Of a stretch of 64,000 nt of DNA, positions 1-64,000 are shown piece by piece. The position numbers and the translations under genes are program-made. The notes below the pieces were generated by a model, which was not told the origin of the DNA, did no database searches, and worked only from the letters and a program-made list of their open reading frames with translations. Source of the stretch: Thermoplasmata archaeon (lineage in GTDB: Archaea; Thermoplasmatota; Thermoplasmata; Thermoplasmatales; GCA-001856825); the NCBI GenBank assembly GCA_021817415.1, contig JAKAUZ010000080.1, forward strand, positions 1-64,000. Reading direction: 5' to 3'. How positions within the stretch are numbered: position 1 is the stretch's first letter; every line of letters begins with the position of its first letter.

Positions 1-1171
1 TGTTGTTGGGAATCTCCCTCAGTGATTCCTGGATTTCCTGCAGCATTTCCCTGACGTCTTTCAGGAAATCTGTAAGATCAACTGTTTTCTTCCCACCTGT
101 ACGGGGGACGCAAGTCACCCGTCTTCCGCCAACTTCTCTTGATCCAATTTCAAGCCTGAGGGGTACTCCCTTCTCTTCCCAGTCGTTGTACTTCCAGCCC
201 GGTGTGTACTGGTCCCTATCATCCAGCTTTACCCTGATCGAGATCCCCCTTAATTCGCTTTCAATTGACCTGGAATATTCTATCACTCCTGGACCCGGAA
301 TCGGGACTATCACCACCTGTATAGGAGCTATCCTTGGGGGGATGATCAATCCCTTCTTATCGCCATGAATCCCAACGATCGCGCCGACAAGCCGTTCTGA
401 AATGCCAAAAGTGGTCTGATGCACGTATTTTCTCTCTCCATTTTCGTCTGTATACCTTATGTCATAGGGAATTGAAAAATTGTTTTTATACTGATGAATA
501 GTTGCAATCTGCAGACTCCTGCCGGAAGGGAAGAATGTGTCGACTCCTATCGTATAGTCAGCACCTGGGAATTTGTCCCAGTCGGGCCTCTTCCCCATCA
601 GGTATGGAAGTGCCGCTTCGTCGGCTATTTTTTTCCATATCTCTATATCTTCCTGTATCTGCCTCTCCGAATCCTCAAAATCCACGTGACACGTATGTCC
701 TTCTATGAAGTGTATTTCCCTGACGCGAATGAATGTTCGGGTCTGTTTTGTTTCATACCTGAAAGTATTCACAATCTGGTAAATCCGCAATGGAAGATCA
801 GCGTGGTTCCTGATCCAGAGTGAGAAAATAGGGTACATTGCCGTCTCGCTTGTCGGTCTGAGAACCAATCTTTCTTCCAGAGGGCTGTCTCCACCGTGAG
901 TTATCCAGTACACCTCATTTGAGAATCCCTTTATGTGCTCTGCTTCCTTCTTGAATTCTCCTTCCGGAATCAGGGCCGGGAAACTGACCTCGTCATAATT
1001 CATTTCATCAAAGTGGATCCTTATCTTTTCATCTATATTCCTCATCAGCTTCCAGCCGTAAGGGGGCCATATGTTGAGTCCCTTCACTGGATACCTCTTG
1101 TCTGAAAGACCCGTTTTGTCAATAATTGAATTGTACCATTCGGAAAAATTATCCTCTTCTTCTTTTTCCAT
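1..1171 (-). CDS. proS: Prolyl-tRNA synthetase, 3' end truncated by window edge
   Basis: Reverse-strand translation MEKEEEDNFSEWYNSIIDKTGLSDKRYPVKGLNIWPPYGWKLMRNID...RLVLRPTSETAMYPIFSLWIRNHADLPLRIYQIVNTFRYE; class II aaRS motifs; open to the window edge, so absent from the ORF track. Confidence 0.93.
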   Translation of the reverse strand, partial: MEKEEEDNFSEWYNSIIDKTGLSDKRYPVKGLNIWPPYGWKLMRNIDEKIRIHFDEMNYDEVSFPALIPEGEFKKEAEHIKGFSNEVYWITHGGDSPLEERLVLRPTSETAMYPIFSLWIRNHADLPLRIYQIVNTFRYETKQTRTFIRVREIHFIEGHTCHVDFEDSERQIQEDIEIWKKIADEAALPYLMGKRPDWDKFPGADYTIGVDTFFPSGRSLQIATIHQYKNNFSIPYDIRYTDENGERKYVHQTTFGISERLVGAIVGIHGDKKGLIIPPRIAPIQVVIVPIPGPGVIEYSRSIESELRGISIRVKLDDRDQYTPGWKYNDWEEKGVPLRLEIGSREVGGRRVTCVPRTGGKKTVDLTDFLKDVREMLQEIQESLREIPNN

Positions 1172-1347
1172 CTGGAGTGTATTAAGGAGATGTATTAAAT
1201 TATTAATACGCGGCGCAATGCTACGACAGTGATCTGTGGATTTGATTTGTTCAGTATGCATCTGGCTCATTTTGCTATTAATCTTTGCACCCTATAGTGT
1301 CGATGATGATATCTGCGCTAAGCTAGGGATGATATGCTATTATTAGG

Positions 1348-1947
1348 TTAACCCCAAGTGTGATATGGCCCGAGGTAGACTGGGAAGGTTAGCTGTACAT
1401 CAAACCCCTTTTCAGACCAGTGGTAGGGTCCCCACAGCGGAGTCAGTGTTATGCCGAAGTTAAAGTGTGCAGTATAGTTGCCTGCGACATTAAAGGGGGC
1501 GCCAATGTATGGGAAACTTGTGGTCATCTTTACCGTCATAAAGTTATCCTGAGTTGAGACCGAAAACCAACCAGGTTCGGAATAGTTAAATTCCGTGCTG
1601 GTCGAATCGTTCTCTAAATATCCTGTCACGTAAGTGACGGTAATACCCATGTAGTGACCGTTGCCAGATCCCTTCTCAGAGTCCAGGAATATGAAGAAAT
1701 ACCAGTAGATCGTAGCCCCTCCATAGATATCATTGAATCCTGGTCCATCGAGACCTGCATTAGGACTGACTATGAGATAAGATACGTTTATCCCGCCAAC
1801 TGTAGCGTTCAGGTAGGACCGAAAAGGCGAATAATTAGCGGGTTTTGATACTCCAATGCTACCGGGCTCAGTAGCTGCACTGTCCCACGTTATCAGCAGG
1901 AAAACAATGACAAGGACGACTGCGATGATGATCTTTGCTTTCTTCAT
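1348..1947 (-). CDS. Hypothetical secreted/membrane-anchored protein (N-terminal hydrophobic segment)
   Basis: 199-aa ORF; N-term MKKAKIIIAVVLVIVFLLITWDSAA signal/TM; rest polar, aromatic-rich. Confidence 0.6.
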   Translation of the reverse strand: MKKAKIIIAVVLVIVFLLITWDSAATEPGSIGVSKPANYSPFRSYLNATVGGINVSYLIVSPNAGLDGPGFNDIYGGATIYWYFFIFLDSEKGSGNGHYMGITVTYVTGYLENDSTSTEFNYSEPGWFSVSTQDNFMTVKMTTSFPYIGAPFNVAGNYTAHFNFGITLTPLWGPYHWSEKGFDVQLTFPVYLGPYHTWG

Positions 1948-2145
1948 CCGGAATCGTCTATATTATCGCGCTTCTTCATTTATACTTTTAGACATTGTTG
2001 CTCATGGGGATATAAATCCTGCCCGAACCAGTGTGTTTATTGTTTACGGTAGCTGACCTGCAATAGATTTTGGGGGATTTGAGCTATTGTGCAAAAGGAG
2101 ATTCCCCAGCAAATTGGAACGCGAATCCTAACTGGTGGATGGTTG

Positions 2146-2910
2146 ATGGAACGTATCTACTTCTATTCAATTTTCGGAGACGGGTTGGAGATTTCGAAGC
2201 GTGAACTCGATGAGTTTCCCAAGAAATATATTCCTTTTAGTTCAGGTTCGTCACTGGAGTTGCCTTTCGAAACTTACAGAAATGGTATCCTTGCATGGTA
2301 CCATCTTGCCAATGGGAATCGCGATGAGATGCTGAAATGCATTTCTTCAATCAGCAGGATGGAAGCCACGCAGTTCATTCCTCTACACGTAATGCATGAG
2401 CTGCTATTCTATACAGATACAGATGAATCCAATGGATTTCTTGATGCACTCGGAAGGGCAGAGATCTTATACAGAGACAAGCCCAATCTTTCGGAAACCA
2501 TTATACCAAGAGCCTTTATCAACGGAATGGCTGCTGAAGTCTTTGCAAGGCTTGGCCAGATGGACAAGGCGAAGGAACGCCTCTCAGCTCTCAAAAAGAT
2601 GGCCACCTCACTCAACGAAAAGTGGCTCTTTGCATGTGTCTACAGGGCAGAGGCATCCATAGCAATGGCTGAAAAGAAATATGATGAATCTGAAAGAATG
2701 CTTATGAAATCAATTAACATATGGAAGGATTTGGGCACAAGATTCTTCGCCGGCAGAGACCTTCTGCTGTTGGCCTCATCACATCATGATTCTGGAAACC
2801 TCTCGGAGGCAGATAACTCGCTAAACATGGCGATGGAGATGTTCACGCAGACAGGTGCCACGATGTATGCGCAGAAGGTGCTGTCGAGGAAGGAGCTACT
2901 GAAGGCTTAA
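2146..2910 (+). CDS. TPR-like repeat protein, paralogous to the C-terminal module of the adjacent kinase-ATPase
   Basis: Track ORF starts 2089; ATG at 2146 (MERIYFYS) is a plausible start. C-terminal ~150 aa align by eye with the C-terminus of ORF 2950..6642 (both end [LR]-KELLKA). Confidence 0.7.
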   Translation: MERIYFYSIFGDGLEISKRELDEFPKKYIPFSSGSSLELPFETYRNGILAWYHLANGNRDEMLKCISSISRMEATQFIPLHVMHELLFYTDTDESNGFLDALGRAEILYRDKPNLSETIIPRAFINGMAAEVFARLGQMDKAKERLSALKKMATSLNEKWLFACVYRAEASIAMAEKKYDESERMLMKSINIWKDLGTRFFAGRDLLLLASSHHDSGNLSEADNSLNMAMEMFTQTGATMYAQKVLSRKELLKA

Positions 2911-2949
2911 ACGGGGTTTTCCGTTTATCATTTTTGCCTTTGAAAACAC

Positions 2950-5900
2950 TCAAGCCTTCAAGAGTTCCTTCAGCCTCAGACATTTCTCGACATATGGAGA
3001 ACAGTTTAGCCTGTCGAATGTGTCATACGCGCTAGTTAGTGCCTCGTTACTTCTCTCCCAATCATTGTTCTTATGGTAAAACCTCGCGAGTTCGTATGAA
3101 AGTTGAGCTCCAAATAATTCGTACCCGGCCGAGATGAAATAATCGCGTGCGCCTTTCATTAGTTCAATTGCACTCTTTATTTCTCCGAATGTTTCCTCAT
3201 AAAAAGATTCTGCAGCGTTCATATAAGCAGAAATCCACTCCTTATCAAACCTCTTTGAAAAGTCACGCAAGGTATCCAGATATTTCTCGGATTTTTCCTT
3301 GTCACCCGATAGGCTGCCTGCCACTGATCCGTAATATGACATTTCCACATATCCTCTGAAAACTTCGCTGTTTAGAATCTTCTCTTTAATTTTGTTTAGT
3401 GTGTTAGCCACATAGATGAGCGTCTCTTCCAGTCTGTTCATCTCTATTAGGGTCATCGCCTTGTACGGTGACGAAAAAGTTATGAACTGGGTGGAGGAGG
3501 CTTCGTCAACCTTGTCAAATCCACGCATTGCACTGTCCCACTTTCCTCTGTATGCATCAATAATTGAATTTATTAGTAGCAGAACGAGGCTAACGTGGAT
3601 TTCCGAGGTACCCTTGAACTGCTCGTCGTCCAGAACAGCCTTTAGTTCATCCCATTTCCCTTCAGGTAGAAGTACTAGCAAAGCCCTTTCAGCAGTTATT
3701 ACCTGCTTATTGCTCCTCGCGCATAGGTCAAGATTGAACTTCAGACCCTTGTTGAATGACTTCTCCACCAACCCAAGGTCGTGTTCCAGGAAAAAGTACT
3801 CGTTAGCTTCAATTTCGTAGAAAGAGACAGCGGCAGTTGTAAGAAACACATCTTCGGGATTTTCGGAGGTAATTCTTACAAAGTAATCTTCAGCTTCCCT
3901 GTAAGCTGCAAAAATCCTTTCAATATCCTCTTTGTTGCTAATTTCCAGGAGTGTTGATGACTTCAATCGAAGCGCCTCCGAGAAGAGATCTTCTATTCCG
4001 CTCTTTGCTACATAATTCAGAGTTTCATCACCTATCTCCCTGGCTTCCTTAAATTCAGACCTATACCAGAATGCGACTGTTATACCATATCCCAGGCGAG
4101 GCACTATACTCCTCAACTCTGGAGCTTCCATATTTTTTCTTAGGAAGTTGACGGCGTAGTTGAGCCAGTACTTCTGCCTCTCATCCTTTCTGGTGACTAT
4201 CAGTATGAGACATCTTGCAACCATTTCAGTATCTTTGATGCCTTCAAATAACCTGATTGCCTGCTCAATACTTTCGTAGTCGCTTGCCCCTGCGAAGGCG
4301 CTGTTGAAGGCCGCACTATAGAGGAGAATAGCTTTCTGTTTCCTCCCTTCCTCAGATTTGGCATAACCAGGCAGCATATCTATGATTTCAAGCGTTGACC
4401 GGTACTGTTTCGTAGCTCTTTCAAATTGGTATGAGGAGGCCCACAAGTCGGCAAGTCTCTTTCCAAACTTCAGCGCATTTTCATAGTCTCCAGCCTCCAG
4501 GAAGTGATAGGCAAGCTCCGGAAGCGCATCCTGGTCATCGTCGCCATAAAGGGAAAGCATTACTTGCGCAATTTTCCCGTGCAGTTTTTTCTTCCTGAGC
4601 ATTGAGACAGAATCGAAGAAGTAACTGTATACCTGAGGGTTTCCGAAATAGAGTTTGAACTGCCCGGGTCTGGTTTTCCGCTCCATAAGTATCCTGGTCT
4701 TCTCCAGCTTTTCTATTTCGTTATAGAGGGTAGTGCTATCAATGGAATCCATCAATTTTTCCAGGACTTCTATATCAAATTCCTGGCCTATGACAGAAGA
4801 AACAGAAAGTATTTCTTTGCTCTTTTCACCTATGCTGGACAGCCTCTCTCTTATGATGCCCTTGACTGAGGAAGGTATTCCAATTTCATCTATCGGCTTC
4901 CGGTCCCAGCTCCCAGAGTCCTTCCTGAATATCATCTTCTTTTCTATCAGCAACTTCAGGACCTCCTCAACATACAGGGGATTCCCCTTGGTCCTGGAGT
5001 ATATGAAATTTGTAAACTCGTCAGTAATATTCCTCTTATCTTCGTTTAGCTGACTAGCTATCAGCTCTGCGGTCTGATCTTTGTCAAGGTTGTGCAGCCG
5101 TATGGAAGTGATCCTTCTGTTGCCAACAATTTTTTCCAGAATCGGATTTTCCAAATCATCAGTGGGAATGGAGGTCATGAGAAGGAACATGTTGATGTTC
5201 TTTACATTTTCAAGGAGATAACTGATAGTGCCCAATGACGCATAATCAGCATAATTCAAGTCGTCCAGTTCAAGGAGAACTGGCATTTCTTTTCCCATGT
5301 TTTTCATTATTTCATATATTCCTTCCTGAAATCTTAGAGCAGCTTCATTAGGGTCCTGACCGGACAGGTCGCTTATTCTTCCAAGTTTCCCTGCAATTTC
5401 TGGTAGGACTTTTGCGGCAACATCTCCATAGTTCCCACACACTTTGTATATCAACTGCTGTGGTGCTTCGAAGAGGAATTCCCTGAAAACGTCCGACAGG
5501 ATATAATTTGGAGTGGAACTCCTGTTCTCCTTCCCCTTGATCATTATGACCTTCAATCCTCTCAACAGTCCATAGTCGATTATTTCCTCACACAATCTTG
5601 TTTTTCCCTGTCCAGGATCACCTATGACCATTACTGCCTTCCCCTCACCCATAAGGACAGAATCGATGGCTCCCTTGAGTAAAGATACTTCTGGCTCTAC
5701 TCCTATGAGTGAGGAACTCCTTATTTGGGAACTTGAAATGGAGCCTTTCTTAAGCGAAATGTTATCCGATGACCTTTCAGATTTCATCACTCTTTCTGGA
5801 ACACTCATTAGATCCTCTATTCCTTTTATTGCTTCTACCAGTTTGCCCGCGTCCTGAAACCTTTCTAAAGGATTCTTCCTAAGAAGCTTCATTACAACAG

Positions 5901-6642
5901 AATCAAGTTGCTTTGGAATGCCTTCATTTATTGAAGATGGAGGGGGAGGGTAGTCATGAATGTGATTGTAGATTAGTTGAATGCTGTCTGTAGCGGAAAA
6001 TGGAGGAGTCCCAGTACACATAAAATATATGACACATCCAAGGGAATATAAGTCAGACCTCGCATCGACATTCTTACCAAGAGCGCTTTCGGGCGAAATG
6101 TAAGCTGGAGTACCGACGATGGTTCCTGCATGGGTAAGGCTAGGTGAGTCAAATGCCTTTGCTAGACCAAAGTCCATTATCTTCGGTATGCCATCCTTTG
6201 TCATCATTATATTTTCTGGCTTTATGTCTCGATGAATAACACCCCTTTCATGAGCGTATTCAAGTGCCTCTGCAACCGATATCGTTATTCTGATAACCTC
6301 ATTGACTGAAAGTCCTTTCTTACTTCTGGCTACGTATTCCAGTAGATTGTCTCCATCCACAAACTCCATCACCATGTAAAATCTGTCACCGTCTTTCTGC
6401 ATGTCATAGATTGCAACCATGTTCTGGTGAGACATCTTTGCAGTAGTTTCCGCTTCCCTCCGGATTCTAGAATAGGAATCACCTTCAGTTACATCCCCTT
6501 TAATAAGCTTGATTGCTACAACCCTGTTAAGATTGTTATCTAGACACTTAAACACGATACCTTTGCCTCCTTCTCCTAACTTTTTTAGAATTTTATACCT
6601 TCCATTCTGGAAGCTTTCAGGAGCATTTGAAATGTCTTTCAC
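2950..6642 (-). CDS. Hanks-type Ser/Thr protein kinase fused to a STAND/AAA-like ATPase and C-terminal TPR-like repeats
   Basis: Kinase motifs GEGGKGIVF, VAIKLIKG, HRDIKPENIMM, DFGLAKAF, GTPAYISPE; Walker A GDPGQGKTR; Walker B-like MPVLLELDDL; long helical-repeat C-terminus; GTG start. Confidence 0.88.
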   Translation of the reverse strand: MKDISNAPESFQNGRYKILKKLGEGGKGIVFKCLDNNLNRVVAIKLIKGDVTEGDSYSRIRREAETTAKMSHQNMVAIYDMQKDGDRFYMVMEFVDGDNLLEYVARSKKGLSVNEVIRITISVAEALEYAHERGVIHRDIKPENIMMTKDGIPKIMDFGLAKAFDSPSLTHAGTIVGTPAYISPESALGKNVDARSDLYSLGCVIYFMCTGTPPFSATDSIQLIYNHIHDYPPPPSSINEGIPKQLDSVVMKLLRKNPLERFQDAGKLVEAIKGIEDLMSVPERVMKSERSSDNISLKKGSISSSQIRSSSLIGVEPEVSLLKGAIDSVLMGEGKAVMVIGDPGQGKTRLCEEIIDYGLLRGLKVIMIKGKENRSSTPNYILSDVFREFLFEAPQQLIYKVCGNYGDVAAKVLPEIAGKLGRISDLSGQDPNEAALRFQEGIYEIMKNMGKEMPVLLELDDLNYADYASLGTISYLLENVKNINMFLLMTSIPTDDLENPILEKIVGNRRITSIRLHNLDKDQTAELIASQLNEDKRNITDEFTNFIYSRTKGNPLYVEEVLKLLIEKKMIFRKDSGSWDRKPIDEIGIPSSVKGIIRERLSSIGEKSKEILSVSSVIGQEFDIEVLEKLMDSIDSTTLYNEIEKLEKTRILMERKTRPGQFKLYFGNPQVYSYFFDSVSMLRKKKLHGKIAQVMLSLYGDDDQDALPELAYHFLEAGDYENALKFGKRLADLWASSYQFERATKQYRSTLEIIDMLPGYAKSEEGRKQKAILLYSAAFNSAFAGASDYESIEQAIRLFEGIKDTEMVARCLILIVTRKDERQKYWLNYAVNFLRKNMEAPELRSIVPRLGYGITVAFWYRSEFKEAREIGDETLNYVAKSGIEDLFSEALRLKSSTLLEISNKEDIERIFAAYREAEDYFVRITSENPEDVFLTTAAVSFYEIEANEYFFLEHDLGLVEKSFNKGLKFNLDLCARSNKQVITAERALLVLLPEGKWDELKAVLDDEQFKGTSEIHVSLVLLLINSIIDAYRGKWDSAMRGFDKVDEASSTQFITFSSPYKAMTLIEMNRLEETLIYVANTLNKIKEKILNSEVFRGYVEMSYYGSVAGSLSGDKEKSEKYLDTLRDFSKRFDKEWISAYMNAAESFYEETFGEIKSAIELMKGARDYFISAGYELFGAQLSYELARFYHKNNDWERSNEALTSAYDTFDRLNCSPYVEKCLRLKELLKA

Positions 6643-6704
6643 CCCGATTAATTATTTCAATTATTCTTCATTTATAAGCATTTTGTTTTACTCTTCCTTA
6701 GGGC

Positions 6705-6857
6705 GTGAATGAAGATCCTAGAATGGGAAATTGGAGTAAATCTGAACTAATTTTCTCTAATGTAGCTCAATATGGATTTGAAGAATTAGGTACTAATTTT
6801 CGTGGAACTGAATTTGACGTAATTCTGGCAATGCCGTACTGGGGCTTTTATATTTAA
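6705..6857 (+). CDS. Candidate short ORF (50 aa), unknown
   Basis: GTG-start VNEDPRMGNWSKSELIFSNVAQYGFEELGTNFRGTEFDVILAMPYWGFYI*; TTTATAAGC TATA-like box about 30 nt upstream; below the ORF-track size cut. Confidence 0.3.
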   Translation: MNEDPRMGNWSKSELIFSNVAQYGFEELGTNFRGTEFDVILAMPYWGFYI

Positions 6858-7072
6858 AACATTTAAGACTATTCAATGTACAATTAATTCTTAATCTCTT
6901 GTCTTTTACGTAAAGGTAGTTGTTGCAATTTATGGTAGGCAACGATATATGTCCCTTGTTATGTATACTAGATTTACTTTGCACTCCGAATCTATCCCTA
7001 AAATGATCCTAAAATGATAGCAGTATCTGTGTCAATTTTTTGCGTTAAGAGGTTTCAGAGTTCAAAGGAATC

Positions 7073-7549
7073 TCATATTGCAATCATTAGCATTTCCATT
7101 CCATGCATGTTAGAATTCTTCCTCCATACAGGTTCTTCTTGGAGCCTGGGCTGTTTAAACTTGTCGCATAGACAGTTAAATGCAACCTCAATTTCTAATT
7201 TGGCAGCCTGACCCCCTAGACAGTAGTATATTCCTGCACTGAACGAAAGATGTTTATGCTCCTTTCTTGCTATATTGAGTTCATTTGGGCTCTCGAACAC
7301 CCTAGGGTCCCTGTTCGCTGACCCTGTAACTGCTGTCGCAACTGATCCTTTTGGCAGCAGCTTACCTGAGAATTTAGCATCCTTTTAAAGAGCCCTAGAC
7401 ACCCTCTGCACCGGTGGATCATACCTCAGGAAATCCTCAACTGCTGATTTCAAGAGGGACTTGTCTTCTCTTAACATTTCAAATTGTTCCCTATTCCTGA
7501 TGAACGCGAAGAAGCCATTTCCGATGTGAGATAAGGTAAAACTATCCAT
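7073..7549 (-). pseudogene. Decayed cytochrome P450 (C-terminal half, in-frame stop)
   Basis: Continuous frame MDSFTLSHIGNGFFAFIRNREQFEMLREDKSLLKSAVEDFLRYDPPVQRVSRAL*KDAKFSGKLLPKGSVATAVTGSANRDPRVFESPNELNIARKEHKHLSFSAGIYYCLGGQAAKLEIEVAFNCL with an internal TAA; heme-Cys motif retained; N-terminal half missing. Confidence 0.8.
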
Positions 7550-7712
7550 ACAAACACAATGCATAAGTGATTCGATATGGAATCCTGACTAAGAACGTCT
7601 TTTCGACACCCCTGCACGCTTCGCTTAGATAATTCCGAAAAAATATATTTATCTACGATGTAAAATTTCTTCCCTATAGCAAGTTATTTGTGGGATTTGA
7701 CGTTTTGGTTCT

Positions 7713-9161
7713 GTGGAATTGACTAATGGAGAAAAAAGGGTAATAAAGTACCTGAGGGGAAAGGATTACGTGGACACTGAAGACCTTTTCAAGGTAATGG
7801 ACAGGAATGAAGTAGCTAGCTCAATTTCATGGCTCAAGGAGAAAAAATTGGTAAATGTAAACGAGAAACCGATCAAATTTTACACCATTGGCAATGAGGG
7901 GAAAGCAGTCCTGAAAAGGGGTTTGCCAGAGGAAAACCTGCTGAAATATTATGACCAGAACGTCAGAAGCCTTCAGGAACTTGAGAGAATACTTGCCGAC
8001 GACCTCAGGTATGGCCTTGCACAGGTATTCAAGTTCGGCGGGCGGATTGAGGATGGTAAGTTGAGAATAGGGGATGTGGAAGGCCTGAGAAGGAGCATCT
8101 CTTCAATCAATGAAATCCTCCTGAGGGCACAGAACGGAATTATTGACGAGGCAGAAGCATCAGGACTCAAGCAGAGAAAAGGCTTCCTTAATGAGAAAAC
8201 AAAAATGGAAAGGACAGTCAGACTGACCGACCTGGCCAAATCCATTACAGATGCAGAACTGGAAGAAAGCGGGGAGATCAATCAGATAGATCCTTCCATA
8301 ATTGAAAATTTTGATGGAAACATGCGTCTGAGACCGTATGATGTCAGCATGTATGCTCCCCGCTACCTCCCGGGGAAAATACATCCCCTCTCGGAGTTTA
8401 TTTCGAATGTTAGGGAGGTCATGCTTGAGATGGGCTTTCACGAGCTCAAGGGGAACATTGTGGAGAGCGCATTCTGGGATATGGATATGTTGTTCATCCC
8501 ACAAGATCACCCTGCTAGAGACATGCAGGACACTTTCTACGTTGAAGGGAGGGCAAATCTCAGGAGTGATATGACTAGAAAGGTCAAAAAGGTTCATGAA
8601 AGGGGGATTCGAGGATCAATAGGGTGGCAGTATGAATGGTCTGAGGAGGAGGCCTCTAAATTGCTTCTGAGGACCCACACCACCCCTAACACGATCAGGT
8701 ACCTTGTCGAGAATCCGGGGGAGAAATGCAAGATCTTCTCTGTTGAGAAGATATTCAGAAGGGAGAACGTTGATTCCAAGCATCTGGCAGAATTCACGCA
8801 AGTAGAAGGGGTGATAGCAGGGAATCGGGTGACCTTTGGGGTTCTGATGAGCACGCTCAAGGAATTCTACCATAGAATTGGGGTTGACGATATATGGTTT
8901 AAGCCAAGCTATTTTCCCTATACTGAGCCGTCACTGGAAGTGCATGGGAAGTGGATGGACAAGGACATGGAGCTTGGAGGTGCAGGTATGTACCGTCCAG
9001 AGGTGCTGAAACCGTGGGGAATTAAGTATAATGTTGCAGCGTGGGGGCTTGGACTTGAGAGATTGCTGATGATGGTCTTGAATTTCGACGACATCAGGGA
9101 CATTTACAAGAACGATCTATCATTCCTGAAGGAAAGGAAATTACTAAAGGATGTTCTCTAG
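7713..9161 (+). CDS. pheS: Phenylalanyl-tRNA synthetase alpha subunit
   Basis: Class II aaRS core GFHELKGNIVESAFWDMDMLFIPQDHPARDMQDTFYV...LRTHTTPNTIRYL...GLGLERLLM; GTG start. Confidence 0.95.
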   Translation: MELTNGEKRVIKYLRGKDYVDTEDLFKVMDRNEVASSISWLKEKKLVNVNEKPIKFYTIGNEGKAVLKRGLPEENLLKYYDQNVRSLQELERILADDLRYGLAQVFKFGGRIEDGKLRIGDVEGLRRSISSINEILLRAQNGIIDEAEASGLKQRKGFLNEKTKMERTVRLTDLAKSITDAELEESGEINQIDPSIIENFDGNMRLRPYDVSMYAPRYLPGKIHPLSEFISNVREVMLEMGFHELKGNIVESAFWDMDMLFIPQDHPARDMQDTFYVEGRANLRSDMTRKVKKVHERGIRGSIGWQYEWSEEEASKLLLRTHTTPNTIRYLVENPGEKCKIFSVEKIFRRENVDSKHLAEFTQVEGVIAGNRVTFGVLMSTLKEFYHRIGVDDIWFKPSYFPYTEPSLEVHGKWMDKDMELGGAGMYRPEVLKPWGIKYNVAAWGLGLERLLMMVLNFDDIRDIYKNDLSFLKERKLLKDVL

Positions 9162-9734
9162 TTTCTTCTGTACCCCTGCCTTTTCTCTCCTCAGATCGAA
9201 CTTTTCAACGACAATCTCGGTCGCGATCCGGAGTGCAAGTTCAGGGAATTCTTCATTTGGGATGTAAGCATCAGAATCTGCAGTCAGCCTCAGTTCCTTT
9301 GCATCTAGCTTTTCTAGGAGCTTCTTCCTCTCTTTCTTGTCTAGTTTCTTTCCTTTTACATCCCAGGTGACTCCAGCCTTTTCCAGTTCAGACCGGAAAA
9401 TTGGCCTGTCGAATATCTTGTATAAAAGATATAAAGTCTGGGGACCTCTCTTCTCGTCAGGTTCTTGCGATAACTTGATCCGTACAGTGTCATATATCGT
9501 CGTGTCTTCCCTCTTGTTCATGAAGTATAATTTTGAGGGCTTTTGGTACTTCTCCTTCAGAACTCCAAAGTCAGCCATGGCCCACAAGTATCCAGTAAGG
9601 GACAACCTGTGTATTTTTGATTCCTCTTCCATATTGACTTCCTTGTAAATCTCTGAAATAGATTTGCCATCTCCTCTCAGGATGTCGGTTATTCTGTCTT
9701 TAAGCTGCATTCCCCTGAGATTTCCATTTGCCAT
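9144..9734 (-). CDS. Conserved hypothetical, predicted winged-helix-like N-terminus
   Basis: 196-aa ORF overlapping the fbp stop by 1 nt (TAATG). Confidence 0.6.
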   Translation of the reverse strand: MANGNLRGMQLKDRITDILRGDGKSISEIYKEVNMEEESKIHRLSLTGYLWAMADFGVLKEKYQKPSKLYFMNKREDTTIYDTVRIKLSQEPDEKRGPQTLYLLYKIFDRPIFRSELEKAGVTWDVKGKKLDKKERKKLLEKLDAKELRLTADSDAYIPNEEFPELALRIATEIVVEKFDLRREKAGVQKKLENIL

Positions 9735-10843
9735 TACAAATCTACCATTCTCTGTTGCAACTTTTTCTGAACTTGTGGCAGCGTGGTGTACTCCATTTCC
9801 TCTTCCGGTAGCCTATGTGGTTCAAACGGTCCATTTCTCCTCATGTAATCCGTAATTTTCAGGGCTAGGTCTCTTGTCCTATCAAAGGCTCTTTCACCAA
9901 GAAGATCTGCAGGACCAATCAGTTTACCCTCTGAAAGTTGAAATCCGAGGCCAATAACCCTTGGAGGGCCATCAAATCGTGATGGTACTGCATCCTCAAC
10001 AGATACTGGCATTAATGGGCCGTTGTGGCTTCCTCTCATCCAGCCCGACACCAGGTGTGGATAAGAAAATGCCTCCAGGATTTCTCCCATGGCAGGAAGG
10101 CCAGACTGTCCTCTGACAATACCCACTGGATCGTCTTTGCCTACATATTTGCCTGCGATTTCGTGGAGCTTGTCAGTGCTAATGACAGCTACTGGCTCGT
10201 GGGGCATATTCTTGTTGCTTTCAGAAGGGTAGACCCTCTTTACAATATATCTCCCCTTGGACCCTATCAGTGCCAGGAGATCATATATTTCTCCAGGGGT
10301 CTTTAGGAATACCTTCTTGTGCGCGATAACGTCCCACACCTCGAATTGAAATCCATCGTGCATGTTAGGGTCAATTATCAATCCGGGTGTGTTGAAAGGG
10401 TCTGCAAACATCTTGTAAATTGGAAGATTAAATGCCCCCGGTTCCGTCTTATCCATCATGAAAACTGCTATTGGTTCACTCTTCCTCTCCTCTATCTCCA
10501 TCTCAGCAACCCCAGGACCCATTCCTTTGAGATTCCCTGAGAATGAGTCCTTCAAAAGATCCTGTCCAGCGCCATACAGTTTGTATTTTTTAGCAACTTC
10601 CGTAGCCTTGACAAAAGCTTCCCACGCGAGACCATGTACGTATGAAGAATTCTCCCCCTCCTTGTGAGTCATAATCAGATTCAAATCGTCACCAACGGCA
10701 GTCACGTGATAATCTATTAATTTCCCAGAATTCTTGGCATTATCCAGAATAATTCCTGCCGTAGCCTTCAAATCGGGGTGGACTCTTGAATGGCCTGCCA
10801 ATCCGCCGACGTCAGCTTTAATGACGCTTACAGTAATTTTCAT
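9734..10843 (-). CDS. fbp: Fructose-1,6-bisphosphate aldolase/phosphatase (archaeal bifunctional type)
   Basis: MKITVSVIKADVGGLAGHSRVHPDL...GDDLNLIMTH...GAFNLPIYKMFADPFNTPGLIIDP...YPHLVSGWMRGSHNGPLMPV. Confidence 0.95.
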   Translation of the reverse strand: MKITVSVIKADVGGLAGHSRVHPDLKATAGIILDNAKNSGKLIDYHVTAVGDDLNLIMTHKEGENSSYVHGLAWEAFVKATEVAKKYKLYGAGQDLLKDSFSGNLKGMGPGVAEMEIEERKSEPIAVFMMDKTEPGAFNLPIYKMFADPFNTPGLIIDPNMHDGFQFEVWDVIAHKKVFLKTPGEIYDLLALIGSKGRYIVKRVYPSESNKNMPHEPVAVISTDKLHEIAGKYVGKDDPVGIVRGQSGLPAMGEILEAFSYPHLVSGWMRGSHNGPLMPVSVEDAVPSRFDGPPRVIGLGFQLSEGKLIGPADLLGERAFDRTRDLALKITDYMRRNGPFEPHRLPEEEMEYTTLPQVQKKLQQRMVDL

Positions 10844-11459
10844 AGTGTGTTCACCTTTTCACTGGATATTGGTTTTGCATTACTTAATCTTAATGGTGCA
10901 TTAGCCAGAGACATTGAATTAATCCTAAGAATTAGCTCTATTAAAATATTGCGTTTAACTTATACGGTGATACCGAAAACAGCTATCGCCAGTAAGTCTT
11001 ACTGCAGGAATGCTCACCCAGGTGGATCTTGCGGGTAAACAGTTATGTGCTCCAATCTGGAATGTTTGAATTCATCTGACTTTAGGCTGGTGCAGAAAGT
11101 ATATGTTTGAATGGTCTTATTTACCTTGATGTGCCTTTTCCATTTCCTGGTGCAGATGGCCTAGAGGCAAAGTGATAGCATATACCCTAAAATTTGAGTC
11201 ACCACCTGTCCCTCCTTGAACTTTCAAGGTGGCAAGATTAAAATGGCGACAGCAGGGTTTAAAGGGACTCTCTCAAACACATTTTAGCAGACAAGAAAAA
11301 ACTGATATTAAGACCATCTACCAGAAATTTTCCTCAGCAGATTCCTAGAATTCTTCACTTTATGGCAAGTTGAATATGGCGGACGGGCATCACTAAAATT
11401 ACCCGGAAACAGTTGGAGGGATGATCTGGTACTGGAGATGTAAAGCAGAATGTCAGGGT

Positions 11460-12374
11460 TCAGGGATTAATCGCCTTTTTTATCTTTTTAATTATATTTT
11501 TGATCCCTTGCTCCTCTGTCAGTTCACCACTGACAATTTCTTTGGCTATTTTCTCAATTTCTTCTTCCATGCCCAGTATGATTGCGGTCATTTCCTGTTT
11601 CAATTTTTCCCTTTCGCGTTCAATCTTTTCTTGTATCCCATTTTCTTTGTTTTCCTTTTCCTTTGTTATGGCTGTTCCCAGTTCATCTATTCCCGTTCCA
11701 TTCATTGAGGAAACTTTAAAAAATTTGTGCCTCTTCGCAGTGTCTGGGATACTCAGTATCTCCATCAATTCTTTTTCAGAGATTATGACGTCAGGCTTGT
11801 CTGCCTTGTTCAGGACGATGAAGTCACCTATCTCCATTTGGCCCGCTTTCATGGCCTGTACCTGGTCCCCTGTTCCAGGGGCGAGGACAAGGACGATTTT
11901 GTCCGCAAAATATAGTATGTCTGTTTCATCCTGGCCAGCACCAACGGACTCTACTATTATCATGCTGAAACCGACGAAGGAAAGAAGATTCAAAGTGTCA
12001 CCTATGGCCAGATTGAGTCCCCCTCGGTTTCCCCTCGTAGCCATGCTTCTTACATAGACATCTGTTTCGCTGGACAATCTCAGTCTGTTTCCAAGCAAGG
12101 AGCCTCCACTGAAGGGGCTGGTTGCATCTATCATTATTACTGCTAATTTTTCTTTATTTTCAAAAAAATCAACAAGTCGTGAAATAAGGGAACTCTTGCC
12201 GACTCCAGGAGGGCCGGTGATTCCCACTATGAAGGCCTTTTTTTCGTTCTTCTCAATCAGGGACCTGATTGCTTCAGACTCTCCGTTTCTATTTTCCAAT
12301 ATTGTGATGAGCCTTCCAATGGCACGTCTGTCTCCTTTTTTTGCTGATTTTATTAAGTAATCGATCCCTTGCAT
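11460..12374 (-). CDS. meaB: MeaB/ArgK-family GTPase (methylmalonyl-CoA mutase accessory)
   Basis: GITGPPGVGKSSLISRLVD; DATSPFSGGSLLGNRLRL; VESVGAGQDE; NKAD. Confidence 0.9.
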   Translation of the reverse strand: MQGIDYLIKSAKKGDRRAIGRLITILENRNGESEAIRSLIEKNEKKAFIVGITGPPGVGKSSLISRLVDFFENKEKLAVIMIDATSPFSGGSLLGNRLRLSSETDVYVRSMATRGNRGGLNLAIGDTLNLLSFVGFSMIIVESVGAGQDETDILYFADKIVLVLAPGTGDQVQAMKAGQMEIGDFIVLNKADKPDVIISEKELMEILSIPDTAKRHKFFKVSSMNGTGIDELGTAITKEKENKENGIQEKIEREREKLKQEMTAIILGMEEEIEKIAKEIVSGELTEEQGIKNIIKKIKKAINP

Positions 12375-12400
12375 CGACGGATGATTCTATTATTCATAAT

Positions 12401-12772
12401 CTACTTTTTCAATTTTTCCTGAACCTTCTTGAATGATTTTAAAGGGAGCAGAGCACAGTTCAATCGTCCTGGACTGATCGGGACTGGGAATTCTGAAACG
12501 TACTTGTCTGGATCTGTCCCGACCACCTCTTCGACTGTTTTCCCTCTAGCAGATTCACAGAATAGATCGCTTGAGACCATTGAGATTATGCATCCATTCC
12601 CCTCAAAACCTATGTCCTTGACTTTACCATCCTCTATTTCGATGTAGAAATGGATATGGTCACCGCAAGTGGTGGAGGATTCTTCCAGGGAGATATTGTA
12701 TTTTCCTGGCTTCCCATAAAACCTTGGATTCTGGTAACGCTCCATTACTTCGTCATTGTACACCGATATCAC
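12401..12772 (-). CDS. sufU: SufU/NifU-like Fe-S scaffold
   Basis: YQNPRFYGKPG...TTCGDHIHFY...GFEGNGCIISMVSSDL...RLNCALLPL (three conserved Cys). Confidence 0.88.
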   Translation of the reverse strand: MISVYNDEVMERYQNPRFYGKPGKYNISLEESSTTCGDHIHFYIEIEDGKVKDIGFEGNGCIISMVSSDLFCESARGKTVEEVVGTDPDKYVSEFPVPISPGRLNCALLPLKSFKKVQEKLKK

Positions 12773-14009
12773 CCAATTTTGATGCTAAAATTTCTGCATC
12801 CTCGAAGTCGTTGTAAACATAAAAAGAGGCCCTTGCCGTGCCAGTCACTTTCAATGTCCTCATCAATGGTTGGGCGCAGTGGTGCCCTGACCTTACGTAC
12901 ACGTTTGAATCGTCAAGGAATGAGGCGATATCATGAGAGTGGATGAAGTCGTCGAGTCTTATGCCCTCATTCTTGGCTTTTCTTAGCAGCTGGGAATTCT
13001 TGACGTTGAATGCCACTACCCCCCCTCTTTTCTCCGCTTCATTAGGTCCATAAACAGTGATGTTTTTGTTGTCAGCAAATTTCAGCATCAGGTACTTTGT
13101 AAGCTGCTTCTCATGAGTCCTGACATTATCCATTCCCAGGTCCTGTAGATAATCTATTGCCGCAGAAAGTCCCACTGCACCCTCCACATTCGGCGTTCCT
13201 GCCTCAAACTTGATTGGGCTGTCTTCAAATGAGACCTTGTGGAAATCTACGTCTTTGATCATCTCCCCTCCTCTCAAGAACGGTTGGAGATTTTCAAGGT
13301 TTTCTCTCTTGCCGTACAGGACACCAATACCGAGAGGTCCAAGCATCTTGTGCCCCGAGAACGCTACGTAGTCAAAATTCTCGTTAACCCTGAAGGGCAT
13401 GTGCGGAACTGACTGCGCTGCATCAACAATGAATATAGAGCCATTCTCTTTTGCCAGACTGGAAAGCTCATCGATTGGATTAATCGTCCCAAGTACATTG
13501 GATTGATGAACTATGGAAACTATCCTAGTCTCCTTTTTCAGTTTCTTCTTGAAATCTTCAATGTCCAGGTAACCATTTGAATCAATTTTGGCATAATCGA
13601 GGAGAATCCCCTTCTCCTCAAGTCTCATCCATGGCAGAATATTGCTGTGGTGTTCCATTTCGCTTATCAATATTCTGTCCCCCTTCTTCATTGAACTTTC
13701 AAGCGTGTATGAGAGTAGATTCAGACTTTCAGTCGTATTACGTGTGAATACGATTTCCTCCTGTTTCGCCCCTATGAAATCTCCTACGTTTTTCCTTGCA
13801 TTTTCGTATAGGTCCGTGGCCTCCGCTGCAAGCTTGTAGACAGAGCGATGGACGTTTGCGTTGTAATTCTCATAATAATCAACTATTGCGTCTATCACTT
13901 TCCTCGGTTTCTGCGTTGTAGCGGTTGAATCCAGGTAGACTATCCTTTTTCCATTCACTTCTCTGTTCAAAATGGGAAAATCTTCCCTGATGGTTCGAAC
14001 ATCATACAT
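12753..14009 (-). CDS. sufS: Cysteine desulfurase SufS
   Basis: VYLDSTATTQKPRKVIDAI; SEMEHHSNILPW; DAAQSVPHM; FSGHKMLGPLGIGVLYG; RSGHHCAQPLM. Confidence 0.95.
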   Translation of the reverse strand: MYDVRTIREDFPILNREVNGKRIVYLDSTATTQKPRKVIDAIVDYYENYNANVHRSVYKLAAEATDLYENARKNVGDFIGAKQEEIVFTRNTTESLNLLSYTLESSMKKGDRILISEMEHHSNILPWMRLEEKGILLDYAKIDSNGYLDIEDFKKKLKKETRIVSIVHQSNVLGTINPIDELSSLAKENGSIFIVDAAQSVPHMPFRVNENFDYVAFSGHKMLGPLGIGVLYGKRENLENLQPFLRGGEMIKDVDFHKVSFEDSPIKFEAGTPNVEGAVGLSAAIDYLQDLGMDNVRTHEKQLTKYLMLKFADNKNITVYGPNEAEKRGGVVAFNVKNSQLLRKAKNEGIRLDDFIHSHDIASFLDDSNVYVRSGHHCAQPLMRTLKVTGTARASFYVYNDFEDAEILASKLGDIGVQ

Positions 14010-15159
14010 TCCCTACCACGTCTTTCACAATGTCGAGATACCTATTAGATATATCTTCAGGGAGGGGTCCTATTATGGGACTTATGAATCCCTCGATCAC
14101 TAGTTCTTTTGCCCTCTTCAGGTCCATCCCTCTGCTCATCAGATACATTAACTCCTCCTCCGAAATATTAGACACCGTTTCACCGTGCTTGGCCCTGACT
14201 TCCCCATTGTAGATTTCCAGGACAGGGAGTGCATTCCCCTTCGCCTCCTTGGAAAGCAGCAACAGGTTCGCCATCAGGAATGATTCAGTTGAGAGTGCCT
14301 TCTCATTGATGTTGATGTACCCCCTGAATATTATTGAAGATTTCCCACCAAGTATTCCCTTGAATGAAGTGTCATTCTTGCCGTGGGGTGCGAGATGGAG
14401 TGTGTAAACCTCCAGGTCATGGTGTTCATCTTTTTTTCCAAGTGATGCGCCATAATAATTAGACTCAGCATATTCACCCTCCTGTATTATTCTGAACCTT
14501 GTGACATTCTTCCTGCCAGGGATGCTCAGATGATATATTCTGAGTCTTGAATATCTGGACATTACTATGGTTCTCTCAACGTAGTCCAGGGGGGAACTGC
14601 TCGCATCATCAAGGAAATAATAATCCAGGGCAGAATTCTCCCCCAACCTGATAACCGTTCCCTGGGAAATGGAGGAATTGCCAGTTATTATCAGGTTCTC
14701 AAGAATCTTGGAGGAGGAGTTCTTTCCGACTCTGTAAAGATTTCTTGCATTGAAATCTGTGTCTGCAGTGTTCAGTATGTTTATTACACTTTCACTTTCA
14801 TAATTTTCCGGTATCTCTACAAAGGAGCCATCCTGGAAATATCCCTGGTTTATTGCGCTCATCTTGTCGTAAGGTTGGGTGAACAGTTCCTCCTCTTTCA
14901 TCCAGCCGTTCTTCAGTGCTTCGTCTATGGATGCAAACCTGATCTTACCCCTTGATAGATATCTGCATGGTGAGCCGTTATGGGTAGTAATATTGAGCTG
15001 CATTCCTGCGCAGCCTGTTTTGGTTGTTCTGAGCAAGGGAAGAATTTCGTCCTCCTTGATCGAAGTGTAATATCGCATTGATGGAGAGTCGGGTTCCCCC
15101 TGCAGCGAAAGTTTCTCCGACAGTTTCCTATTTTCCTGGGCAATTGACTGAATGCTCAT
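14002..15159 (-). CDS. sufD: SufD-like Fe-S assembly protein
   Basis: SufBD C-terminal fold sequence KSSIIFRGYININEKALSTESFLMANLLLLSKEAKGNALPVLEIYNGEVRAKHGETVSNISEEELMYLMSRG. Confidence 0.9.
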   Translation of the reverse strand: MSIQSIAQENRKLSEKLSLQGEPDSPSMRYYTSIKEDEILPLLRTTKTGCAGMQLNITTHNGSPCRYLSRGKIRFASIDEALKNGWMKEEELFTQPYDKMSAINQGYFQDGSFVEIPENYESESVINILNTADTDFNARNLYRVGKNSSSKILENLIITGNSSISQGTVIRLGENSALDYYFLDDASSSPLDYVERTIVMSRYSRLRIYHLSIPGRKNVTRFRIIQEGEYAESNYYGASLGKKDEHHDLEVYTLHLAPHGKNDTSFKGILGGKSSIIFRGYININEKALSTESFLMANLLLLSKEAKGNALPVLEIYNGEVRAKHGETVSNISEEELMYLMSRGMDLKRAKELVIEGFISPIIGPLPEDISNRYLDIVKDVVGNV

Positions 15160-17645
15160 CCAACGGCACCCATCTTGCTCATTTCAAGCCTTATTAGCTT
15201 GTTGAATTCTATTGAATATTCCAGTGGTATTTCCTTCAGGACGTCATCGAGGAAGCCCAGTACTATAAGTGATCTCGAGTCCTCCTCCCTTATGCCTCTG
15301 CTCATGAGGTAGTTCACCTGCTCCTCTGAAATTTTTCCTATCGAAGCTTCGTGGGAGAACGTCGCACTTTCCTCAAGTATCTCGTTATGGGGATAAGTGT
15401 TGCTCTTTGAGATGTCGTCCAGTATGAGGGCATCACACTGAACAGAAGCTTTTGAATTGTAGGCACCCTTGTTTATTCTAAGCAATCCTCTGTAGACAGA
15501 CATGCCGCCCTGCCCGGAAATGCTCTTTGCCACTACCTTTGAGGTGGTGTTGGGAGCTGCGTGGATTACTTTAGCCCCATTGTCCTTCCAAACATCCCCC
15601 GTTGCCAGTGCCACATTAAGATTGGAGGTGCTTGCATATTCTCCCCTCAATATTGAAGATGGATATGTCATGGTTATCTTGGATCCTAGGCTGCCTTGCA
15701 CCCATTCCATCTTTCCGTTTTCCTCCACCCAGGCGCGCTTGGTCGGACCGTTTATGATGTTGTTTGACCAGTTCTGGACTGAGGTGTATCTCATCTTCGC
15801 ATTTTTCTTGGTGTAGACTTCTACTATTGCAGCATGAAGCGCATACTTGCTATATGTAGGAGCCGTACAGTTGTGTACTGCGAACCCCTTCACAAGATAT
15901 GAATTCTCCCTGTTCACCTCGAGATTGTAAACTTTCTCCTTGAATTTCTCCCTGACAATCTTCCTTATGGGGACGTAGAAGTAGTTGCCTGACTTCCGCA
16001 CCTGCGAAAATTTCTTATTTTCTGTATACTGTATTATGAACTGATCTGGTCTTTTCCCTGTCTTTTCCCCCATTGCCTCCTTTCTACCATTCCCTACTGA
16101 CAGATTTGCAAATATACCGTTCCTCGCAATAATCTCCTGGAGCTGGAAGGCAAGCATTCTGCTTGCTGTCGAAGCTCTTATCTTGACAGATTTGAAATGT
16201 TTCTTCAAGTGCTCGCTGCCATTTCCTTTCAGGAAACCTTCCAGCAGCATATTCTGTTTCTCAGGAGGAAGATCCATTATGACCTTGGACAGCTTTTTCT
16301 CCGTCTCCTCTTTCCCCACATTGGTCAGGCAGAGTTCTGCAAGTTTCTTTGAGGATGTCGTGACCGTATGATTCCCGCCTGTATTCTTTGTAACCCTGGC
16401 CCGTTCCCCAAGTTTCATAAGGAGATCGTGGAGTTCCCTGGCAAGTTCACTATCCTTCCTTGAATTGCCAAACCTGAATGAAAGCACAGTACCACCAGTC
16501 GCCTCATTGCAACTGGCCGAACCTACTGCAGCGTATAGACCAACCAATTTTAGGACCTCGGGAGTCATTTCTGCCCGGTCCCTGGAAACAGTTGGCGCAA
16601 CATAGACGATGAAATCACCCTCCCTGAGCTCCTCTGCCCTGACGTAATCTGGCTTTGCTGAGAGCAATTTTCGTGTTGATACCTCTGGCTTCCATCCCTT
16701 GCGAATCTTTCTTGGAGTGGAAACCGCTGACCTTCTGATCGCAAGCACTGGATGTTCGACCGTGAGCCTGAAAGCGTTTCCCTTCGACAGCGGAATGAAA
16801 GTAAGCATTGTGCCATCATATGGCCTCACGAACGTCCTGGTCACCTCGGAACTTTCTCCAGAATGTGTCATGACTTTCTCAGAAACGCCTACGGTGCTTA
16901 TCGGAACTAAAGCGTCGCCTTTGCTGACAAGTTCCTCTGCAGGCAAACATCCTTCGATGTAATGCACTGACGCACCTGGTTCTACGACTATCAGTGTTCG
17001 TTCAAACTGCCCTTCATTCTCACCATTCATCCTGAAGTACGCCTGCACTGGTAAATCCACGCTCACCCCTCTAGGTACGTAAAGGAAGGATCCACCTGAC
17101 CATACAGCACTGTTCAGTGCCGCAAACTTGTTATCAGTAGGAGGCACAATCTTACCAAAGTGCTCCCTTATAATATCAGGATATCTCTGCAGGGCTGAGT
17201 CCATATCCATGAATACGACTCCCTTGTCGGCCCATTGTTTTTTTATCCTGGAATAGACGCCCTCCGATTCCAGCTGAGCAACCGATCCTGCAAGATATTT
17301 CTTCTCCATTTCAGGGACCCCAAGTCTGTCAAAAGTATCCTTTATTTCTGTTGGGACATCGTCCCAGTTATTGGCCCTTCTGTCCTCAGGTTTTATGTAA
17401 TAGGTTATTTCTCCAAAATCAAGTCCTGAAAGGTCTGGCCCCCAGGTCGGGACCGGCTTAGAATTGAATATTTCCAGTGATTTAAGTCTGAAGTTCTTCA
17501 TCCATTCTGGCTCCTTCTTGATCTGCGATATCTCCTCTACAATATCCCTGCTCAACCCCTTCCCTGTCTGGTATGCAGGTTTTAATTTCGTGACAAAATC
17601 ATATTTCTCTGCATTCACGTCTTCTATTTCATTCAATTTTTGCAT
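15156..17645 (-). CDS. sufB: Fe-S assembly protein SufB precursor containing an intein
   Basis: 829 aa; exteins are canonical SufB (GLDFGEITYYIKPEDR...SVHYIEG | CTAPTYSKYALHAAIVEV...SHEASIGKISEEQVNYLMSRG) interrupted in frame by 360 aa. Confidence 0.96.
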   Translation of the reverse strand: MQKLNEIEDVNAEKYDFVTKLKPAYQTGKGLSRDIVEEISQIKKEPEWMKNFRLKSLEIFNSKPVPTWGPDLSGLDFGEITYYIKPEDRRANNWDDVPTEIKDTFDRLGVPEMEKKYLAGSVAQLESEGVYSRIKKQWADKGVVFMDMDSALQRYPDIIREHFGKIVPPTDNKFAALNSAVWSGGSFLYVPRGVSVDLPVQAYFRMNGENEGQFERTLIVVEPGASVHYIEGCLPAEELVSKGDALVPISTVGVSEKVMTHSGESSEVTRTFVRPYDGTMLTFIPLSKGNAFRLTVEHPVLAIRRSAVSTPRKIRKGWKPEVSTRKLLSAKPDYVRAEELREGDFIVYVAPTVSRDRAEMTPEVLKLVGLYAAVGSASCNEATGGTVLSFRFGNSRKDSELARELHDLLMKLGERARVTKNTGGNHTVTTSSKKLAELCLTNVGKEETEKKLSKVIMDLPPEKQNMLLEGFLKGNGSEHLKKHFKSVKIRASTASRMLAFQLQEIIARNGIFANLSVGNGRKEAMGEKTGKRPDQFIIQYTENKKFSQVRKSGNYFYVPIRKIVREKFKEKVYNLEVNRENSYLVKGFAVHNCTAPTYSKYALHAAIVEVYTKKNAKMRYTSVQNWSNNIINGPTKRAWVEENGKMEWVQGSLGSKITMTYPSSILRGEYASTSNLNVALATGDVWKDNGAKVIHAAPNTTSKVVAKSISGQGGMSVYRGLLRINKGAYNSKASVQCDALILDDISKSNTYPHNEILEESATFSHEASIGKISEEQVNYLMSRGIREEDSRSLIVLGFLDDVLKEIPLEYSIEFNKLIRLEMSKMGAVG
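15870..16949 (-). other. Intein (360 aa) in SufB with degenerate LAGLIDADG-type endonuclease domain
   Basis: Starts CLPAEELVSKGDALVPI (block A Cys1), TVEHPVLAIR (block B TxxH), ends VYNLEVNRENSYLVKGFAVHN followed by Cys+1 (blocks F/G); frame verified: Cys1 is codon 233. Confidence 0.95.
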
Positions 17646-18399
17646 TTAGCTCACCTTTGTAATATTCATATCCTCTCTCTTCTATGACCCTGGCTAGATC
17701 ACCTGCTCCGCTTTCAGCTATCCTTCCCTCTATGAGCACGTGAACAAAATCTGGCTTAACGTAGTCCAGAATTCTCTGATAGTGCGTAATTATTATTATT
17801 CCGGCCCCTCCGACTTTGGCCCTCTCTATTGCTTTTGAAACCGTCCGCAGCGCATCAACGTCAAGTCCCGAGTCGATCTCATCGAGAATTATGAACTTCG
17901 GTTTCAGAATAAGCATCTGTAAGGCCTCCATCCTTTTCTTTTCTCCACCAGAGAGCCCATCATTCAACCCTCTGTCGAGGAAAGAATTGTCCAGTCCGAA
18001 GAAATTCAGTAGTTCCTTCACTTCCTCAACGAACTTCTTATATTCCAGTCGTTCGTTTGGATGAAGGGATGAATATGCAGTTCTTAGGTAATTAATAAAC
18101 CTCAGGCCCTGGACCTGCACAGGTTCCTGGAAGGCCATAAATATCCCCTCCCTTGCCCTGTCGTGTATCTGCATTTCCGTCAGGTCTTTACCATTGAGAG
18201 CTATTCGACCGCCTTTTATCTTGTATTTTGGATTCCCCATTACTGAATGTGCAAGAGTGCTCTTCCCGGTACCGTTAGGCCCCATAAGAGCATGGATTTC
18301 CCCGGATCTGACCTGAAGCGAAACGTCCTTAAGAATCTCCCTGCTTCCTATTTCTACGTTGAGATTTTTGATTTCCAGAATGTTTTGTGCCATTGGCAT
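17629..18399 (-). CDS. sufC: Fe-S assembly ATPase SufC
   Basis: MGPNGTGKSTLAHSVMG; LSGGEKKRMEALQML; IILDEIDSGLDVDALR. Confidence 0.96.
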   Translation of the reverse strand: MPMAQNILEIKNLNVEIGSREILKDVSLQVRSGEIHALMGPNGTGKSTLAHSVMGNPKYKIKGGRIALNGKDLTEMQIHDRAREGIFMAFQEPVQVQGLRFINYLRTAYSSLHPNERLEYKKFVEEVKELLNFFGLDNSFLDRGLNDGLSGGEKKRMEALQMLILKPKFIILDEIDSGLDVDALRTVSKAIERAKVGGAGIIIITHYQRILDYVKPDFVHVLIEGRIAESGAGDLARVIEERGYEYYKGELNAKIE

Positions 18400-18426
18400 C
18401 TAATGGAAGTGTCATATTTAAACATT

Positions 18427-18441
18427 TTTTACTGTGTAAAA
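18427..18441. promoter_or_regulatory. Perfect inverted repeat TTTTAC-TGT-GTAAAA in the sufC/sufR divergent promoter; candidate SufR operator
   Basis: Lies between the sufC start (18399) and sufR ATG (18480), directly upstream of the sufR TATA-like AAAATATAAATA. Confidence 0.5.
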
Positions 18442-18479
18442 TAATAAAATATAAATACGTACCTTCAATCCTTAATAGA

Positions 18480-19097
18480 ATGGAAGAACTGTTCAGCCTG
18501 GGGGAAAGCAAGAGACACATACTTGAGTCGTTAATGGGGGTACCTGGCACAGTACATGACCTGGCTGATGCTTTGAACATCAGAGAGAACGCAATAAGGG
18601 AACACATGGAAATGCTTGAGGCAATGGGGCTCATTGAATCAAAATTCGTAAAGGTGAAGGTGGGGAGACCCAAGAAGATATACAGCATATCGGAAAAAGG
18701 AATGGAACTTTTCCCTAAGAAGTACGATCTTCTTCTTAAGATTCTACTGGATGAATTAACACGTGAGAACGGTGCAATATGGGTGAGGGATTTCCTGAGA
18801 AGGGCGGGAGAAAGGATAGCTAAAGATGGAGGAGACAGGAAGAATGATCTAAACGATCTGCTGGCATTCTACAATGCGCTTGGCTGCATGGCTACGGCAA
18901 TTGAGAAAGACGGAAACATTGTCATAAAAAGGAACAACTGCATTTATTATAACCTCGCCATGCAGACCGACAACATCCTTTGCGGGACCTTCGAGGATTC
19001 TCTTGTGGAAACGATGCTTCCATCTTACAGAGTAATCAAGAAAGATACGGTATCGAAGGGCAAGTTCGGCTGTGAGATAACCCTGGCAAAGAACTAG
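18480..19097 (+). CDS. sufR: SufR-like winged-helix transcriptional regulator with C-terminal Cys motif
   Basis: N-term wHTH (VHDLADALNIRENAIREHMEMLEAMGLIE..GRPKKIYSISEKG); C-term NNCIYYNLAMQTDNILCGTF...GKFGCEITL; divergent from sufC; ATG at 18480 is M32 of the track ORF. Confidence 0.8.
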   Translation: MEELFSLGESKRHILESLMGVPGTVHDLADALNIRENAIREHMEMLEAMGLIESKFVKVKVGRPKKIYSISEKGMELFPKKYDLLLKILLDELTRENGAIWVRDFLRRAGERIAKDGGDRKNDLNDLLAFYNALGCMATAIEKDGNIVIKRNNCIYYNLAMQTDNILCGTFEDSLVETMLPSYRVIKKDTVSKGKFGCEITLAKN

Positions 19098-19136
19098 ATA
19101 ATAAACCTTAATTTCCATTTTATTATCAGGTGAGGA

Positions 19137-19769
19137 ATGCTGTTAATCAATGAAACGTTTTATTCGATTGAGGGAGAGGGACCCCTGATTGGAGTTCCCA
19201 CCTTTTTTATTAGACTGACTGGATGCAATCTTAGATGCACCTGGTGCGATTCTAAATACTCATTTTCCGGGGGGGAAAATAGGACTGTGGAGAGTCTTGT
19301 CGAGGAGGCCTGCCGTTACGCGACGAGAACAGCTTCAATAACTGGAGGGGAGCCCCTTCTTCAGAATGACGTTTATCCGCTGATGTACAAACTGCTGGAA
19401 AAGGAATTCAAAATAATACTTGAGACAAGTGGTTCCATATCTGTAGAAGAGGTTCCGACTGATGATAATTTAATTATATCAATGGATATAAAGACTCCAT
19501 CTTCTAAAATGGTCGAACACAATCTTTATTCCAATATTGATTTACTCGGCAGCAAAGACTACCTGAAATTTGTTATATCTGATGAAACTGACTACCAGTT
19601 CGCAAAAGTTATGATCAATAAATATCCATTCGATGGCGAGATTATATTCCAGCCAGAGGGAGGAAGAAACCTTAAGGAGCTGACTGAAAAAGTATTAAAG
19701 GAAAGATTAAATGTTAGAGTGTTGCCTCAATTGCATAAATTAATCTGGGGAGAGATGAGAGGAGTATGA
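19137..19769 (+). CDS. queE: 7-carboxy-7-deazaguanine synthase (radical SAM)
   Basis: FYSIEGEGPLIGVPTFFIRLTGCNLRCTWCDSKYSF; ITGGEPLLQ. Confidence 0.93.
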   Translation: MLLINETFYSIEGEGPLIGVPTFFIRLTGCNLRCTWCDSKYSFSGGENRTVESLVEEACRYATRTASITGGEPLLQNDVYPLMYKLLEKEFKIILETSGSISVEEVPTDDNLIISMDIKTPSSKMVEHNLYSNIDLLGSKDYLKFVISDETDYQFAKVMINKYPFDGEIIFQPEGGRNLKELTEKVLKERLNVRVLPQLHKLIWGEMRGV

Positions 19770-20383
19770 GCAATTACGAATACTCGGAGGAAGAGGGTGA
19801 GATAGCAGTTAAATTGGCAAGAAGAGCAATAGAAGAATACATTGACATAAAATTGATAGTTAAGAACAATTACGGTGGCAAATTCGTTGAGAAGCGTGGT
19901 GTATTTACAACAATTACCAAAGGTGGCGAACTCAGAGGATGCATAGGCTTCCCAGAGCCGGTTTACCCACTTGGCGAAGCCATAATAAAGAGTGCAATTG
20001 CAGCTGCCGTGAATGACCCGAGATTTCCACCAATCAAGAATAATGAAGTTGATGACATTACAGTCGAGATCTCTTTCCTTACACCCCCAAAGCCGATTGA
20101 GGCAAAAAGCAAAAAAGATTTGCCTTCTCACATTGAGATAGGAAAAGACGGACTGGTGGCGACCAGGGATGGTTATTCCGGACTTCTTCTCCCGCAAGTC
20201 GCTGTTGATGAAAACATGGATCCTGAGAAATTTCTTGATGCGGTATGTTGGAAAGCAGGAATGGAGCCGGGATGTTGGAAAGACCGTGATACAATTATTG
20301 AGAAGTTTAGCGCAGAAGTATTTTACGAAGTGGAGTCGAGAGGGCCTGTCTTCAGGAAAACAATGGAGATTGGTAAGGTTTGA
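19766..20383 (+). CDS. AMMECR1-domain protein
   Basis: GVFTTITKGGELRGCIGFPEPVYPLGEAIIKSAIAAAVNDPRFPP; GLLLPQVAVDENMDPEKFLDAVCWKAGM. Confidence 0.92.
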   Translation: MSNYEYSEEEGEIAVKLARRAIEEYIDIKLIVKNNYGGKFVEKRGVFTTITKGGELRGCIGFPEPVYPLGEAIIKSAIAAAVNDPRFPPIKNNEVDDITVEISFLTPPKPIEAKSKKDLPSHIEIGKDGLVATRDGYSGLLLPQVAVDENMDPEKFLDAVCWKAGMEPGCWKDRDTIIEKFSAEVFYEVESRGPVFRKTMEIGKV

Positions 20384-21615
20384 GCCAGACTTTCCACGGG
20401 AATTTCTTCATTGAAGGGGAATTCAGGGAGAGATATGTTACAATAGAGAATGGACGGATTTCTGGAATTTCTGTCGAGCCTCCCCAACAGGACATCAGGA
20501 GAGTTGAAGGGCATATTCTTCCCGGAGGGGTCGATATACATGTACACTTCAGGGACCCCGGAGAGATTCACAAAGAAGATTTCAGCTCAGGTTCAACATC
20601 TGCAATTTTTGGAGGGACGACGACGGTTTTTGACATGCCTAATAACACAGCACCAATAATTGACAAGATCAGTTTTGACAATAAATTACAATCAATTGGT
20701 GGAAAGAGTTTTGTCGATTTTGGACTTTATCAAGCAGCATCCGGGGAAATAGTCGAGGAGGCAATAGGGGAGAAAGTGTTCCTTGGTAAATCCACTGGGG
20801 GACTATTGACAGATATTGAGAAGGCTTCATTTTCAGGGAAGATAGTTGTTGCACATGCAGAGTCCCAGGAGTGCCTCGAATCATATTCGCGGAAAGAGAG
20901 AAATCTCCAGGAGCACGATTTAGCAAGGCCAGTGGAGTGTGAACTCAGGGCTATAGAGATGCTGTTTAACTCCGGAATCGGGAACCTGCATCTTGCTCAT
21001 CTTACCAGCATTCAAACTGTAGAGTTGGGGAAAAAATTGGGCTTTTCCACTGAGGTGACTCCCCATCATATACTGCTGAACACTGAATCTAAACTTGGTG
21101 CATTTGGAAAAACCAACCCCCCATTGCGGAAAAAGAGCATACAGGAGGAACTTCTCAATAATCTGGGAAATTTGAACCCGGACATAGTTGCTTCTGACCA
21201 CGCCCCGCATTCGGTTAAAGAAAAGGAGGATTTTGAGAGTGCATCTTCCGGGGTCCCTGGAGTTGAGACCAGGATTCCACTGCTACTTATGCTCGTCAAC
21301 AGGAATGTCTTGTCACTAGCAAAAGCTGTTTCGATGTTCAGCACCCGGCCCGCCAATAGGATGGGCATTGCCAAAGGTTACATTGCCAAAGGATTTGATG
21401 CAGATTTTTCAGTTTTCAACCTAAAGGAAGAGAGCATGATAAGTGCTGACGATCTTCACTCAAAGTGTGGGTGGTCGCCTTTTGAAGGATTTACCGGAAT
21501 TTTCCCAAAAGAAGTTTATCTCAGAGGTGTCCTGACAATGAGCGAAGGGGAAATGGATTCACAACCGAAAGGAGTGTTTATCGGTGGGGAAAGAAAGGGA
21601 AAGACAAGTCATTAG
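20380..21615 (+). CDS. pyrC: Dihydroorotase
   Basis: LPGGVDIHVHFRDPGEIHKEDFSSGSTSAIFGGTTTVFDMPN; VTPHHILLN; IVASDHAPH; TTG start. Confidence 0.92.
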   Translation: MSQTFHGNFFIEGEFRERYVTIENGRISGISVEPPQQDIRRVEGHILPGGVDIHVHFRDPGEIHKEDFSSGSTSAIFGGTTTVFDMPNNTAPIIDKISFDNKLQSIGGKSFVDFGLYQAASGEIVEEAIGEKVFLGKSTGGLLTDIEKASFSGKIVVAHAESQECLESYSRKERNLQEHDLARPVECELRAIEMLFNSGIGNLHLAHLTSIQTVELGKKLGFSTEVTPHHILLNTESKLGAFGKTNPPLRKKSIQEELLNNLGNLNPDIVASDHAPHSVKEKEDFESASSGVPGVETRIPLLLMLVNRNVLSLAKAVSMFSTRPANRMGIAKGYIAKGFDADFSVFNLKEESMISADDLHSKCGWSPFEGFTGIFPKEVYLRGVLTMSEGEMDSQPKGVFIGGERKGKTSH

Positions 21616-21883
21616 ACAGAGATTGGATGAGTTGTTTGAACTTGCGTTGATAGACGAAAAAAACGCGAGGAAGGATAGAATCGACAGGAAATATAATTTG
21701 ATATATCTCTATTCTCGAAAATATAAGGTTCCGCTAACAACTTCCATAAAACTCTGGACCTGCAGAAAGTGCGAAACTGGAATTTATGCGAACGGAGGCC
21801 ATATAAGGATTCATGACTCAAGAATAGTAGTTCACTGTGGTAACTGTGGGTACATAAGGAGATACAATATCACTCGTCGATAG
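21584..21883 (+). CDS. rnp4: RNase P protein component 4 (Rpr2/Rpp21)
   Basis: RKYNLIYLYSRKYKVPLTTSIKLWTCRKCETGIY...VVHCGNCGYIRRY zinc ribbon. Confidence 0.85.
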   Translation: MGKERERQVIRQRLDELFELALIDEKNARKDRIDRKYNLIYLYSRKYKVPLTTSIKLWTCRKCETGIYANGGHIRIHDSRIVVHCGNCGYIRRYNITRR

Positions 21884-22103
21884 TCTCAGCAGTGAAAAGG
21901 ACATTATACCCTTGAAGGGTTGTATGTACCTTGTCTATCAGGAATATGGCATCATCCACAGTTGCGTGGTTTCCCCACTCATATACCATGTCTCTTGACC
22001 CTGTAACTGGTTTGAACCCAAGTGACCTAAGCCTGCTTATGATCTCTGATGGTCTTTCTCCTTCAGTATTGAATATTATGCTTAGGTAGGTGCGCTTTGC
22101 CAT
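21870..22103 (-). CDS. Conserved hypothetical protein (77 aa)
   Basis: MAKRTYLSIIFNTEGERPSEIISRLRSLGFKPVTGSRDMVYEW. Confidence 0.65.
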   Translation of the reverse strand: MAKRTYLSIIFNTEGERPSEIISRLRSLGFKPVTGSRDMVYEWGNHATVDDAIFLIDKVHTTLQGYNVLFTAETIDE

Positions 22104-22270
22104 GTGGGGTCATTTCGTAATGTTATTTATTCTTTATGAAAAGTATTTTTTTGATGATTGAAATGACCACTTTTGGAGAACCTCTGTTTGCCGCTATTTT
22201 TATCGTTTCAGAGGGACAAATGATAGGGATATGAATATACTCCCTTGACTTTCAAAGACCGGTAGACTAT

Positions 22271-23257
22271 TCATAAAATTACCACAATTGATCTAGTCAA
22301 AGAAGAATGGACCCTGATCTCAGCTGCAATTGAAAGATTCAGGTAGTTTTTCCCGAGTTCTACGAGTTCATTACTGGGCAGGCAGAAAACGGAACCCTTC
22401 CATTTTAAATCAGCAAGAATAGCAAAGAAGTCTGCATAGAGCGACTTCCTTGAGTCAGAAAATACTTTGGACCCCCTGCCATATGGTGGGTCTGTAACGA
22501 CCGTTCTTATATTCCTGTAATCCCTCATCTTGCTAAAATCTCCCTGAACTATGTTTCTTGGAAAATTAAAATATTGTAAGTTGTCATTCCCTCCGCTCAC
22601 CATTTTGGAATTCCTGTCAATTCCGAACCCATTCAGACCCATCCTGAAACCTTCGATCAGGAATGTGCCAGTTCCCGAAAACGGGTCGAGAAAGTTTTCA
22701 CCTTCTCTCAAACCAGCGATGTTCAGCATTCCGCGAGCCAGGAGGGGTGATATGCTGGACGGGTGATTCATGGGCCTCGCATTGTACCTTCGGTCAAGAA
22801 GTCTTGATACGTCTCTCTCATAAATTAACTCTGAAATGATTGGTCTTTCATAATTATATACAAAGAATATCACGTCTGGGTTTTCAAGATTTACCTTCCC
22901 TTTTATTGTTTTGGCAACCGCATGAATTAATGATTCCCTCCCTTCATTTCTTCTTTCCCTTACTGCAAATTTTACCTTTTCGTATCTCCTGGAGATCAAG
23001 TCTTCATCGTCCAGTATCTTGGAGACCCTTTTGGAGAAGGTAATCCTGTTTGTAATCTCTCCGGGAAATTCAGTTTCGAACTCTATATATTTGCTGTGTC
23101 TCTCACTGATCCTGCCCCCATAGGCGCTGAGTAGTCCCCTCAGTTCCCATTCTGAGAAATTCTCCCATCCTCCGAGTAACTCTGAAATCAGTTTCATCCT
23201 TGGTTCGATATTATCTGGAATATAATAAGTGAATACCCTTTTATGAAAGCAAGTCAT
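22271..23257 (-). CDS. THUMP-type tRNA (guanine-N2-)-methyltransferase-like (Trm-G10/Trm11 family)
   Basis: RPMNHPSSISPLLARGMLNIAGLREGENFLDPFSGTGTFLIEG; VVTDPPYGRGS. Confidence 0.85.
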   Translation of the reverse strand: MTCFHKRVFTYYIPDNIEPRMKLISELLGGWENFSEWELRGLLSAYGGRISERHSKYIEFETEFPGEITNRITFSKRVSKILDDEDLISRRYEKVKFAVRERRNEGRESLIHAVAKTIKGKVNLENPDVIFFVYNYERPIISELIYERDVSRLLDRRYNARPMNHPSSISPLLARGMLNIAGLREGENFLDPFSGTGTFLIEGFRMGLNGFGIDRNSKMVSGGNDNLQYFNFPRNIVQGDFSKMRDYRNIRTVVTDPPYGRGSKVFSDSRKSLYADFFAILADLKWKGSVFCLPSNELVELGKNYLNLSIAAEIRVHSSLTRSIVVIL

Positions 23258-23265
23258 ATTGCGAG

Positions 23266-24270
23266 GTGCCCACCTACAAAGATTCAGGGGTTGATTTCAA
23301 TACAATCTCAAGATTTAGGAACGCTCTTGTGGATGAACTGAAATTCAGCGGTGAGGGGCATAAGAGGGCCATAAAAATAGGACATTATGCAGGACTTGTT
23401 TCATTTATGGGGGGATATCTTGCATTACATACTGACGGGGTTGGAACAAAAACAATAATGGCTAAAGAGTTCAATTATTTCGACGAGATTGGGTACGACT
23501 TGGTTGGGATGAATGTTAACGACATCATTTCAATAGGGGCCGAACCAATTGCAATGGTAGACTACATTGCCAGTTCTGATTTTGATGAGAACCAGGGCCG
23601 TATGATTGGCAAAAGTATAAATGCTGCGTGCGCGGAGGCGGGGATACCTGTAGTTGGAGGTGAGACTGCGTCTGTGCCTGATCTTATCAGGGGGATAGAC
23701 ATCTCCGGAACTGCAGTTGGATTCGTAAAGGAGGGTGAGGAGATAGACGGAAGGGAAATCATTGCAGGAGACCGGATAATAGGTTTGCCTTCAAACGGCT
23801 TTCACTCCAATGGATTCTCATTGATCAGGAAAATTTACGAAAATAAGAGGAACAGGTTGGAGGACGAAATAAATGGAACCCCATTATGGCGGCTTCTTCT
23901 CAGAGGAACCACGATTTATTCAAAAAGGATATTCGGTATTCTGGAGGAAACGGAAATCCATGGAATGGCACACATAACTGGTGGAGGTTTCAGAAATATT
24001 CCGCGACTGGGCCAGAAACTGTTCGAGATCAAGATTCCAAATATACCGGAGATTTTTAGAGTGGTAACTGAAGAGGGATCGATTCCCCCTAAAGAAGCTT
24101 TTAAGACCTTCAACATGGGAATAGGATTTGTCATAATTTCTCCGAAGTCTGAAGTGGACAATATTTTTGATTCCCTGAAAATATTAAATCCAGTCGAGCT
24201 CGGAGTAGTCAAGGAAGGTAATGGAGTTTTCATACAGAATTATGGGATTAAGTATTCAGGGTACTATTGA
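23266..24270 (+). CDS. purM: Phosphoribosylformylglycinamidine cyclo-ligase
   Basis: GYLALHTDGVGTKTIMAKEFNYFDEIGYDLVGMNVNDIISIGAEPIAMVDYIA; GGETASVPDL; AHITGGGFRNIPR; GTG start. Confidence 0.94.
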   Translation: MPTYKDSGVDFNTISRFRNALVDELKFSGEGHKRAIKIGHYAGLVSFMGGYLALHTDGVGTKTIMAKEFNYFDEIGYDLVGMNVNDIISIGAEPIAMVDYIASSDFDENQGRMIGKSINAACAEAGIPVVGGETASVPDLIRGIDISGTAVGFVKEGEEIDGREIIAGDRIIGLPSNGFHSNGFSLIRKIYENKRNRLEDEINGTPLWRLLLRGTTIYSKRIFGILEETEIHGMAHITGGGFRNIPRLGQKLFEIKIPNIPEIFRVVTEEGSIPPKEAFKTFNMGIGFVIISPKSEVDNIFDSLKILNPVELGVVKEGNGVFIQNYGIKYSGYY

Positions 24271-24339
24271 GAAGTTGTTTTGTTCCTAACATTTATATCC
24301 AATAGATTAATTATGACTCAATAGTTTAGGAGTGATAAA

Positions 24340-24867
24340 ATGATTGGAAAACAGGCACCGAATTTTAGGGCAAAGGCAGTAGTAAAAGGAGAAATAAGTG
24401 AGAAGGAAATTAGCTTGTCTGATTACAAAGGGAAAAAATGGGTTATATTTTTCTTTTACCCGGCTGATTTTACATTTGTCTGCCCAACCGAATTGGAGGG
24501 ATTCGCTGAAAAGTACGAAGAATTCAAGAAGGCCGGGGCAGAAATCATTGCAGCAAGCAGAGATACCGTGTTTGTTCACAAAGCGTGGATTGACAATGAT
24601 AAGAGAGTCGGAAAAGTAAAATATCCAATAATTGAGGACAGGAAAGGAGAAATATCACAGGCTTATGGCGTGCTTGACGAAGCTTCAGGAAATTCTCACA
24701 GGGGACTATTCATAATAAATCCGGAAGGAATAGTAAAGTACATGGTTGTTACAGATGACAATGTGGGAAGAAGTACGGAAGAAACTCTAAGGATTCTTTC
24801 TGCACTTCAGTCAGGAGGCTTGTGCCCAGTGGATTGGGAGCCTGGACAGCCAACGCTAAAAGTTTAA
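24340..24867 (+). CDS. Peroxiredoxin (AhpC/TSA family)
   Basis: FFYPADFTFVCPTELEGFAEKYEEFKKAGAEIIAASRDT; ALQSGGLCPVDWEPG. Confidence 0.95.
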   Translation: MIGKQAPNFRAKAVVKGEISEKEISLSDYKGKKWVIFFFYPADFTFVCPTELEGFAEKYEEFKKAGAEIIAASRDTVFVHKAWIDNDKRVGKVKYPIIEDRKGEISQAYGVLDEASGNSHRGLFIINPEGIVKYMVVTDDNVGRSTEETLRILSALQSGGLCPVDWEPGQPTLKV

Positions 24868-24874
24868 AATTAAT

Positions 24875-25141
24875 TTATCTAATTATTTTGAAACCATCAA
24901 ACGACTCTTCTTTCATATATTTCAATATTTTATCTGATACCAATGCATCGGGGATATCGCTTTCACAGTATCTGATTAACTGTTCAACGCTTTCTGGCGT
25001 TCCTTGGAACATACCTTCCACTGTACCATCTCCTTTATTTCTTATCCATCCGCTGACATTGAGGTTCTTTGCCATTCTTCTGGTACGTTCCCTGAAACCG
25101 ACCCCCTGAACAATCCCCTTGAAAATGATGTGTACCTGCAC
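24875..25141 (-). CDS. acyP: Acylphosphatase
   Basis: FKGIVQGVGFRERTRRMAKNLNVSGWIRNKGDGTVEGMFQG. Confidence 0.95.
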   Translation of the reverse strand: MQVHIIFKGIVQGVGFRERTRRMAKNLNVSGWIRNKGDGTVEGMFQGTPESVEQLIRYCESDIPDALVSDKILKYMKEESFDGFKIIR

Positions 25142-25235
25142 AGATCGGTATAATCGTTTCGTTTAAAAAGGTTAAGTTTACATACTCAAGCTAAATTTAA
25201 ATAATTCAAGTTTATTTGAGTTCGAGGAAATAAGC

Positions 25236-26231
25236 ATGAATAAGAACGTGAAAATTTCTATTGCGGTGGTAGTTGCTTTAGCAGTTATCATCGGAGGTCT
25301 GGTCATTTTACACGAGAATGCTGGCGGCAGAGCAAAGGGTGTGATAATTACCATAGATACAATGGACAATATTCCCAATAAACTTACAAGAATTGTATCA
25401 TTGGATCCTGCGGCTACTGCCACTCTATATGCCCTGGGGGCCTATAGTGATTTAATTGCAGGGAACTCTTATGATACCTATCCTCCAAACGAAACCCTTC
25501 CAAATGTAACTGACTACCCCAGCATGGACTTAGAGCAGATCTTTAATCTATCTGCGGATGCAGTGATATCGTTCGATAACTATTCTGAGTCACAGATTTC
25601 ACAGCTTCTTAATAATGGAATCGACTATGTGTTCCTTAGTGCAGGTGCGGGAGTAAATTTCAGCGTTATAGAGAGACAGAACACCCTCCTTGGGGAACTG
25701 ACGGGGAAGGAGGCAAATGCAACTCTGATCAATCAATGGATGAACACGTCCCTGTCCACTTTAAGATCAGACGCTTTAAGCTACGATAAATCTATGTATA
25801 ATGGCACTCCTTTGAGAGGTTTTTACTTACTATCATCAGAGGGAGGGTATTGGACCGCTGGTAATGATACATTCATAAATTCATATTTCGAATATGCAGA
25901 TATTGTTAACATTGCGGCCCCTTACGATACAGGTTTCTACTCCATTAATCCGGAAAATATAGCTAACGACAGCCCCCAGGTGATAATACTGGATGATTCC
26001 GTCAACGCGAGTTCTCTAAATGCTTCAGGGTCTCCTTTCCAATCTTCACCTGCAGTGGCGAATAATAAAATATATACAACTGTAAATAACGAAAACATGT
26101 TCACGGAGCCCAATTTCAGGGATATTTTCGCAATACAGTGGATTATATTCGTGGTATATGGACAGAATCCTGTGCTTCCTTCATTTCCAATCAACCTGAC
26201 CTATAATCCTAACCCAAACGAGGTAATTTAG
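25236..26231 (+). CDS. ABC transporter substrate-binding protein (BtuF/FecB-like)
   Basis: N-terminal TM anchor; RIVSLDPAATATLYALGAYSDLIAGNSYDTYPP...DYPSMDLEQIFNLSADAVISF. Confidence 0.88.
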   Translation: MNKNVKISIAVVVALAVIIGGLVILHENAGGRAKGVIITIDTMDNIPNKLTRIVSLDPAATATLYALGAYSDLIAGNSYDTYPPNETLPNVTDYPSMDLEQIFNLSADAVISFDNYSESQISQLLNNGIDYVFLSAGAGVNFSVIERQNTLLGELTGKEANATLINQWMNTSLSTLRSDALSYDKSMYNGTPLRGFYLLSSEGGYWTAGNDTFINSYFEYADIVNIAAPYDTGFYSINPENIANDSPQVIILDDSVNASSLNASGSPFQSSPAVANNKIYTTVNNENMFTEPNFRDIFAIQWIIFVVYGQNPVLPSFPINLTYNPNPNEVI

Positions 26232-26235
26232 GAGC

Positions 26236-27315
26236 ATGCACGTAATTGGGAACGAAAGGTTGAGGGCCTTTGTACAGAGACGTCGAGAAATGAAGTACGC
26301 ATGGGTCGGTTTCCTGTTTCTCCTCCTGATAATTGTAATTATCCTGTCGGATTTCATAGGATCCGTGAGGATACCCCTATTGAATATATTGGAGATTTAT
26401 GGGAGCCAGATCCCATACCTGTCCCATTTCGTGCCACACAATTATACTTCGGCCCAGGAACAAATAATCGTGCAGCTAAGGGAACCTGAAATATTAGGAG
26501 GATTAATAATAGGCGCTTCACTCGGGATTGGAGGTGCTGCGATCCAGAGTATCTTTAGGAACCCCATATCCGAACCCTACGTTATCGGCCTTTCAAGCGG
26601 CGCATCTCTAGGTGCTGTTTCTGCAATAGTTCTAGGCCTTACGTTCCTTGGGATCTATACCCAACAGATAATGGCTTTCGTTTTTGGCCTTTCAATTGTT
26701 TTCATAGTATATTTCTTGGCCTTAAAGGAGGGGAGGATACATCCAACATACCTTCTTTTAACAGGTGTGGCAATTTCTTTCTTTATTTCCGCAATAGTTG
26801 CTCTCCTGCTGTTCACTAATTTAAATCTACAGGGAGAGGCTTTCTTTTGGCTCCTGGGATCTCTTGAGAACATCAACTGGACCTTACTCTATCCAGTTGC
26901 AATAGTGGTTTTGATTGCTTCTTATGTCATCTATCTTCAACATAGGGAACTCGATGCCATCCAGATGGGGGATATGCATGCAAGGTCGGTTGGAGTGAAT
27001 GTGGAAAGGACAAAGAGATTAACAATATTCTTGGTAGCACTCAGTGTATCCGCCTCCGTGTCAATTAGTGGTCTAATAGGCTTTGTTGGCCTTGTGATGC
27101 CCCACTTATCAAGAATGCTTCTTGGTGGTTCAAATAAATACGTGATTCCAGTTTCCGGAATTCTAGGTGCAATGTTCCTTATTTGCGCTGATGACATTGC
27201 TCGAGGAATCGTTTCGGGGGTTGTGATACCAATAGGAATAGTCACTGGGATAATAGGGGTCCCATTCTTGCTGTACTTTATGAGAAGACTTACAGGAGGC
27301 AGGTATGAAGGTTGA
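26236..27315 (+). CDS. ABC transporter permease (BtuC/FecCD family)
   Basis: LREPEILGGLIIGASLGIGGAAIQSIFRNPISEPYVIGLSSGASLGA; GLIGFVGLVMPHLSRMLLG. Confidence 0.94.
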   Translation: MHVIGNERLRAFVQRRREMKYAWVGFLFLLLIIVIILSDFIGSVRIPLLNILEIYGSQIPYLSHFVPHNYTSAQEQIIVQLREPEILGGLIIGASLGIGGAAIQSIFRNPISEPYVIGLSSGASLGAVSAIVLGLTFLGIYTQQIMAFVFGLSIVFIVYFLALKEGRIHPTYLLLTGVAISFFISAIVALLLFTNLNLQGEAFFWLLGSLENINWTLLYPVAIVVLIASYVIYLQHRELDAIQMGDMHARSVGVNVERTKRLTIFLVALSVSASVSISGLIGFVGLVMPHLSRMLLGGSNKYVIPVSGILGAMFLICADDIARGIVSGVVIPIGIVTGIIGVPFLLYFMRRLTGGRYEG

Positions 27316-28048
27316 ATTGGACAGTGTTACATTCTCAGTTCCCTCATTTGAATTGGGCCCATTAAATTTCTCGATTGAAGAAGGTACAATAACTGCCATC
27401 ATAGGAAAAAATGGCTCCGGGAAATCCACAACACTCAAACTAATACACGGAGACCTTAGACCAGACACTGGGTCTATTCGCATTGATGGTTCGAAAGTAT
27501 CGTCTCTTTCAAGTTCCCAGCTTGCAGAAAAAACGTCATTTGTATGGCAGGAGATCTACAGTCCTATGAGTTTTTCTGTAAGGGACGTAATGAATGTCTC
27601 TGGTTATAAGAGAGGCTTCGACGAAGACAGGATGATGATGGCCCTGGATGAGGTGGGACTCGCCTCCTTCATTGACCGCGATTTCTCGGTCCTGAGCGGA
27701 GGTGAGAGAAGGCTAGTAACCCTCGCAGCGGCAATCTACCAGGACTCAGAAATCATGATTATGGATGAACCTACCAACTTCCTTGACATTGACAATCAGA
27801 TTCTGGTTTATAAAATTATGAAAAGATTAAAGATGGCTGGAAAGACGCTTATACTGAGCATGCACGATCTTGATGCAGTACATCATCTTGCTGACTTCGT
27901 CCTCATACTAAGAAATGGAAATAATATTGCCTGGGGGAGAACCATTTCAACACTCACGATAGAAAACCTCAACAAAGCATTCAATGTCTCATTTCAAACA
28001 TACGATACTGTCAATGGGAGTTCCTTCGTTGGGTCTTATAAGGGATGA
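27305..28048 (+). CDS. ABC transporter ATP-binding protein (BtuD/FecE-like)
   Basis: IGKNGSGKSTTLKLIHG; LSGGERRLVTLAAA; IMDEPTNFLD. Confidence 0.94.
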   Translation: MKVELDSVTFSVPSFELGPLNFSIEEGTITAIIGKNGSGKSTTLKLIHGDLRPDTGSIRIDGSKVSSLSSSQLAEKTSFVWQEIYSPMSFSVRDVMNVSGYKRGFDEDRMMMALDEVGLASFIDRDFSVLSGGERRLVTLAAAIYQDSEIMIMDEPTNFLDIDNQILVYKIMKRLKMAGKTLILSMHDLDAVHHLADFVLILRNGNNIAWGRTISTLTIENLNKAFNVSFQTYDTVNGSSFVGSYKG

Positions 28049-28303
28049 GTTCATTTCCTATTGACCGAACTTCGGAACTTCTGTCGGTCTTGTAGCTATT
28101 TCTACCATACCAGACATATTGTCTCTTCCTTACTCCTGATACGGTAGCATCTTTACCCCTCCATTCTGACGGAACTTAGGCTGCAATTAGAAACTTGTAA
28201 AAGGTCACTTTCTTCCAGTCTTGCGCCTCTGCCTTCTTATCAGAAGTTCTCATAGAAATAGATTTTCTACCTGCAACATAGCGAAAAAGCTTGTTTCTTC
28301 TCT

Positions 28304-29173
28304 TTAACTTAGATTGAGGCCAGTTGCCGAAATTCTCGTTTTTATTGGGTCTCCATATTTTTTGAGTATATTCATAGTCTCTTCATCGTAAATCGCTATT
28401 ATGCTGTCCCCGATCAAAGATACTGAAGCGAATTTTCCATTTAGGTCATCAAGTATTTTTGACGCTTTAGGGGATAAAAGACCAGAATCTTCCGCAAACT
28501 TCCGTCCAAGGACAAAGGCCCTGTGAAGGGTCGGTTTCTTTAAAAACAGATCAAATGCTTTATCTCCATTCCTAACTATTTCCTCTAAATTCGACTTAGA
28601 TCGTATTATTTCCCCTGTTGGAGTCTTCTTCTTGAATGGAAGTATCGCTATCTCCGTCTGCTTCTCCAGTATTCTCTCAGTTACCGAATAAGGGAAACTG
28701 CCTCCCTTAATCCTTATGTGAAATCCGCCATTGATCTGGGATTGTACATCACCGAGACCTGTACCCCTCCTGATTTCAAGTTCGTGCGCTAACCTATAAA
28801 TCTCTCCTACCCTGGAGTCGCTGCCTAATATGGCAGATGCAGTTGTAAGAGCAGCGGCCGCACTTAATCCAAAACCACTCGATGGTGGAAGTTCTGAAGA
28901 AGAGAAAATCTTTCCTCTGAATCCCAATCTTGTTGCTATTTCCTCTTGTATGGAGTTGTCAATCGGAATACCATTAAATCTGACCTCTATTTCTTTCCCT
29001 GGCACTATTCTTGTCTTCATCCCGGTTTCAAGGCAAAGCGCTACCCCTCTTGACCCTTTTCTTTCAATGTCTTTGGATTTATTTGGGATGAAAAATAGTG
29101 TGGCACTCCCGGGGGAAAACGATTCAACAGACCTTATTGAGGATGTCCCTTGCAACTTCATTCTTTTCACCAA
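28304..29173 (-). CDS. Pantoate kinase (archaeal GHMP kinase)
   Basis: SFSPGSATLFFIP; SELPPSSGFGLSAAAALTTASAI; RRGTGLGDVQSQINGGF; adjacent to coaBC. Confidence 0.85.
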   Translation of the reverse strand: MVKRMKLQGTSSIRSVESFSPGSATLFFIPNKSKDIERKGSRGVALCLETGMKTRIVPGKEIEVRFNGIPIDNSIQEEIATRLGFRGKIFSSSELPPSSGFGLSAAAALTTASAILGSDSRVGEIYRLAHELEIRRGTGLGDVQSQINGGFHIRIKGGSFPYSVTERILEKQTEIAILPFKKKTPTGEIIRSKSNLEEIVRNGDKAFDLFLKKPTLHRAFVLGRKFAEDSGLLSPKASKILDDLNGKFASVSLIGDSIIAIYDEETMNILKKYGDPIKTRISATGLNLS

Positions 29174-30293
29174 ATGATTCTTCTGTTCCCTGCCCAGTTA
29201 TAATGAGTACTTTGGTATAACCTTTTTTGACATTCCTGAGGTCATTTGCAATAACTGCATCCAGGCCATAATCATTCAGTCTTTCTTTGGCACGACTTTC
29301 AAGTAATTTCCTTGATATTCCATATTCAGCTTTGAAACCAACCAGCTTCCCCCTATAAATTTTTCTTAGTTCCCTGAGGAATTTAGGGGTTGGGTACAGC
29401 TCAAGATTCATTTTTTTGTCTGATGGTAGTTTACCCCTTCTACCATTGGGGGAAAAGTCTGACAGCGCAGCCGGCACAAGAACAATTTCATTCCTAGCTA
29501 TGTCTTTCTTGAAGTCGAGAAGGCTCTCAACAGTCGTGAATTGCCTGTAATTTAGATAGCTTGGTATCTGTACGCTTGTGCTGCCGAAATATAAATCTAG
29601 GTCTGCACCCATTAAGTACGCTTCTCTGGCCAATTCCACAGCGGTCTCTCCAGTAGACCTGTTTGTGATAATCCTTACATCGTCTATTTTCTCAAAACCC
29701 GAACCTCCGATGATGCAGATTTTTTTCCCCTTGAATTTCCCTCCAAGCGTTCTTATCACCAATGCCGCTATACTTTCTGGATCTGGAATCTTAGCTTTGC
29801 CCTCATCGATTTTCACATCCATTATTGAAACTCCAAAATGTCTGAGTCTCTCAATGTTTCCCTTTATAATGGGATTGGAATACATGTTTTCGTGCATGAC
29901 TGGTACTACCACCACGGGTATGTGCCCCAGCGAGTTGGTGAAGAGAGAAGTAACTGGTGTGTCGTCTATGCCGAGTGCCATTTTTGATATGGAATTGGCG
30001 GTGGCAGGCGCAATCAGCAGGATGTCGGAATTGCGGACAAGCGATATATGTTCTATTTTTCCGGTTAATTTAGTCACGACACTGTTTCCCGATGCATATT
30101 CAAGGGAGTCTGGAGATATGATTTCTGTTGCTGCAGGTGTCATGACCACGTTCACTGTAGCCATGTGCCGCCTTAATTCGTGAACAAGTTTAACTGACTC
30201 AACTGCACCTATCGATCCAGTGATTCCAAGCAGCACATTCTTGCCCTTAAGATGACTTGATTTGATCTTAAATTCCTCGCTCCCATTTTCCAC
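29124..30293 (-). CDS. coaBC: Bifunctional phosphopantothenoylcysteine decarboxylase/phosphopantothenate-cysteine ligase
   Basis: LKGKNVLLGITGSIGAVESVKLVHELRRH; VPVMHENMYSNPIIKGNIERLRHFGV; ITNRSTGETAVELAREAYLMGADL. Confidence 0.93.
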   Translation of the reverse strand: MENGSEEFKIKSSHLKGKNVLLGITGSIGAVESVKLVHELRRHMATVNVVMTPAATEIISPDSLEYASGNSVVTKLTGKIEHISLVRNSDILLIAPATANSISKMALGIDDTPVTSLFTNSLGHIPVVVVPVMHENMYSNPIIKGNIERLRHFGVSIMDVKIDEGKAKIPDPESIAALVIRTLGGKFKGKKICIIGGSGFEKIDDVRIITNRSTGETAVELAREAYLMGADLDLYFGSTSVQIPSYLNYRQFTTVESLLDFKKDIARNEIVLVPAALSDFSPNGRRGKLPSDKKMNLELYPTPKFLRELRKIYRGKLVGFKAEYGISRKLLESRAKERLNDYGLDAVIANDLRNVKKGYTKVLIITGQGTEESFGEKNEVARDILNKVC

Positions 30294-30347
30294 CAGAAGA
30301 CATTCCCTCTTCAGTAAAAAATTTAATGATGGTTCAATTTTACTGCT

Positions 30348-31697
30348 ATGCAGATATATGATACGCTTACCTCATCACTGAAAGAGTTTAAAGGAATCAA
30401 CGGAAAAAGGATCAATATGTTTGTCTGCGGCCCAACTGTGAATGATAGACCTCATTTGGGCCATGCGAAGACATTCATTTTTTTTGATGTTCTTGCCAAG
30501 TACCTTAGACATAAGGGATATCACGTATTCTTCTTGATGAATATCACGGATGTTGAAGATAAGATAATAACAAAGATGAGAGAAGAAAACCTGCAATGGG
30601 AGGAGATAGTGACCAGGTACTCTGGCGAATTCTTCCTGAATTTGAAGCGCCTCAGGATTGACTCAATAAATTATTTCGCCTTTGCGACTGATTTCATACC
30701 GGAGATAATTGGTCAGATCAAACGCCTTATTGAAAATGGTCTTGCCTATGAAACAGATGATGGCGTATATTTTAAGGTCCGAAAATTCAAGGGTTATGGC
30801 AAACTTTCACATCAGTCTGTTGATGCCCTCGTATCTGGGGCAAGAGTAGATATAAACGAAAGAAAGGAGGACCCCTTGGACTTCGTACTGTGGAAAAAGA
30901 AGAAGGAGGGGGAACCATTCTGGCTCAGTCCGTGGGGAGAAGGACGCCCGGGCTGGCACATTGAAGATACTGCCATTACAGAAACTTTCTTTGGACCCCA
31001 TTATGACCTGCATGGAGGAGCAAGTGATCTTATTTTCCCACATCACGAGTCAGAAATAGCCCAGATGGAAGGGATATCTGGAAAGGAGCCACTTGTCAAT
31101 TATTGGGTCCATACAGGGCACTTGAATGTAGAGGATGTCAAAATGAGCAAAAGTCTCAAGAATTTTATCACTATTGAGGAGGTCTTAAAGCATTATTGGC
31201 CAGAAGCAGTCAGGATATTCGTTCTTTCAATTCAATATAGAGGAACTTCAAACTACAGTGAGAAAAGCATCAAGGATAGCCAGATAATTGCAGAAAAGAT
31301 TTCGCTCCTGCATCACCGGGTACTCGGAATGGAGCAAATCGAAAATGAAAATTCCATCATGGAAACTGCTAAAATACTTGAACCGCTGGATCACGATATG
31401 AATACTCAGGAAGCAATGGTCAGATTGATTGACTTCCTGAAGAGAATGTTGGGAGAAAAGAGCCTCCAGGGTTCTAAGGGTGGGGAAATTAAATTTGTAC
31501 TCGATCAGATAGATCAGGTATTCGGGATAGTCAGGAGCACCCATATTCCAAATGAAGCACTCAACTTGATAATCAAGGAACGTAATGCTGCAAGGAAACG
31601 TGGTGACTATGCAACAGCGGATAGCATAAGAAATGAGCTCAACGAATTAGGGGTGAAGATTGAAGATTCCTCTGATATAAGTTTCCTTTGGTGGTGA
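30348..31697 (+). CDS. cysS: Cysteinyl-tRNA synthetase
   Basis: MFVCGPTVNDRPHLGHAKTFIFFDVL; RPGWHIEDTAI; DLHGGASDLIFPHHESEIAQMEG; KMSKSLKNFITI. Confidence 0.97.
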   Translation: MQIYDTLTSSLKEFKGINGKRINMFVCGPTVNDRPHLGHAKTFIFFDVLAKYLRHKGYHVFFLMNITDVEDKIITKMREENLQWEEIVTRYSGEFFLNLKRLRIDSINYFAFATDFIPEIIGQIKRLIENGLAYETDDGVYFKVRKFKGYGKLSHQSVDALVSGARVDINERKEDPLDFVLWKKKKEGEPFWLSPWGEGRPGWHIEDTAITETFFGPHYDLHGGASDLIFPHHESEIAQMEGISGKEPLVNYWVHTGHLNVEDVKMSKSLKNFITIEEVLKHYWPEAVRIFVLSIQYRGTSNYSEKSIKDSQIIAEKISLLHHRVLGMEQIENENSIMETAKILEPLDHDMNTQEAMVRLIDFLKRMLGEKSLQGSKGGEIKFVLDQIDQVFGIVRSTHIPNEALNLIIKERNAARKRGDYATADSIRNELNELGVKIEDSSDISFLWW

Positions 31698-31810
31698 ATA
31701 AAACTGAATAATTATGACTCGTTTTTCATCCCTAGCTGACACAGTTGGTGTGTGCGTTCTATCTGAATCTAATAAGTAAAAGTAATATCCATAACATACA
31801 TCCGCTCTGC

Positions 31811-32968
31811 ATGAAGAACATCGCTACAGCAGAAGATATCCTGGGACTCAAAACTACTGACATCTACTTCTGGAGAGTCAAAGAGATCCTTGACAGAGCA
31901 GGGAAGAATCCAAATGTGACGATGGAAGTTACCTGTTCCAGTAAAAATGTCCCGTGGATAGTTCTTGCTGGAATTGATGATCTTGTTGACATTTTACGAG
32001 GGAGGAATGTTAATGTTTATTCACTACCTGAAGGAACATTGTTTCCTCCCAGAGATATGAATGGGATTCCAATCCCATCAGTTAAGATAACTGGAAAATA
32101 TTTGGATTTCGGCCTGTATGAAACAGCCTTGCTGGGCTCGATTTCGCAGGCATCTGGGATTGCCACCAAATCATCTCGCTTTAAAAGGAAGACTGGAGAA
32201 TCGACTCTCCTTTCCTTTGGAGTAAGGCGTATGCATCCCTCATTGGCCCCTCTGATAGACAGGAACTCATATCTGGGTGGGTGCGACAAGGTTTCCAGTG
32301 TAATGGGTGCGGAGAGAGTCGGGCAGAAACCCGAAGGAACAATGCCACATTCGCTCCTTTTGATTCTGGGGGAGGAAGAGGGGTGGAGGCTTTACGACGA
32401 GATAATAGAACCTGAGGTGGCAAGAATTGCGCTTGTTGATACCAACTGTGATGAAAAGGAAGCGTCAGTGAGAGCTGGAAGGGTATTTAAGAATCTGAAG
32501 GCAGTAAGATTAGATACCCCTTCTTCTAGAAGAGGAAATTTTGCCGACATAGTGAAGGAAGTAAGATGGGAGCTGGACAGGAACGGATTCAATAACGTCG
32601 GCATCATAGTCTCTGGAGGGATCAAAGAAGAAGAGATAGATGAGCTAAGATCGGCAGGAGCGTCAGGATTTGGGGTTGGGACCGCTATTTCAAGTTCTCC
32701 AGCAATTGACTTCGCAATGGATATAGTCTCGATTGAGGGTAAAAGTGTGACAAAAAGAGGCAAATTTTCCGGTGAGAAAAATGTATTCAGGTGTGCCCAG
32801 TGCCACGGATTTCTTGTAAGTCCCAATGAGCAGGAGTTATGTCCGAAAGATAACTCAGCGATGGAGAATCTGATGAAAAAAATCGTGGATAAAGGTAAAG
32901 TCCTATATGTGGAAAATCTAGAAAAGGAAAGAAAATACGTTTTGGATCAGCTAAGGTGGGTTGGATGA
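31811..32968 (+). CDS. pncB: Nicotinate phosphoribosyltransferase-like, C-terminal zinc-binding motif
   Basis: VMGAERVGQKPEGTMPHSLLLILG; VDTNCDEKEAS; VGIIVSGGIKEEEIDELRSAGASGFGVGTAIS; C-terminal CAQCHGFL...LCP; ATG at 31811. Confidence 0.88.
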   Translation: MKNIATAEDILGLKTTDIYFWRVKEILDRAGKNPNVTMEVTCSSKNVPWIVLAGIDDLVDILRGRNVNVYSLPEGTLFPPRDMNGIPIPSVKITGKYLDFGLYETALLGSISQASGIATKSSRFKRKTGESTLLSFGVRRMHPSLAPLIDRNSYLGGCDKVSSVMGAERVGQKPEGTMPHSLLLILGEEEGWRLYDEIIEPEVARIALVDTNCDEKEASVRAGRVFKNLKAVRLDTPSSRRGNFADIVKEVRWELDRNGFNNVGIIVSGGIKEEEIDELRSAGASGFGVGTAISSSPAIDFAMDIVSIEGKSVTKRGKFSGEKNVFRCAQCHGFLVSPNEQELCPKDNSAMENLMKKIVDKGKVLYVENLEKERKYVLDQLRWVG

Positions 32969-33528
32969 TCCTCCTTACCGGATTTAATCCATCCGGTAAG
33001 CTCAAAAGTGATCCATCGGGAGAAATAGCGAGCCTTCTTGATGGTTCAATTTTTAGAGGAAATGAGATCAAAGGTATTTGCTTAGACTTAGCTTATGATT
33101 CAGTCAATGAATTTTGTCTCAACTCCAGAACAGGTCAGTATGACTACATCATCAACCTTGGCCTTGATATAGGGAAACCATCGATACTTCTTGAAAAGGG
33201 TGCGATAATCAGGAGTGATGATAACTCTTTGGATTTTTGGAATATTCCAAAACCCAAACAGAGTCCTTTTGAGATATTTACTTCACTGGATATTGAAGGA
33301 ATATTGAATTCACTCAGATCGGCAAGGATACCCGCAAGGATTGCGCCGAACCATGATAGTTCATTGATCAACAGGTTGTACTACTCTTCACTAGTCCTCT
33401 CAGATGGGAGGGCTATATTAGTAGGTCTCCCGGCAACTCCTGAAATTTCAGTGAAAGGAGATGTCCCTGTGTTGGACCTGGAATCGATGATAAGGGCAGT
33501 TGAGTTGACTGTTCAAAAAATAATTTAA
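32965..33528 (+). CDS. Pyroglutamyl-peptidase I (C15)-like protein lacking recognisable catalytic Cys/His
   Basis: ILLTGFNPSGKLKSDPSGEIA; DYIINLGLDIGKPSILLEKGAI; NHDSSLINRLYYSSLVLSDG at the position of the usual DAGxYxCN; ATGA overlap with pncB. Confidence 0.65.
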   Translation: MILLTGFNPSGKLKSDPSGEIASLLDGSIFRGNEIKGICLDLAYDSVNEFCLNSRTGQYDYIINLGLDIGKPSILLEKGAIIRSDDNSLDFWNIPKPKQSPFEIFTSLDIEGILNSLRSARIPARIAPNHDSSLINRLYYSSLVLSDGRAILVGLPATPEISVKGDVPVLDLESMIRAVELTVQKII

Positions 33529-33529
33529 A

Positions 33530-33679
33530 TTACTGTCCTCCCCTCTTCTCTTTGGCTTTAAGTCTCAGTTCTTTGCTCCCACACTTTCTGCATTTCTTAG
33601 CCTTTATGGGATTTGACGCATAACAGTTCATGCATATCTTCTTGTTGAACAGTCTGTCAGTGGCTTCTTTGAATGGCAT
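33530..33679 (-). CDS. rpl40e: Ribosomal protein L40e (missed by ORF track)
   Basis: [49 protein letters not shown] (49 aa, CxxC...CxxC). Confidence 0.95.
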
Positions 33680-34076
33680 TTTCACAGTATTGGAATGATG
33701 TATAAATCCTCTTCTATCTTGTTATTGGATTTGTTAGTCGATCAGAGAACATCAGTGTTGTAGCTAAAGGGAATGATTCTTTTATTCAGAATTCTTATAA
33801 CCAGGGAAAATAAATTATTGACAGGAAGTTGAGATTAATTGCACATCTTTCACTTTCACCGACAACGTGCAACTTTTTGTCCATTGTTCTCAGCCTGAAG
33901 ATTCTACAATAGAATGACTGTTTCATTTTTTACTCAAAATTTACTACTTATTCTACCTGTGGTAAGCTTCACGACAGCGGGGCCTTACGTCCAATATTGG
34001 AAAATAGCGAAATATGCTTTAATGAGCCAATTGGTTACTGCAGTTAAAAATATATATACCTATTATATCGCCAAAT

Positions 34077-34241
34077 ATGGAAGAACTTCTGGTCCATTTT
34101 GACATTTTTTCAGATAATAAGAAATTCGTGGCAAAGGTCAAGAGCGAGATGGGTGGGTTGAGGGAATTTTCTGCAAGGAATATTGAAAAACTGATGGAGC
34201 AGGTAACAGTGGATATTAGTGAGGAGTTCGAAAACATCTGA
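34077..34241 (+). CDS. Small ORF (54 aa) immediately upstream of the Cas4-like gene
   Basis: MEELLVHFDIFSDNKKFVAKVKSEMGGLREFSARNIEKLMEQVTVDISEEFENI*; 5-nt gap to next start; AAAATATATATACC TATA-like box about 25 nt upstream. Confidence 0.65.
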   Translation: MEELLVHFDIFSDNKKFVAKVKSEMGGLREFSARNIEKLMEQVTVDISEEFENI

Positions 34242-34246
34242 AAAAA

Positions 34247-35206
34247 ATGAAAGATTATTTTTCCGTGAGTGATGTAGAGAGATTTGCCTATTGCCCATTA
34301 AATTACCTTCTATATCTGGAAGGAGTCAGGGCCGAATCATCCAAAGGTGAAGAATACCATAAAGGCATAATGGAAAGGATTTCCGCTAACTTGATTTTAC
34401 AATCCAGGACAAATTATCTCAATAAGGCTTTCTTTTTCATTTCTGTATTCACCCTCTTTCCGCTCTTTCTGTTCTTTTATGATACTCTGGTTGGCAAAAT
34501 TGATTTTTTCTTTATTCTGCTTTTATCCTTGGTAACCATATACATTTCGATCTGGTTTTATTTGCTGTCCACATATTTCGACTTGACCAAGTATAAGAAT
34601 GTTGATGGAATTATTCTATTCTTCACTCTCTCTTCTTTATTCTTTCTCTTCTTTGCCATAGTAATTCTGAAACTGAGTTATTTCTTGATTCCAATCCTTA
34701 TTTTGTCGGCTGATCTACTTCTTCTGGTAGAGTCCTTTATCTACTATAACATTCTAAAAAACGTCCGCATTATAAGTAAACTTCCCAAGGAAGAGAAGAA
34801 TGTGCAATACCATGATGATGGTGAAGCTGAATTGCTCGTCAGCGAAAAGTGGGGGTTACGGGGAAGGCCAGACATTTTGGCCGAAATTGAGGGAGAGATA
34901 GTTCCAGTAGAGATCAAGAGCAGCAATAAGCCTAAGGTGAGGCCTTTTTCGCACGTAATGCAGCTCACGGCCTATGCCGTTCTTGTTGAAGAGGTGTACG
35001 GAAGACAAGTCAATTATGGAATTTTGAAATATCCACAAGGAGATATCCAGATCGAGATAGATGAAAATATCAGGTTAACCCTGGCTTCAATGCTGGAAAG
35101 AATGCAGGAAGTAAGAACGTCCAGACAAGCACACAGAAACCACAACAATGTGGGCAAGTGTATGGGGTGCTACAGGAGAAATAAATGTCCTGAGGCACTG
35201 AGCTAG
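34247..35206 (+). CDS. Cas4/PD-(D/E)XK family nuclease with internal multi-TM insertion
   Basis: FAYCPLNYLLY, EYHKGIM, GLRGRPDIL, PVEIKSS, QLTAYAVLVEE, C-terminal CMGCYRRNKC; strongly hydrophobic ~110-aa segment between the H and D motifs. Confidence 0.85.
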   Translation: MKDYFSVSDVERFAYCPLNYLLYLEGVRAESSKGEEYHKGIMERISANLILQSRTNYLNKAFFFISVFTLFPLFLFFYDTLVGKIDFFFILLLSLVTIYISIWFYLLSTYFDLTKYKNVDGIILFFTLSSLFFLFFAIVILKLSYFLIPILILSADLLLLVESFIYYNILKNVRIISKLPKEEKNVQYHDDGEAELLVSEKWGLRGRPDILAEIEGEIVPVEIKSSNKPKVRPFSHVMQLTAYAVLVEEVYGRQVNYGILKYPQGDIQIEIDENIRLTLASMLERMQEVRTSRQAHRNHNNVGKCMGCYRRNKCPEALS

Positions 35207-36156
35207 ATAAATATCTCCCTTCCCTCACATGCAGATTTTTGTGCCCCGATATGTAGCTTGGTTGATAAGAGTCCGTCTACAGCATCCGCAATGGTATTCC
35301 CATTAGAAGTAAAATCTTTGATCTCCGCTTCATACATGTCGTAATCTGAGTAGTTTGACAGCTCGGTGTCATCGACAATGAGTTTTGAATTGACTTTTGT
35401 ATCAAAAGCATTTGTCAATTTCGCCACATGTTCTGAGCCGAAAACTATCAGGTCGTTTGATCCCACTGGAATAGACCTTGACGAAAGAGCATGCGCTATG
35501 ATTCCAGATTTATATCTGACAAGTATAGAAAAGGTTTCCTCGATTGTTTGACATCTTGGAGTATTAAATGCCATCACTGATTCAATTTCCCTGCCAAGAA
35601 GAAACACGAAACTGTCCATGACGTGGACTCCTCTCCCGACAATTGCTCCCCCGCCAGCACTTTCTGGCACGTCCCACCATGTTTTCGACCCTGACCTTCT
35701 GGAGAGACTGCTGAAATTTCCACTAATAGCCATCACTTTACCTAGACGACCAGATTCTACGTGCTCCTTGATTACCTTTATTCCGGGATGAAATCTCAGA
35801 TGGAATCCTAGCTTCAATCTTCTTCCTTCCTTTATTGATAAATCCACCAGCCTCTCTGAATTGTCAACTGAAAGAGTCATCGGTTTCTCTAGAAGGACGT
35901 GCTTCCCTCTTTCCAGTGATTTTCTTGCATACTCGAAATGAAGGTTATTTGGAGAGGATATATAGGAAGCTTCATAACCGTGCCTTACCATCTTGTCAAT
36001 ATCGCCGAAATATTCAGCCCCAAGCTCCCTGGAAATCCGCGTGCCTTTTTCTCTGTCCGTTGAATATATCGCGACAATCCTGTTCCCACTTTTTGAGATT
36101 GCAGGAATGATCCTATTTACTGCGTGATTACCTGCTGATATTATGCCAAAGTCCAT
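35203..36156 (-). CDS. Gfo/Idh/MocA family oxidoreductase
   Basis: DFGIISAGNHAVNRIIPAI; SSPNNLHFEYARKSLERGKHVLLEKPMTLS. Confidence 0.92.
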   Translation of the reverse strand: MDFGIISAGNHAVNRIIPAISKSGNRIVAIYSTDREKGTRISRELGAEYFGDIDKMVRHGYEASYISSPNNLHFEYARKSLERGKHVLLEKPMTLSVDNSERLVDLSIKEGRRLKLGFHLRFHPGIKVIKEHVESGRLGKVMAISGNFSSLSRRSGSKTWWDVPESAGGGAIVGRGVHVMDSFVFLLGREIESVMAFNTPRCQTIEETFSILVRYKSGIIAHALSSRSIPVGSNDLIVFGSEHVAKLTNAFDTKVNSKLIVDDTELSNYSDYDMYEAEIKDFTSNGNTIADAVDGLLSTKLHIGAQKSACEGREIFI

Positions 36157-36186
36157 ACGAACCCAAGAAAATCCGGGACATTAATC

Positions 36187-37416
36187 TTATTGTAATCTGT
36201 TAAGACTTTCCTTCAATTTCCCCATAAATAGCGGCTGGATGGTGAGGGACGTGAAAATGATAACTATTATTATGGCTTCAATAGCCTTCCCCCAGTATGA
36301 AAGGTAAGGACTAGTTTCCTTGATACCAACAATCAGAACGGTTGGAGCCAGAATGGCAGGGAAAACTCCCCTGGTCCCTTCAAGACCCACAAAAACAAGG
36401 TCGGAGAACTGGATTTGTCTGTCGATCGATCCGGCAAGCAATACTGAAAATGGCCTGACTACAAATATCAGGAATAAGGCAATGATTACTCCCACCAACA
36501 GGTAACTTCTGATAAATGCAAGGTCTATTGAAGCTCCCAGGAATACAAAAATAAATATGACAACAAATTGGGTGATGTCATCCATGAAAACCTGATAACT
36601 TTCCATTTCCTTGTCTCTAGGCATGTAATTTCCCGCAAGTATACCGAATATTGCAATTGACATGTACCCTGAGCCTCCAACTATGATGGTCAGAACGTAT
36701 GAAGAAAGTCCAAAAAGTAGTATCATTGCGGTATAATATTCCCTGAACTCATTCGGTGAGGAAATCCTCAACAGTCTGACTAGCAAAAAAAGGAGAAATG
36801 CTATAACCACAGGAAAAACAAACTGGCTCAGAACCAAGAACAACCATAGGTTACCGATGTGGAAAAATGATACTTGTATACTTGAGATGGTGGCTGGTAG
36901 AAAGATCGCAAGAACAACCACAAGGAACATGTAGGAAAAAGGATCGTTGAAAACTGATTCCGATACCAGTATTGTTGATGGTACTTCAGGAATCTTGTGT
37001 TTCTTTAATGATGGTATTATGGAAGCTGGATCAGTCGAAGATATGATGGCCCCTATAACAAATCCAACCCATATGGGGGTTCGCGCCACAAGGATTACAA
37101 ACAGTCCTGTCAGAATACCTGAAACGAAGAGAACAAAAGTGATGAGTGAAATAGTAGGCTTGAATACCCTCCTCAATCTGATTCTGGATATCTTGCTGGA
37201 TTCATCCAGAATGATGAAAGCTGCCCCGATGGGCCCAATATACTGGTAAAAAAGCAGTGTTGCTTCCTGTGGATTTATCAAGCTCAAAATTGGCCCGAAT
37301 ATTATGCCCAGCAGGAGGAGGTATGGTATATAGACCGTTCCCGTGACTCGCGCAATGACAGTAGCAAGATAACCGACAACTAAGGCCATCAGTATTGGGA
37401 TCAGTATATCGGCCAT
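36187..37416 (-). CDS. Na+/H+ antiporter (CPA1/NhaP-like)
   Basis: Polytopic; GAIISSTDPASIIPSLKKHKIPEVPSTILVSESVFNDPFSYM; GLEGTRGVFPAILAP. Confidence 0.92.
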   Translation of the reverse strand: MADILIPILMALVVGYLATVIARVTGTVYIPYLLLLGIIFGPILSLINPQEATLLFYQYIGPIGAAFIILDESSKISRIRLRRVFKPTISLITFVLFVSGILTGLFVILVARTPIWVGFVIGAIISSTDPASIIPSLKKHKIPEVPSTILVSESVFNDPFSYMFLVVVLAIFLPATISSIQVSFFHIGNLWLFLVLSQFVFPVVIAFLLFLLVRLLRISSPNEFREYYTAMILLFGLSSYVLTIIVGGSGYMSIAIFGILAGNYMPRDKEMESYQVFMDDITQFVVIFIFVFLGASIDLAFIRSYLLVGVIIALFLIFVVRPFSVLLAGSIDRQIQFSDLVFVGLEGTRGVFPAILAPTVLIVGIKETSPYLSYWGKAIEAIIIVIIFTSLTIQPLFMGKLKESLNRLQ

Positions 37417-37434
37417 TTAATCGCCGCTGCTCCC

Positions 37435-38274
37435 CTATGCGTGCTTCCCCTCCCCCTCTTTCTTCCACCCCTTTGGATAAATTCCCCTGTCCACGAAAAC
37501 GGCTTCTGGCTTAATATAATCTTTTTCTCTTCTTCCCATGGCAAGAAGTTCCCCTTTGAGACTCATCACTCTGACGATTTCTCCTTCCCCTCTGTCCTCA
37601 ATTATGCCGTTTCTAAATACGGTCGACCCGTGTGCAAGGGCATCAATTGCACTGTCCTTCACAACTACTTTAGGAAAATTAGAAGTGACATCTTCAGGAT
37701 CCAGTATCAGTTTTGAAATCATCTCTGCATCTCCATCCCTGTAGAATGTGTAGGCATCCTTGAGGGTTTGAAGGGTTGTAAGGTGAGTCTCGTCAAGTGG
37801 TCCACTCCTCACCCTTCTCAGTTCAATCATGTTCCCGCCAACCAGGAGAGCATCTCCAATGTCCCTGCATAGGGTCCTTACATAGACACCAGATTCAACG
37901 TTAGCCCTGAACAGTATGTTTCTCCCCTGATGCTCTAAGATCCTTAACGAGTATATTTTTCTCTTCCTTAGATTCCTAGCTACTGCAGATCTGACCGGGG
38001 GAAATTGATAAATTTCTCCTGTAAATTCCCTGAAAACACTTTCAACTTTCTCAAATTCAAGTTCCTTGTGCAACAGCAACAGGGAAACGTACTCCTTCCC
38101 CTCTTCATGAAGGTAGTCTGCCAGTCTTGTAGCCTTTTCCAGTCCAACCGGGAGCACCCCAGTAACATTTGGATCAAGGGTTCCGACGTGCCCAGCCTTT
38201 TTCAACCCTAGAATGGATCTTACCCAGGCAGAAACCTGATGTGAAGTGGGACCCTTCGGTTTATCAATCACCAC
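37435..38274 (-). CDS. cbf5: tRNA/rRNA pseudouridine synthase Cbf5/TruB family
   Basis: VVIDKPKGPTSHQVSAWVRSILGLKKAGHVGTLDPNVTGVLPVGLEKATRL; same frame extends upstream (RSIEERLNFGF), so the true start may be further 5'. Confidence 0.92.
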   Translation of the reverse strand: MVIDKPKGPTSHQVSAWVRSILGLKKAGHVGTLDPNVTGVLPVGLEKATRLADYLHEEGKEYVSLLLLHKELEFEKVESVFREFTGEIYQFPPVRSAVARNLRKRKIYSLRILEHQGRNILFRANVESGVYVRTLCRDIGDALLVGGNMIELRRVRSGPLDETHLTTLQTLKDAYTFYRDGDAEMISKLILDPEDVTSNFPKVVVKDSAIDALAHGSTVFRNGIIEDRGEGEIVRVMSLKGELLAMGRREKDYIKPEAVFVDRGIYPKGWKKEGEGKHA

Positions 38275-38296
38275 AAACCCAAAATTAAGTCTCTCT

Positions 38297-38863
38297 TCAA
38301 TGGATCTTTCCTTCGGTTCCTTTCCAAATATCCAGGTCAGCTATTATCACCCCGACGATTTCATTGGGTAATTTTTGACTGGAATCGATAACTGCATCAT
38401 ATATGGAGACATCGTTAAAATCTATATTATAATATTTATTATATCTTTTCCACTCGCTTAGCTCTCTTTCCTTCACTGATTTGCGAATATCACCATGCTG
38501 TTCCCCTTCCCTTTCTTCCAAGGATGATTCGATTCTCTTTATCCTGACGCTGTCATCTGCTTTCAGAAAAATCTTGAACGCACGAATTCCATTGATGTGA
38601 CATAACCATCCAGAGAGTCTTGACTCAACAATAATGTTGTCCTTTGTCTTCAGAACTTCCAATTGGTACATATCGAGTTTTCTGTCAAAATCCTCTTCAG
38701 CCTCAGCCCTCTTACCGAGCTCTGAAAGTGTAATCCCCAGCTCCTCAGCGTAACCACGGAAGATCATTCCACCCGTTATCACTTCCATTCCCAATTTTTC
38801 AGATAGAAGGCCTGCAATCGTTGTCTTTCCACTTCCAGGTGGTCCTGATATAGTCACCTTCAT
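38297..38863 (-). CDS. cmk: Cytidylate kinase
   Basis: MKVTISGPPGSGKTTIAGLLSEKLGMEVITGGMIFR; ATG at 38863 is M32 of the track ORF. Confidence 0.92.
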   Translation of the reverse strand: MKVTISGPPGSGKTTIAGLLSEKLGMEVITGGMIFRGYAEELGITLSELGKRAEAEEDFDRKLDMYQLEVLKTKDNIIVESRLSGWLCHINGIRAFKIFLKADDSVRIKRIESSLEEREGEQHGDIRKSVKERELSEWKRYNKYYNIDFNDVSIYDAVIDSSQKLPNEIVGVIIADLDIWKGTEGKIH

Positions 38864-39528
38864 TTCGAGACACTCTTTTTCAGGTAGAACATTTTCAGCG
38901 CATACTGGGTTGGATACGTAATAGTTATGCTGAATAATGAATAGAACCCGATCCACATGTAAAACCCATGAAACAGGTACATCAGATCAAGCGGACCAAA
39001 TGGCGAATTGATTATATCAAAATGGCTGGCTTTCACAGTATACATGAAACCTATGAGCCACGCGAATATGAGTACGCTTAGGATTAAGGTGATGAAAGTT
39101 GGTTTCATCTGCTGCTGGGTAAATTGCATCGTGTCAGTCATTGATTTTGACTGTTCCGCCCTGATTGCATCCATCTCAGATTTATTCCTATTCTTCATGG
39201 CCTCTCTGTATCTCTGGCTTAGTTTTCTGTTCTTATGCTGAACTTCTGCCATCTTGAAATAGTCCATGAAAAAATGTCTTGCGACAGTGTTGACAAGACC
39301 TGTTATGATTGCTGCAAAGAAGATTGTATATAGCGGATATCGGAAACTGAAACCTATGATAGGCTGAAGCAGATATATTCCTGGAATTGCAACCACCTGT
39401 CTCACTGAAGGTATAATGTAGACAAAGGCAAGTAGGAACATTATGAACATATATGACATCTGGGTACGCATTGATTTCTGCATTGCCTCCATCTGTTCCT
39501 TCGATTGTGGTGGCTGTGTTGTTGGCAT
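38860..39528 (-). CDS. EMC3/TMCO1/YidC-like (DUF106) membrane protein
   Basis: Polytopic, coiled-coil YREAMKNRNKSEMDAIRAEQSKSM between TMs; located between adkA and cmk as in other archaea. Confidence 0.85.
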   Translation of the reverse strand: MPTTQPPQSKEQMEAMQKSMRTQMSYMFIMFLLAFVYIIPSVRQVVAIPGIYLLQPIIGFSFRYPLYTIFFAAIITGLVNTVARHFFMDYFKMAEVQHKNRKLSQRYREAMKNRNKSEMDAIRAEQSKSMTDTMQFTQQQMKPTFITLILSVLIFAWLIGFMYTVKASHFDIINSPFGPLDLMYLFHGFYMWIGFYSLFSITITYPTQYALKMFYLKKSVSK

Positions 39529-40076
39529 TATACCACACCCATCGCTTTGATTATTTCCAGTGATGCTTCCTCATGCCTGCCATTTTCGTTTAAAACAACC
39601 ATTATTGGCGATCCGGTCATTGCAGAATACGAAATCCCAAATGCCCTGTTTATGTCCAGGTGTCTCCTAATCTTATCCAGAGAATCTTCGTCCCGCTTCC
39701 TTCCCTGATCCTTTTTTCTTCTTTCAAAAACTTCGAGTGGGTCTGCTTCTATTGAAACAAAAAGGTCTGGATTCAAAATTTGAAGGACATAGGGAGGCAA
39801 ACCGGGGAGGAATCCCTTGCTGGTCTGTATTGAAAAGTGGGTATCAACTATCACTTCTTTCAAGCTGGAAAGATATTGTGCTGCCTTCCTCTGTATGTTC
39901 TTTTGCGTTTCGATTGGAAGTTTCCTGAGTTCATCCCTTGTGCTTACGAATTTCAATTCCATTGCTTCTTTCAGCATTACGTCTCCGTAATTCTCTACGA
40001 TTAAACCCCTCTTGATCAGCTCGTTGAGTACGGTCGTCTTTCCAACTCCAGGGATTCCTCCAATTATTACTTTCAT
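39528..40076 (-). CDS. adkA: Archaeal adenylate kinase
   Basis: MKVIIGGIPGVGKTTVLNELI; downstream of secY. Confidence 0.92.
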   Translation of the reverse strand: MKVIIGGIPGVGKTTVLNELIKRGLIVENYGDVMLKEAMELKFVSTRDELRKLPIETQKNIQRKAAQYLSSLKEVIVDTHFSIQTSKGFLPGLPPYVLQILNPDLFVSIEADPLEVFERRKKDQGRKRDEDSLDKIRRHLDINRAFGISYSAMTGSPIMVVLNENGRHEEASLEIIKAMGVV

Positions 40077-41830
40077 TACATCCCTCCAAAGAAGTCCCTC
40101 ATGAATGGATACATTTCGGTCATTTGTTCCTTCCCCATTGCTTGATAGAGTTGTATAACAATACCCACAGTCAGCAGTACCCCTGTACCTGATGCATTAC
40201 CCACAGTTCCTATGAGGTCTGCCCCGGCTGCAAGCGCTCCTACGGCAGCTCCGCTGAATATTGTAATCGCTGGGATATATTTGTCCAGAACCTTCTTCAA
40301 GACCCGCGGATCTCTCCTGAACCCGGGTATCTGCATGCCAGAACTCTGGATCTGTTTTGCCACACCCTCTGAATTCATGTTGGTCGTTTCAATCCAGAAT
40401 TTCGCAAATAACACGGAAAAACCAACCATGAAAGACACGTAGGCCAGTACATGGATCCCGAGTTCCCAGCTCGCATGATTGAATAGCTGGTTTTGGTAGG
40501 CTGTAGGGTCCAGTAGAGGGAACAGCCAGTTTGCGATTCCATTTGGATTTGAAAGGTACCACGCAAGACCGCCTATAGGCGTAGTCTGCTGGATGTTATT
40601 CGCAGTGGCAAATGATGCGCTTGGATAAGCCCCTAGAAGCCAGCTGTGACCCAGCAGGGGCAATTTTGCCAGAGTTGGATTCGTCCATAACAGCAACGAC
40701 CACATTGCGAGATTTGCAAGCAGAGCGGCAGCAAGTATAACTGGAATATTTGATGCATACATTAGTTGTATAGGGTATCTTCCTCTTGCACCTCTTGCCC
40801 TCTCGTGTGCCAATGGAAGTTCAACCTTCACAGATTGTACCCATACTATCAGGAAGAATATGAATATGGTCCCTGCCAGGGCAATAAGCGGATTGGGGGG
40901 AGCGAAAATTATCCTTTCAAGCCCACCGGAATAGAGGTAACCTGCACTGTACTGCGACAGAAGGTAGAATGTCTTCGGAAGTGCACCAACAGGGGGGTTT
41001 GCTATGGACAGTGCTGAAGTACTTGTCACCGGAATCCAGTTCAGAGTACCTGTGATCAGTGCTTGCGAAACCCCGGCTGCAATGAATAGCGAGACTCCAG
41101 ACCCTATTCCCCATTTTGATACCACTTCATCCATGAGGAATACCAGGTATGAACCCATGAACAACTGGAATATTATGAATATCCTTGCGAACATCAGGCC
41201 ATAACCCGGGATTGCACCATTGATTGCAGAAGAGAAAGCTGGATCGGGAGGCAGGTAACCAAATACCTGTGGTACGGCCTCTACGAATATCATTACGATC
41301 ACAAGAAGTTTTTGTGCTCCCTGGTAAAGCGCCTTGTCATCGGACTTTGTCAGGTCTATATTTATTATCTTTGCCCCGACAAAAAGCTGCATTATGATAC
41401 TTGCCGTGACTATTGGACCAATTCCAAGGTCCATTATTGAACCTGCTTGCCCTGCGAATATTGACCTGAAAGATGCAAATACGTCTATAATCTGGGACCT
41501 GTCAAGTCCGTAGATGTAAATGTTTGACAGGATGAAATACACTATTAGTATGATCGCTGTCCAAAGGAATTTCTCTTTGAATCTGACGTGCCTTCCAGGT
41601 TTCCTGACTGCAGGAAGACGCTCCGCAATGTTCTTCCATCCGTACAGTCTGGATCCTTCTCCGTTATAGGATATCAGGAGATAGGCAAGATAGAAAAGAG
41701 TTGCAATTGTGATAGTCAGTACTGCCGTGTAGCCAATGTTGTAATTGAACGCTCGGTAAAGTACGTAAACGCTGATAAGGAATAAAATAACGACTGGTAT
41801 CGCTGCAGCCCTATTCCTCTTTATCTCCAT
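40076..41830 (-). CDS. secY: Preprotein translocase SecY/Sec61alpha
   Basis: Polytopic, FASFRSIFAGQAGSIMDLGIGPIVTASIIMQLF; YPIQLMYASNIPVILAAALLAN. Confidence 0.96.
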   Translation of the reverse strand: MEIKRNRAAAIPVVILFLISVYVLYRAFNYNIGYTAVLTITIATLFYLAYLLISYNGEGSRLYGWKNIAERLPAVRKPGRHVRFKEKFLWTAIILIVYFILSNIYIYGLDRSQIIDVFASFRSIFAGQAGSIMDLGIGPIVTASIIMQLFVGAKIINIDLTKSDDKALYQGAQKLLVIVMIFVEAVPQVFGYLPPDPAFSSAINGAIPGYGLMFARIFIIFQLFMGSYLVFLMDEVVSKWGIGSGVSLFIAAGVSQALITGTLNWIPVTSTSALSIANPPVGALPKTFYLLSQYSAGYLYSGGLERIIFAPPNPLIALAGTIFIFFLIVWVQSVKVELPLAHERARGARGRYPIQLMYASNIPVILAAALLANLAMWSLLLWTNPTLAKLPLLGHSWLLGAYPSASFATANNIQQTTPIGGLAWYLSNPNGIANWLFPLLDPTAYQNQLFNHASWELGIHVLAYVSFMVGFSVLFAKFWIETTNMNSEGVAKQIQSSGMQIPGFRRDPRVLKKVLDKYIPAITIFSGAAVGALAAGADLIGTVGNASGTGVLLTVGIVIQLYQAMGKEQMTEMYPFMRDFFGGM

Positions 41831-42257
41831 TAAGTTCTACCTCTCCACCTGCGTCCTTTATCTTTTGAATCGCTTTTTCTGTCGCTTTATCTATTTTTAT
41901 TATGAACGGTTTTCCAACCTGTCCTCCTCCAAGAAGAACACCATAACCCATTTCTGTAAGGTTCACTTTGATTTTCTCCCCTTCTCTGATGGCAACTCCA
42001 GAATTGATTATCTTCTCAGCATCCCTGTCGACGTCGCCAACATTGATTGATTTGACCTTCCTCGTTGCACCATGGTGAACGAAGCCATGAGACCCATAAT
42101 GATCTGGCATATATTTTACCATCCAGATCCATCTGTGCTTCCCGAGGCCAGCCATTCCGCTTCCGCCTCTCTTTCCTTTACCTCTTCCAGCCTTTTTTCC
42201 TCTTCCGTAGAGGCCTCCTCTCATTTTTTTAGTCTTTTCTCTTACCAAGTTCACCAC
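41811..42257 (-). CDS. rpl15: Ribosomal protein L15 (uL15)
   Basis: KMRGGLYGRGKKAGRGKGKRGGSGMAGLGKHRW; spc operon position. Confidence 0.94.
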   Translation of the reverse strand: MVNLVREKTKKMRGGLYGRGKKAGRGKGKRGGSGMAGLGKHRWIWMVKYMPDHYGSHGFVHHGATRKVKSINVGDVDRDAEKIINSGVAIREGEKIKVNLTEMGYGVLLGGGQVGKPFIIKIDKATEKAIQKIKDAGGEVELNGDKEE

Positions 42258-42711
42258 CTTCCAGCATGCTGTCGATCAGGGAGTTAATTTCCGCTCCTCT
42301 GTAGCCAAGGGCTCCCTTGAAATCAAAAGTTCTCTTTGTGCTTCTGTACCCTTTCCTGGGGGGATTCATCCTGAATACTGGCTTAAAATTTGGTATGTCC
42401 TTCATCCTGACTCCGCCGTTTATGATCTTTTCTGCCATTTCCTCGAACGACCCAAACCCTAACTCCTTAAGCGTCATAGAATCTATTTTCTTTTCTCCAC
42501 TCATTCTGCCCTTTTCCTGGATCAGTCTGGTTAGATGCTCTGGATCTACTTCTCCCCAAGTTATATAGTCCTTCGCCTTCTTTATCTGCCCGATTTCTGT
42601 CTCGGGAACAAGCACCAGATGATTGATCCTGTCAAGTCTCATTTCCAGGAGCGCTCTCCTTATTCCTACCTCTGTGTGATTACTTCCCCTGACTTTTATC
42701 ACTGCGTACAT
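42229..42711 (-). CDS. rpl30: Ribosomal protein L30 (uL30)
   Basis: [38 protein letters not shown]. Confidence 0.93.
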
Positions 42712-43363
42712 TCATGACACCTCCCCTATATATTGGCGTACTAAGCACTAGCTTGTCATTTATCTTAAACTTCGATGTCTCTTTGAGTGCATTAAAAGTT
42801 GCAAATGCGAAGTTTACCGTACTCTTTGTATGCCCCTCTGAAAAACCCCACGTATCCTGTATGCCTGCCAGAGACAGCACCTTCTTTGGGATGTCTCCTA
42901 TAGCAAGTCCTACTCCCTGCGGCGCTGGTTTGAGGGACACTCTTACAGAGCCGGCCTTTCCCGAGACCTCAAATGGAACCGTATGGCTCCGACCACATCC
43001 ACATTCCCACGAACCACACCCTCTCTTGATCTCTACTAAATTGAGCTTAGCATCTTCGATCGCTTTCTCTATGGCATCTCCCGTCTCTTTCGCTTTTGCG
43101 TGTCCTATCCCGACGTACCCATCTCTATTACCAACCACAACAGTGGCTGCAAATTTCACTTTTCTACCGGAGTCGGACATCTTCTGGACCATCTTGATTT
43201 CAATTACTTCATCTTCCAGATTAGGAAGAAGTGAATCCACGATTTGTGCTTCCCTGATAGGTATATGAAGGGAAAGAACTTCTGATATCGTTTTCAGTTC
43301 CCCCTGTTTGACCATTTTACCCAGCCTAGTCTTTGGTTCCCATTCTGTATTATTCTCTCTCAT
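42680..43363 (-). CDS. rps5: Ribosomal protein S5 (uS5)
   Basis: [42 protein letters not shown]. Confidence 0.95.
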
Positions 43364-43866
43364 AGCAACTCCTCCATAGCCTTTTTTACGGATACTACGG
43401 ATCCTTCTGCGATACTTTCCAAATGCTTACCTTTCAATCTGTCTTCGTCAGGCAAAAAGTCCTTGTCAACCGGAACCTCTATTCCTGAATCTAGGAGCCC
43501 TTTAACGCTTGCCATTAACTTTGATCCCTTGACAACCCTCTGCCTTCCAAGATCAACGTGCAGCCTTATAATCCCCCCCTTCTTTGCCCTGAGTCCGGCA
43601 AGGTAACCTGCCAGGTAGGCAGAGGGTGTATTGGATGTCGGTGCCTTCCACCCGAATTTCTTCAGCTCTATAGTTGAACCGTGAGCCAGTACTCTATCGC
43701 CTGATGGTCTGTATTCAACCACATCCACCCTTATGTTGCTGAGTGATTTCCTAATTACTGCTCTTGGAACTCCAGTCTTTATGAGAGCAAGTCTTTTCCT
43801 GTAATCTGTGATATTCAACCTTCTTCTCTTAAGTCGCATAATGTATCTTGAATGCATTTTAATCAC
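43360..43866 (-). CDS. rpl18: Ribosomal protein L18 (uL18)
   Basis: [31 protein letters not shown]. Confidence 0.93.
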
Positions 43867-44317
43867 CCTTCTTGATTCCAGATTCCTTTATGTGCGCAAG
43901 TAATGCCGACTTATTGTGAAAAATCCCACCTTTAATCTGCGAGTAGTATTTCCTGTATGCATTCTTGGGCAATTTTCCACTGTCCCGCAACTCTCTAAGC
44001 GCTTTCCTCATAGACCTTACATTCTTTACCCATCTGTCCTTTCTGGGTTCCCTCGCATTTCTGGTACCTTTCCTCGAGCCTTGTCCCTTTCTCCTACCCT
44101 TATCCCTCTGTGCTTTTGCAGCCCTGAATCTGCTCCTAGAATTAGATTTAGCATACTTCCTCTGAATGACATTTCTTTTCATCAATTTCCTTACATCTTC
44201 CCTAGTGACTGCTTCTGCAATCTGTTCAGTACTTTTAGGGTCCATCCACACTCTACTGTATCCAGCTTTTAGCATTTTTGATGCCATTCTCTTCTGTGGC
44301 GCAAGCGTAACCATCAT
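43859..44317 (-). CDS. rpl19e: Ribosomal protein L19e
   Basis: RMASKMLKAGYSRVWMDPKSTEQIAEAVTREDVRKLMK. Confidence 0.94.
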   Translation of the reverse strand: MMVTLAPQKRMASKMLKAGYSRVWMDPKSTEQIAEAVTREDVRKLMKRNVIQRKYAKSNSRSRFRAAKAQRDKGRRKGQGSRKGTRNAREPRKDRWVKNVRSMRKALRELRDSGKLPKNAYRKYYSQIKGGIFHNKSALLAHIKESGIKKGD

Positions 44318-44718
44318 TTCACCTCGTTCAGTATCTTAATTCCCATTGTCTTCGCAGTTTCCTGAATTACTGTCCTTTTCTTCATTCCAACCTTCGACGA
44401 AATTCTTATTGCTTCCTTGGATGGGTCTATGCTTTGCAAAGATCTGAGATTGGTAATATACACTTCCTTGAAACCGGAAGGATGAAGGTACCTGACGGCC
44501 TTGGGTCCTCTGTATCCTGAATCCACGTTGGGAGGTCTGTGTCCCCGATGTTCTCTCAACTTTGAATGCTTGCCTCTGGCCTTTCTCCATGCATCTCCTA
44601 GTTTCTTGTAACGGAACCATTCCTGTCTATGAAATTTCGGTCTTTTCCTGCTTTGTTCCTTCCTGGACTCCAGCAGACTTTTTTCCTTAGGTCCAAGATT
44701 AGCTTTCAATGACATCAC
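44314..44718 (-). CDS. rpl32e: Ribosomal protein L32e
   Basis: KRPKFHRQEWFRYKKLGDAWRKARGKHSKLREHRGHRPPNVDSGYRGPKAVRYLHPSGF. Confidence 0.94.
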   Translation of the reverse strand: MMSLKANLGPKEKSLLESRKEQSRKRPKFHRQEWFRYKKLGDAWRKARGKHSKLREHRGHRPPNVDSGYRGPKAVRYLHPSGFKEVYITNLRSLQSIDPSKEAIRISSKVGMKKRTVIQETAKTMGIKILNEVK

Positions 44719-45232
44719 CTTTTTTCACTATGTATATACCATCCTGAAATACCCTTGGATCGAATCCCTTTATTTTGCTCAGTTTCTCTATTCGAGCCGC
44801 CGCATTGCCCAAAGTTTCAAGATCATTACCTTCCAGCGTCACCAGGTCTCCTTTAACGTTCACCTTGACTTCTGGGTTGACAAGCAATTTCCTTGCACTT
44901 TTCTCCCCGAGGAAATTGTCTAGAGTTATTTCGTTGCCTTTTGCAGTAACTTTCACTGGAAAATGTGCGTAAACTATTTTCATCGTATATATGAATCCCT
45001 TCGAAACGCCAATAAAGAGGCTATTAATGATGCTCTTCCAGGTTCCGACCACCGCAACATCGCTCTTCTTGTTTCTGGTTGTGTAGATCTTGATTTTATT
45101 GTCTTCCATTTCGACTCTTGTATACTCATAAATGAATTTCTTTGTGACAGTTCCCCGTGGGCCTTTCACTGTCAGGGAGCCCGCTTGCAGTGTTACATTT
45201 ATTCCTTTCGGTATCTCTATTATTTCTTCCAT
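44699..45232 (-). CDS. rpl6: Ribosomal protein L6 (uL6)
   Basis: IEIPKGINVTLQAGSLTVKGPRGTVTKKF. Confidence 0.94.
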   Translation of the reverse strand: MEEIIEIPKGINVTLQAGSLTVKGPRGTVTKKFIYEYTRVEMEDNKIKIYTTRNKKSDVAVVGTWKSIINSLFIGVSKGFIYTMKIVYAHFPVKVTAKGNEITLDNFLGEKSARKLLVNPEVKVNVKGDLVTLEGNDLETLGNAAARIEKLSKIKGFDPRVFQDGIYIVKKGDVIES

Positions 45233-45242
45233 TCATATCCCC

Positions 45243-45626
45243 TCAGTAAATAAAGGCAAGTGCCCTCCCACCTGTTCCTTTCTTCTTCGCCTCAGAGTTA
45301 CTCATCACTCCACCCGTCGTCGAAATGACAATCAGACCTATATCTTGAGCCGGCAGATATCTGGATTCCCATTTTTCCATGTCGTTTCTCCTTACCGAGA
45401 ACCTGGGTTTAATAACTCCGCAGTTGTTAATTGTTTTTGCAACCTTAATCCTGAAAATTCCACCTTTTCCGTTTTCAACGTATTCAAACTGATCTATATA
45501 CCCATACTTCTGGAACACTCTAAGCACTCTTCCTACCAGATTGGAGGCCCTGACATCCACTTCTTCCCTTCCAAGCTTCGAAGCATTCCTTATCGAAATT
45601 AGCGCCTCATTTAATGTATCTCCCAT
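45243..45626 (-). CDS. rps8: Ribosomal protein S8 (uS8)
   Basis: MGDTLNEALISIRNASKLGREEVDV; LIVISTTGGVMSNSEAKKKGTGGRALAFIY. Confidence 0.95.
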   Translation of the reverse strand: MGDTLNEALISIRNASKLGREEVDVRASNLVGRVLRVFQKYGYIDQFEYVENGKGGIFRIKVAKTINNCGVIKPRFSVRRNDMEKWESRYLPAQDIGLIVISTTGGVMSNSEAKKKGTGGRALAFIY

Positions 45627-45636
45627 TTAGTTCACC

Positions 45637-45798
45637 TCAGGAATATTTCTTGAATCCAAGTTCTGGGGCAATCTCTCTGAAACATTGCCTGCACAACCGG
45701 AGTCCGTATCTTCTGACTAAACCCCTCTTCCTTCCACATCTCTCGCACCCTTGACTCCTTCCGTACTTTTTCTTTGGTCTGAGCTTTGGTTGAGCCAT
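45637..45798 (-). CDS. rps14: Ribosomal protein S14 (uS14), missed by ORF track
   Basis: [53 protein letters not shown]. Confidence 0.97.
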
Positions 45799-46332
45799 TT
45801 AATCCACTCCCAGAATTTCCAAATTGTAGTTTTTCTTCATATATTCCATCATCTCTTCCCTCTTTATCCTAATTTTTTCAGGAATCTTTGTCGGCCTTAA
45901 TCTCCTTTTTGACACTCTATACCCGCCCTTTCTCCTGAAAGTGATTACTACGTCCATACCGAAAATACCTATCTCTGGATTGTATTTCATTCCCTTGAAG
46001 TCGGTATAATCAGATATTCCGAAGCTGTAGGTTCCCTGGGTGGAGAATGAATAGGCGAAACCCTTGAAATTCTTTACCCAGAGAGCAGAGTCCAAGAATT
46101 TCTTGATATCTTCCTTTCTAAGAGTTACTTTTACTCCTATTGGCTGGTCCAGCCTTATGCCGAATTCTCTGTTTATTTTTTTCACCTTTGTTATGGTTGG
46201 ATTCCCTCCAGTGACAAGGGCCAGCACTTTCTTTGCCTTTTCCAGTTTTTCTCCCCCTTCTCCTACCCCAATATTAACAGTGACTTTGTCAATGATAATT
46301 TCCTCCATGGTCATCTCATGCACCTCCAGCAA
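45799..46332 (-). CDS. rpl5: Ribosomal protein L5 (uL5)
   Basis: IDKVTVNIGVGEGGEKLEKAKKVLALVTGGNPTITKVK. Confidence 0.95.
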   Translation of the reverse strand: MLEVHEMTMEEIIIDKVTVNIGVGEGGEKLEKAKKVLALVTGGNPTITKVKKINREFGIRLDQPIGVKVTLRKEDIKKFLDSALWVKNFKGFAYSFSTQGTYSFGISDYTDFKGMKYNPEIGIFGMDVVITFRRKGGYRVSKRRLRPTKIPEKIRIKREEMMEYMKKNYNLEILGVD

Positions 46333-47020
46333 GTCTCATTTCGCCGGAAGACTTCCCGAGGACAAATATGTTTGAAACAGTCGTCGTGAAGTTGTCTTTG
46401 CTCTCAACAGTGTTCTCTTGATAGCTTCTTGAAACATTGACCTCTTTTATTTGGGTTACGCTCCCGCGATGAGAACCACCAATGACATAGACCACGGTGT
46501 CCTTTGCAAGAGGATAGATCTCAATTATTTTCTGGCCAGGTACAGTTATCTTAAGTGTGTCCCCCCTCTTGATCTGTTTCTGATCGGTTGGAATTACCCT
46601 TCCGTCGTGGGTTGAAAGTTCAATCCTTCCCCCCTTTCCAATGAATTTGCCGGTAACTTTGACCAATTTCCATCCAGCATCATTTGGATTTACGTCACTT
46701 AACACAAGGGTTCCTGCCTTATCAAGCAGGACTCTCTTGAACAGGCCTGTTTCCTTTATTGAGAGCGTATCCATGAATCCCACTGCTCTCTTATAGTCCT
46801 TCACAATCTTGCCGTCAATTTCTACGAGCCCTCTTGTTATTACGTTTCTTGCCTCCTTCGACGTATCTGCCAGATGAAGCACGTCCCTCACTATCACCAT
46901 CAGAGGCACGCTTTCCTTGACTGGATGTGGTCCAGGCGATGATTTCACCGACCATATACTTCCCTTTCTTGCCTGTTTCCAGGTCGTCGGGGAAGCTAGT
47001 CTTTTAATGTGTTTACTCAT
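46316..47020 (-). CDS. rps4e: Ribosomal protein S4e
   Basis: KHIKRLASPTTWKQARKGSIWSVKSSPGPHPVKESVPLMVIVRDVLHLADTSKEA. Confidence 0.96.
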   Translation of the reverse strand: MSKHIKRLASPTTWKQARKGSIWSVKSSPGPHPVKESVPLMVIVRDVLHLADTSKEARNVITRGLVEIDGKIVKDYKRAVGFMDTLSIKETGLFKRVLLDKAGTLVLSDVNPNDAGWKLVKVTGKFIGKGGRIELSTHDGRVIPTDQKQIKRGDTLKITVPGQKIIEIYPLAKDTVVYVIGGSHRGSVTQIKEVNVSRSYQENTVESKDNFTTTVSNIFVLGKSSGEMRLAGGA

Positions 47021-47441
47021 TTTTTTCTTCCTCCTTTTCCTCTGCTGGCTCTTCTTCCTTTTCCTCAGGTACGGTCTCGCTCTTCTCTTCCTCTTCTGGC
47101 TCCTCTTCTATTGTCTTGTTTCTCAACGCAGCTAGTATGCTGAGCTTCTCTTTCCTCTTCTTGTCTTCCAGATTCAATTTCACTAGGATGAGTGACGTAG
47201 GATCGAGTTTTCTGGGTTTCATCTTTCCGTCTGCCTTTGCGATGTTAATGTTTTCTACCAATATCTTCTGGTGTTTCCTCAGAACTTTGACAACCTTCCC
47301 CTCTTTTCCTATGATATTCTGTTTTTCGTCCTTTTCGGCATCTCCCTTCACTATTTTTATTACATCTCCCTTCCTGACTGGAAATCTCTTGATTCCGTAT
47401 TTTTCATTCAGGTCTTTCGATAAATGTATGTTCAACTCCAT
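47013..47441 (-). CDS. rpl24: Ribosomal protein L24 (uL24) with acidic C-terminal tail
   Basis: MELNIHLSKDLNEKYGIKRFPVRKGDVIKIVKGD...GKEGKVVKVLRKHQKILVENINIAK; start at M37 of the track ORF. Confidence 0.92.
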   Translation of the reverse strand: MELNIHLSKDLNEKYGIKRFPVRKGDVIKIVKGDAEKDEKQNIIGKEGKVVKVLRKHQKILVENINIAKADGKMKPRKLDPTSLILVKLNLEDKKRKEKLSILAALRNKTIEEEPEEEEKSETVPEEKEEEPAEEKEEEKNE

Positions 47442-47451
47442 CGTTAGCACC

Positions 47452-47850
47452 TCACACAATCGAGCTCGCAAGGGCTGCAACCCTCGGCCATCTCTCTGCC
47501 GCTTCCTTTGCAACGGGCCCCTTGATTTCAGTCCCTCTTGTTTCTCCATTATCTTGCACTAGAACTGCTGCATTGTCCTCAAATTCAACCATGATCCCAT
47601 CTGCTCTTCTGAAGGTTTTTCTCTGTCTAATCACTATTGCGTAGACAACTTTTCGTCTCATCTCTGGTGAGCCTTTCTTCACTGAAGCCATTATCATGTC
47701 GCCCACTGATGCTGCTGGCACTCTTCTCTTCGTATTGTGGTATGCCTTCACATTTATCAAAGCAATTATCTTGGCTCCGCTGTTGTCTGCGCATTCCAGA
47801 TTTGCTCCAAGTGGTAACCCCCTGATCTGATTTCCAGCTAATCCCTTCAT
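47452..47850 (-). CDS. rpl14: Ribosomal protein L14 (uL14)
   Basis: LECADNSGAKIIALINVKAYHNTKRRVPAASVGDMIMASVKKG. Confidence 0.96.
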   Translation of the reverse strand: MKGLAGNQIRGLPLGANLECADNSGAKIIALINVKAYHNTKRRVPAASVGDMIMASVKKGSPEMRRKVVYAIVIRQRKTFRRADGIMVEFEDNAAVLVQDNGETRGTEIKGPVAKEAAERWPRVAALASSIV

Positions 47851-48173
47851 TCTGTTCCCTCCTTTTCAACAACAATGAAGGAAACAGACTTTGCTATTGG
47901 TCTCGAATAGGCTATCTTGACTGTGTCCCCCACTTTAACATGAATGCACCCTGGGAGGTGAGCGTGATATCTTTTCTTCCTCTTTTCATATCTTTCGTAT
48001 TTGGTTGTCTTCCTCATATATTCCCTTAAAACAGTGACTGTCCCCTTCATTGAGGTTGAGATCACTTCCCCTTCAATTACGGGTGATTTTACGGTGTTGT
48101 TTCCGTGAAATGGGCAGTTTGAGTCATTACATTCTTCTTTTGGTTCCCTGACATCTATTCCTATATTTCTCAT
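47847..48173 (-). CDS. rps17: Ribosomal protein S17 (uS17)
   Basis: CPFHGNNTVKSPVIEGEVISTSMKGTVTVLREYMRKTTKYERYEKRKKRYHAHLPGCIHVKVGDTVKI. Confidence 0.95.
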   Translation of the reverse strand: MRNIGIDVREPKEECNDSNCPFHGNNTVKSPVIEGEVISTSMKGTVTVLREYMRKTTKYERYEKRKKRYHAHLPGCIHVKVGDTVKIAYSRPIAKSVSFIVVEKEGTE

Positions 48174-48424
48174 ATTTTCCCTCTCCTTCTCATTTTCCTG
48201 ATCTTTTCTTCCGGTCGCACTCTCAGTGAGTTGAAATCGAATTTCTTTCCTTGAATCTGTATAATTGTTTTTCTCTTTGGAATGACTTTATTTTTCTGGC
48301 AGGCTATGACGAGCGTGTTCTTCGTCTCGTCGATAATTTCCCCCTGGACCCCGATATGGGACGAGTCTGAAGCCTCGATAACTTCACCAATTTCACCAAT
48401 CACATCAGTGAGTAGTGGGTTCAT
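48170..48424 (-). CDS. rnp1: RNase P protein component 1 (Rpp29)
   Basis: IGVQGEIIDETKNTLVIACQKNKVIPKRKTIIQI; conserved operon position. Confidence 0.88.
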   Translation of the reverse strand: MNPLLTDVIGEIGEVIEASDSSHIGVQGEIIDETKNTLVIACQKNKVIPKRKTIIQIQGKKFDFNSLRVRPEEKIRKMRRRGKI

Positions 48425-48711
48425 TTTGTGACCTCCACTTTGAAACCCATTTCTTCCAGCACTTTCTTGGCTCTGTCCCTCTGGTCACCCTGCAATTCTA
48501 TCTTGTCATCCTTTGCAGTTCCACCAGTTGCTGTTTTCTTCTTAAGCAACTTTGCCAATTCCTTCATGTCCTCTGCCTTTGTATCAAATCCAGAAACTAT
48601 CGTCACAAATTTTCCATATCTTCTTTTATCAATTGTTATGGTGATTACTTGCGTTTCTCTTGCTATCTCATCTAAGGGTGTAAGTTCTCGGATAAATTTG
48701 TCATCTCTCAT
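48421..48711 (-). CDS. Translation initiation factor SUI1/aIF1
   Basis: ITIDKRRYGKFVTIVSGFDTKAEDMKELAKLLKKKTATGGTAKDDKIELQGDQRDRAKKVLEEMGF. Confidence 0.94.
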   Translation of the reverse strand: MRDDKFIRELTPLDEIARETQVITITIDKRRYGKFVTIVSGFDTKAEDMKELAKLLKKKTATGGTAKDDKIELQGDQRDRAKKVLEEMGFKVEVTK

Positions 48712-48908
48712 TTCTCTGACTCCCTTATGACTGTCTCAATCCTGGCAATCTGCCTCCTGAGTGATTCAATTTTACCAGGGCTAGGTGGCGCACCACCCAT
48801 CGCTGATATACCTCTTTCCCTCATCAGCTCTTCCTTTAGATCTGAGAATTTCTTATGCATTTCTTCTTTACTCATTTTTCTGATTGTCGAGGCTTTCATT
48901 TCCTCCAT
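48708..48908 (-). CDS. rpl29: Ribosomal protein L29 (uL29)
   Basis: IRKMSKEEMHKKFSDLKEELMRERGISAMGGAPPSPGKIESLRRQIARIET. Confidence 0.93.
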   Translation of the reverse strand: MEEMKASTIRKMSKEEMHKKFSDLKEELMRERGISAMGGAPPSPGKIESLRRQIARIETVIRESEK

Positions 48909-49518
48909 TTAGGTTCACCCCCTCGATCTTTATGGCCCTGATGGTAACATCATCAGGAAGTTTTACATCATTTCTGAGAATCTTCACGGAGATTCCTATG
49001 ATTCCAGGTTTTGTCATAGCAACTGCATATCCACGGTCTATCAATTCTGATGGAAAACCGGATGAGATTACTTTACCGGTTGTATATTTTACAGTCCTGG
49101 ATCTCTCTCCTGTCAATTTGCCGCCCATCCTTATCTGCCCACCTCTTGCTCCAGAATCCATTATCCTTCTCAGTACACTGTGCCCTGCCCTCCTGAAATG
49201 CCATCCTTTTTCAATGGACCTAGCAAGTTTCTCTGCCATGATTTGGGCATTGAGGTTTGGGTCTCTTGCTGCTTCCACTTTTATCAGTGGGCTAGTCAAG
49301 CTGAATTTTTTCTCTAAAGTTTCCTCCATGCTCTTGATCTTGGAACCCCTTCTTCCGATCACTAACCCGGGTCTTTCAACCTTCAAAATGACAATTGTGT
49401 TTTGGGGAGTCCTTTGAATCTCCACACCACCAAATCCTGCATCGCCTATCTCATGGATCAGGTATTCTCGTATGAGCTGTCGCCTGATGTTCTCTTTAAG
49501 GAACTTTAATTCTTTCAT
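48868..49518 (-). CDS. rps3: Ribosomal protein S3 (uS3)
   Basis: GFGGVEIQRTPQNTIVILKVERPGLVIGRRGSKIKSMEETL. Confidence 0.95.
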   Translation of the reverse strand: MKELKFLKENIRRQLIREYLIHEIGDAGFGGVEIQRTPQNTIVILKVERPGLVIGRRGSKIKSMEETLEKKFSLTSPLIKVEAARDPNLNAQIMAEKLARSIEKGWHFRRAGHSVLRRIMDSGARGGQIRMGGKLTGERSRTVKYTTGKVISSGFPSELIDRGYAVAMTKPGIIGISVKILRNDVKLPDDVTIRAIKIEGVNLNGGNESLDNQKNE

Positions 49519-49958
49519 TCAATCTCCTCCAGAATTATCTGAATGTGGACTCTTTCTCTGTAAAATTTGCCGCTTGAGCCGAACGCCTTGTAAACATAAA
49601 ATTTGATCGGTGGAGCCAACTGGGCAATTGCGCTCTTCACCACGAGCTTTTCTGTATCTAGCTGCTTGAATTCTGCATTGTTCTCTGCGTTGCTCAGCGT
49701 GTCTAGAACATATTTTGCAGCCTTTACAGGGAATCTTCCCGGCCCAGTACCTCTTTTATGGGAAACAGAGTCAGTGAATTTCCTATATGGGACAGCTGAT
49801 TTTTTCTTAATGACTCTGTCCAGGTAATCCTTAGCAGGGCCAAGTTTCATTCCCTTTATAGTTCTGACGATCTCAAGGGCGTCTCTCGGAGATATTGGAG
49901 CTTCTATTGACATCGCACGAGCAGTTTTCTTCTTGTCAGTTTCCATAACATACTTCAT
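49515..49958 (-). CDS. rpl22: Ribosomal protein L22 (uL22)
   Basis: KKTARAMSIEAPISPRDALEIVRTIKGMKLGPAKDYLDRVI. Confidence 0.94.
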   Translation of the reverse strand: MKYVMETDKKKTARAMSIEAPISPRDALEIVRTIKGMKLGPAKDYLDRVIKKKSAVPYRKFTDSVSHKRGTGPGRFPVKAAKYVLDTLSNAENNAEFKQLDTEKLVVKSAIAQLAPPIKFYVYKAFGSSGKFYRERVHIQIILEEIE

Positions 49959-49967
49959 TGTTTCACC

Positions 49968-50423
49968 TCACTTCAGCGGGAGGAATTTTGATCCCCTCGT
50001 AGCTCCGACACCTGGACCTGAATGTTTTACATCTTTTCTGGTCTGTACAAATTCACCAATATAATGGCCTATCATCTCTTCTTTTATAGTAAATGTCGTG
50101 TACTGATGCCCGTCATAAACGGAAATTGTCTTGCCGACATACTGCGGAAGTATCACTAGGTCTCTCACCCTGGTCCTCACTGAATCTAGCTCGATTAGCC
50201 TGTCATGAAGCTTCTGTTGCTCGGAGTTGTATCCCCTCGAAAGGCTTCTCCTTGCCCTTGAAGGGAGAATCTTCAAGAGATCCTGATGATCCATCTCAAG
50301 AAGTTCTCCGAGAGATTTCCCCCTGTAAAGTAACTCCTTTCCCCTCTCGGTCAGTGCCCTGGACGTCTTCCTTTTAGTCCTTCTTATGGCCTTTTGTGAC
50401 TTCATTCTCTTATCTTCTGCCAT
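49968..50423 (-). CDS. rps19: Ribosomal protein S19 (uS19)
   Basis: VRTRVRDLVILPQYVGKTISVYDGHQYTTFTIKEEMIGHYIGEFVQTRKDVKHSGPGVGATRGSKFLPLK. Confidence 0.95.
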   Translation of the reverse strand: MAEDKRMKSQKAIRRTKRKTSRALTERGKELLYRGKSLGELLEMDHQDLLKILPSRARRSLSRGYNSEQQKLHDRLIELDSVRTRVRDLVILPQYVGKTISVYDGHQYTTFTIKEEMIGHYIGEFVQTRKDVKHSGPGVGATRGSKFLPLK

Positions 50424-50424
50424 T

Positions 50425-51123
50425 CTATTTCACCTTTCTCTTCGGGGACAATCTGCCCACTTTACGTCCAGGAGGCGCATTTCTACCAACGGTTGAAGGC
50501 CTTCCGACGTGTTGATGATTACCTCCGCCATGTGGATGGTTGACTGCATTCATAGCGACTCCTCTGACAGAAAAAGGCCTTTTCGCCCTGCTCGAATACG
50601 CGTGAATCTTTTTTCCTGCTTTCATGAATGGTTTGGTGCCTCTTCCTCCTCCACCTGCCACCCCTATCGTAGCTACGCAGGCTGGTTTGAATTCCTTCAA
50701 CTTGCCAGAGGGTAACTTCACTGTCACTTTGTCGCTATGTGATACAATAGTACAAAAACTTCCTGGCGTTCTTGCAAGATTCCCGCCTGACCCAGGCCTT
50801 ATTTCAATGTTATAAATTGAGGTACCGTCTGGAATTATACCTAGCGGAAGCGTATTTCCTTCAATTGCCTGTACGTCATCTCCCCCCATGACTTTCTGCC
50901 CAACAAACATTCCATTATGTGCTAGGAAAAGTTTTTCCTGTTCGTTGTCCATTCTGACAATTGCAACAGGGGTATAGTGTCCTGGGTCTTTAACCAGCCT
51001 AACTACCTTTCCTTCCCACCGCTTTTCTTCTGGATATTTTATATCCCCATAATGCCTGTGGCTTGGACTCTTGTAAACAAGTCCTCCCTTCCCTCTCCTT
51101 TGGGCTAAAATTCTCTTTCCCAT
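50425..51123 (-). CDS. rpl2: Ribosomal protein L2 (uL2)
   Basis: FMKAGKKIHAYSSRAKRPFSVRGVAMNAVNHPHGGGNHQHVGRPSTVGRNAPPGRKVG. Confidence 0.97.
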   Translation of the reverse strand: MGKRILAQRRGKGGLVYKSPSHRHYGDIKYPEEKRWEGKVVRLVKDPGHYTPVAIVRMDNEQEKLFLAHNGMFVGQKVMGGDDVQAIEGNTLPLGIIPDGTSIYNIEIRPGSGGNLARTPGSFCTIVSHSDKVTVKLPSGKLKEFKPACVATIGVAGGGGRGTKPFMKAGKKIHAYSSRAKRPFSVRGVAMNAVNHPHGGGNHQHVGRPSTVGRNAPPGRKVGRLSPKRKVK

Positions 51124-51132
51124 CTTTTCACC

Positions 51133-51402
51133 TCAGAATATCCCCAATTTTGTGGCCAGCTCTTCGGCTGAATAGTCCTTGGAGATCTTTACAACTGCCT
51201 TCTTTCCTTCCTTATCTCTCAGGATATTCACCCCCGCCACTTTCATCCCAGATATACTTTCAACAGCTTCCTTCACTTCAGATCTGGTAGATTTTTCAGC
51301 TACAACAAACCATAGCTTATTCTCCCTCTCGATCTGCAACATTGATTTTTCTGTCACAAACGGTTTCAGTAGGATGTCGTACGGATTTGTCAAATCTGCC
51401 AC
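51133..51402 (-). CDS. rpl23: Ribosomal protein L23 (uL23)
   Basis: NPYDILLKPFVTEKSMLQIERENKLWFVVAEKSTRSEVKEAVESI. Confidence 0.95.
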   Translation of the reverse strand: MADLTNPYDILLKPFVTEKSMLQIERENKLWFVVAEKSTRSEVKEAVESISGMKVAGVNILRDKEGKKAVVKISKDYSAEELATKLGIF

Positions 51403-52148
51403 CCCCTTATTGCTTCAAGAGCAGATTCGCTCATGACAACCAGGCGACCCGGATGGCCTCCGGGGGCCAAGATATATGCATTCAGATCCTCCGGCCTGGC
51501 AACGTCTACTCCAGGTAAATTCCTGACTGCTTTTTCTACCGTATCCTTGCTCTTTACAACAATCAAAATACTTTTTGGAGTTGTATATTTCCTTCCTCTG
51601 CTTTTACCTCTTCCAGCCCTGATTTTTGTCCCTTCTTTTGCTCTTATGATATCTTCATAAACCCCTATTTTGGTGAATAATTCAACAACTCTTGATGTCT
51701 CTTTGATATTTTCAAATTCATTTTCCACAATGATCGGGAGTGATGATGCTTCAAATCTGTGTCCCCTCTTTCTTACTACCTCAATATTGGCCACAGAAGC
51801 TAGAGCTGAAAATTTTGCCATTTTCCTTTGATTCTCATTCATCTTGATGTGCCAGTTCTTGGCAGTGACAGGGTGATGCGCTGATCGCCCACCTCTTGCG
51901 TTTGATAGCAGTACTCCTCTTGTCGACCCAGAAACTCTGGGATATCTGGAAATACCGTGGTTTGGTCCTAGGTTGTGACCCACTCTTCTATTACCGGCGT
52001 AATAGAATGAACCATATGGTACTCTTGAGTTCGACATATAAGCATTAAAGAACTGTATAATCAGATCACTCCTGATTGGATGATTGAATACCTCTGGGAG
52101 GTCAACCTCCTTTACTATTTCACCCTTCATTGAAAACAAGTTTGCCAA
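51390..52148 (-). CDS. rpl4: Ribosomal protein L4 (uL4)
   Basis: HNLGPNHGISRYPRVSGSTRGVLLSNARGGRSAHHPVTAKNWHIKMNENQRKMAKFSALASVA. Confidence 0.95.
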   Translation of the reverse strand: MANLFSMKGEIVKEVDLPEVFNHPIRSDLIIQFFNAYMSNSRVPYGSFYYAGNRRVGHNLGPNHGISRYPRVSGSTRGVLLSNARGGRSAHHPVTAKNWHIKMNENQRKMAKFSALASVANIEVVRKRGHRFEASSLPIIVENEFENIKETSRVVELFTKIGVYEDIIRAKEGTKIRAGRGKSRGRKYTTPKSILIVVKSKDTVEKAVRNLPGVDVARPEDLNAYILAPGGHPGRLVVMSESALEAIRGWQI

Positions 52149-52151
52149 ATC

Positions 52152-53141
52152 TCACACCCCCTGCTTACTCTCGACTGACACGTACGTCAATTTGACCCCT
52201 TCTACATCGGGAACAGTTTGCCTTATTGGGTCCCTCATCTTAATAGGCCTTTTGATTGGCCCCGGTATGGACCCGTGAATCAGTATGTAATTGTTCACAA
52301 CTTCGCCATAGTTAACAAATCCTCCGGCAGGCACTATTGGTTTCTCGGAAGGATTACCGTAGAATAAAACTCTCTTGTTGAATTCCGTCCTCTGGTGAAA
52401 TCCTGTTTGCCCTGCCTGAGGAACAGTATTCCTCACCCAGTCTGGATGCCAGGGACCCAGAGTACCTATCATTCTCCTGTGTTTTCTGTTCTTATATGGA
52501 AGAAGTTTAACACCCCACCTTTTAATATGCCCCTGGAAGCCGTATCCCTGTGTGACCGCAATAACGTCAACAAATTTTCCAGGTTTGGAGAATTCATCAA
52601 ATGGAACCTCTTTCCCCAGCAAGGAATTAACGTAAGCGATTCTCTCTTCGATGGACCCTCCTCCGACCCTGATTTCAGTCAGGTCTGGAATTTTCTTTGA
52701 AATTGCTTTGACTTTCTTGTTCTGAACCAGTACCAATACATTTACTCCAACCACTTCATTTTTGTCTATTTCCTTTGGTTTGTACTCTTTAGAAATGGGC
52801 AACAAGTCCTTCAGATCGGATAAAGAATTCTTGTCAAAAACATCTCCTAGGGAATACTCCCCGTACGGATTTGACCCATAATATCTAACTCCCACCACCT
52901 TGATTGGAGGGACTTCGACTACCGTGACTGATGAAGCTACTTCAGAACCCGCTGTAGTACTGTTCTTCCTGTAATCAACAAATAATGCGTGAGTCGTTCC
53001 TGCTTTGAATCCCACGAACCCTTGAAGTTTTGGTTTTCCATTAATATCAGGCCAGGACCTGATGTGAGGTATAATAGACCTTGCCCTTTTTCTGGGATAG
53101 TACCCCATAGACCCATGTCTCGAATGATTTGGCGTTGCCAT
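52152..53141 (-). CDS. rpl3: Ribosomal protein L3 (uL3)
   Basis: MATPNHSRHGSMGYYPRKRARSIIPHIRSWP; YGFQGHIKRWGVKLLPYKNRKHRRMIGTLGPWHPDWVRNTVPQAGQTGFHQRTEFNKRV; start at M4 of track ORF. Confidence 0.96.
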   Translation of the reverse strand: MATPNHSRHGSMGYYPRKRARSIIPHIRSWPDINGKPKLQGFVGFKAGTTHALFVDYRKNSTTAGSEVASSVTVVEVPPIKVVGVRYYGSNPYGEYSLGDVFDKNSLSDLKDLLPISKEYKPKEIDKNEVVGVNVLVLVQNKKVKAISKKIPDLTEIRVGGGSIEERIAYVNSLLGKEVPFDEFSKPGKFVDVIAVTQGYGFQGHIKRWGVKLLPYKNRKHRRMIGTLGPWHPDWVRNTVPQAGQTGFHQRTEFNKRVLFYGNPSEKPIVPAGGFVNYGEVVNNYILIHGSIPGPIKRPIKMRDPIRQTVPDVEGVKLTYVSVESKQGV

Positions 53142-53171
53142 ACTTTTCACCGATGCATTGCCGTTGCGTCT

Positions 53172-53213
53172 TGATGCTTCCCCAATTCAGCAAGCACCAC
53201 AGGCACTCTGCCT
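53172..53213 (-). promoter_or_regulatory. Two adjacent hairpins in the predicted 5' leader of the ribosomal operon
   Basis: Minus strand: AGGCA-GAG-TGCCT (53201..53213) and TGGTGCTT-12 nt-AAGCATCA (53172..53199, one G-U); TATA-like TTTATATATC at about 53251..53260 places both downstream of the expected TSS and upstream of rpl3. Confidence 0.5.
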
Positions 53214-53431
53214 AAGACGTGAAGCTAATGCTTTTCCAAGAGCACATATGGATATATAAACAAATCGCAAAGCACTAATGCCCTGCATCCTTATATTATC
53301 TTCTTATTATTGGCCAATATGATGATTTACAATAGATAGACTATCCCACTGTCTTACGATAATAAATGTTTTAAGTTTGTATTATCAGCACCGCCGTTCA
53401 TTAAAGAAAATAAATAATTTAAAGTATAATC

Positions 53432-55738
53432 CTACTCGCATTTTGAATATCCGCAAGTCTTGCAGGTCAGGCAGCCATTTTCAGATACCATTGTTTCATT
53501 ACCACATTTTGGACAAGTGGAAAATGAGCTCTTTCTTTCCCCTTCAACTTTTAGCTTGCTTACAACGAACCCTCCGGTTAGGGTAGATTGCGGAACTCCC
53601 CCTTTCATTGACATATCAATTGCCTTTACCACACCGTCGGGAACTGAAGTAATCTTGAGGCTGCCCACAAATGTTGTGCTCTTCCCTTTAATCCCTGTAA
53701 GTGCTTTTATCACTTTGGCTATGTCCCCTCCTTGCTGCAAGTATAGTGAAATCAGTCTTCCAATGGCCTCCGAGTAAGCCTTCTCCTCCGTCCCTGACTT
53801 ACCCACATTCACAAAAACCTCTACAGGTTTGCCTTGTTCATCGAAATTGATTGTGGTATAGAGCTTGCCGTTCTCTAGTAGAGGAAATACAATTGTCCTT
53901 CCAGTCAGTACCATTGGCCTGTCAAAAGCCTCTTCCTGCTTCTTGGCAGATTCCTTCTCAGTGATCAGAATACCTTCCCTCGATCCTTCCCTGTAGACAG
54001 TGATACCCTTGCACCCTGCCTTCCATGCTTCAAAATATATTTTCCCAACTTGTTCTGTGGTCGAATCAGACGGAAGATTTACTGTGGAAGAAATTGAATG
54101 ATCAATGTACTTCTGGATAGTGGCTTGAAGTTTTACCCTAAACGTAGGGTCAATGTTATGGGACTCTACGAAGTAATCCGGGAGGTCCTTCTCATCACCA
54201 ATATTGTATAATGACATGTACTCCTTTACAAGCGGATGAAATACCTTAAACGTGCCTTTGGAAAGACTTTCGCTCCGCCTGGTATAAGAAAAGGCAAAAA
54301 TTGGCTCGATTCCGCTCGAAGTACCCGCAAGAGCGGACCCACTACCTACTGGAGGAACTGTAAGTAGCGCTACATTTCTAAGGCCATACTTCTTCAACTT
54401 CTCAAGTACTGTCGCATCAAGTCGATCCATGAATGGTGATTGTAAATGTTTGTCTAAGTCAAAGGCTGGGAATTTCCCTTTTTCAATCGCTATGTTGATG
54501 CTCTCATCGTAAACGATATTCATAATTTTCCTGAACATTCCATCGATGAACTTTACTGAGTTCTCCGTGTCGTACTTGATTTTCATCTTGGCAAGCATAT
54601 CTGCGAGTCCCGTAAAACCTACTCCTATTCTTCTTCCCTTATTTGCCTCTTCCGTCTGCTCCTTCAGTGGGTGCTTGTACAGATTGTAGTCTGTGACATC
54701 GTCGAGGAATCTGACAGAATACCTCAGTGCTTTCTCAAGGTCAGTCCAGTTTATTTCTGGATTTTCGAATGGATTCTTCACGAATTGCGAAAGATTAACA
54801 TTTCCCAAATTACAGGCTCCGTACGGTTCAAGCGGTATTTCGGAGCAGGGATTGGTCGAGAGGATCTCCATTCCGCCGTACTCACTCGTGCTTTCTCTCT
54901 TCATTGTATCCCAGAATATTAGCCCGGGTTCCGCCCAGTTTCTTGCTGATTCTATCAGTTCGTTCCAGAGCATTTTAGCCCTTACCTTCTTTTCAATCCT
55001 CTTCACTTTAGGACTCTCGTAGTGCAAAACGAAATCGTCATCTTCTTCCACTGCCTTCATGAATTCATCTGTGATAAGGACTGAAATGTTAGCGTACCGG
55101 ACATTCTTGAGACCTCTCTTAATTTTTATAAAATCGAGTATATCGGGATGGTCAACTTTCATGGTTATCATCAACGCACCTCTTCTACCTGCCTGCCCTA
55201 TAGTCCCAGTGGTCTCAGACATTATATTCATGAAAGAAACTGACCCCGTGGACTTAAGTGCAGCATTATTGACTGGTGCTCCTTTTGGTCTAAGTATTGA
55301 GATGTCGGTCCCAACCCCCCCTCCAAGGGAATAAGTTCTGGCTGCTTCCTTTGTCCAGTCAAATATTGCCTCAAGTGAGTCATCGTGAATAGGGATAACG
55401 TAACAGTTGTTTAAAGTGGCACGTCGTCCATATTTTTCTTGACCCGCGCCGAATAAAATCCTACCGCCAGGGATCATCCTGAAGTCTGTCAATAACCAAA
55501 TGAACTTCTCTTCCCATTCTCCCCTTTTATCTTCACTTTCAACTGAGGCGATTTCTCGGGCAACTCTTCTCCACATTTCCTGAGGCGTTTTTTCAACTAA
55601 ATTCCCTTCGTTATCCTTCATTGCGTACTTATCGACGAATATTCTTGCCCTAAGTTCGTCATTATTAAAATTTATCATAGTAGTGTCTGGAATAGAGACA
55701 ACGCCATAGCCTTCCCCACCATTATCCTGATCAACCAT
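53432..55738 (-). CDS. nrdJ: Adenosylcobalamin-dependent (class II) ribonucleoside-diphosphate reductase
   Basis: ATLNNCYVIPIHDDSLEAIFDWTKEAARTYSLGGGVGTDISILRPKGAPV; NPCSEIPLEPYGACNLGNVNLSQFV; C-terminal CPKCGNETMVSENGCLTCKTCGYSKCE; no intein. Confidence 0.93.
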   Translation of the reverse strand: MVDQDNGGEGYGVVSIPDTTMINFNNDELRARIFVDKYAMKDNEGNLVEKTPQEMWRRVAREIASVESEDKRGEWEEKFIWLLTDFRMIPGGRILFGAGQEKYGRRATLNNCYVIPIHDDSLEAIFDWTKEAARTYSLGGGVGTDISILRPKGAPVNNAALKSTGSVSFMNIMSETTGTIGQAGRRGALMITMKVDHPDILDFIKIKRGLKNVRYANISVLITDEFMKAVEEDDDFVLHYESPKVKRIEKKVRAKMLWNELIESARNWAEPGLIFWDTMKRESTSEYGGMEILSTNPCSEIPLEPYGACNLGNVNLSQFVKNPFENPEINWTDLEKALRYSVRFLDDVTDYNLYKHPLKEQTEEANKGRRIGVGFTGLADMLAKMKIKYDTENSVKFIDGMFRKIMNIVYDESINIAIEKGKFPAFDLDKHLQSPFMDRLDATVLEKLKKYGLRNVALLTVPPVGSGSALAGTSSGIEPIFAFSYTRRSESLSKGTFKVFHPLVKEYMSLYNIGDEKDLPDYFVESHNIDPTFRVKLQATIQKYIDHSISSTVNLPSDSTTEQVGKIYFEAWKAGCKGITVYREGSREGILITEKESAKKQEEAFDRPMVLTGRTIVFPLLENGKLYTTINFDEQGKPVEVFVNVGKSGTEEKAYSEAIGRLISLYLQQGGDIAKVIKALTGIKGKSTTFVGSLKITSVPDGVVKAIDMSMKGGVPQSTLTGGFVVSKLKVEGERKSSFSTCPKCGNETMVSENGCLTCKTCGYSKCE

Positions 55739-55982
55739 TGAATCACCGTATTTCCCACTTAGAACTATCTGGATAAAAAGAATTCTGTTATCTGGTTCCT
55801 TATCAATATATTTCTAATTGAAACTAATGTTATAAGGTATATGATCATATTATTATGCTCATTCAGCATGCTTTTTAAAATACAATAATGAATATAAATG
55901 TTAAACTAAATTTATTTGACTGGCAAAAAATTTCTAAATAAATATGATAAAATATAAATATGGTATTTTTATTCCTTTTACT

Positions 55983-56342
55983 ATGCCAGAGGGATTTACA
56001 TCTGAAGACGATAAGTTATCGACTCTACTGATGCAGATGAGCGTTCCGAGGAATGTTGCGAAGGCCCTAGTTTACATGAAGGGGAGGCCAGAGACAACAT
56101 CAGTCGAAATTGAAAAGAACGCAAATTTAAGACAGCCTGAAGTTTCAATTGCAATGAGGATTCTCAAAGAACATGGGTGGATTGTCAAAAGAGACATCAA
56201 GAAGGAGGGGAAAGGCAGACCTGTGCACGGTTATCGCCTTTCCAAACCATTCGCAGAAATTATAAAGGAACTGGAAGAAGACCAAAAGAAGCGAATAGCG
56301 GACATGCAGAGTGTCCTGGGCCAGATCCAGAGTTTACTCTAG
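55983..56342 (+). CDS. HTH transcriptional regulator
   Basis: ARTTSVEIEKNANLRQPEVSIAMRILKEHGWIVKRDIKKEGKGRPVHGYRLSKPF-type wHTH plus wing and coiled tail (window reads GRPETTSVEIEKNANLRQPEVSIAMRILKEHGW); start at 55983 (MPEGFTSEDD). Confidence 0.8.
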   Translation: MPEGFTSEDDKLSTLLMQMSVPRNVAKALVYMKGRPETTSVEIEKNANLRQPEVSIAMRILKEHGWIVKRDIKKEGKGRPVHGYRLSKPFAEIIKELEEDQKKRIADMQSVLGQIQSLL

Positions 56343-56995
56343 AAACTTGTTATTTTAACATTTTCTCCATCAGAAGTTATTACGATTTTCCTCATGTCTA
56401 GGAATAAACCTGTTTCTACTACTCCGTTTATTTTCTTGATTTCGTCATTTGTTTCCCTCAGATCAATTGAATTTTCGGGAATGCAGTCACAGATTATATT
56501 TCCATTATCGGTTATGAAATTTTCTCTCACCCTACATATCATTCCAAGATCTTCGATCTTCTGAATTGTACTCTTCGCGCCAAATTTGAGAATCTCGATA
56601 GGAATTCCCATATGATCTGGAATCTTCTCTACAAGTTTTTCATTTGATGCAATTATAACATACTTGGATGAGTTGAGAGCCACTTTTTTTTCTCTAGTCA
56701 GAGCCCCCCCTCCTCCCTTGAGCAAATTCCCATCTGGATCTATTTCGTCCGCACCGTCGATGGTAACGTCAATTCTATCAACCAGGTCAATATCAATAAC
56801 CCTTATTCCAACCTTTCTGGCAAGGTTCTCAGTTGCAATTGAAGTTGCAACGCAAACGATTGTTTTCTTGATTTCTTCTTTTGTCCCGAGCAGCTTTATG
56901 AATTCATTTACAGTCGTTCCAGAACCGAGTCCAACAACATTTCCCTTGTTGACATACTTGATTGCCTCTGCCGCAACCAGCCCCTTCTTATCCAT
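56339..56995 (-). CDS. rpiA: Ribose-5-phosphate isomerase A
   Basis: NVVGLGSGTTVNEFIKLL; IDGADEIDPDGNLLKGGGGALTREKKVA. Confidence 0.95.
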   Translation of the reverse strand: MDKKGLVAAEAIKYVNKGNVVGLGSGTTVNEFIKLLGTKEEIKKTIVCVATSIATENLARKVGIRVIDIDLVDRIDVTIDGADEIDPDGNLLKGGGGALTREKKVALNSSKYVIIASNEKLVEKIPDHMGIPIEILKFGAKSTIQKIEDLGMICRVRENFITDNGNIICDCIPENSIDLRETNDEIKKINGVVETGLFLDMRKIVITSDGENVKITSF

Positions 56996-57052
56996 ATACC
57001 TGACCTATCCCATGAATTGTTTACTATATCTATATTTTATCAGGCTGTCCTG

Positions 57053-57715
57053 TCATTTCGCATATTTGAGAACGGTGAAAACAGGGTCCCTGGAAAGTAT
57101 TATTGGGAAGCCATAGTCCGTCATAATAGTCAGATCAAATTCACTCATGCCGATTATCTCGAATCCCACCTTTGACAATTTAAGCCTTCTCAGGTATGTC
57201 ACGGTGAAGATATTCATTCTTGTTCTTAATTTCTCTTTGAAAACAAAAAATTTTTCATTAAGGTGAACAAATATTTCGCGCCCGCTCTTTGTTTCGCTAA
57301 CCAGTCCAACATTCTCAAGCAGCTTGATCTTTCTGTGGGCAGTGTTCCTGTTCACATCCTCAAGACCATTTAGGGATAATCTTCCTTTTTCAATAAGTTG
57401 GTTGACTATGATGGCTGAAGCGTCAGAGCTCAGTGCATCCATATAGATCAGTTCATTTTCATTTAGTACCCCCTTCAGCCAGTACTTATTCTTTTGAGAA
57501 TTTTGGACGACCACATTCGCGTCTATCAGTTTCTTCAAATGCCACTCGACAGTTTTAGGATCTATCCCCAGGGTCTTGGCAATAGATGCAGATGTCCTCC
57601 CTGGAGTGTTGCTGATTCTGCTGAATATTTTGCAGACTAACTCATTAGAAACGACTGCTTCGTCCTTTTGACCATAATTGTTATAAATTTCAATAAGAGG
57701 GTGCATATTTTTCAT
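57053..57715 (-). CDS. Winged-helix transcriptional regulator (two HTH-like segments)
   Basis: NTPGRTSASIAKTLGIDPKTVEWHLKKLIDANVV and NRNTAHRKIKLLENVGLVSE; candidate start at 57715, still overlapping xerA. Confidence 0.7.
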   Translation of the reverse strand: MKNMHPLIEIYNNYGQKDEAVVSNELVCKIFSRISNTPGRTSASIAKTLGIDPKTVEWHLKKLIDANVVVQNSQKNKYWLKGVLNENELIYMDALSSDASAIIVNQLIEKGRLSLNGLEDVNRNTAHRKIKLLENVGLVSETKSGREIFVHLNEKFFVFKEKLRTRMNIFTVTYLRRLKLSKVGFEIIGMSEFDLTIMTDYGFPIILSRDPVFTVLKYAK

Positions 57716-58553
57716 AACTCCTTCTGAGGGCACCATCATCAACGTGAGTGTATATTTGTGTGGTACTTATACTTGAGTGACCAAGCAGAACCTGTATAAT
57801 TCTAATGTCCGCGCCATTTCTTAGAAGTGATGTTGCAAAAGTATGCCTAAGGACGTGCGGAGTAACCTTCTTTGATATCCCTGCCCTTTTTGCCAGGTTC
57901 CTAACAATTCTTTCCACTGTCACAGGTGATATTCTCTTGCTCTTGGTAGTCGGAAACAGAAATTCATTCTTTGGATTTCTTTCCCTGGTCTCCAGTGAAT
58001 ATAGCCTCAAATCTGGAATAATTCTGTCACTGAAAATAACCAATCTGTCCTTATCTCCCTTTCCTCCCCTTATACGCAAACTCCTGTTGGTTAAATCGAT
58101 ATCATTGATCCTTATTGCGCAAAGTTCGGAAACCCTTACCCCTGTATATGCCAGCAATTCGACAATTAATTTCTCCTTTTGGTTGGTAGAAGAGTTCAGC
58201 ATTTGTGTCACCTCCTCCTCAATCAGGTAGTTTGGTACTTTCTGGGGCCTCTTCGGTGGGTTGAGTGGACCAAAATCAGGTATTTCCAAAAATTCCAATA
58301 ACGACTGGAGCGCTCGGATGTATAAGTAAACGGAGGTCTTTGAATATCCGAGGTCGATGGAGAGATGTTCTTTGAAATCTTCTATGCCTTCCCTCGTTAT
58401 ATTACTCTTTTTGTATTCAATGAATTCCAGGTATTTCTGTGCAATGTATCCATACATCTTTACAGTATTCCTGCTTTTCCCATTTGCATAGAGCCTGTTC
58501 ATGAATGTCATTGCAGTTTCAATTCCCAAACTGTCTCCAAGGGAAGATGTCAT
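57690..58553 (-). CDS. xerA: Tyrosine recombinase XerA
   Basis: LLAYTGVRVSELCAIRINDIDL; RIRGGKGDKDRLVIF; TPHVLRHTFATSLLRNGADIRIIQVLLGHSSISTTQIYTHV; ATG at 58553 is M20 of track ORF, with ATATTTATAG TATA-like sequence upstream. Confidence 0.93.
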   Translation of the reverse strand: MTSSLGDSLGIETAMTFMNRLYANGKSRNTVKMYGYIAQKYLEFIEYKKSNITREGIEDFKEHLSIDLGYSKTSVYLYIRALQSLLEFLEIPDFGPLNPPKRPQKVPNYLIEEEVTQMLNSSTNQKEKLIVELLAYTGVRVSELCAIRINDIDLTNRSLRIRGGKGDKDRLVIFSDRIIPDLRLYSLETRERNPKNEFLFPTTKSKRISPVTVERIVRNLAKRAGISKKVTPHVLRHTFATSLLRNGADIRIIQVLLGHSSISTTQIYTHVDDGALRRSYEKYAPSY

Positions 58554-58643
58554 GATGGCATGTCTATAAATATGACAAATATAAGACTTTTGTCTGATAG
58601 GTGTCATCACCGAAAATTAGTTTTATGATTTCACCTTAAGAGG

Positions 58644-59774
58644 ATGATGATTTTTAGCGGCAGTGAATCAATGATGTTGGAAAGCGTTAAGAAATTCGCA
58701 ACTGAAAAAGTCAGGCCCAGAGCGTCACAAATCGACGAGGAGGGAGAATTTCCCATTGACCTGGTTGATGGAATGAAGAATATTGGACTGTTCTCAAGCT
58801 ATGTCCCAAAAAAATACGGGGGGCTAGGATATTCGCTTTCGACCCTCATGGAATCGATTAGAATAATATCGAGACAATGTGGCTCCACTTCCCTGATACT
58901 TGATGTGACAGTTTCACTGTTCGCTGAACCGATTGTCCAGTTTGGTTCAGAATACCTAAAGGAGGAATACCTTGCAAAGGTTGCAAAAGGAAGCGTGGGA
59001 GCATTGGCCATAACTGAACCTGGCGCAGGTTCAGACGCCGTGGCCATAAAGACAACTGCAGTAGAGAGAGGGAATAAATTCATACTGAATGGTGGAAAAA
59101 CATTCATAACGAACGGAAAGGAAGCAGAGTTTTACGTTGTTTCTGCAATGACGGATCCAGCCAAGAAACACAGAGGAATGACTCTTTTCATCGTGGATAG
59201 AAAATCGGCCGGACTTACCATTGGAAATGAGTTCCGCAAAATGGGAATCAGGGGGACCAGTACGACAGAAGTTCTATTGGAAAATGTTGAAGTTGACAAC
59301 GACCATATCCTGGGGAAGGAAGGAGAAGGATTCAAGATAGAAATGGAAACGCTAAATGTGGGAAGGATAGGGATAGCAAGCCAGGCCCTGGGAATTTCAG
59401 AGGGAGCTTTCGATGACATCCATAGATTCGTACAGTCGAGAAAAGACAGCCTGGGAGAATGGTTTCAGTTCAGACTGGCAGACATTGCAGCGGAGCTTCG
59501 CTCCTCGAGAACCAACTTTGAAGACGCCGTCATTGCTTCAGAAAGTGGAAAGAATTCACCACTGTTGAGTTCAATATCAAAGGTTACCGCTGGCGATTCT
59601 GCGGTGAGTATAACGTCAAAAGGAATCTCATTGCTCGGAGTGAATTCGCTTAAGGAGGAATTTCCTCTGGAGAGGAGGTACAGGGAAGCAAAAATAACGC
59701 AGATTTATGAAGGGACTAATGAAATCCAGAGACTGATAATCGGTAAGGAGATAATAAAAGGAGCGACGGTCTAG
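58644..59774 (+). CDS. Acyl-CoA dehydrogenase
   Basis: ALAITEPGAGSDAVAIKTTAVERGNKFILNGGKTFITNG; IYEGTNEIQRLIIGKEII. Confidence 0.96.
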   Translation: MMIFSGSESMMLESVKKFATEKVRPRASQIDEEGEFPIDLVDGMKNIGLFSSYVPKKYGGLGYSLSTLMESIRIISRQCGSTSLILDVTVSLFAEPIVQFGSEYLKEEYLAKVAKGSVGALAITEPGAGSDAVAIKTTAVERGNKFILNGGKTFITNGKEAEFYVVSAMTDPAKKHRGMTLFIVDRKSAGLTIGNEFRKMGIRGTSTTEVLLENVEVDNDHILGKEGEGFKIEMETLNVGRIGIASQALGISEGAFDDIHRFVQSRKDSLGEWFQFRLADIAAELRSSRTNFEDAVIASESGKNSPLLSSISKVTAGDSAVSITSKGISLLGVNSLKEEFPLERRYREAKITQIYEGTNEIQRLIIGKEIIKGATV

Positions 59775-60598
59775 ACGGTAATCCTTTCTAGGGAATATCT
59801 CTCCACGTCCTTCAGCTTTGCTGACGGCATATTAGGGTCATGCTCAAAGATGATATTCCATTGCTCCTCATATGCTTCCTCAAGTAATTTCTTTTTTTGA
59901 CTGAACGTATCCATCGGGTACAGGTCATATCCCATTATGTATGCTGGTTTGATGTGTGCTGACGTGGGGATGAGGTCACCAAAATACACAAATGTATTGT
60001 TTACAACCCTGGAAATCACAATTTGATGACCCTTTGTATGCCCCCCTGTTTTCACAAGTTGCACTCCTGGGAAAACTTCCTCGTCTCCTGAAATAATTTC
60101 CAAGTTGTTATCAAGATTCACAAAATTTTGGAAATTATAGTTGGGTTTTGTCTTCTCATTAGCATTCCTGATCTCGTCCCAGGTATCGTCCTGCAAAAAA
60201 TATTTTGCATTGGGAAAAGTTGGAACCAGCAGGCCATTTCTATTCACTGTGGACCATCCAGTATGGTCTAAATGGCCGTGGGTAAATATGACATGGGTCA
60301 CATCTTCTGTTTTGATATGTAAATCTTCAAGCCTTTGAATAGTATTCTTTTCCCTTTTTATGTCGTAAATTGATAATAATTTCTGATCATATTTGTCCCC
60401 CATCCCAAGGTCTACCAGGGCAATCTTCTTTCCACTTCTTATAACCAGTGTGTTAGTTCCCAAAGTGATTCTGTTCTGTTCATCAGAAATGAAATATTTC
60501 TGCCAGACCGGTTTTGGAACGACGCCGAACATGGCGCCTCCGTCAAGTTTGAAGGTACCATCGTTCACCAGAAAATATTCAAAATTATCTACTTTCAC
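59771..60598 (-). CDS. MBL-fold metallo-hydrolase
   Basis: NDGTFKLDGGAMFGVVPKPVWQKYF; VIFTHGHLDHTGWS; KTGGHTKGHQIV; GTG at 60598 removes overlap with the upstream gene. Confidence 0.88.
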   Translation of the reverse strand: MKVDNFEYFLVNDGTFKLDGGAMFGVVPKPVWQKYFISDEQNRITLGTNTLVIRSGKKIALVDLGMGDKYDQKLLSIYDIKREKNTIQRLEDLHIKTEDVTHVIFTHGHLDHTGWSTVNRNGLLVPTFPNAKYFLQDDTWDEIRNANEKTKPNYNFQNFVNLDNNLEIISGDEEVFPGVQLVKTGGHTKGHQIVISRVVNNTFVYFGDLIPTSAHIKPAYIMGYDLYPMDTFSQKKKLLEEAYEEQWNIIFEHDPNMPSAKLKDVERYSLERITV

Positions 60599-60614
60599 AA
60601 GATAAGTATCATAA

Positions 60615-61544
60615 TTAGATATATGATAATTTCTTGACCACCCTTTGTAATTCGTCCCTCTTTTTCCTGTAGACCTTTCCGTCAACAAAAATGCCGTTTG
60701 AGGCTTTTCTTATTTCCACCAACTCCATGGGGAAACTCTTTTCAAATTCATTTGCAGATTCATTTGATACTGAAATTACAACCGCACCTGAAGAGCTTAC
60801 TGTCAGCGGGTCAATATGATTTTCTATGATATCGCCCTGAATTGAATTCTTCAATTCTTCAGTTCTTATATCGAAACCACTTCCAGCAACGCTTGATACT
60901 TCTCTCAGTGCCCTCATAAGCCCTCCCTCTGAGAGATCATGCACATAATTGACCTTGCCTTCGTAATTTGCCAGTTTCTTCATCACTTTCGATATGGAGA
61001 GATTTCGTTTGTCAAAAGAAACATCCAGGGAAAGCAACTTGCTAGCGAAATATATCCATTCAGACCCCAGCTTACCAATCAGGTAGAATCTATCGCTTTT
61101 TTTAATTTTTTTGAAGCTGAACAGTGGCCTGGAGAACCCTACCAGTGCAATGCTGCCTGCAATTCCATGTGCCAGGTTACCATAACTCCCGGTATGTGCA
61201 GATGCAAGCAATATCCTTCGTTTCCTGAGTATCGAGAACATTTCATCCATAAATCTATCATATTCCTCGTTCAGTCCAATAGGTGACTCGAAGTCAATAA
61301 GCGCATAATCTGGCTCTGTGCCAGAGGTCACAAAATCGTTGTGGGAAAATACAAAGGAAAGAAATGCATTATCTTCCGGGGTTATATTGTGGTAATATCC
61401 CATTGGGTCTATTTTGAATATTGCCTTCCGATTCCCCTCTACGAAAGAGAAATCAGAGCCGATTACGTTGGTTTTGACTATAGCATCACGATTTCTCTCT
61501 ATGGTCTTCCTTAGGGAACCAAGGCTCATTTTCCCTATATCCAT
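60615..61544 (-). CDS. AIR-synthase/HypE/ThiL-superfamily-like protein
   Basis: VHDLSEGGLMRALREVSSVAGSGFDI...SSSGAVVISV; SAHTGSYGNLAHGIAGSIALVGF. Confidence 0.6.
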   Translation of the reverse strand: MDIGKMSLGSLRKTIERNRDAIVKTNVIGSDFSFVEGNRKAIFKIDPMGYYHNITPEDNAFLSFVFSHNDFVTSGTEPDYALIDFESPIGLNEEYDRFMDEMFSILRKRRILLASAHTGSYGNLAHGIAGSIALVGFSRPLFSFKKIKKSDRFYLIGKLGSEWIYFASKLLSLDVSFDKRNLSISKVMKKLANYEGKVNYVHDLSEGGLMRALREVSSVAGSGFDIRTEELKNSIQGDIIENHIDPLTVSSSGAVVISVSNESANEFEKSFPMELVEIRKASNGIFVDGKVYRKKRDELQRVVKKLSYI

Positions 61545-61599
61545 TCATATTTTAATTCCGGAAGGAATAAAAATTTATCCAATTTTCTGATATGATCCG

Positions 61600-62592
61600 G
61601 TGATTGTTGACCTTGAAATGGAGGAGAGCCGGGACATAATGGTCTCAGCACGGTCACTTCCAATTCATGATTTAGGATTCTACAGAACCTGGTTAAGTTT
61701 GGGTTACGGAGGGGAGATGAACTACCTTTCAAGGAGTGAAGCTATTCTGAAGAGGGAGGACCCCTCATTAATTCTGAAGAACTCAAAATCAATTGTGACA
61801 TTCCTGGTAAATTATAATAGAATCCTCCCACCGGTCGGCAATGATGAGGGAAGGATATCTAAGTATGCCATAGGACCAGATTACCATAGAATCCTGCCAG
61901 AGATAATGAGAAAAGTAATCGAAAAGAATCATCTGTACAAAGATGAATATAGAATATACTCTGACACTGGCCCCATACTTGAAAGGGAAATTTCCAGGAG
62001 CTTAGGTTTGGGTTGGATTGGGAAAAATTCCATGCTTATAAATAAGGAAATAGGTTCATTCACTTACATTGGAGAGGTTCTCACAGATATTAATGTAAGG
62101 ACACCAATTATTCCACAAAATGATCTGTGCGGGAAATGCAAAAAGTGCATTCAGAGCTGCCCCACAGGGGCGATAGGGCCAGACAGGATGATAGACTCCA
62201 ATAAGTGCATATCTTACCATACCATTGAAAATAGAGGTTTAATTGATCCTAAAATATCTGAAAAAATGGGGAATATGATCTTTGGCTGTGATATCTGCAA
62301 CGATGTCTGCCCTTGGAACTCAAAAATTAAAGAAACGTCTGTAAAGGAAATCTTAAGCAGGGACTTCAGCGCTGAAATGGATCTTGAGAAAACTGCCTTC
62401 ATTGAAAGAGAGGAATTTGAACAAAAATTCAGAGGAAGCGCAATTAAGCGCGCCACATACGAAGGGCTTGCAAGAAATGCGGCTATTGCAATTTTCAATC
62501 AAGACCCATCTGATCCATTGCTGAGAGACTTGGTGCACGATTCCGACGATCTGAAAAGCAAACAAATAAAAAAATTAAAAAATTGGGTTTAG
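61600..62592 (+). CDS. queG: Epoxyqueuosine reductase (QueG)-like Fe-S protein
   Basis: LGYGGEMNYLSRSEAILKREDPSLIL; DTGPILEREISRSLGLGWIGKNSMLI; CGKCKKCIQSCPTGAI; CDICNDVCPWN. Confidence 0.85.
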   Translation: MIVDLEMEESRDIMVSARSLPIHDLGFYRTWLSLGYGGEMNYLSRSEAILKREDPSLILKNSKSIVTFLVNYNRILPPVGNDEGRISKYAIGPDYHRILPEIMRKVIEKNHLYKDEYRIYSDTGPILEREISRSLGLGWIGKNSMLINKEIGSFTYIGEVLTDINVRTPIIPQNDLCGKCKKCIQSCPTGAIGPDRMIDSNKCISYHTIENRGLIDPKISEKMGNMIFGCDICNDVCPWNSKIKETSVKEILSRDFSAEMDLEKTAFIEREEFEQKFRGSAIKRATYEGLARNAAIAIFNQDPSDPLLRDLVHDSDDLKSKQIKKLKNWV

Positions 62593-64000
62593 AAATACCC
62601 AATTGTAAATATATTTGGGTAAGAGTTGTCGTTGTATAATGTCCCACCACTGAACCAATAATCCTGAAGGGCGTTGACGTCAACTGAAGGAGAACTTGTA
62701 TATCCCCACTGTACGCTTCCCGATGCCTGATATACGTTGAGATAATAGTCACTTCCACCGGTCAGCGTGAAAGCTGGAACTGATATGTTGTACCAAAGTT
62801 TGGAGGACGTGACCGTTATTGTTTCGTTTGACATGATCTGAGTTCCCCAAAGGCTGGTCCCAACGCTCACCTGAACAGACCCAGAACCGGATAGGTATAA
62901 CACTATGTAATTTCCCTGGACTGATCCTGAACCCGGAGCTGAAAATTCCTCCGATTCCTGCAGGGGATACGTCTGAATGTTTGCGCTTGTAGCATTTACC
63001 TGTGAGATGAGTTTATGGGTGGAAGAGATTGCCTTAAAGGTAATTGCCTGATTCACGTTTGCTCCATTAACCGTTATAGTACCTGATGAGGGAGATACTG
63101 TGTATCCTGATACGGCAGAAATGCTGTAGGAATAGCTGCCATCTGTTGCCGTGAAAGATATCGTCGTGGTCGTGGAAGATTTTGCAACGTTGTTGAAAGT
63201 TGCAGTCCAGCCCTTTCCTGACGACAGGCCTGATTCAGTGAATGTAATTGTGTAGGTGGCTGGGGGTGGTGTACCGCTCGAATACCCGACTGAGTATATG
63301 TTGGGGTATGAGTTATCATTTGATAAGTATCCGCCAGATTCCCAGTAATCCTGAACCTCATTCTTGGCTACCGATGGAGAAGTAGTGTATCCCCACTGCG
63401 TACTTCCAGAGACAAGGTACACATTCAGGTAGTAATCAGTATTTGCGGTTAAAGTAACTGATGAGAATGAAACATTGTACCACAACTTGGACGAGGTTGC
63501 AGTGACAGTCTGATTTCCTAGAATGTTGGATGCCCATAATGAAGTTCCTATCGAGAAATGAACTGACCCAGCGCCTGAAAGATAAAGTACCACGAAGTTG
63601 ACATTTTCATTTGAGCCACCCACAGTGAACTCTTCTGCCTCAGGGAGGGTGTATATCTGTATGTTTGCCGAGGTAGCGTTAACCTGAGAGAATATTCCTG
63701 ATGCCTGCCCTGTGGATGCCGTGAATCCAATTGCCTGATTTACTGCTGCCCCGTTAACATTGACTGTCCCAGAAGCAGGTGATACGGAATAACCGGATAC
63801 CGATCCAATAGTGAATGAGTATGAGCCATTTACTTCCTCAAAAACGTCCGTGGTTGTTGTGGACTGCTGGGATGTTCCTCCGAGTGTAACTGACCATGAG
63901 GTTCCAGACGGAAGTCCCGATTCAGTGAATGTGACTGAATATTTCTTGGCAACATTCTGTGTAAAAGTTACTGCCTGGTTGACGTTTGCTCCGTTTACCG
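62589..64000 (-). CDS. Repeat-containing surface/secreted protein, N-terminus beyond window
   Basis: Frame is open to the window edge (track shows only 62589..63623); alternating YTITFTESGLSSGKGWTATFNN and SQVNATSANIQ.YPL...NSYPNIFTIGY units. Confidence 0.85.
   Translation of the reverse strand, partial: VNGANVNQAVTFTQNVAKKYSVTFTESGLPSGTSWSVTLGGTSQQSTTTTDVFEEVNGSYSFTIGSVSGYSVSPASGTVNVNGAAVNQAIGFTASTGQASGIFSQVNATSANIQIYTLPEAEEFTVGGSNENVNFVVLYLSGAGSVHFSIGTSLWASNILGNQTVTATSSKLWYNVSFSSVTLTANTDYYLNVYLVSGSTQWGYTTSPSVAKNEVQDYWESGGYLSNDNSYPNIYSVGYSSGTPPPATYTITFTESGLSSGKGWTATFNNVAKSSTTTTISFTATDGSYSYSISAVSGYTVSPSSGTITVNGANVNQAITFKAISSTHKLISQVNATSANIQTYPLQESEEFSAPGSGSVQGNYIVLYLSGSGSVQVSVGTSLWGTQIMSNETITVTSSKLWYNISVPAFTLTGGSDYYLNVYQASGSVQWGYTSSPSVDVNALQDYWFSGGTLYNDNSYPNIFTIGYF
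62592..63692 (-). repeat. Two copies of a ~135-aa domain separated by an ESGL(P/S)SG-type domain
   Basis: Copies approx. 63288..63692 and 62592..63005; shared SQVNATSANIQ, YIVLYLSG, GTSLWG, TSSKLWYN, DYYLNVY, QWGYTSSPSV, QDYW.SGG..YNDNSYPNI. Confidence 0.85.

Follow-up and report, generated by a model that had tools for sequence, protein, structure and literature searches.

A transmembrane Cas4-like protein of Thermoplasmatota, likely a membrane variant of solo-Cas4

Introduction

Cas4 proteins are already known to occur outside CRISPR loci, and these solo-Cas4 proteins are widespread in archaea with their function still open (PMC5704561). That phylogenomics paper makes no mention of a transmembrane form. 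Nor did we find a membrane-bound Cas4 described in the literature that we searched; most subscription papers lay outside it, and a prior description is not excluded. A second family that enters this analysis is TPD/CDIN1, predicted to be a PD-(D/E)XK, Holliday-resolvase-like nuclease; its human member CDIN1 (C15ORF41) is a disease protein in which nuclease activity could not be demonstrated (PMC7261414). Here we analyse a gene (34247..35206, + strand, stop codon included, 319 aa) in a 64,000-nucleotide stretch of DNA from a Thermoplasmata archaeon, the whole of which is referred to as the window. Its product, termed TM-Cas4, is likely a membrane variant of the already known solo-Cas4, and apparently one that has not been described.

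Results

Gene, motifs and fold

The nuclease is encoded in two parts. The N-terminal half (34247..34426) carries the first Fe-S cysteine, C16 (34292-34294), and H38 (34358-34360), and AF2 begins the protein with helices at residues 7-15, 17-24 and 32-81. The C-terminal core (34802..35203), identified by profiles, alignment, AF2, Foldseek and HMM alignment to 4ic1, 8d3l and 4r5q, contains GRPD at residues 206-209 (34862-34873; D209 at 34871-34873), E222-I-K224-S (34910-34921; E222 at 34910-34912, K224 at 34916-34918), Q239xxxY243 (34961-34975) and the other three Fe-S cysteines as C305xxC308x5C314 (35159, 35168 and 35186). Profile searches gave matches to Pfam Cas_Cas4 (PF01930; 1e-10, 42.2 bits against a cut-off of 22.7), PDDEXK_1 (3.5e-10) and NCBIfam TIGR00372 (76.5 bits against a cut-off of 65). 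It may be added that the Cas_Cas4 and TIGR00372 matches are confined to residues ~197-315, because about 120 largely hydrophobic residues split off the N-terminal part.

In an alignment of 31 proteins C16, G34, S199, G206, P208, D209, K224, H236, Y243, H296, C305, C308 and C314 are invariant, as is the YC at the first Fe-S cysteine, and H38, E222 and Q239 are nearly so (Q replaces H38 in the sister genomes G036 and G037). Alignments also showed the catalytic and Fe-S residues to be kept phylum-wide. When the protein is aligned by HMM and sequence to SSO0001 (4ic1), 8d3l and Pcal_0546 (4r5q), the active-site residues fall in register with all three and the cysteines with 8d3l and Pcal_0546.

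AF2 models a Cas4 core plus a four-helix bundle both for the window protein (mean pLDDT 80; core mostly >88, TM part about 57-76) and for an Aciduliprofundum-type homologue, L009, where 67 sequences gave a mean pLDDT of 91.4 and block averages of 85-98 in the four long helices. For both models Foldseek places Cas4 structures first in the PDB (8d3q/8d3l and SSO0001, 4ic1), followed by Dna2, MGME1 and ACE1. The protein thus meets the criteria of the Cas4 family, namely the H, D, ExK and QxxxY residues, four Fe-S cysteines (one N-terminal and three C-terminal) and a Cas4/RecB-type fold. That it is a DNA exonuclease with an Fe-S cluster is inferred by analogy with characterised Cas4s, there being no biochemistry.

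The membrane insertion

Between the H and D motifs (residues ~61-161) lie four 19-residue windows with a Kyte-Doolittle mean of 1.9-2.8, which form the membrane insertion (34427..34729): TM1 at residues 61-79 (34427-34483), TM2 at 89-107 (34511-34567), TM3 at 122-140 (34610-34666) and TM4 at 143-161 (34673-34729). The corresponding AF2 helices span residues 32-81, 86-110, 119-141 and 147-177. The insertion is not a chance feature, since it recurs in homologues of only about 30% identity and AF2 models its helices.

The four helices are two duplicated hairpins. Hairpin 1 (TM1-2) is homologous to hairpin 2 (TM3-4) with an hhalign probability of 98.5% (E 3e-15); the comparison against shuffles gave a mean z of 7.3, and the hairpin pairs a forward mean score of 65.4 against 31.6 for reversed controls. 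The pair in the window protein itself has diverged (z 2.5). Across versions of the protein the number of TM helices is 2, 4 or 8, and no odd number was seen among those with both nuclease halves readable. One hairpin is present in families f38, f44, f47 and f66 and four hairpins in f7, f20, f43, f59 and f63, with f58 apparently also of the long type, its N-terminus being cut off in the ORF read. On the core tree the 2-, 4- and 8-TM versions are interleaved, so repeated hairpin gain or loss is probable.

The density of K+R is 0.26 in the loop between TM2 and TM3, as opposed to 0.04 in loop 1-2 and 0.08 in loop 3-4. An even helix number puts the N- and C-terminal nuclease halves on one side of the membrane and the charge bias tells which; by the positive-inside rule both halves are likely cytosolic, an inference made from sequence alone. 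Among five pairs compared for dN/dS, four gave 0.03-0.07 and the fifth 0.22, with a looser TM part (0.35) in this fifth pair. In 3 of the 5 the TM part is constrained about as strongly as the nuclease part. The insertion, which has near-invariant tryptophans, is under purifying selection.

The earlier note, made before any search, had called this reading frame and its Cas4 signatures, and both held exactly. Its hydrophobic multi-TM insertion between the H and D motifs (put at about 34424..34780) also held, now as four helices at 34427..34729. It had proposed AlphaFold modelling, which supports the TM helices and the Cas4 nuclease fold, and had stated that a soluble fold of the insertion would refute it; this was not borne out, as hydropathy, positive-inside bias, repeated TM hairpins and AF2 all show.

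Distribution of the family

Relatives were found by scanning genome contigs with an alignment as query; a scan with a single protein gave none. A full-length homologue is present in 18 genomes of the order. Of 400 genomes in the class, 282 gave a match of some kind, and most families include a full-length version (about 330 aa); homologues with the insertion also occur in further classes of the phylum (Thermoplasmatota). Among the named carriers are DHVE2/Aciduliprofundum, Methanomassiliicoccales and many Thermoplasmatota MAGs; out of 170 relatives, the 80 named matches considered are either of this kind or titled only in general terms, e.g., 'archaeon' or 'Euryarchaeota archaeon'. The insertion is found in over a hundred genomes, complete chromosomes included, and the gene is mostly single-copy. 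In some families it is missing or a 1-TM paralogue is present instead, so it is not essential everywhere.

A second Cas4-like protein of the window's own genome (G000:C2:19527-20000, L002; ~190 aa) has 1 TM helix and lacks the N-terminal Cys/H half, which is the form also found in family f6.

Viral contigs and phages yielded no relative, and the only plasmid matches were three from Bacillus, restricted to the nuclease core of Dna2/Cas4 proteins without the TM part. A viral or plasmid origin (MGE-Cas4) was rejected, as no relative carrying the insertion came from any of these sources.

Independence from CRISPR

Screening of the window and of 201 sequences (1.6 Mb) with a simple exact-repeat script revealed no CRISPR-like array. 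The own genome has a single Cas1 match, on another contig than the TM-Cas4 gene. Among the 18 carriers in the order Cas1 was found in 10 and not in the other 8, which include genomes 91-96% complete, and in G006 and G007, whose genomes are complete, 81 kb and 0.7 Mb separate TM-Cas4 from the closest cas1. Many CRISPR-bearing genomes have their own CAS-Cas4 directly beside cas1. In the tree, built from 139 columns by a quick method and weak in its inner branching, the TM-Cas4 clade is split from CAS-Cas4 with SH-aLRT 100. The criterion for a solo-Cas4, a gene outside any CRISPR-cas locus, is therefore met (no cas1 nearby, no arrays), and neither of those for a CAS-Cas4, that is, cas1/cas2 linkage and grouping with CAS-Cas4 in the tree. 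TM-Cas4 is not CRISPR-linked, as judged by its separate clade and by its distance from cas1 in the genomes where the two were mapped.

The Cas1 ORF of the own genome (G000:C25:9128-9700, L032) looks like an orphan, with only profile positions 93-281 matched and no Cas4 in the 3.6 kb read.

Neighbouring genes

Two nucleases recur beside TM-Cas4. A TPD gene (PF14811, CDIN1-like) lies directly upstream on the same strand in 55 of the 75 genomes listing both (hand count), in nine families (f8, f11, f14, f23, f24, f32, f33, f34 and f35), and the TPD proteins retain KTPD...ESK. In 24 genomes of six other families (f19, f22, f25, f27, f28 and f30; hand count) the gene directly upstream is LTD-PLD (HKD), whose product combines lamin tail domain(s) and two HKD motifs with a signal peptide and a C-terminal TM helix; in G006 and G007 (family f3) it is found 1.3 kb downstream. 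The two arrangements never occur in one family in the lists compared. These counts are of related genomes and not of independent events, yet linkage over nine and six families goes far beyond chance adjacency. Many carriers have LTD-HKD and TPD genes unlinked to TM-Cas4, and neither was found in the window's own genome, so the partners are not required everywhere. Apart from TPD no replication or repair gene showed recurrent linkage among the 80 named loci.

Other neighbours were rejected as partners. The genes glmS/glmU, a 2-TM protein and MtnA reflect lineage synteny, the first two being convergent. A gene for a conserved 54-aa protein (34077..34241, +, stop codon included) ends 5 nt before the TM-Cas4 start, and the two are likely co-transcribed in the window. 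It lies beside cas4 in G036-G038; of the order's 117 genomes 105 carry it, for the most part away from cas4. Being a near-universal small protein of the order, it was not accepted as a specific partner. It has no Pfam match and its function is unassigned.

Some further observations were made on the surroundings. No RNA features or tRNAs were found in the window, and an ORF at 33530-33679 (-), too small to appear in the ORF list, resembles ribosomal protein L40e (CxxC...CxxC). In an Aciduliprofundum-type locus (L122:2245-5220) the genes that come after cas4 on its strand encode an apparent metallo-beta-lactamase-fold hydrolase, a small membrane protein and LTD-HKD. Of 400 genomes in the class, 267 encode CDIN1/C15ORF41-like TPD proteins (e.g., L091:9169-9960 and L129:7576-8358), and these may offer a simple system for studying the CDIN1 family, and a Methanosarcina control genome was matched by both the Cas4 and the TPD families.

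Discussion

The proposal of the earlier note that a nuclease is tethered at the membrane outside CRISPR adaptation is supported. Its report of no cas1/cas2 or repeats in the window held, and linkage of all homologues to CRISPR adaptation genes, which it had named as a refutation, was not encountered; the homologues with the same insertion for which it suggested a search were found across class and phylum. The process it named (DNA uptake, degradation of incoming DNA, or repair) remains inference, which the partner nucleases narrow without settling.

TM-Cas4 is very likely an active nuclease anchored in the membrane, although both location and activity are predicted, without biochemistry. The explanation we favour, though at no better than about even odds, is an Fe-S exonuclease that works at the inner membrane face, most likely on DNA entering the cell. 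The N- and C-terminal cytosolic parts would join into one Fe-S-containing Cas4/RecB-type active site, and the even number of TM helices inserted at the joint, grown by hairpin duplication, would clamp the enzyme to the inner face. By inference from characterised Cas4s it would be an exonuclease that needs metal and attacks free DNA ends; that the DNA it acts on lies at the membrane or is passing through it is likewise inferred. The variable hairpin number suggests an anchor rather than a dedicated channel. In the six LTD-HKD families a relay may operate, whereby the surface-anchored LTD-PLD nuclease cuts DNA outside the cell and TM-Cas4 degrades the strands emerging at the inner face, which could serve either to scavenge nutrients or to destroy invading DNA. 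In the nine TPD families its partner would be the TPD nuclease, in the cytosol. The secreted LTD-PLD points to DNA encountered at the envelope; the TPD partner fits either incoming-DNA processing or repair. The ComEC competence domain (PF03772) was found in 0 of 31 related genomes, so uptake of the ComEC type is unlikely and the route of DNA entry is unidentified. A bolder reading, no more than a possibility, is an undescribed phylum-wide archaeal envelope system that, independently of both ComEC and CRISPR, takes up and digests, or blocks, foreign DNA; its conceivable layout has LTD-PLD outside, TM-Cas4 at the inner face and a cytosolic nuclease of the CDIN1 type.

The main rival to the incoming-DNA role is a housekeeping nuclease of repair or replication that processes flaps or ends in the manner of Dna2/MGME1 and sits at the membrane at a site of nucleoid or fork attachment. 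In its favour TM-Cas4 is phylum-wide, mostly single-copy and under purifying selection, Dna2 and MGME1 are among its best structural relatives, the TPD/CDIN1 neighbour is predicted to be Holliday-resolvase-like (PMC7261414), and no virus or plasmid copy has the TM part. However, it does not account for the six families in which the gene is linked to that of a secreted LTD-PLD nuclease anchored at the surface, and TPD is the only repair-type gene recurrently linked among the 80 named loci. We hold it to be a serious alternative, though less likely than not.

A helper of CRISPR adaptation in trans, trimming prespacers, is very unlikely. The solo-Cas4 of P. furiosus does process the non-PAM prespacer end (cited in PMC12538437), Cas1 is present in 10 of the 18 carriers of the order, and the own genome's Cas1 has no adjacent Cas4 in the stretch read. 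But 8 of the 18 carriers lack Cas1, some being 91-96% complete, many CRISPR genomes keep a CAS-Cas4 beside cas1 with TM-Cas4 in a separate clade, and cas1 is at least 81 kb away in two complete genomes. We have as little confidence in a main function of the membrane part, e.g., as channel or sensor, with the Cas4 core mainly binding nucleic acid or Fe-S: the constraint on the TM part in 3 of 5 pairs and its tryptophans would agree, but the active-site D, E and K are essentially invariant, and hairpins varying from 1 to 4 suit an anchor better than a conserved channel. That this is an ordinary soluble Cas4, its insertion an assembly error, fusion artefact or buried hydrophobic core, is practically ruled out: more than a hundred genomes share the insertion, complete chromosomes among them, and the AF2 and repeat evidence contradicts it as well. 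No support for it was found, though the window comes from a draft genome in 88 contigs.

A Cas4 locked to the membrane, with recurrent nuclease neighbours, gives the solo-Cas4 question a predicted place, the inner membrane face, and named partners that can be tested. The TPD linkage provides an archaeal genomic context for CDIN1. It may also be noted that 'CRISPR-associated protein Cas4', the label that automatic annotation will give to the family, is misleading.

Comparison with known systems

ACE1 (9iab), an Argonaute-associated Cas4-family protein, shares the non-CRISPR Cas4-type nuclease fold; it is a solved protein of 266 aa that matches over the nuclease and has different genetic partners, and the insertion was not compared in detail. 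Dna2 and MGME1 are alike in the RecB/Cas4-type nuclease fold by Foldseek, but TM-Cas4 has no helicase and has the membrane insertion. CAS-Cas4 (8d3l, 7mi4) agrees in fold and motifs, whereas TM-Cas4 is not beside cas1/cas2, forms a separate clade and has the insertion. The 1-TM Cas4-like paralogues of the order (C2:19527-20000; f6) are the nearest group in the tree and have a membrane helix directly before the core; in contrast to TM-Cas4 this is a single N-terminal helix, and the N-terminal Cys/H half is absent. The closest described system is solo-Cas4 (COG1468/PF01930; SSO0001, Pcal_0546 and M. mazei Solo-Cas4), which is alike in the Cas4 core, the four Fe-S cysteines, the D-E-K active site, the non-CRISPR location and a distribution that follows lineage. 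From solo-Cas4 as treated in PMC5704561 TM-Cas4 differs in having 2, 4 or 8 TM helices inside the fold and, in many families, fixed nuclease neighbours.
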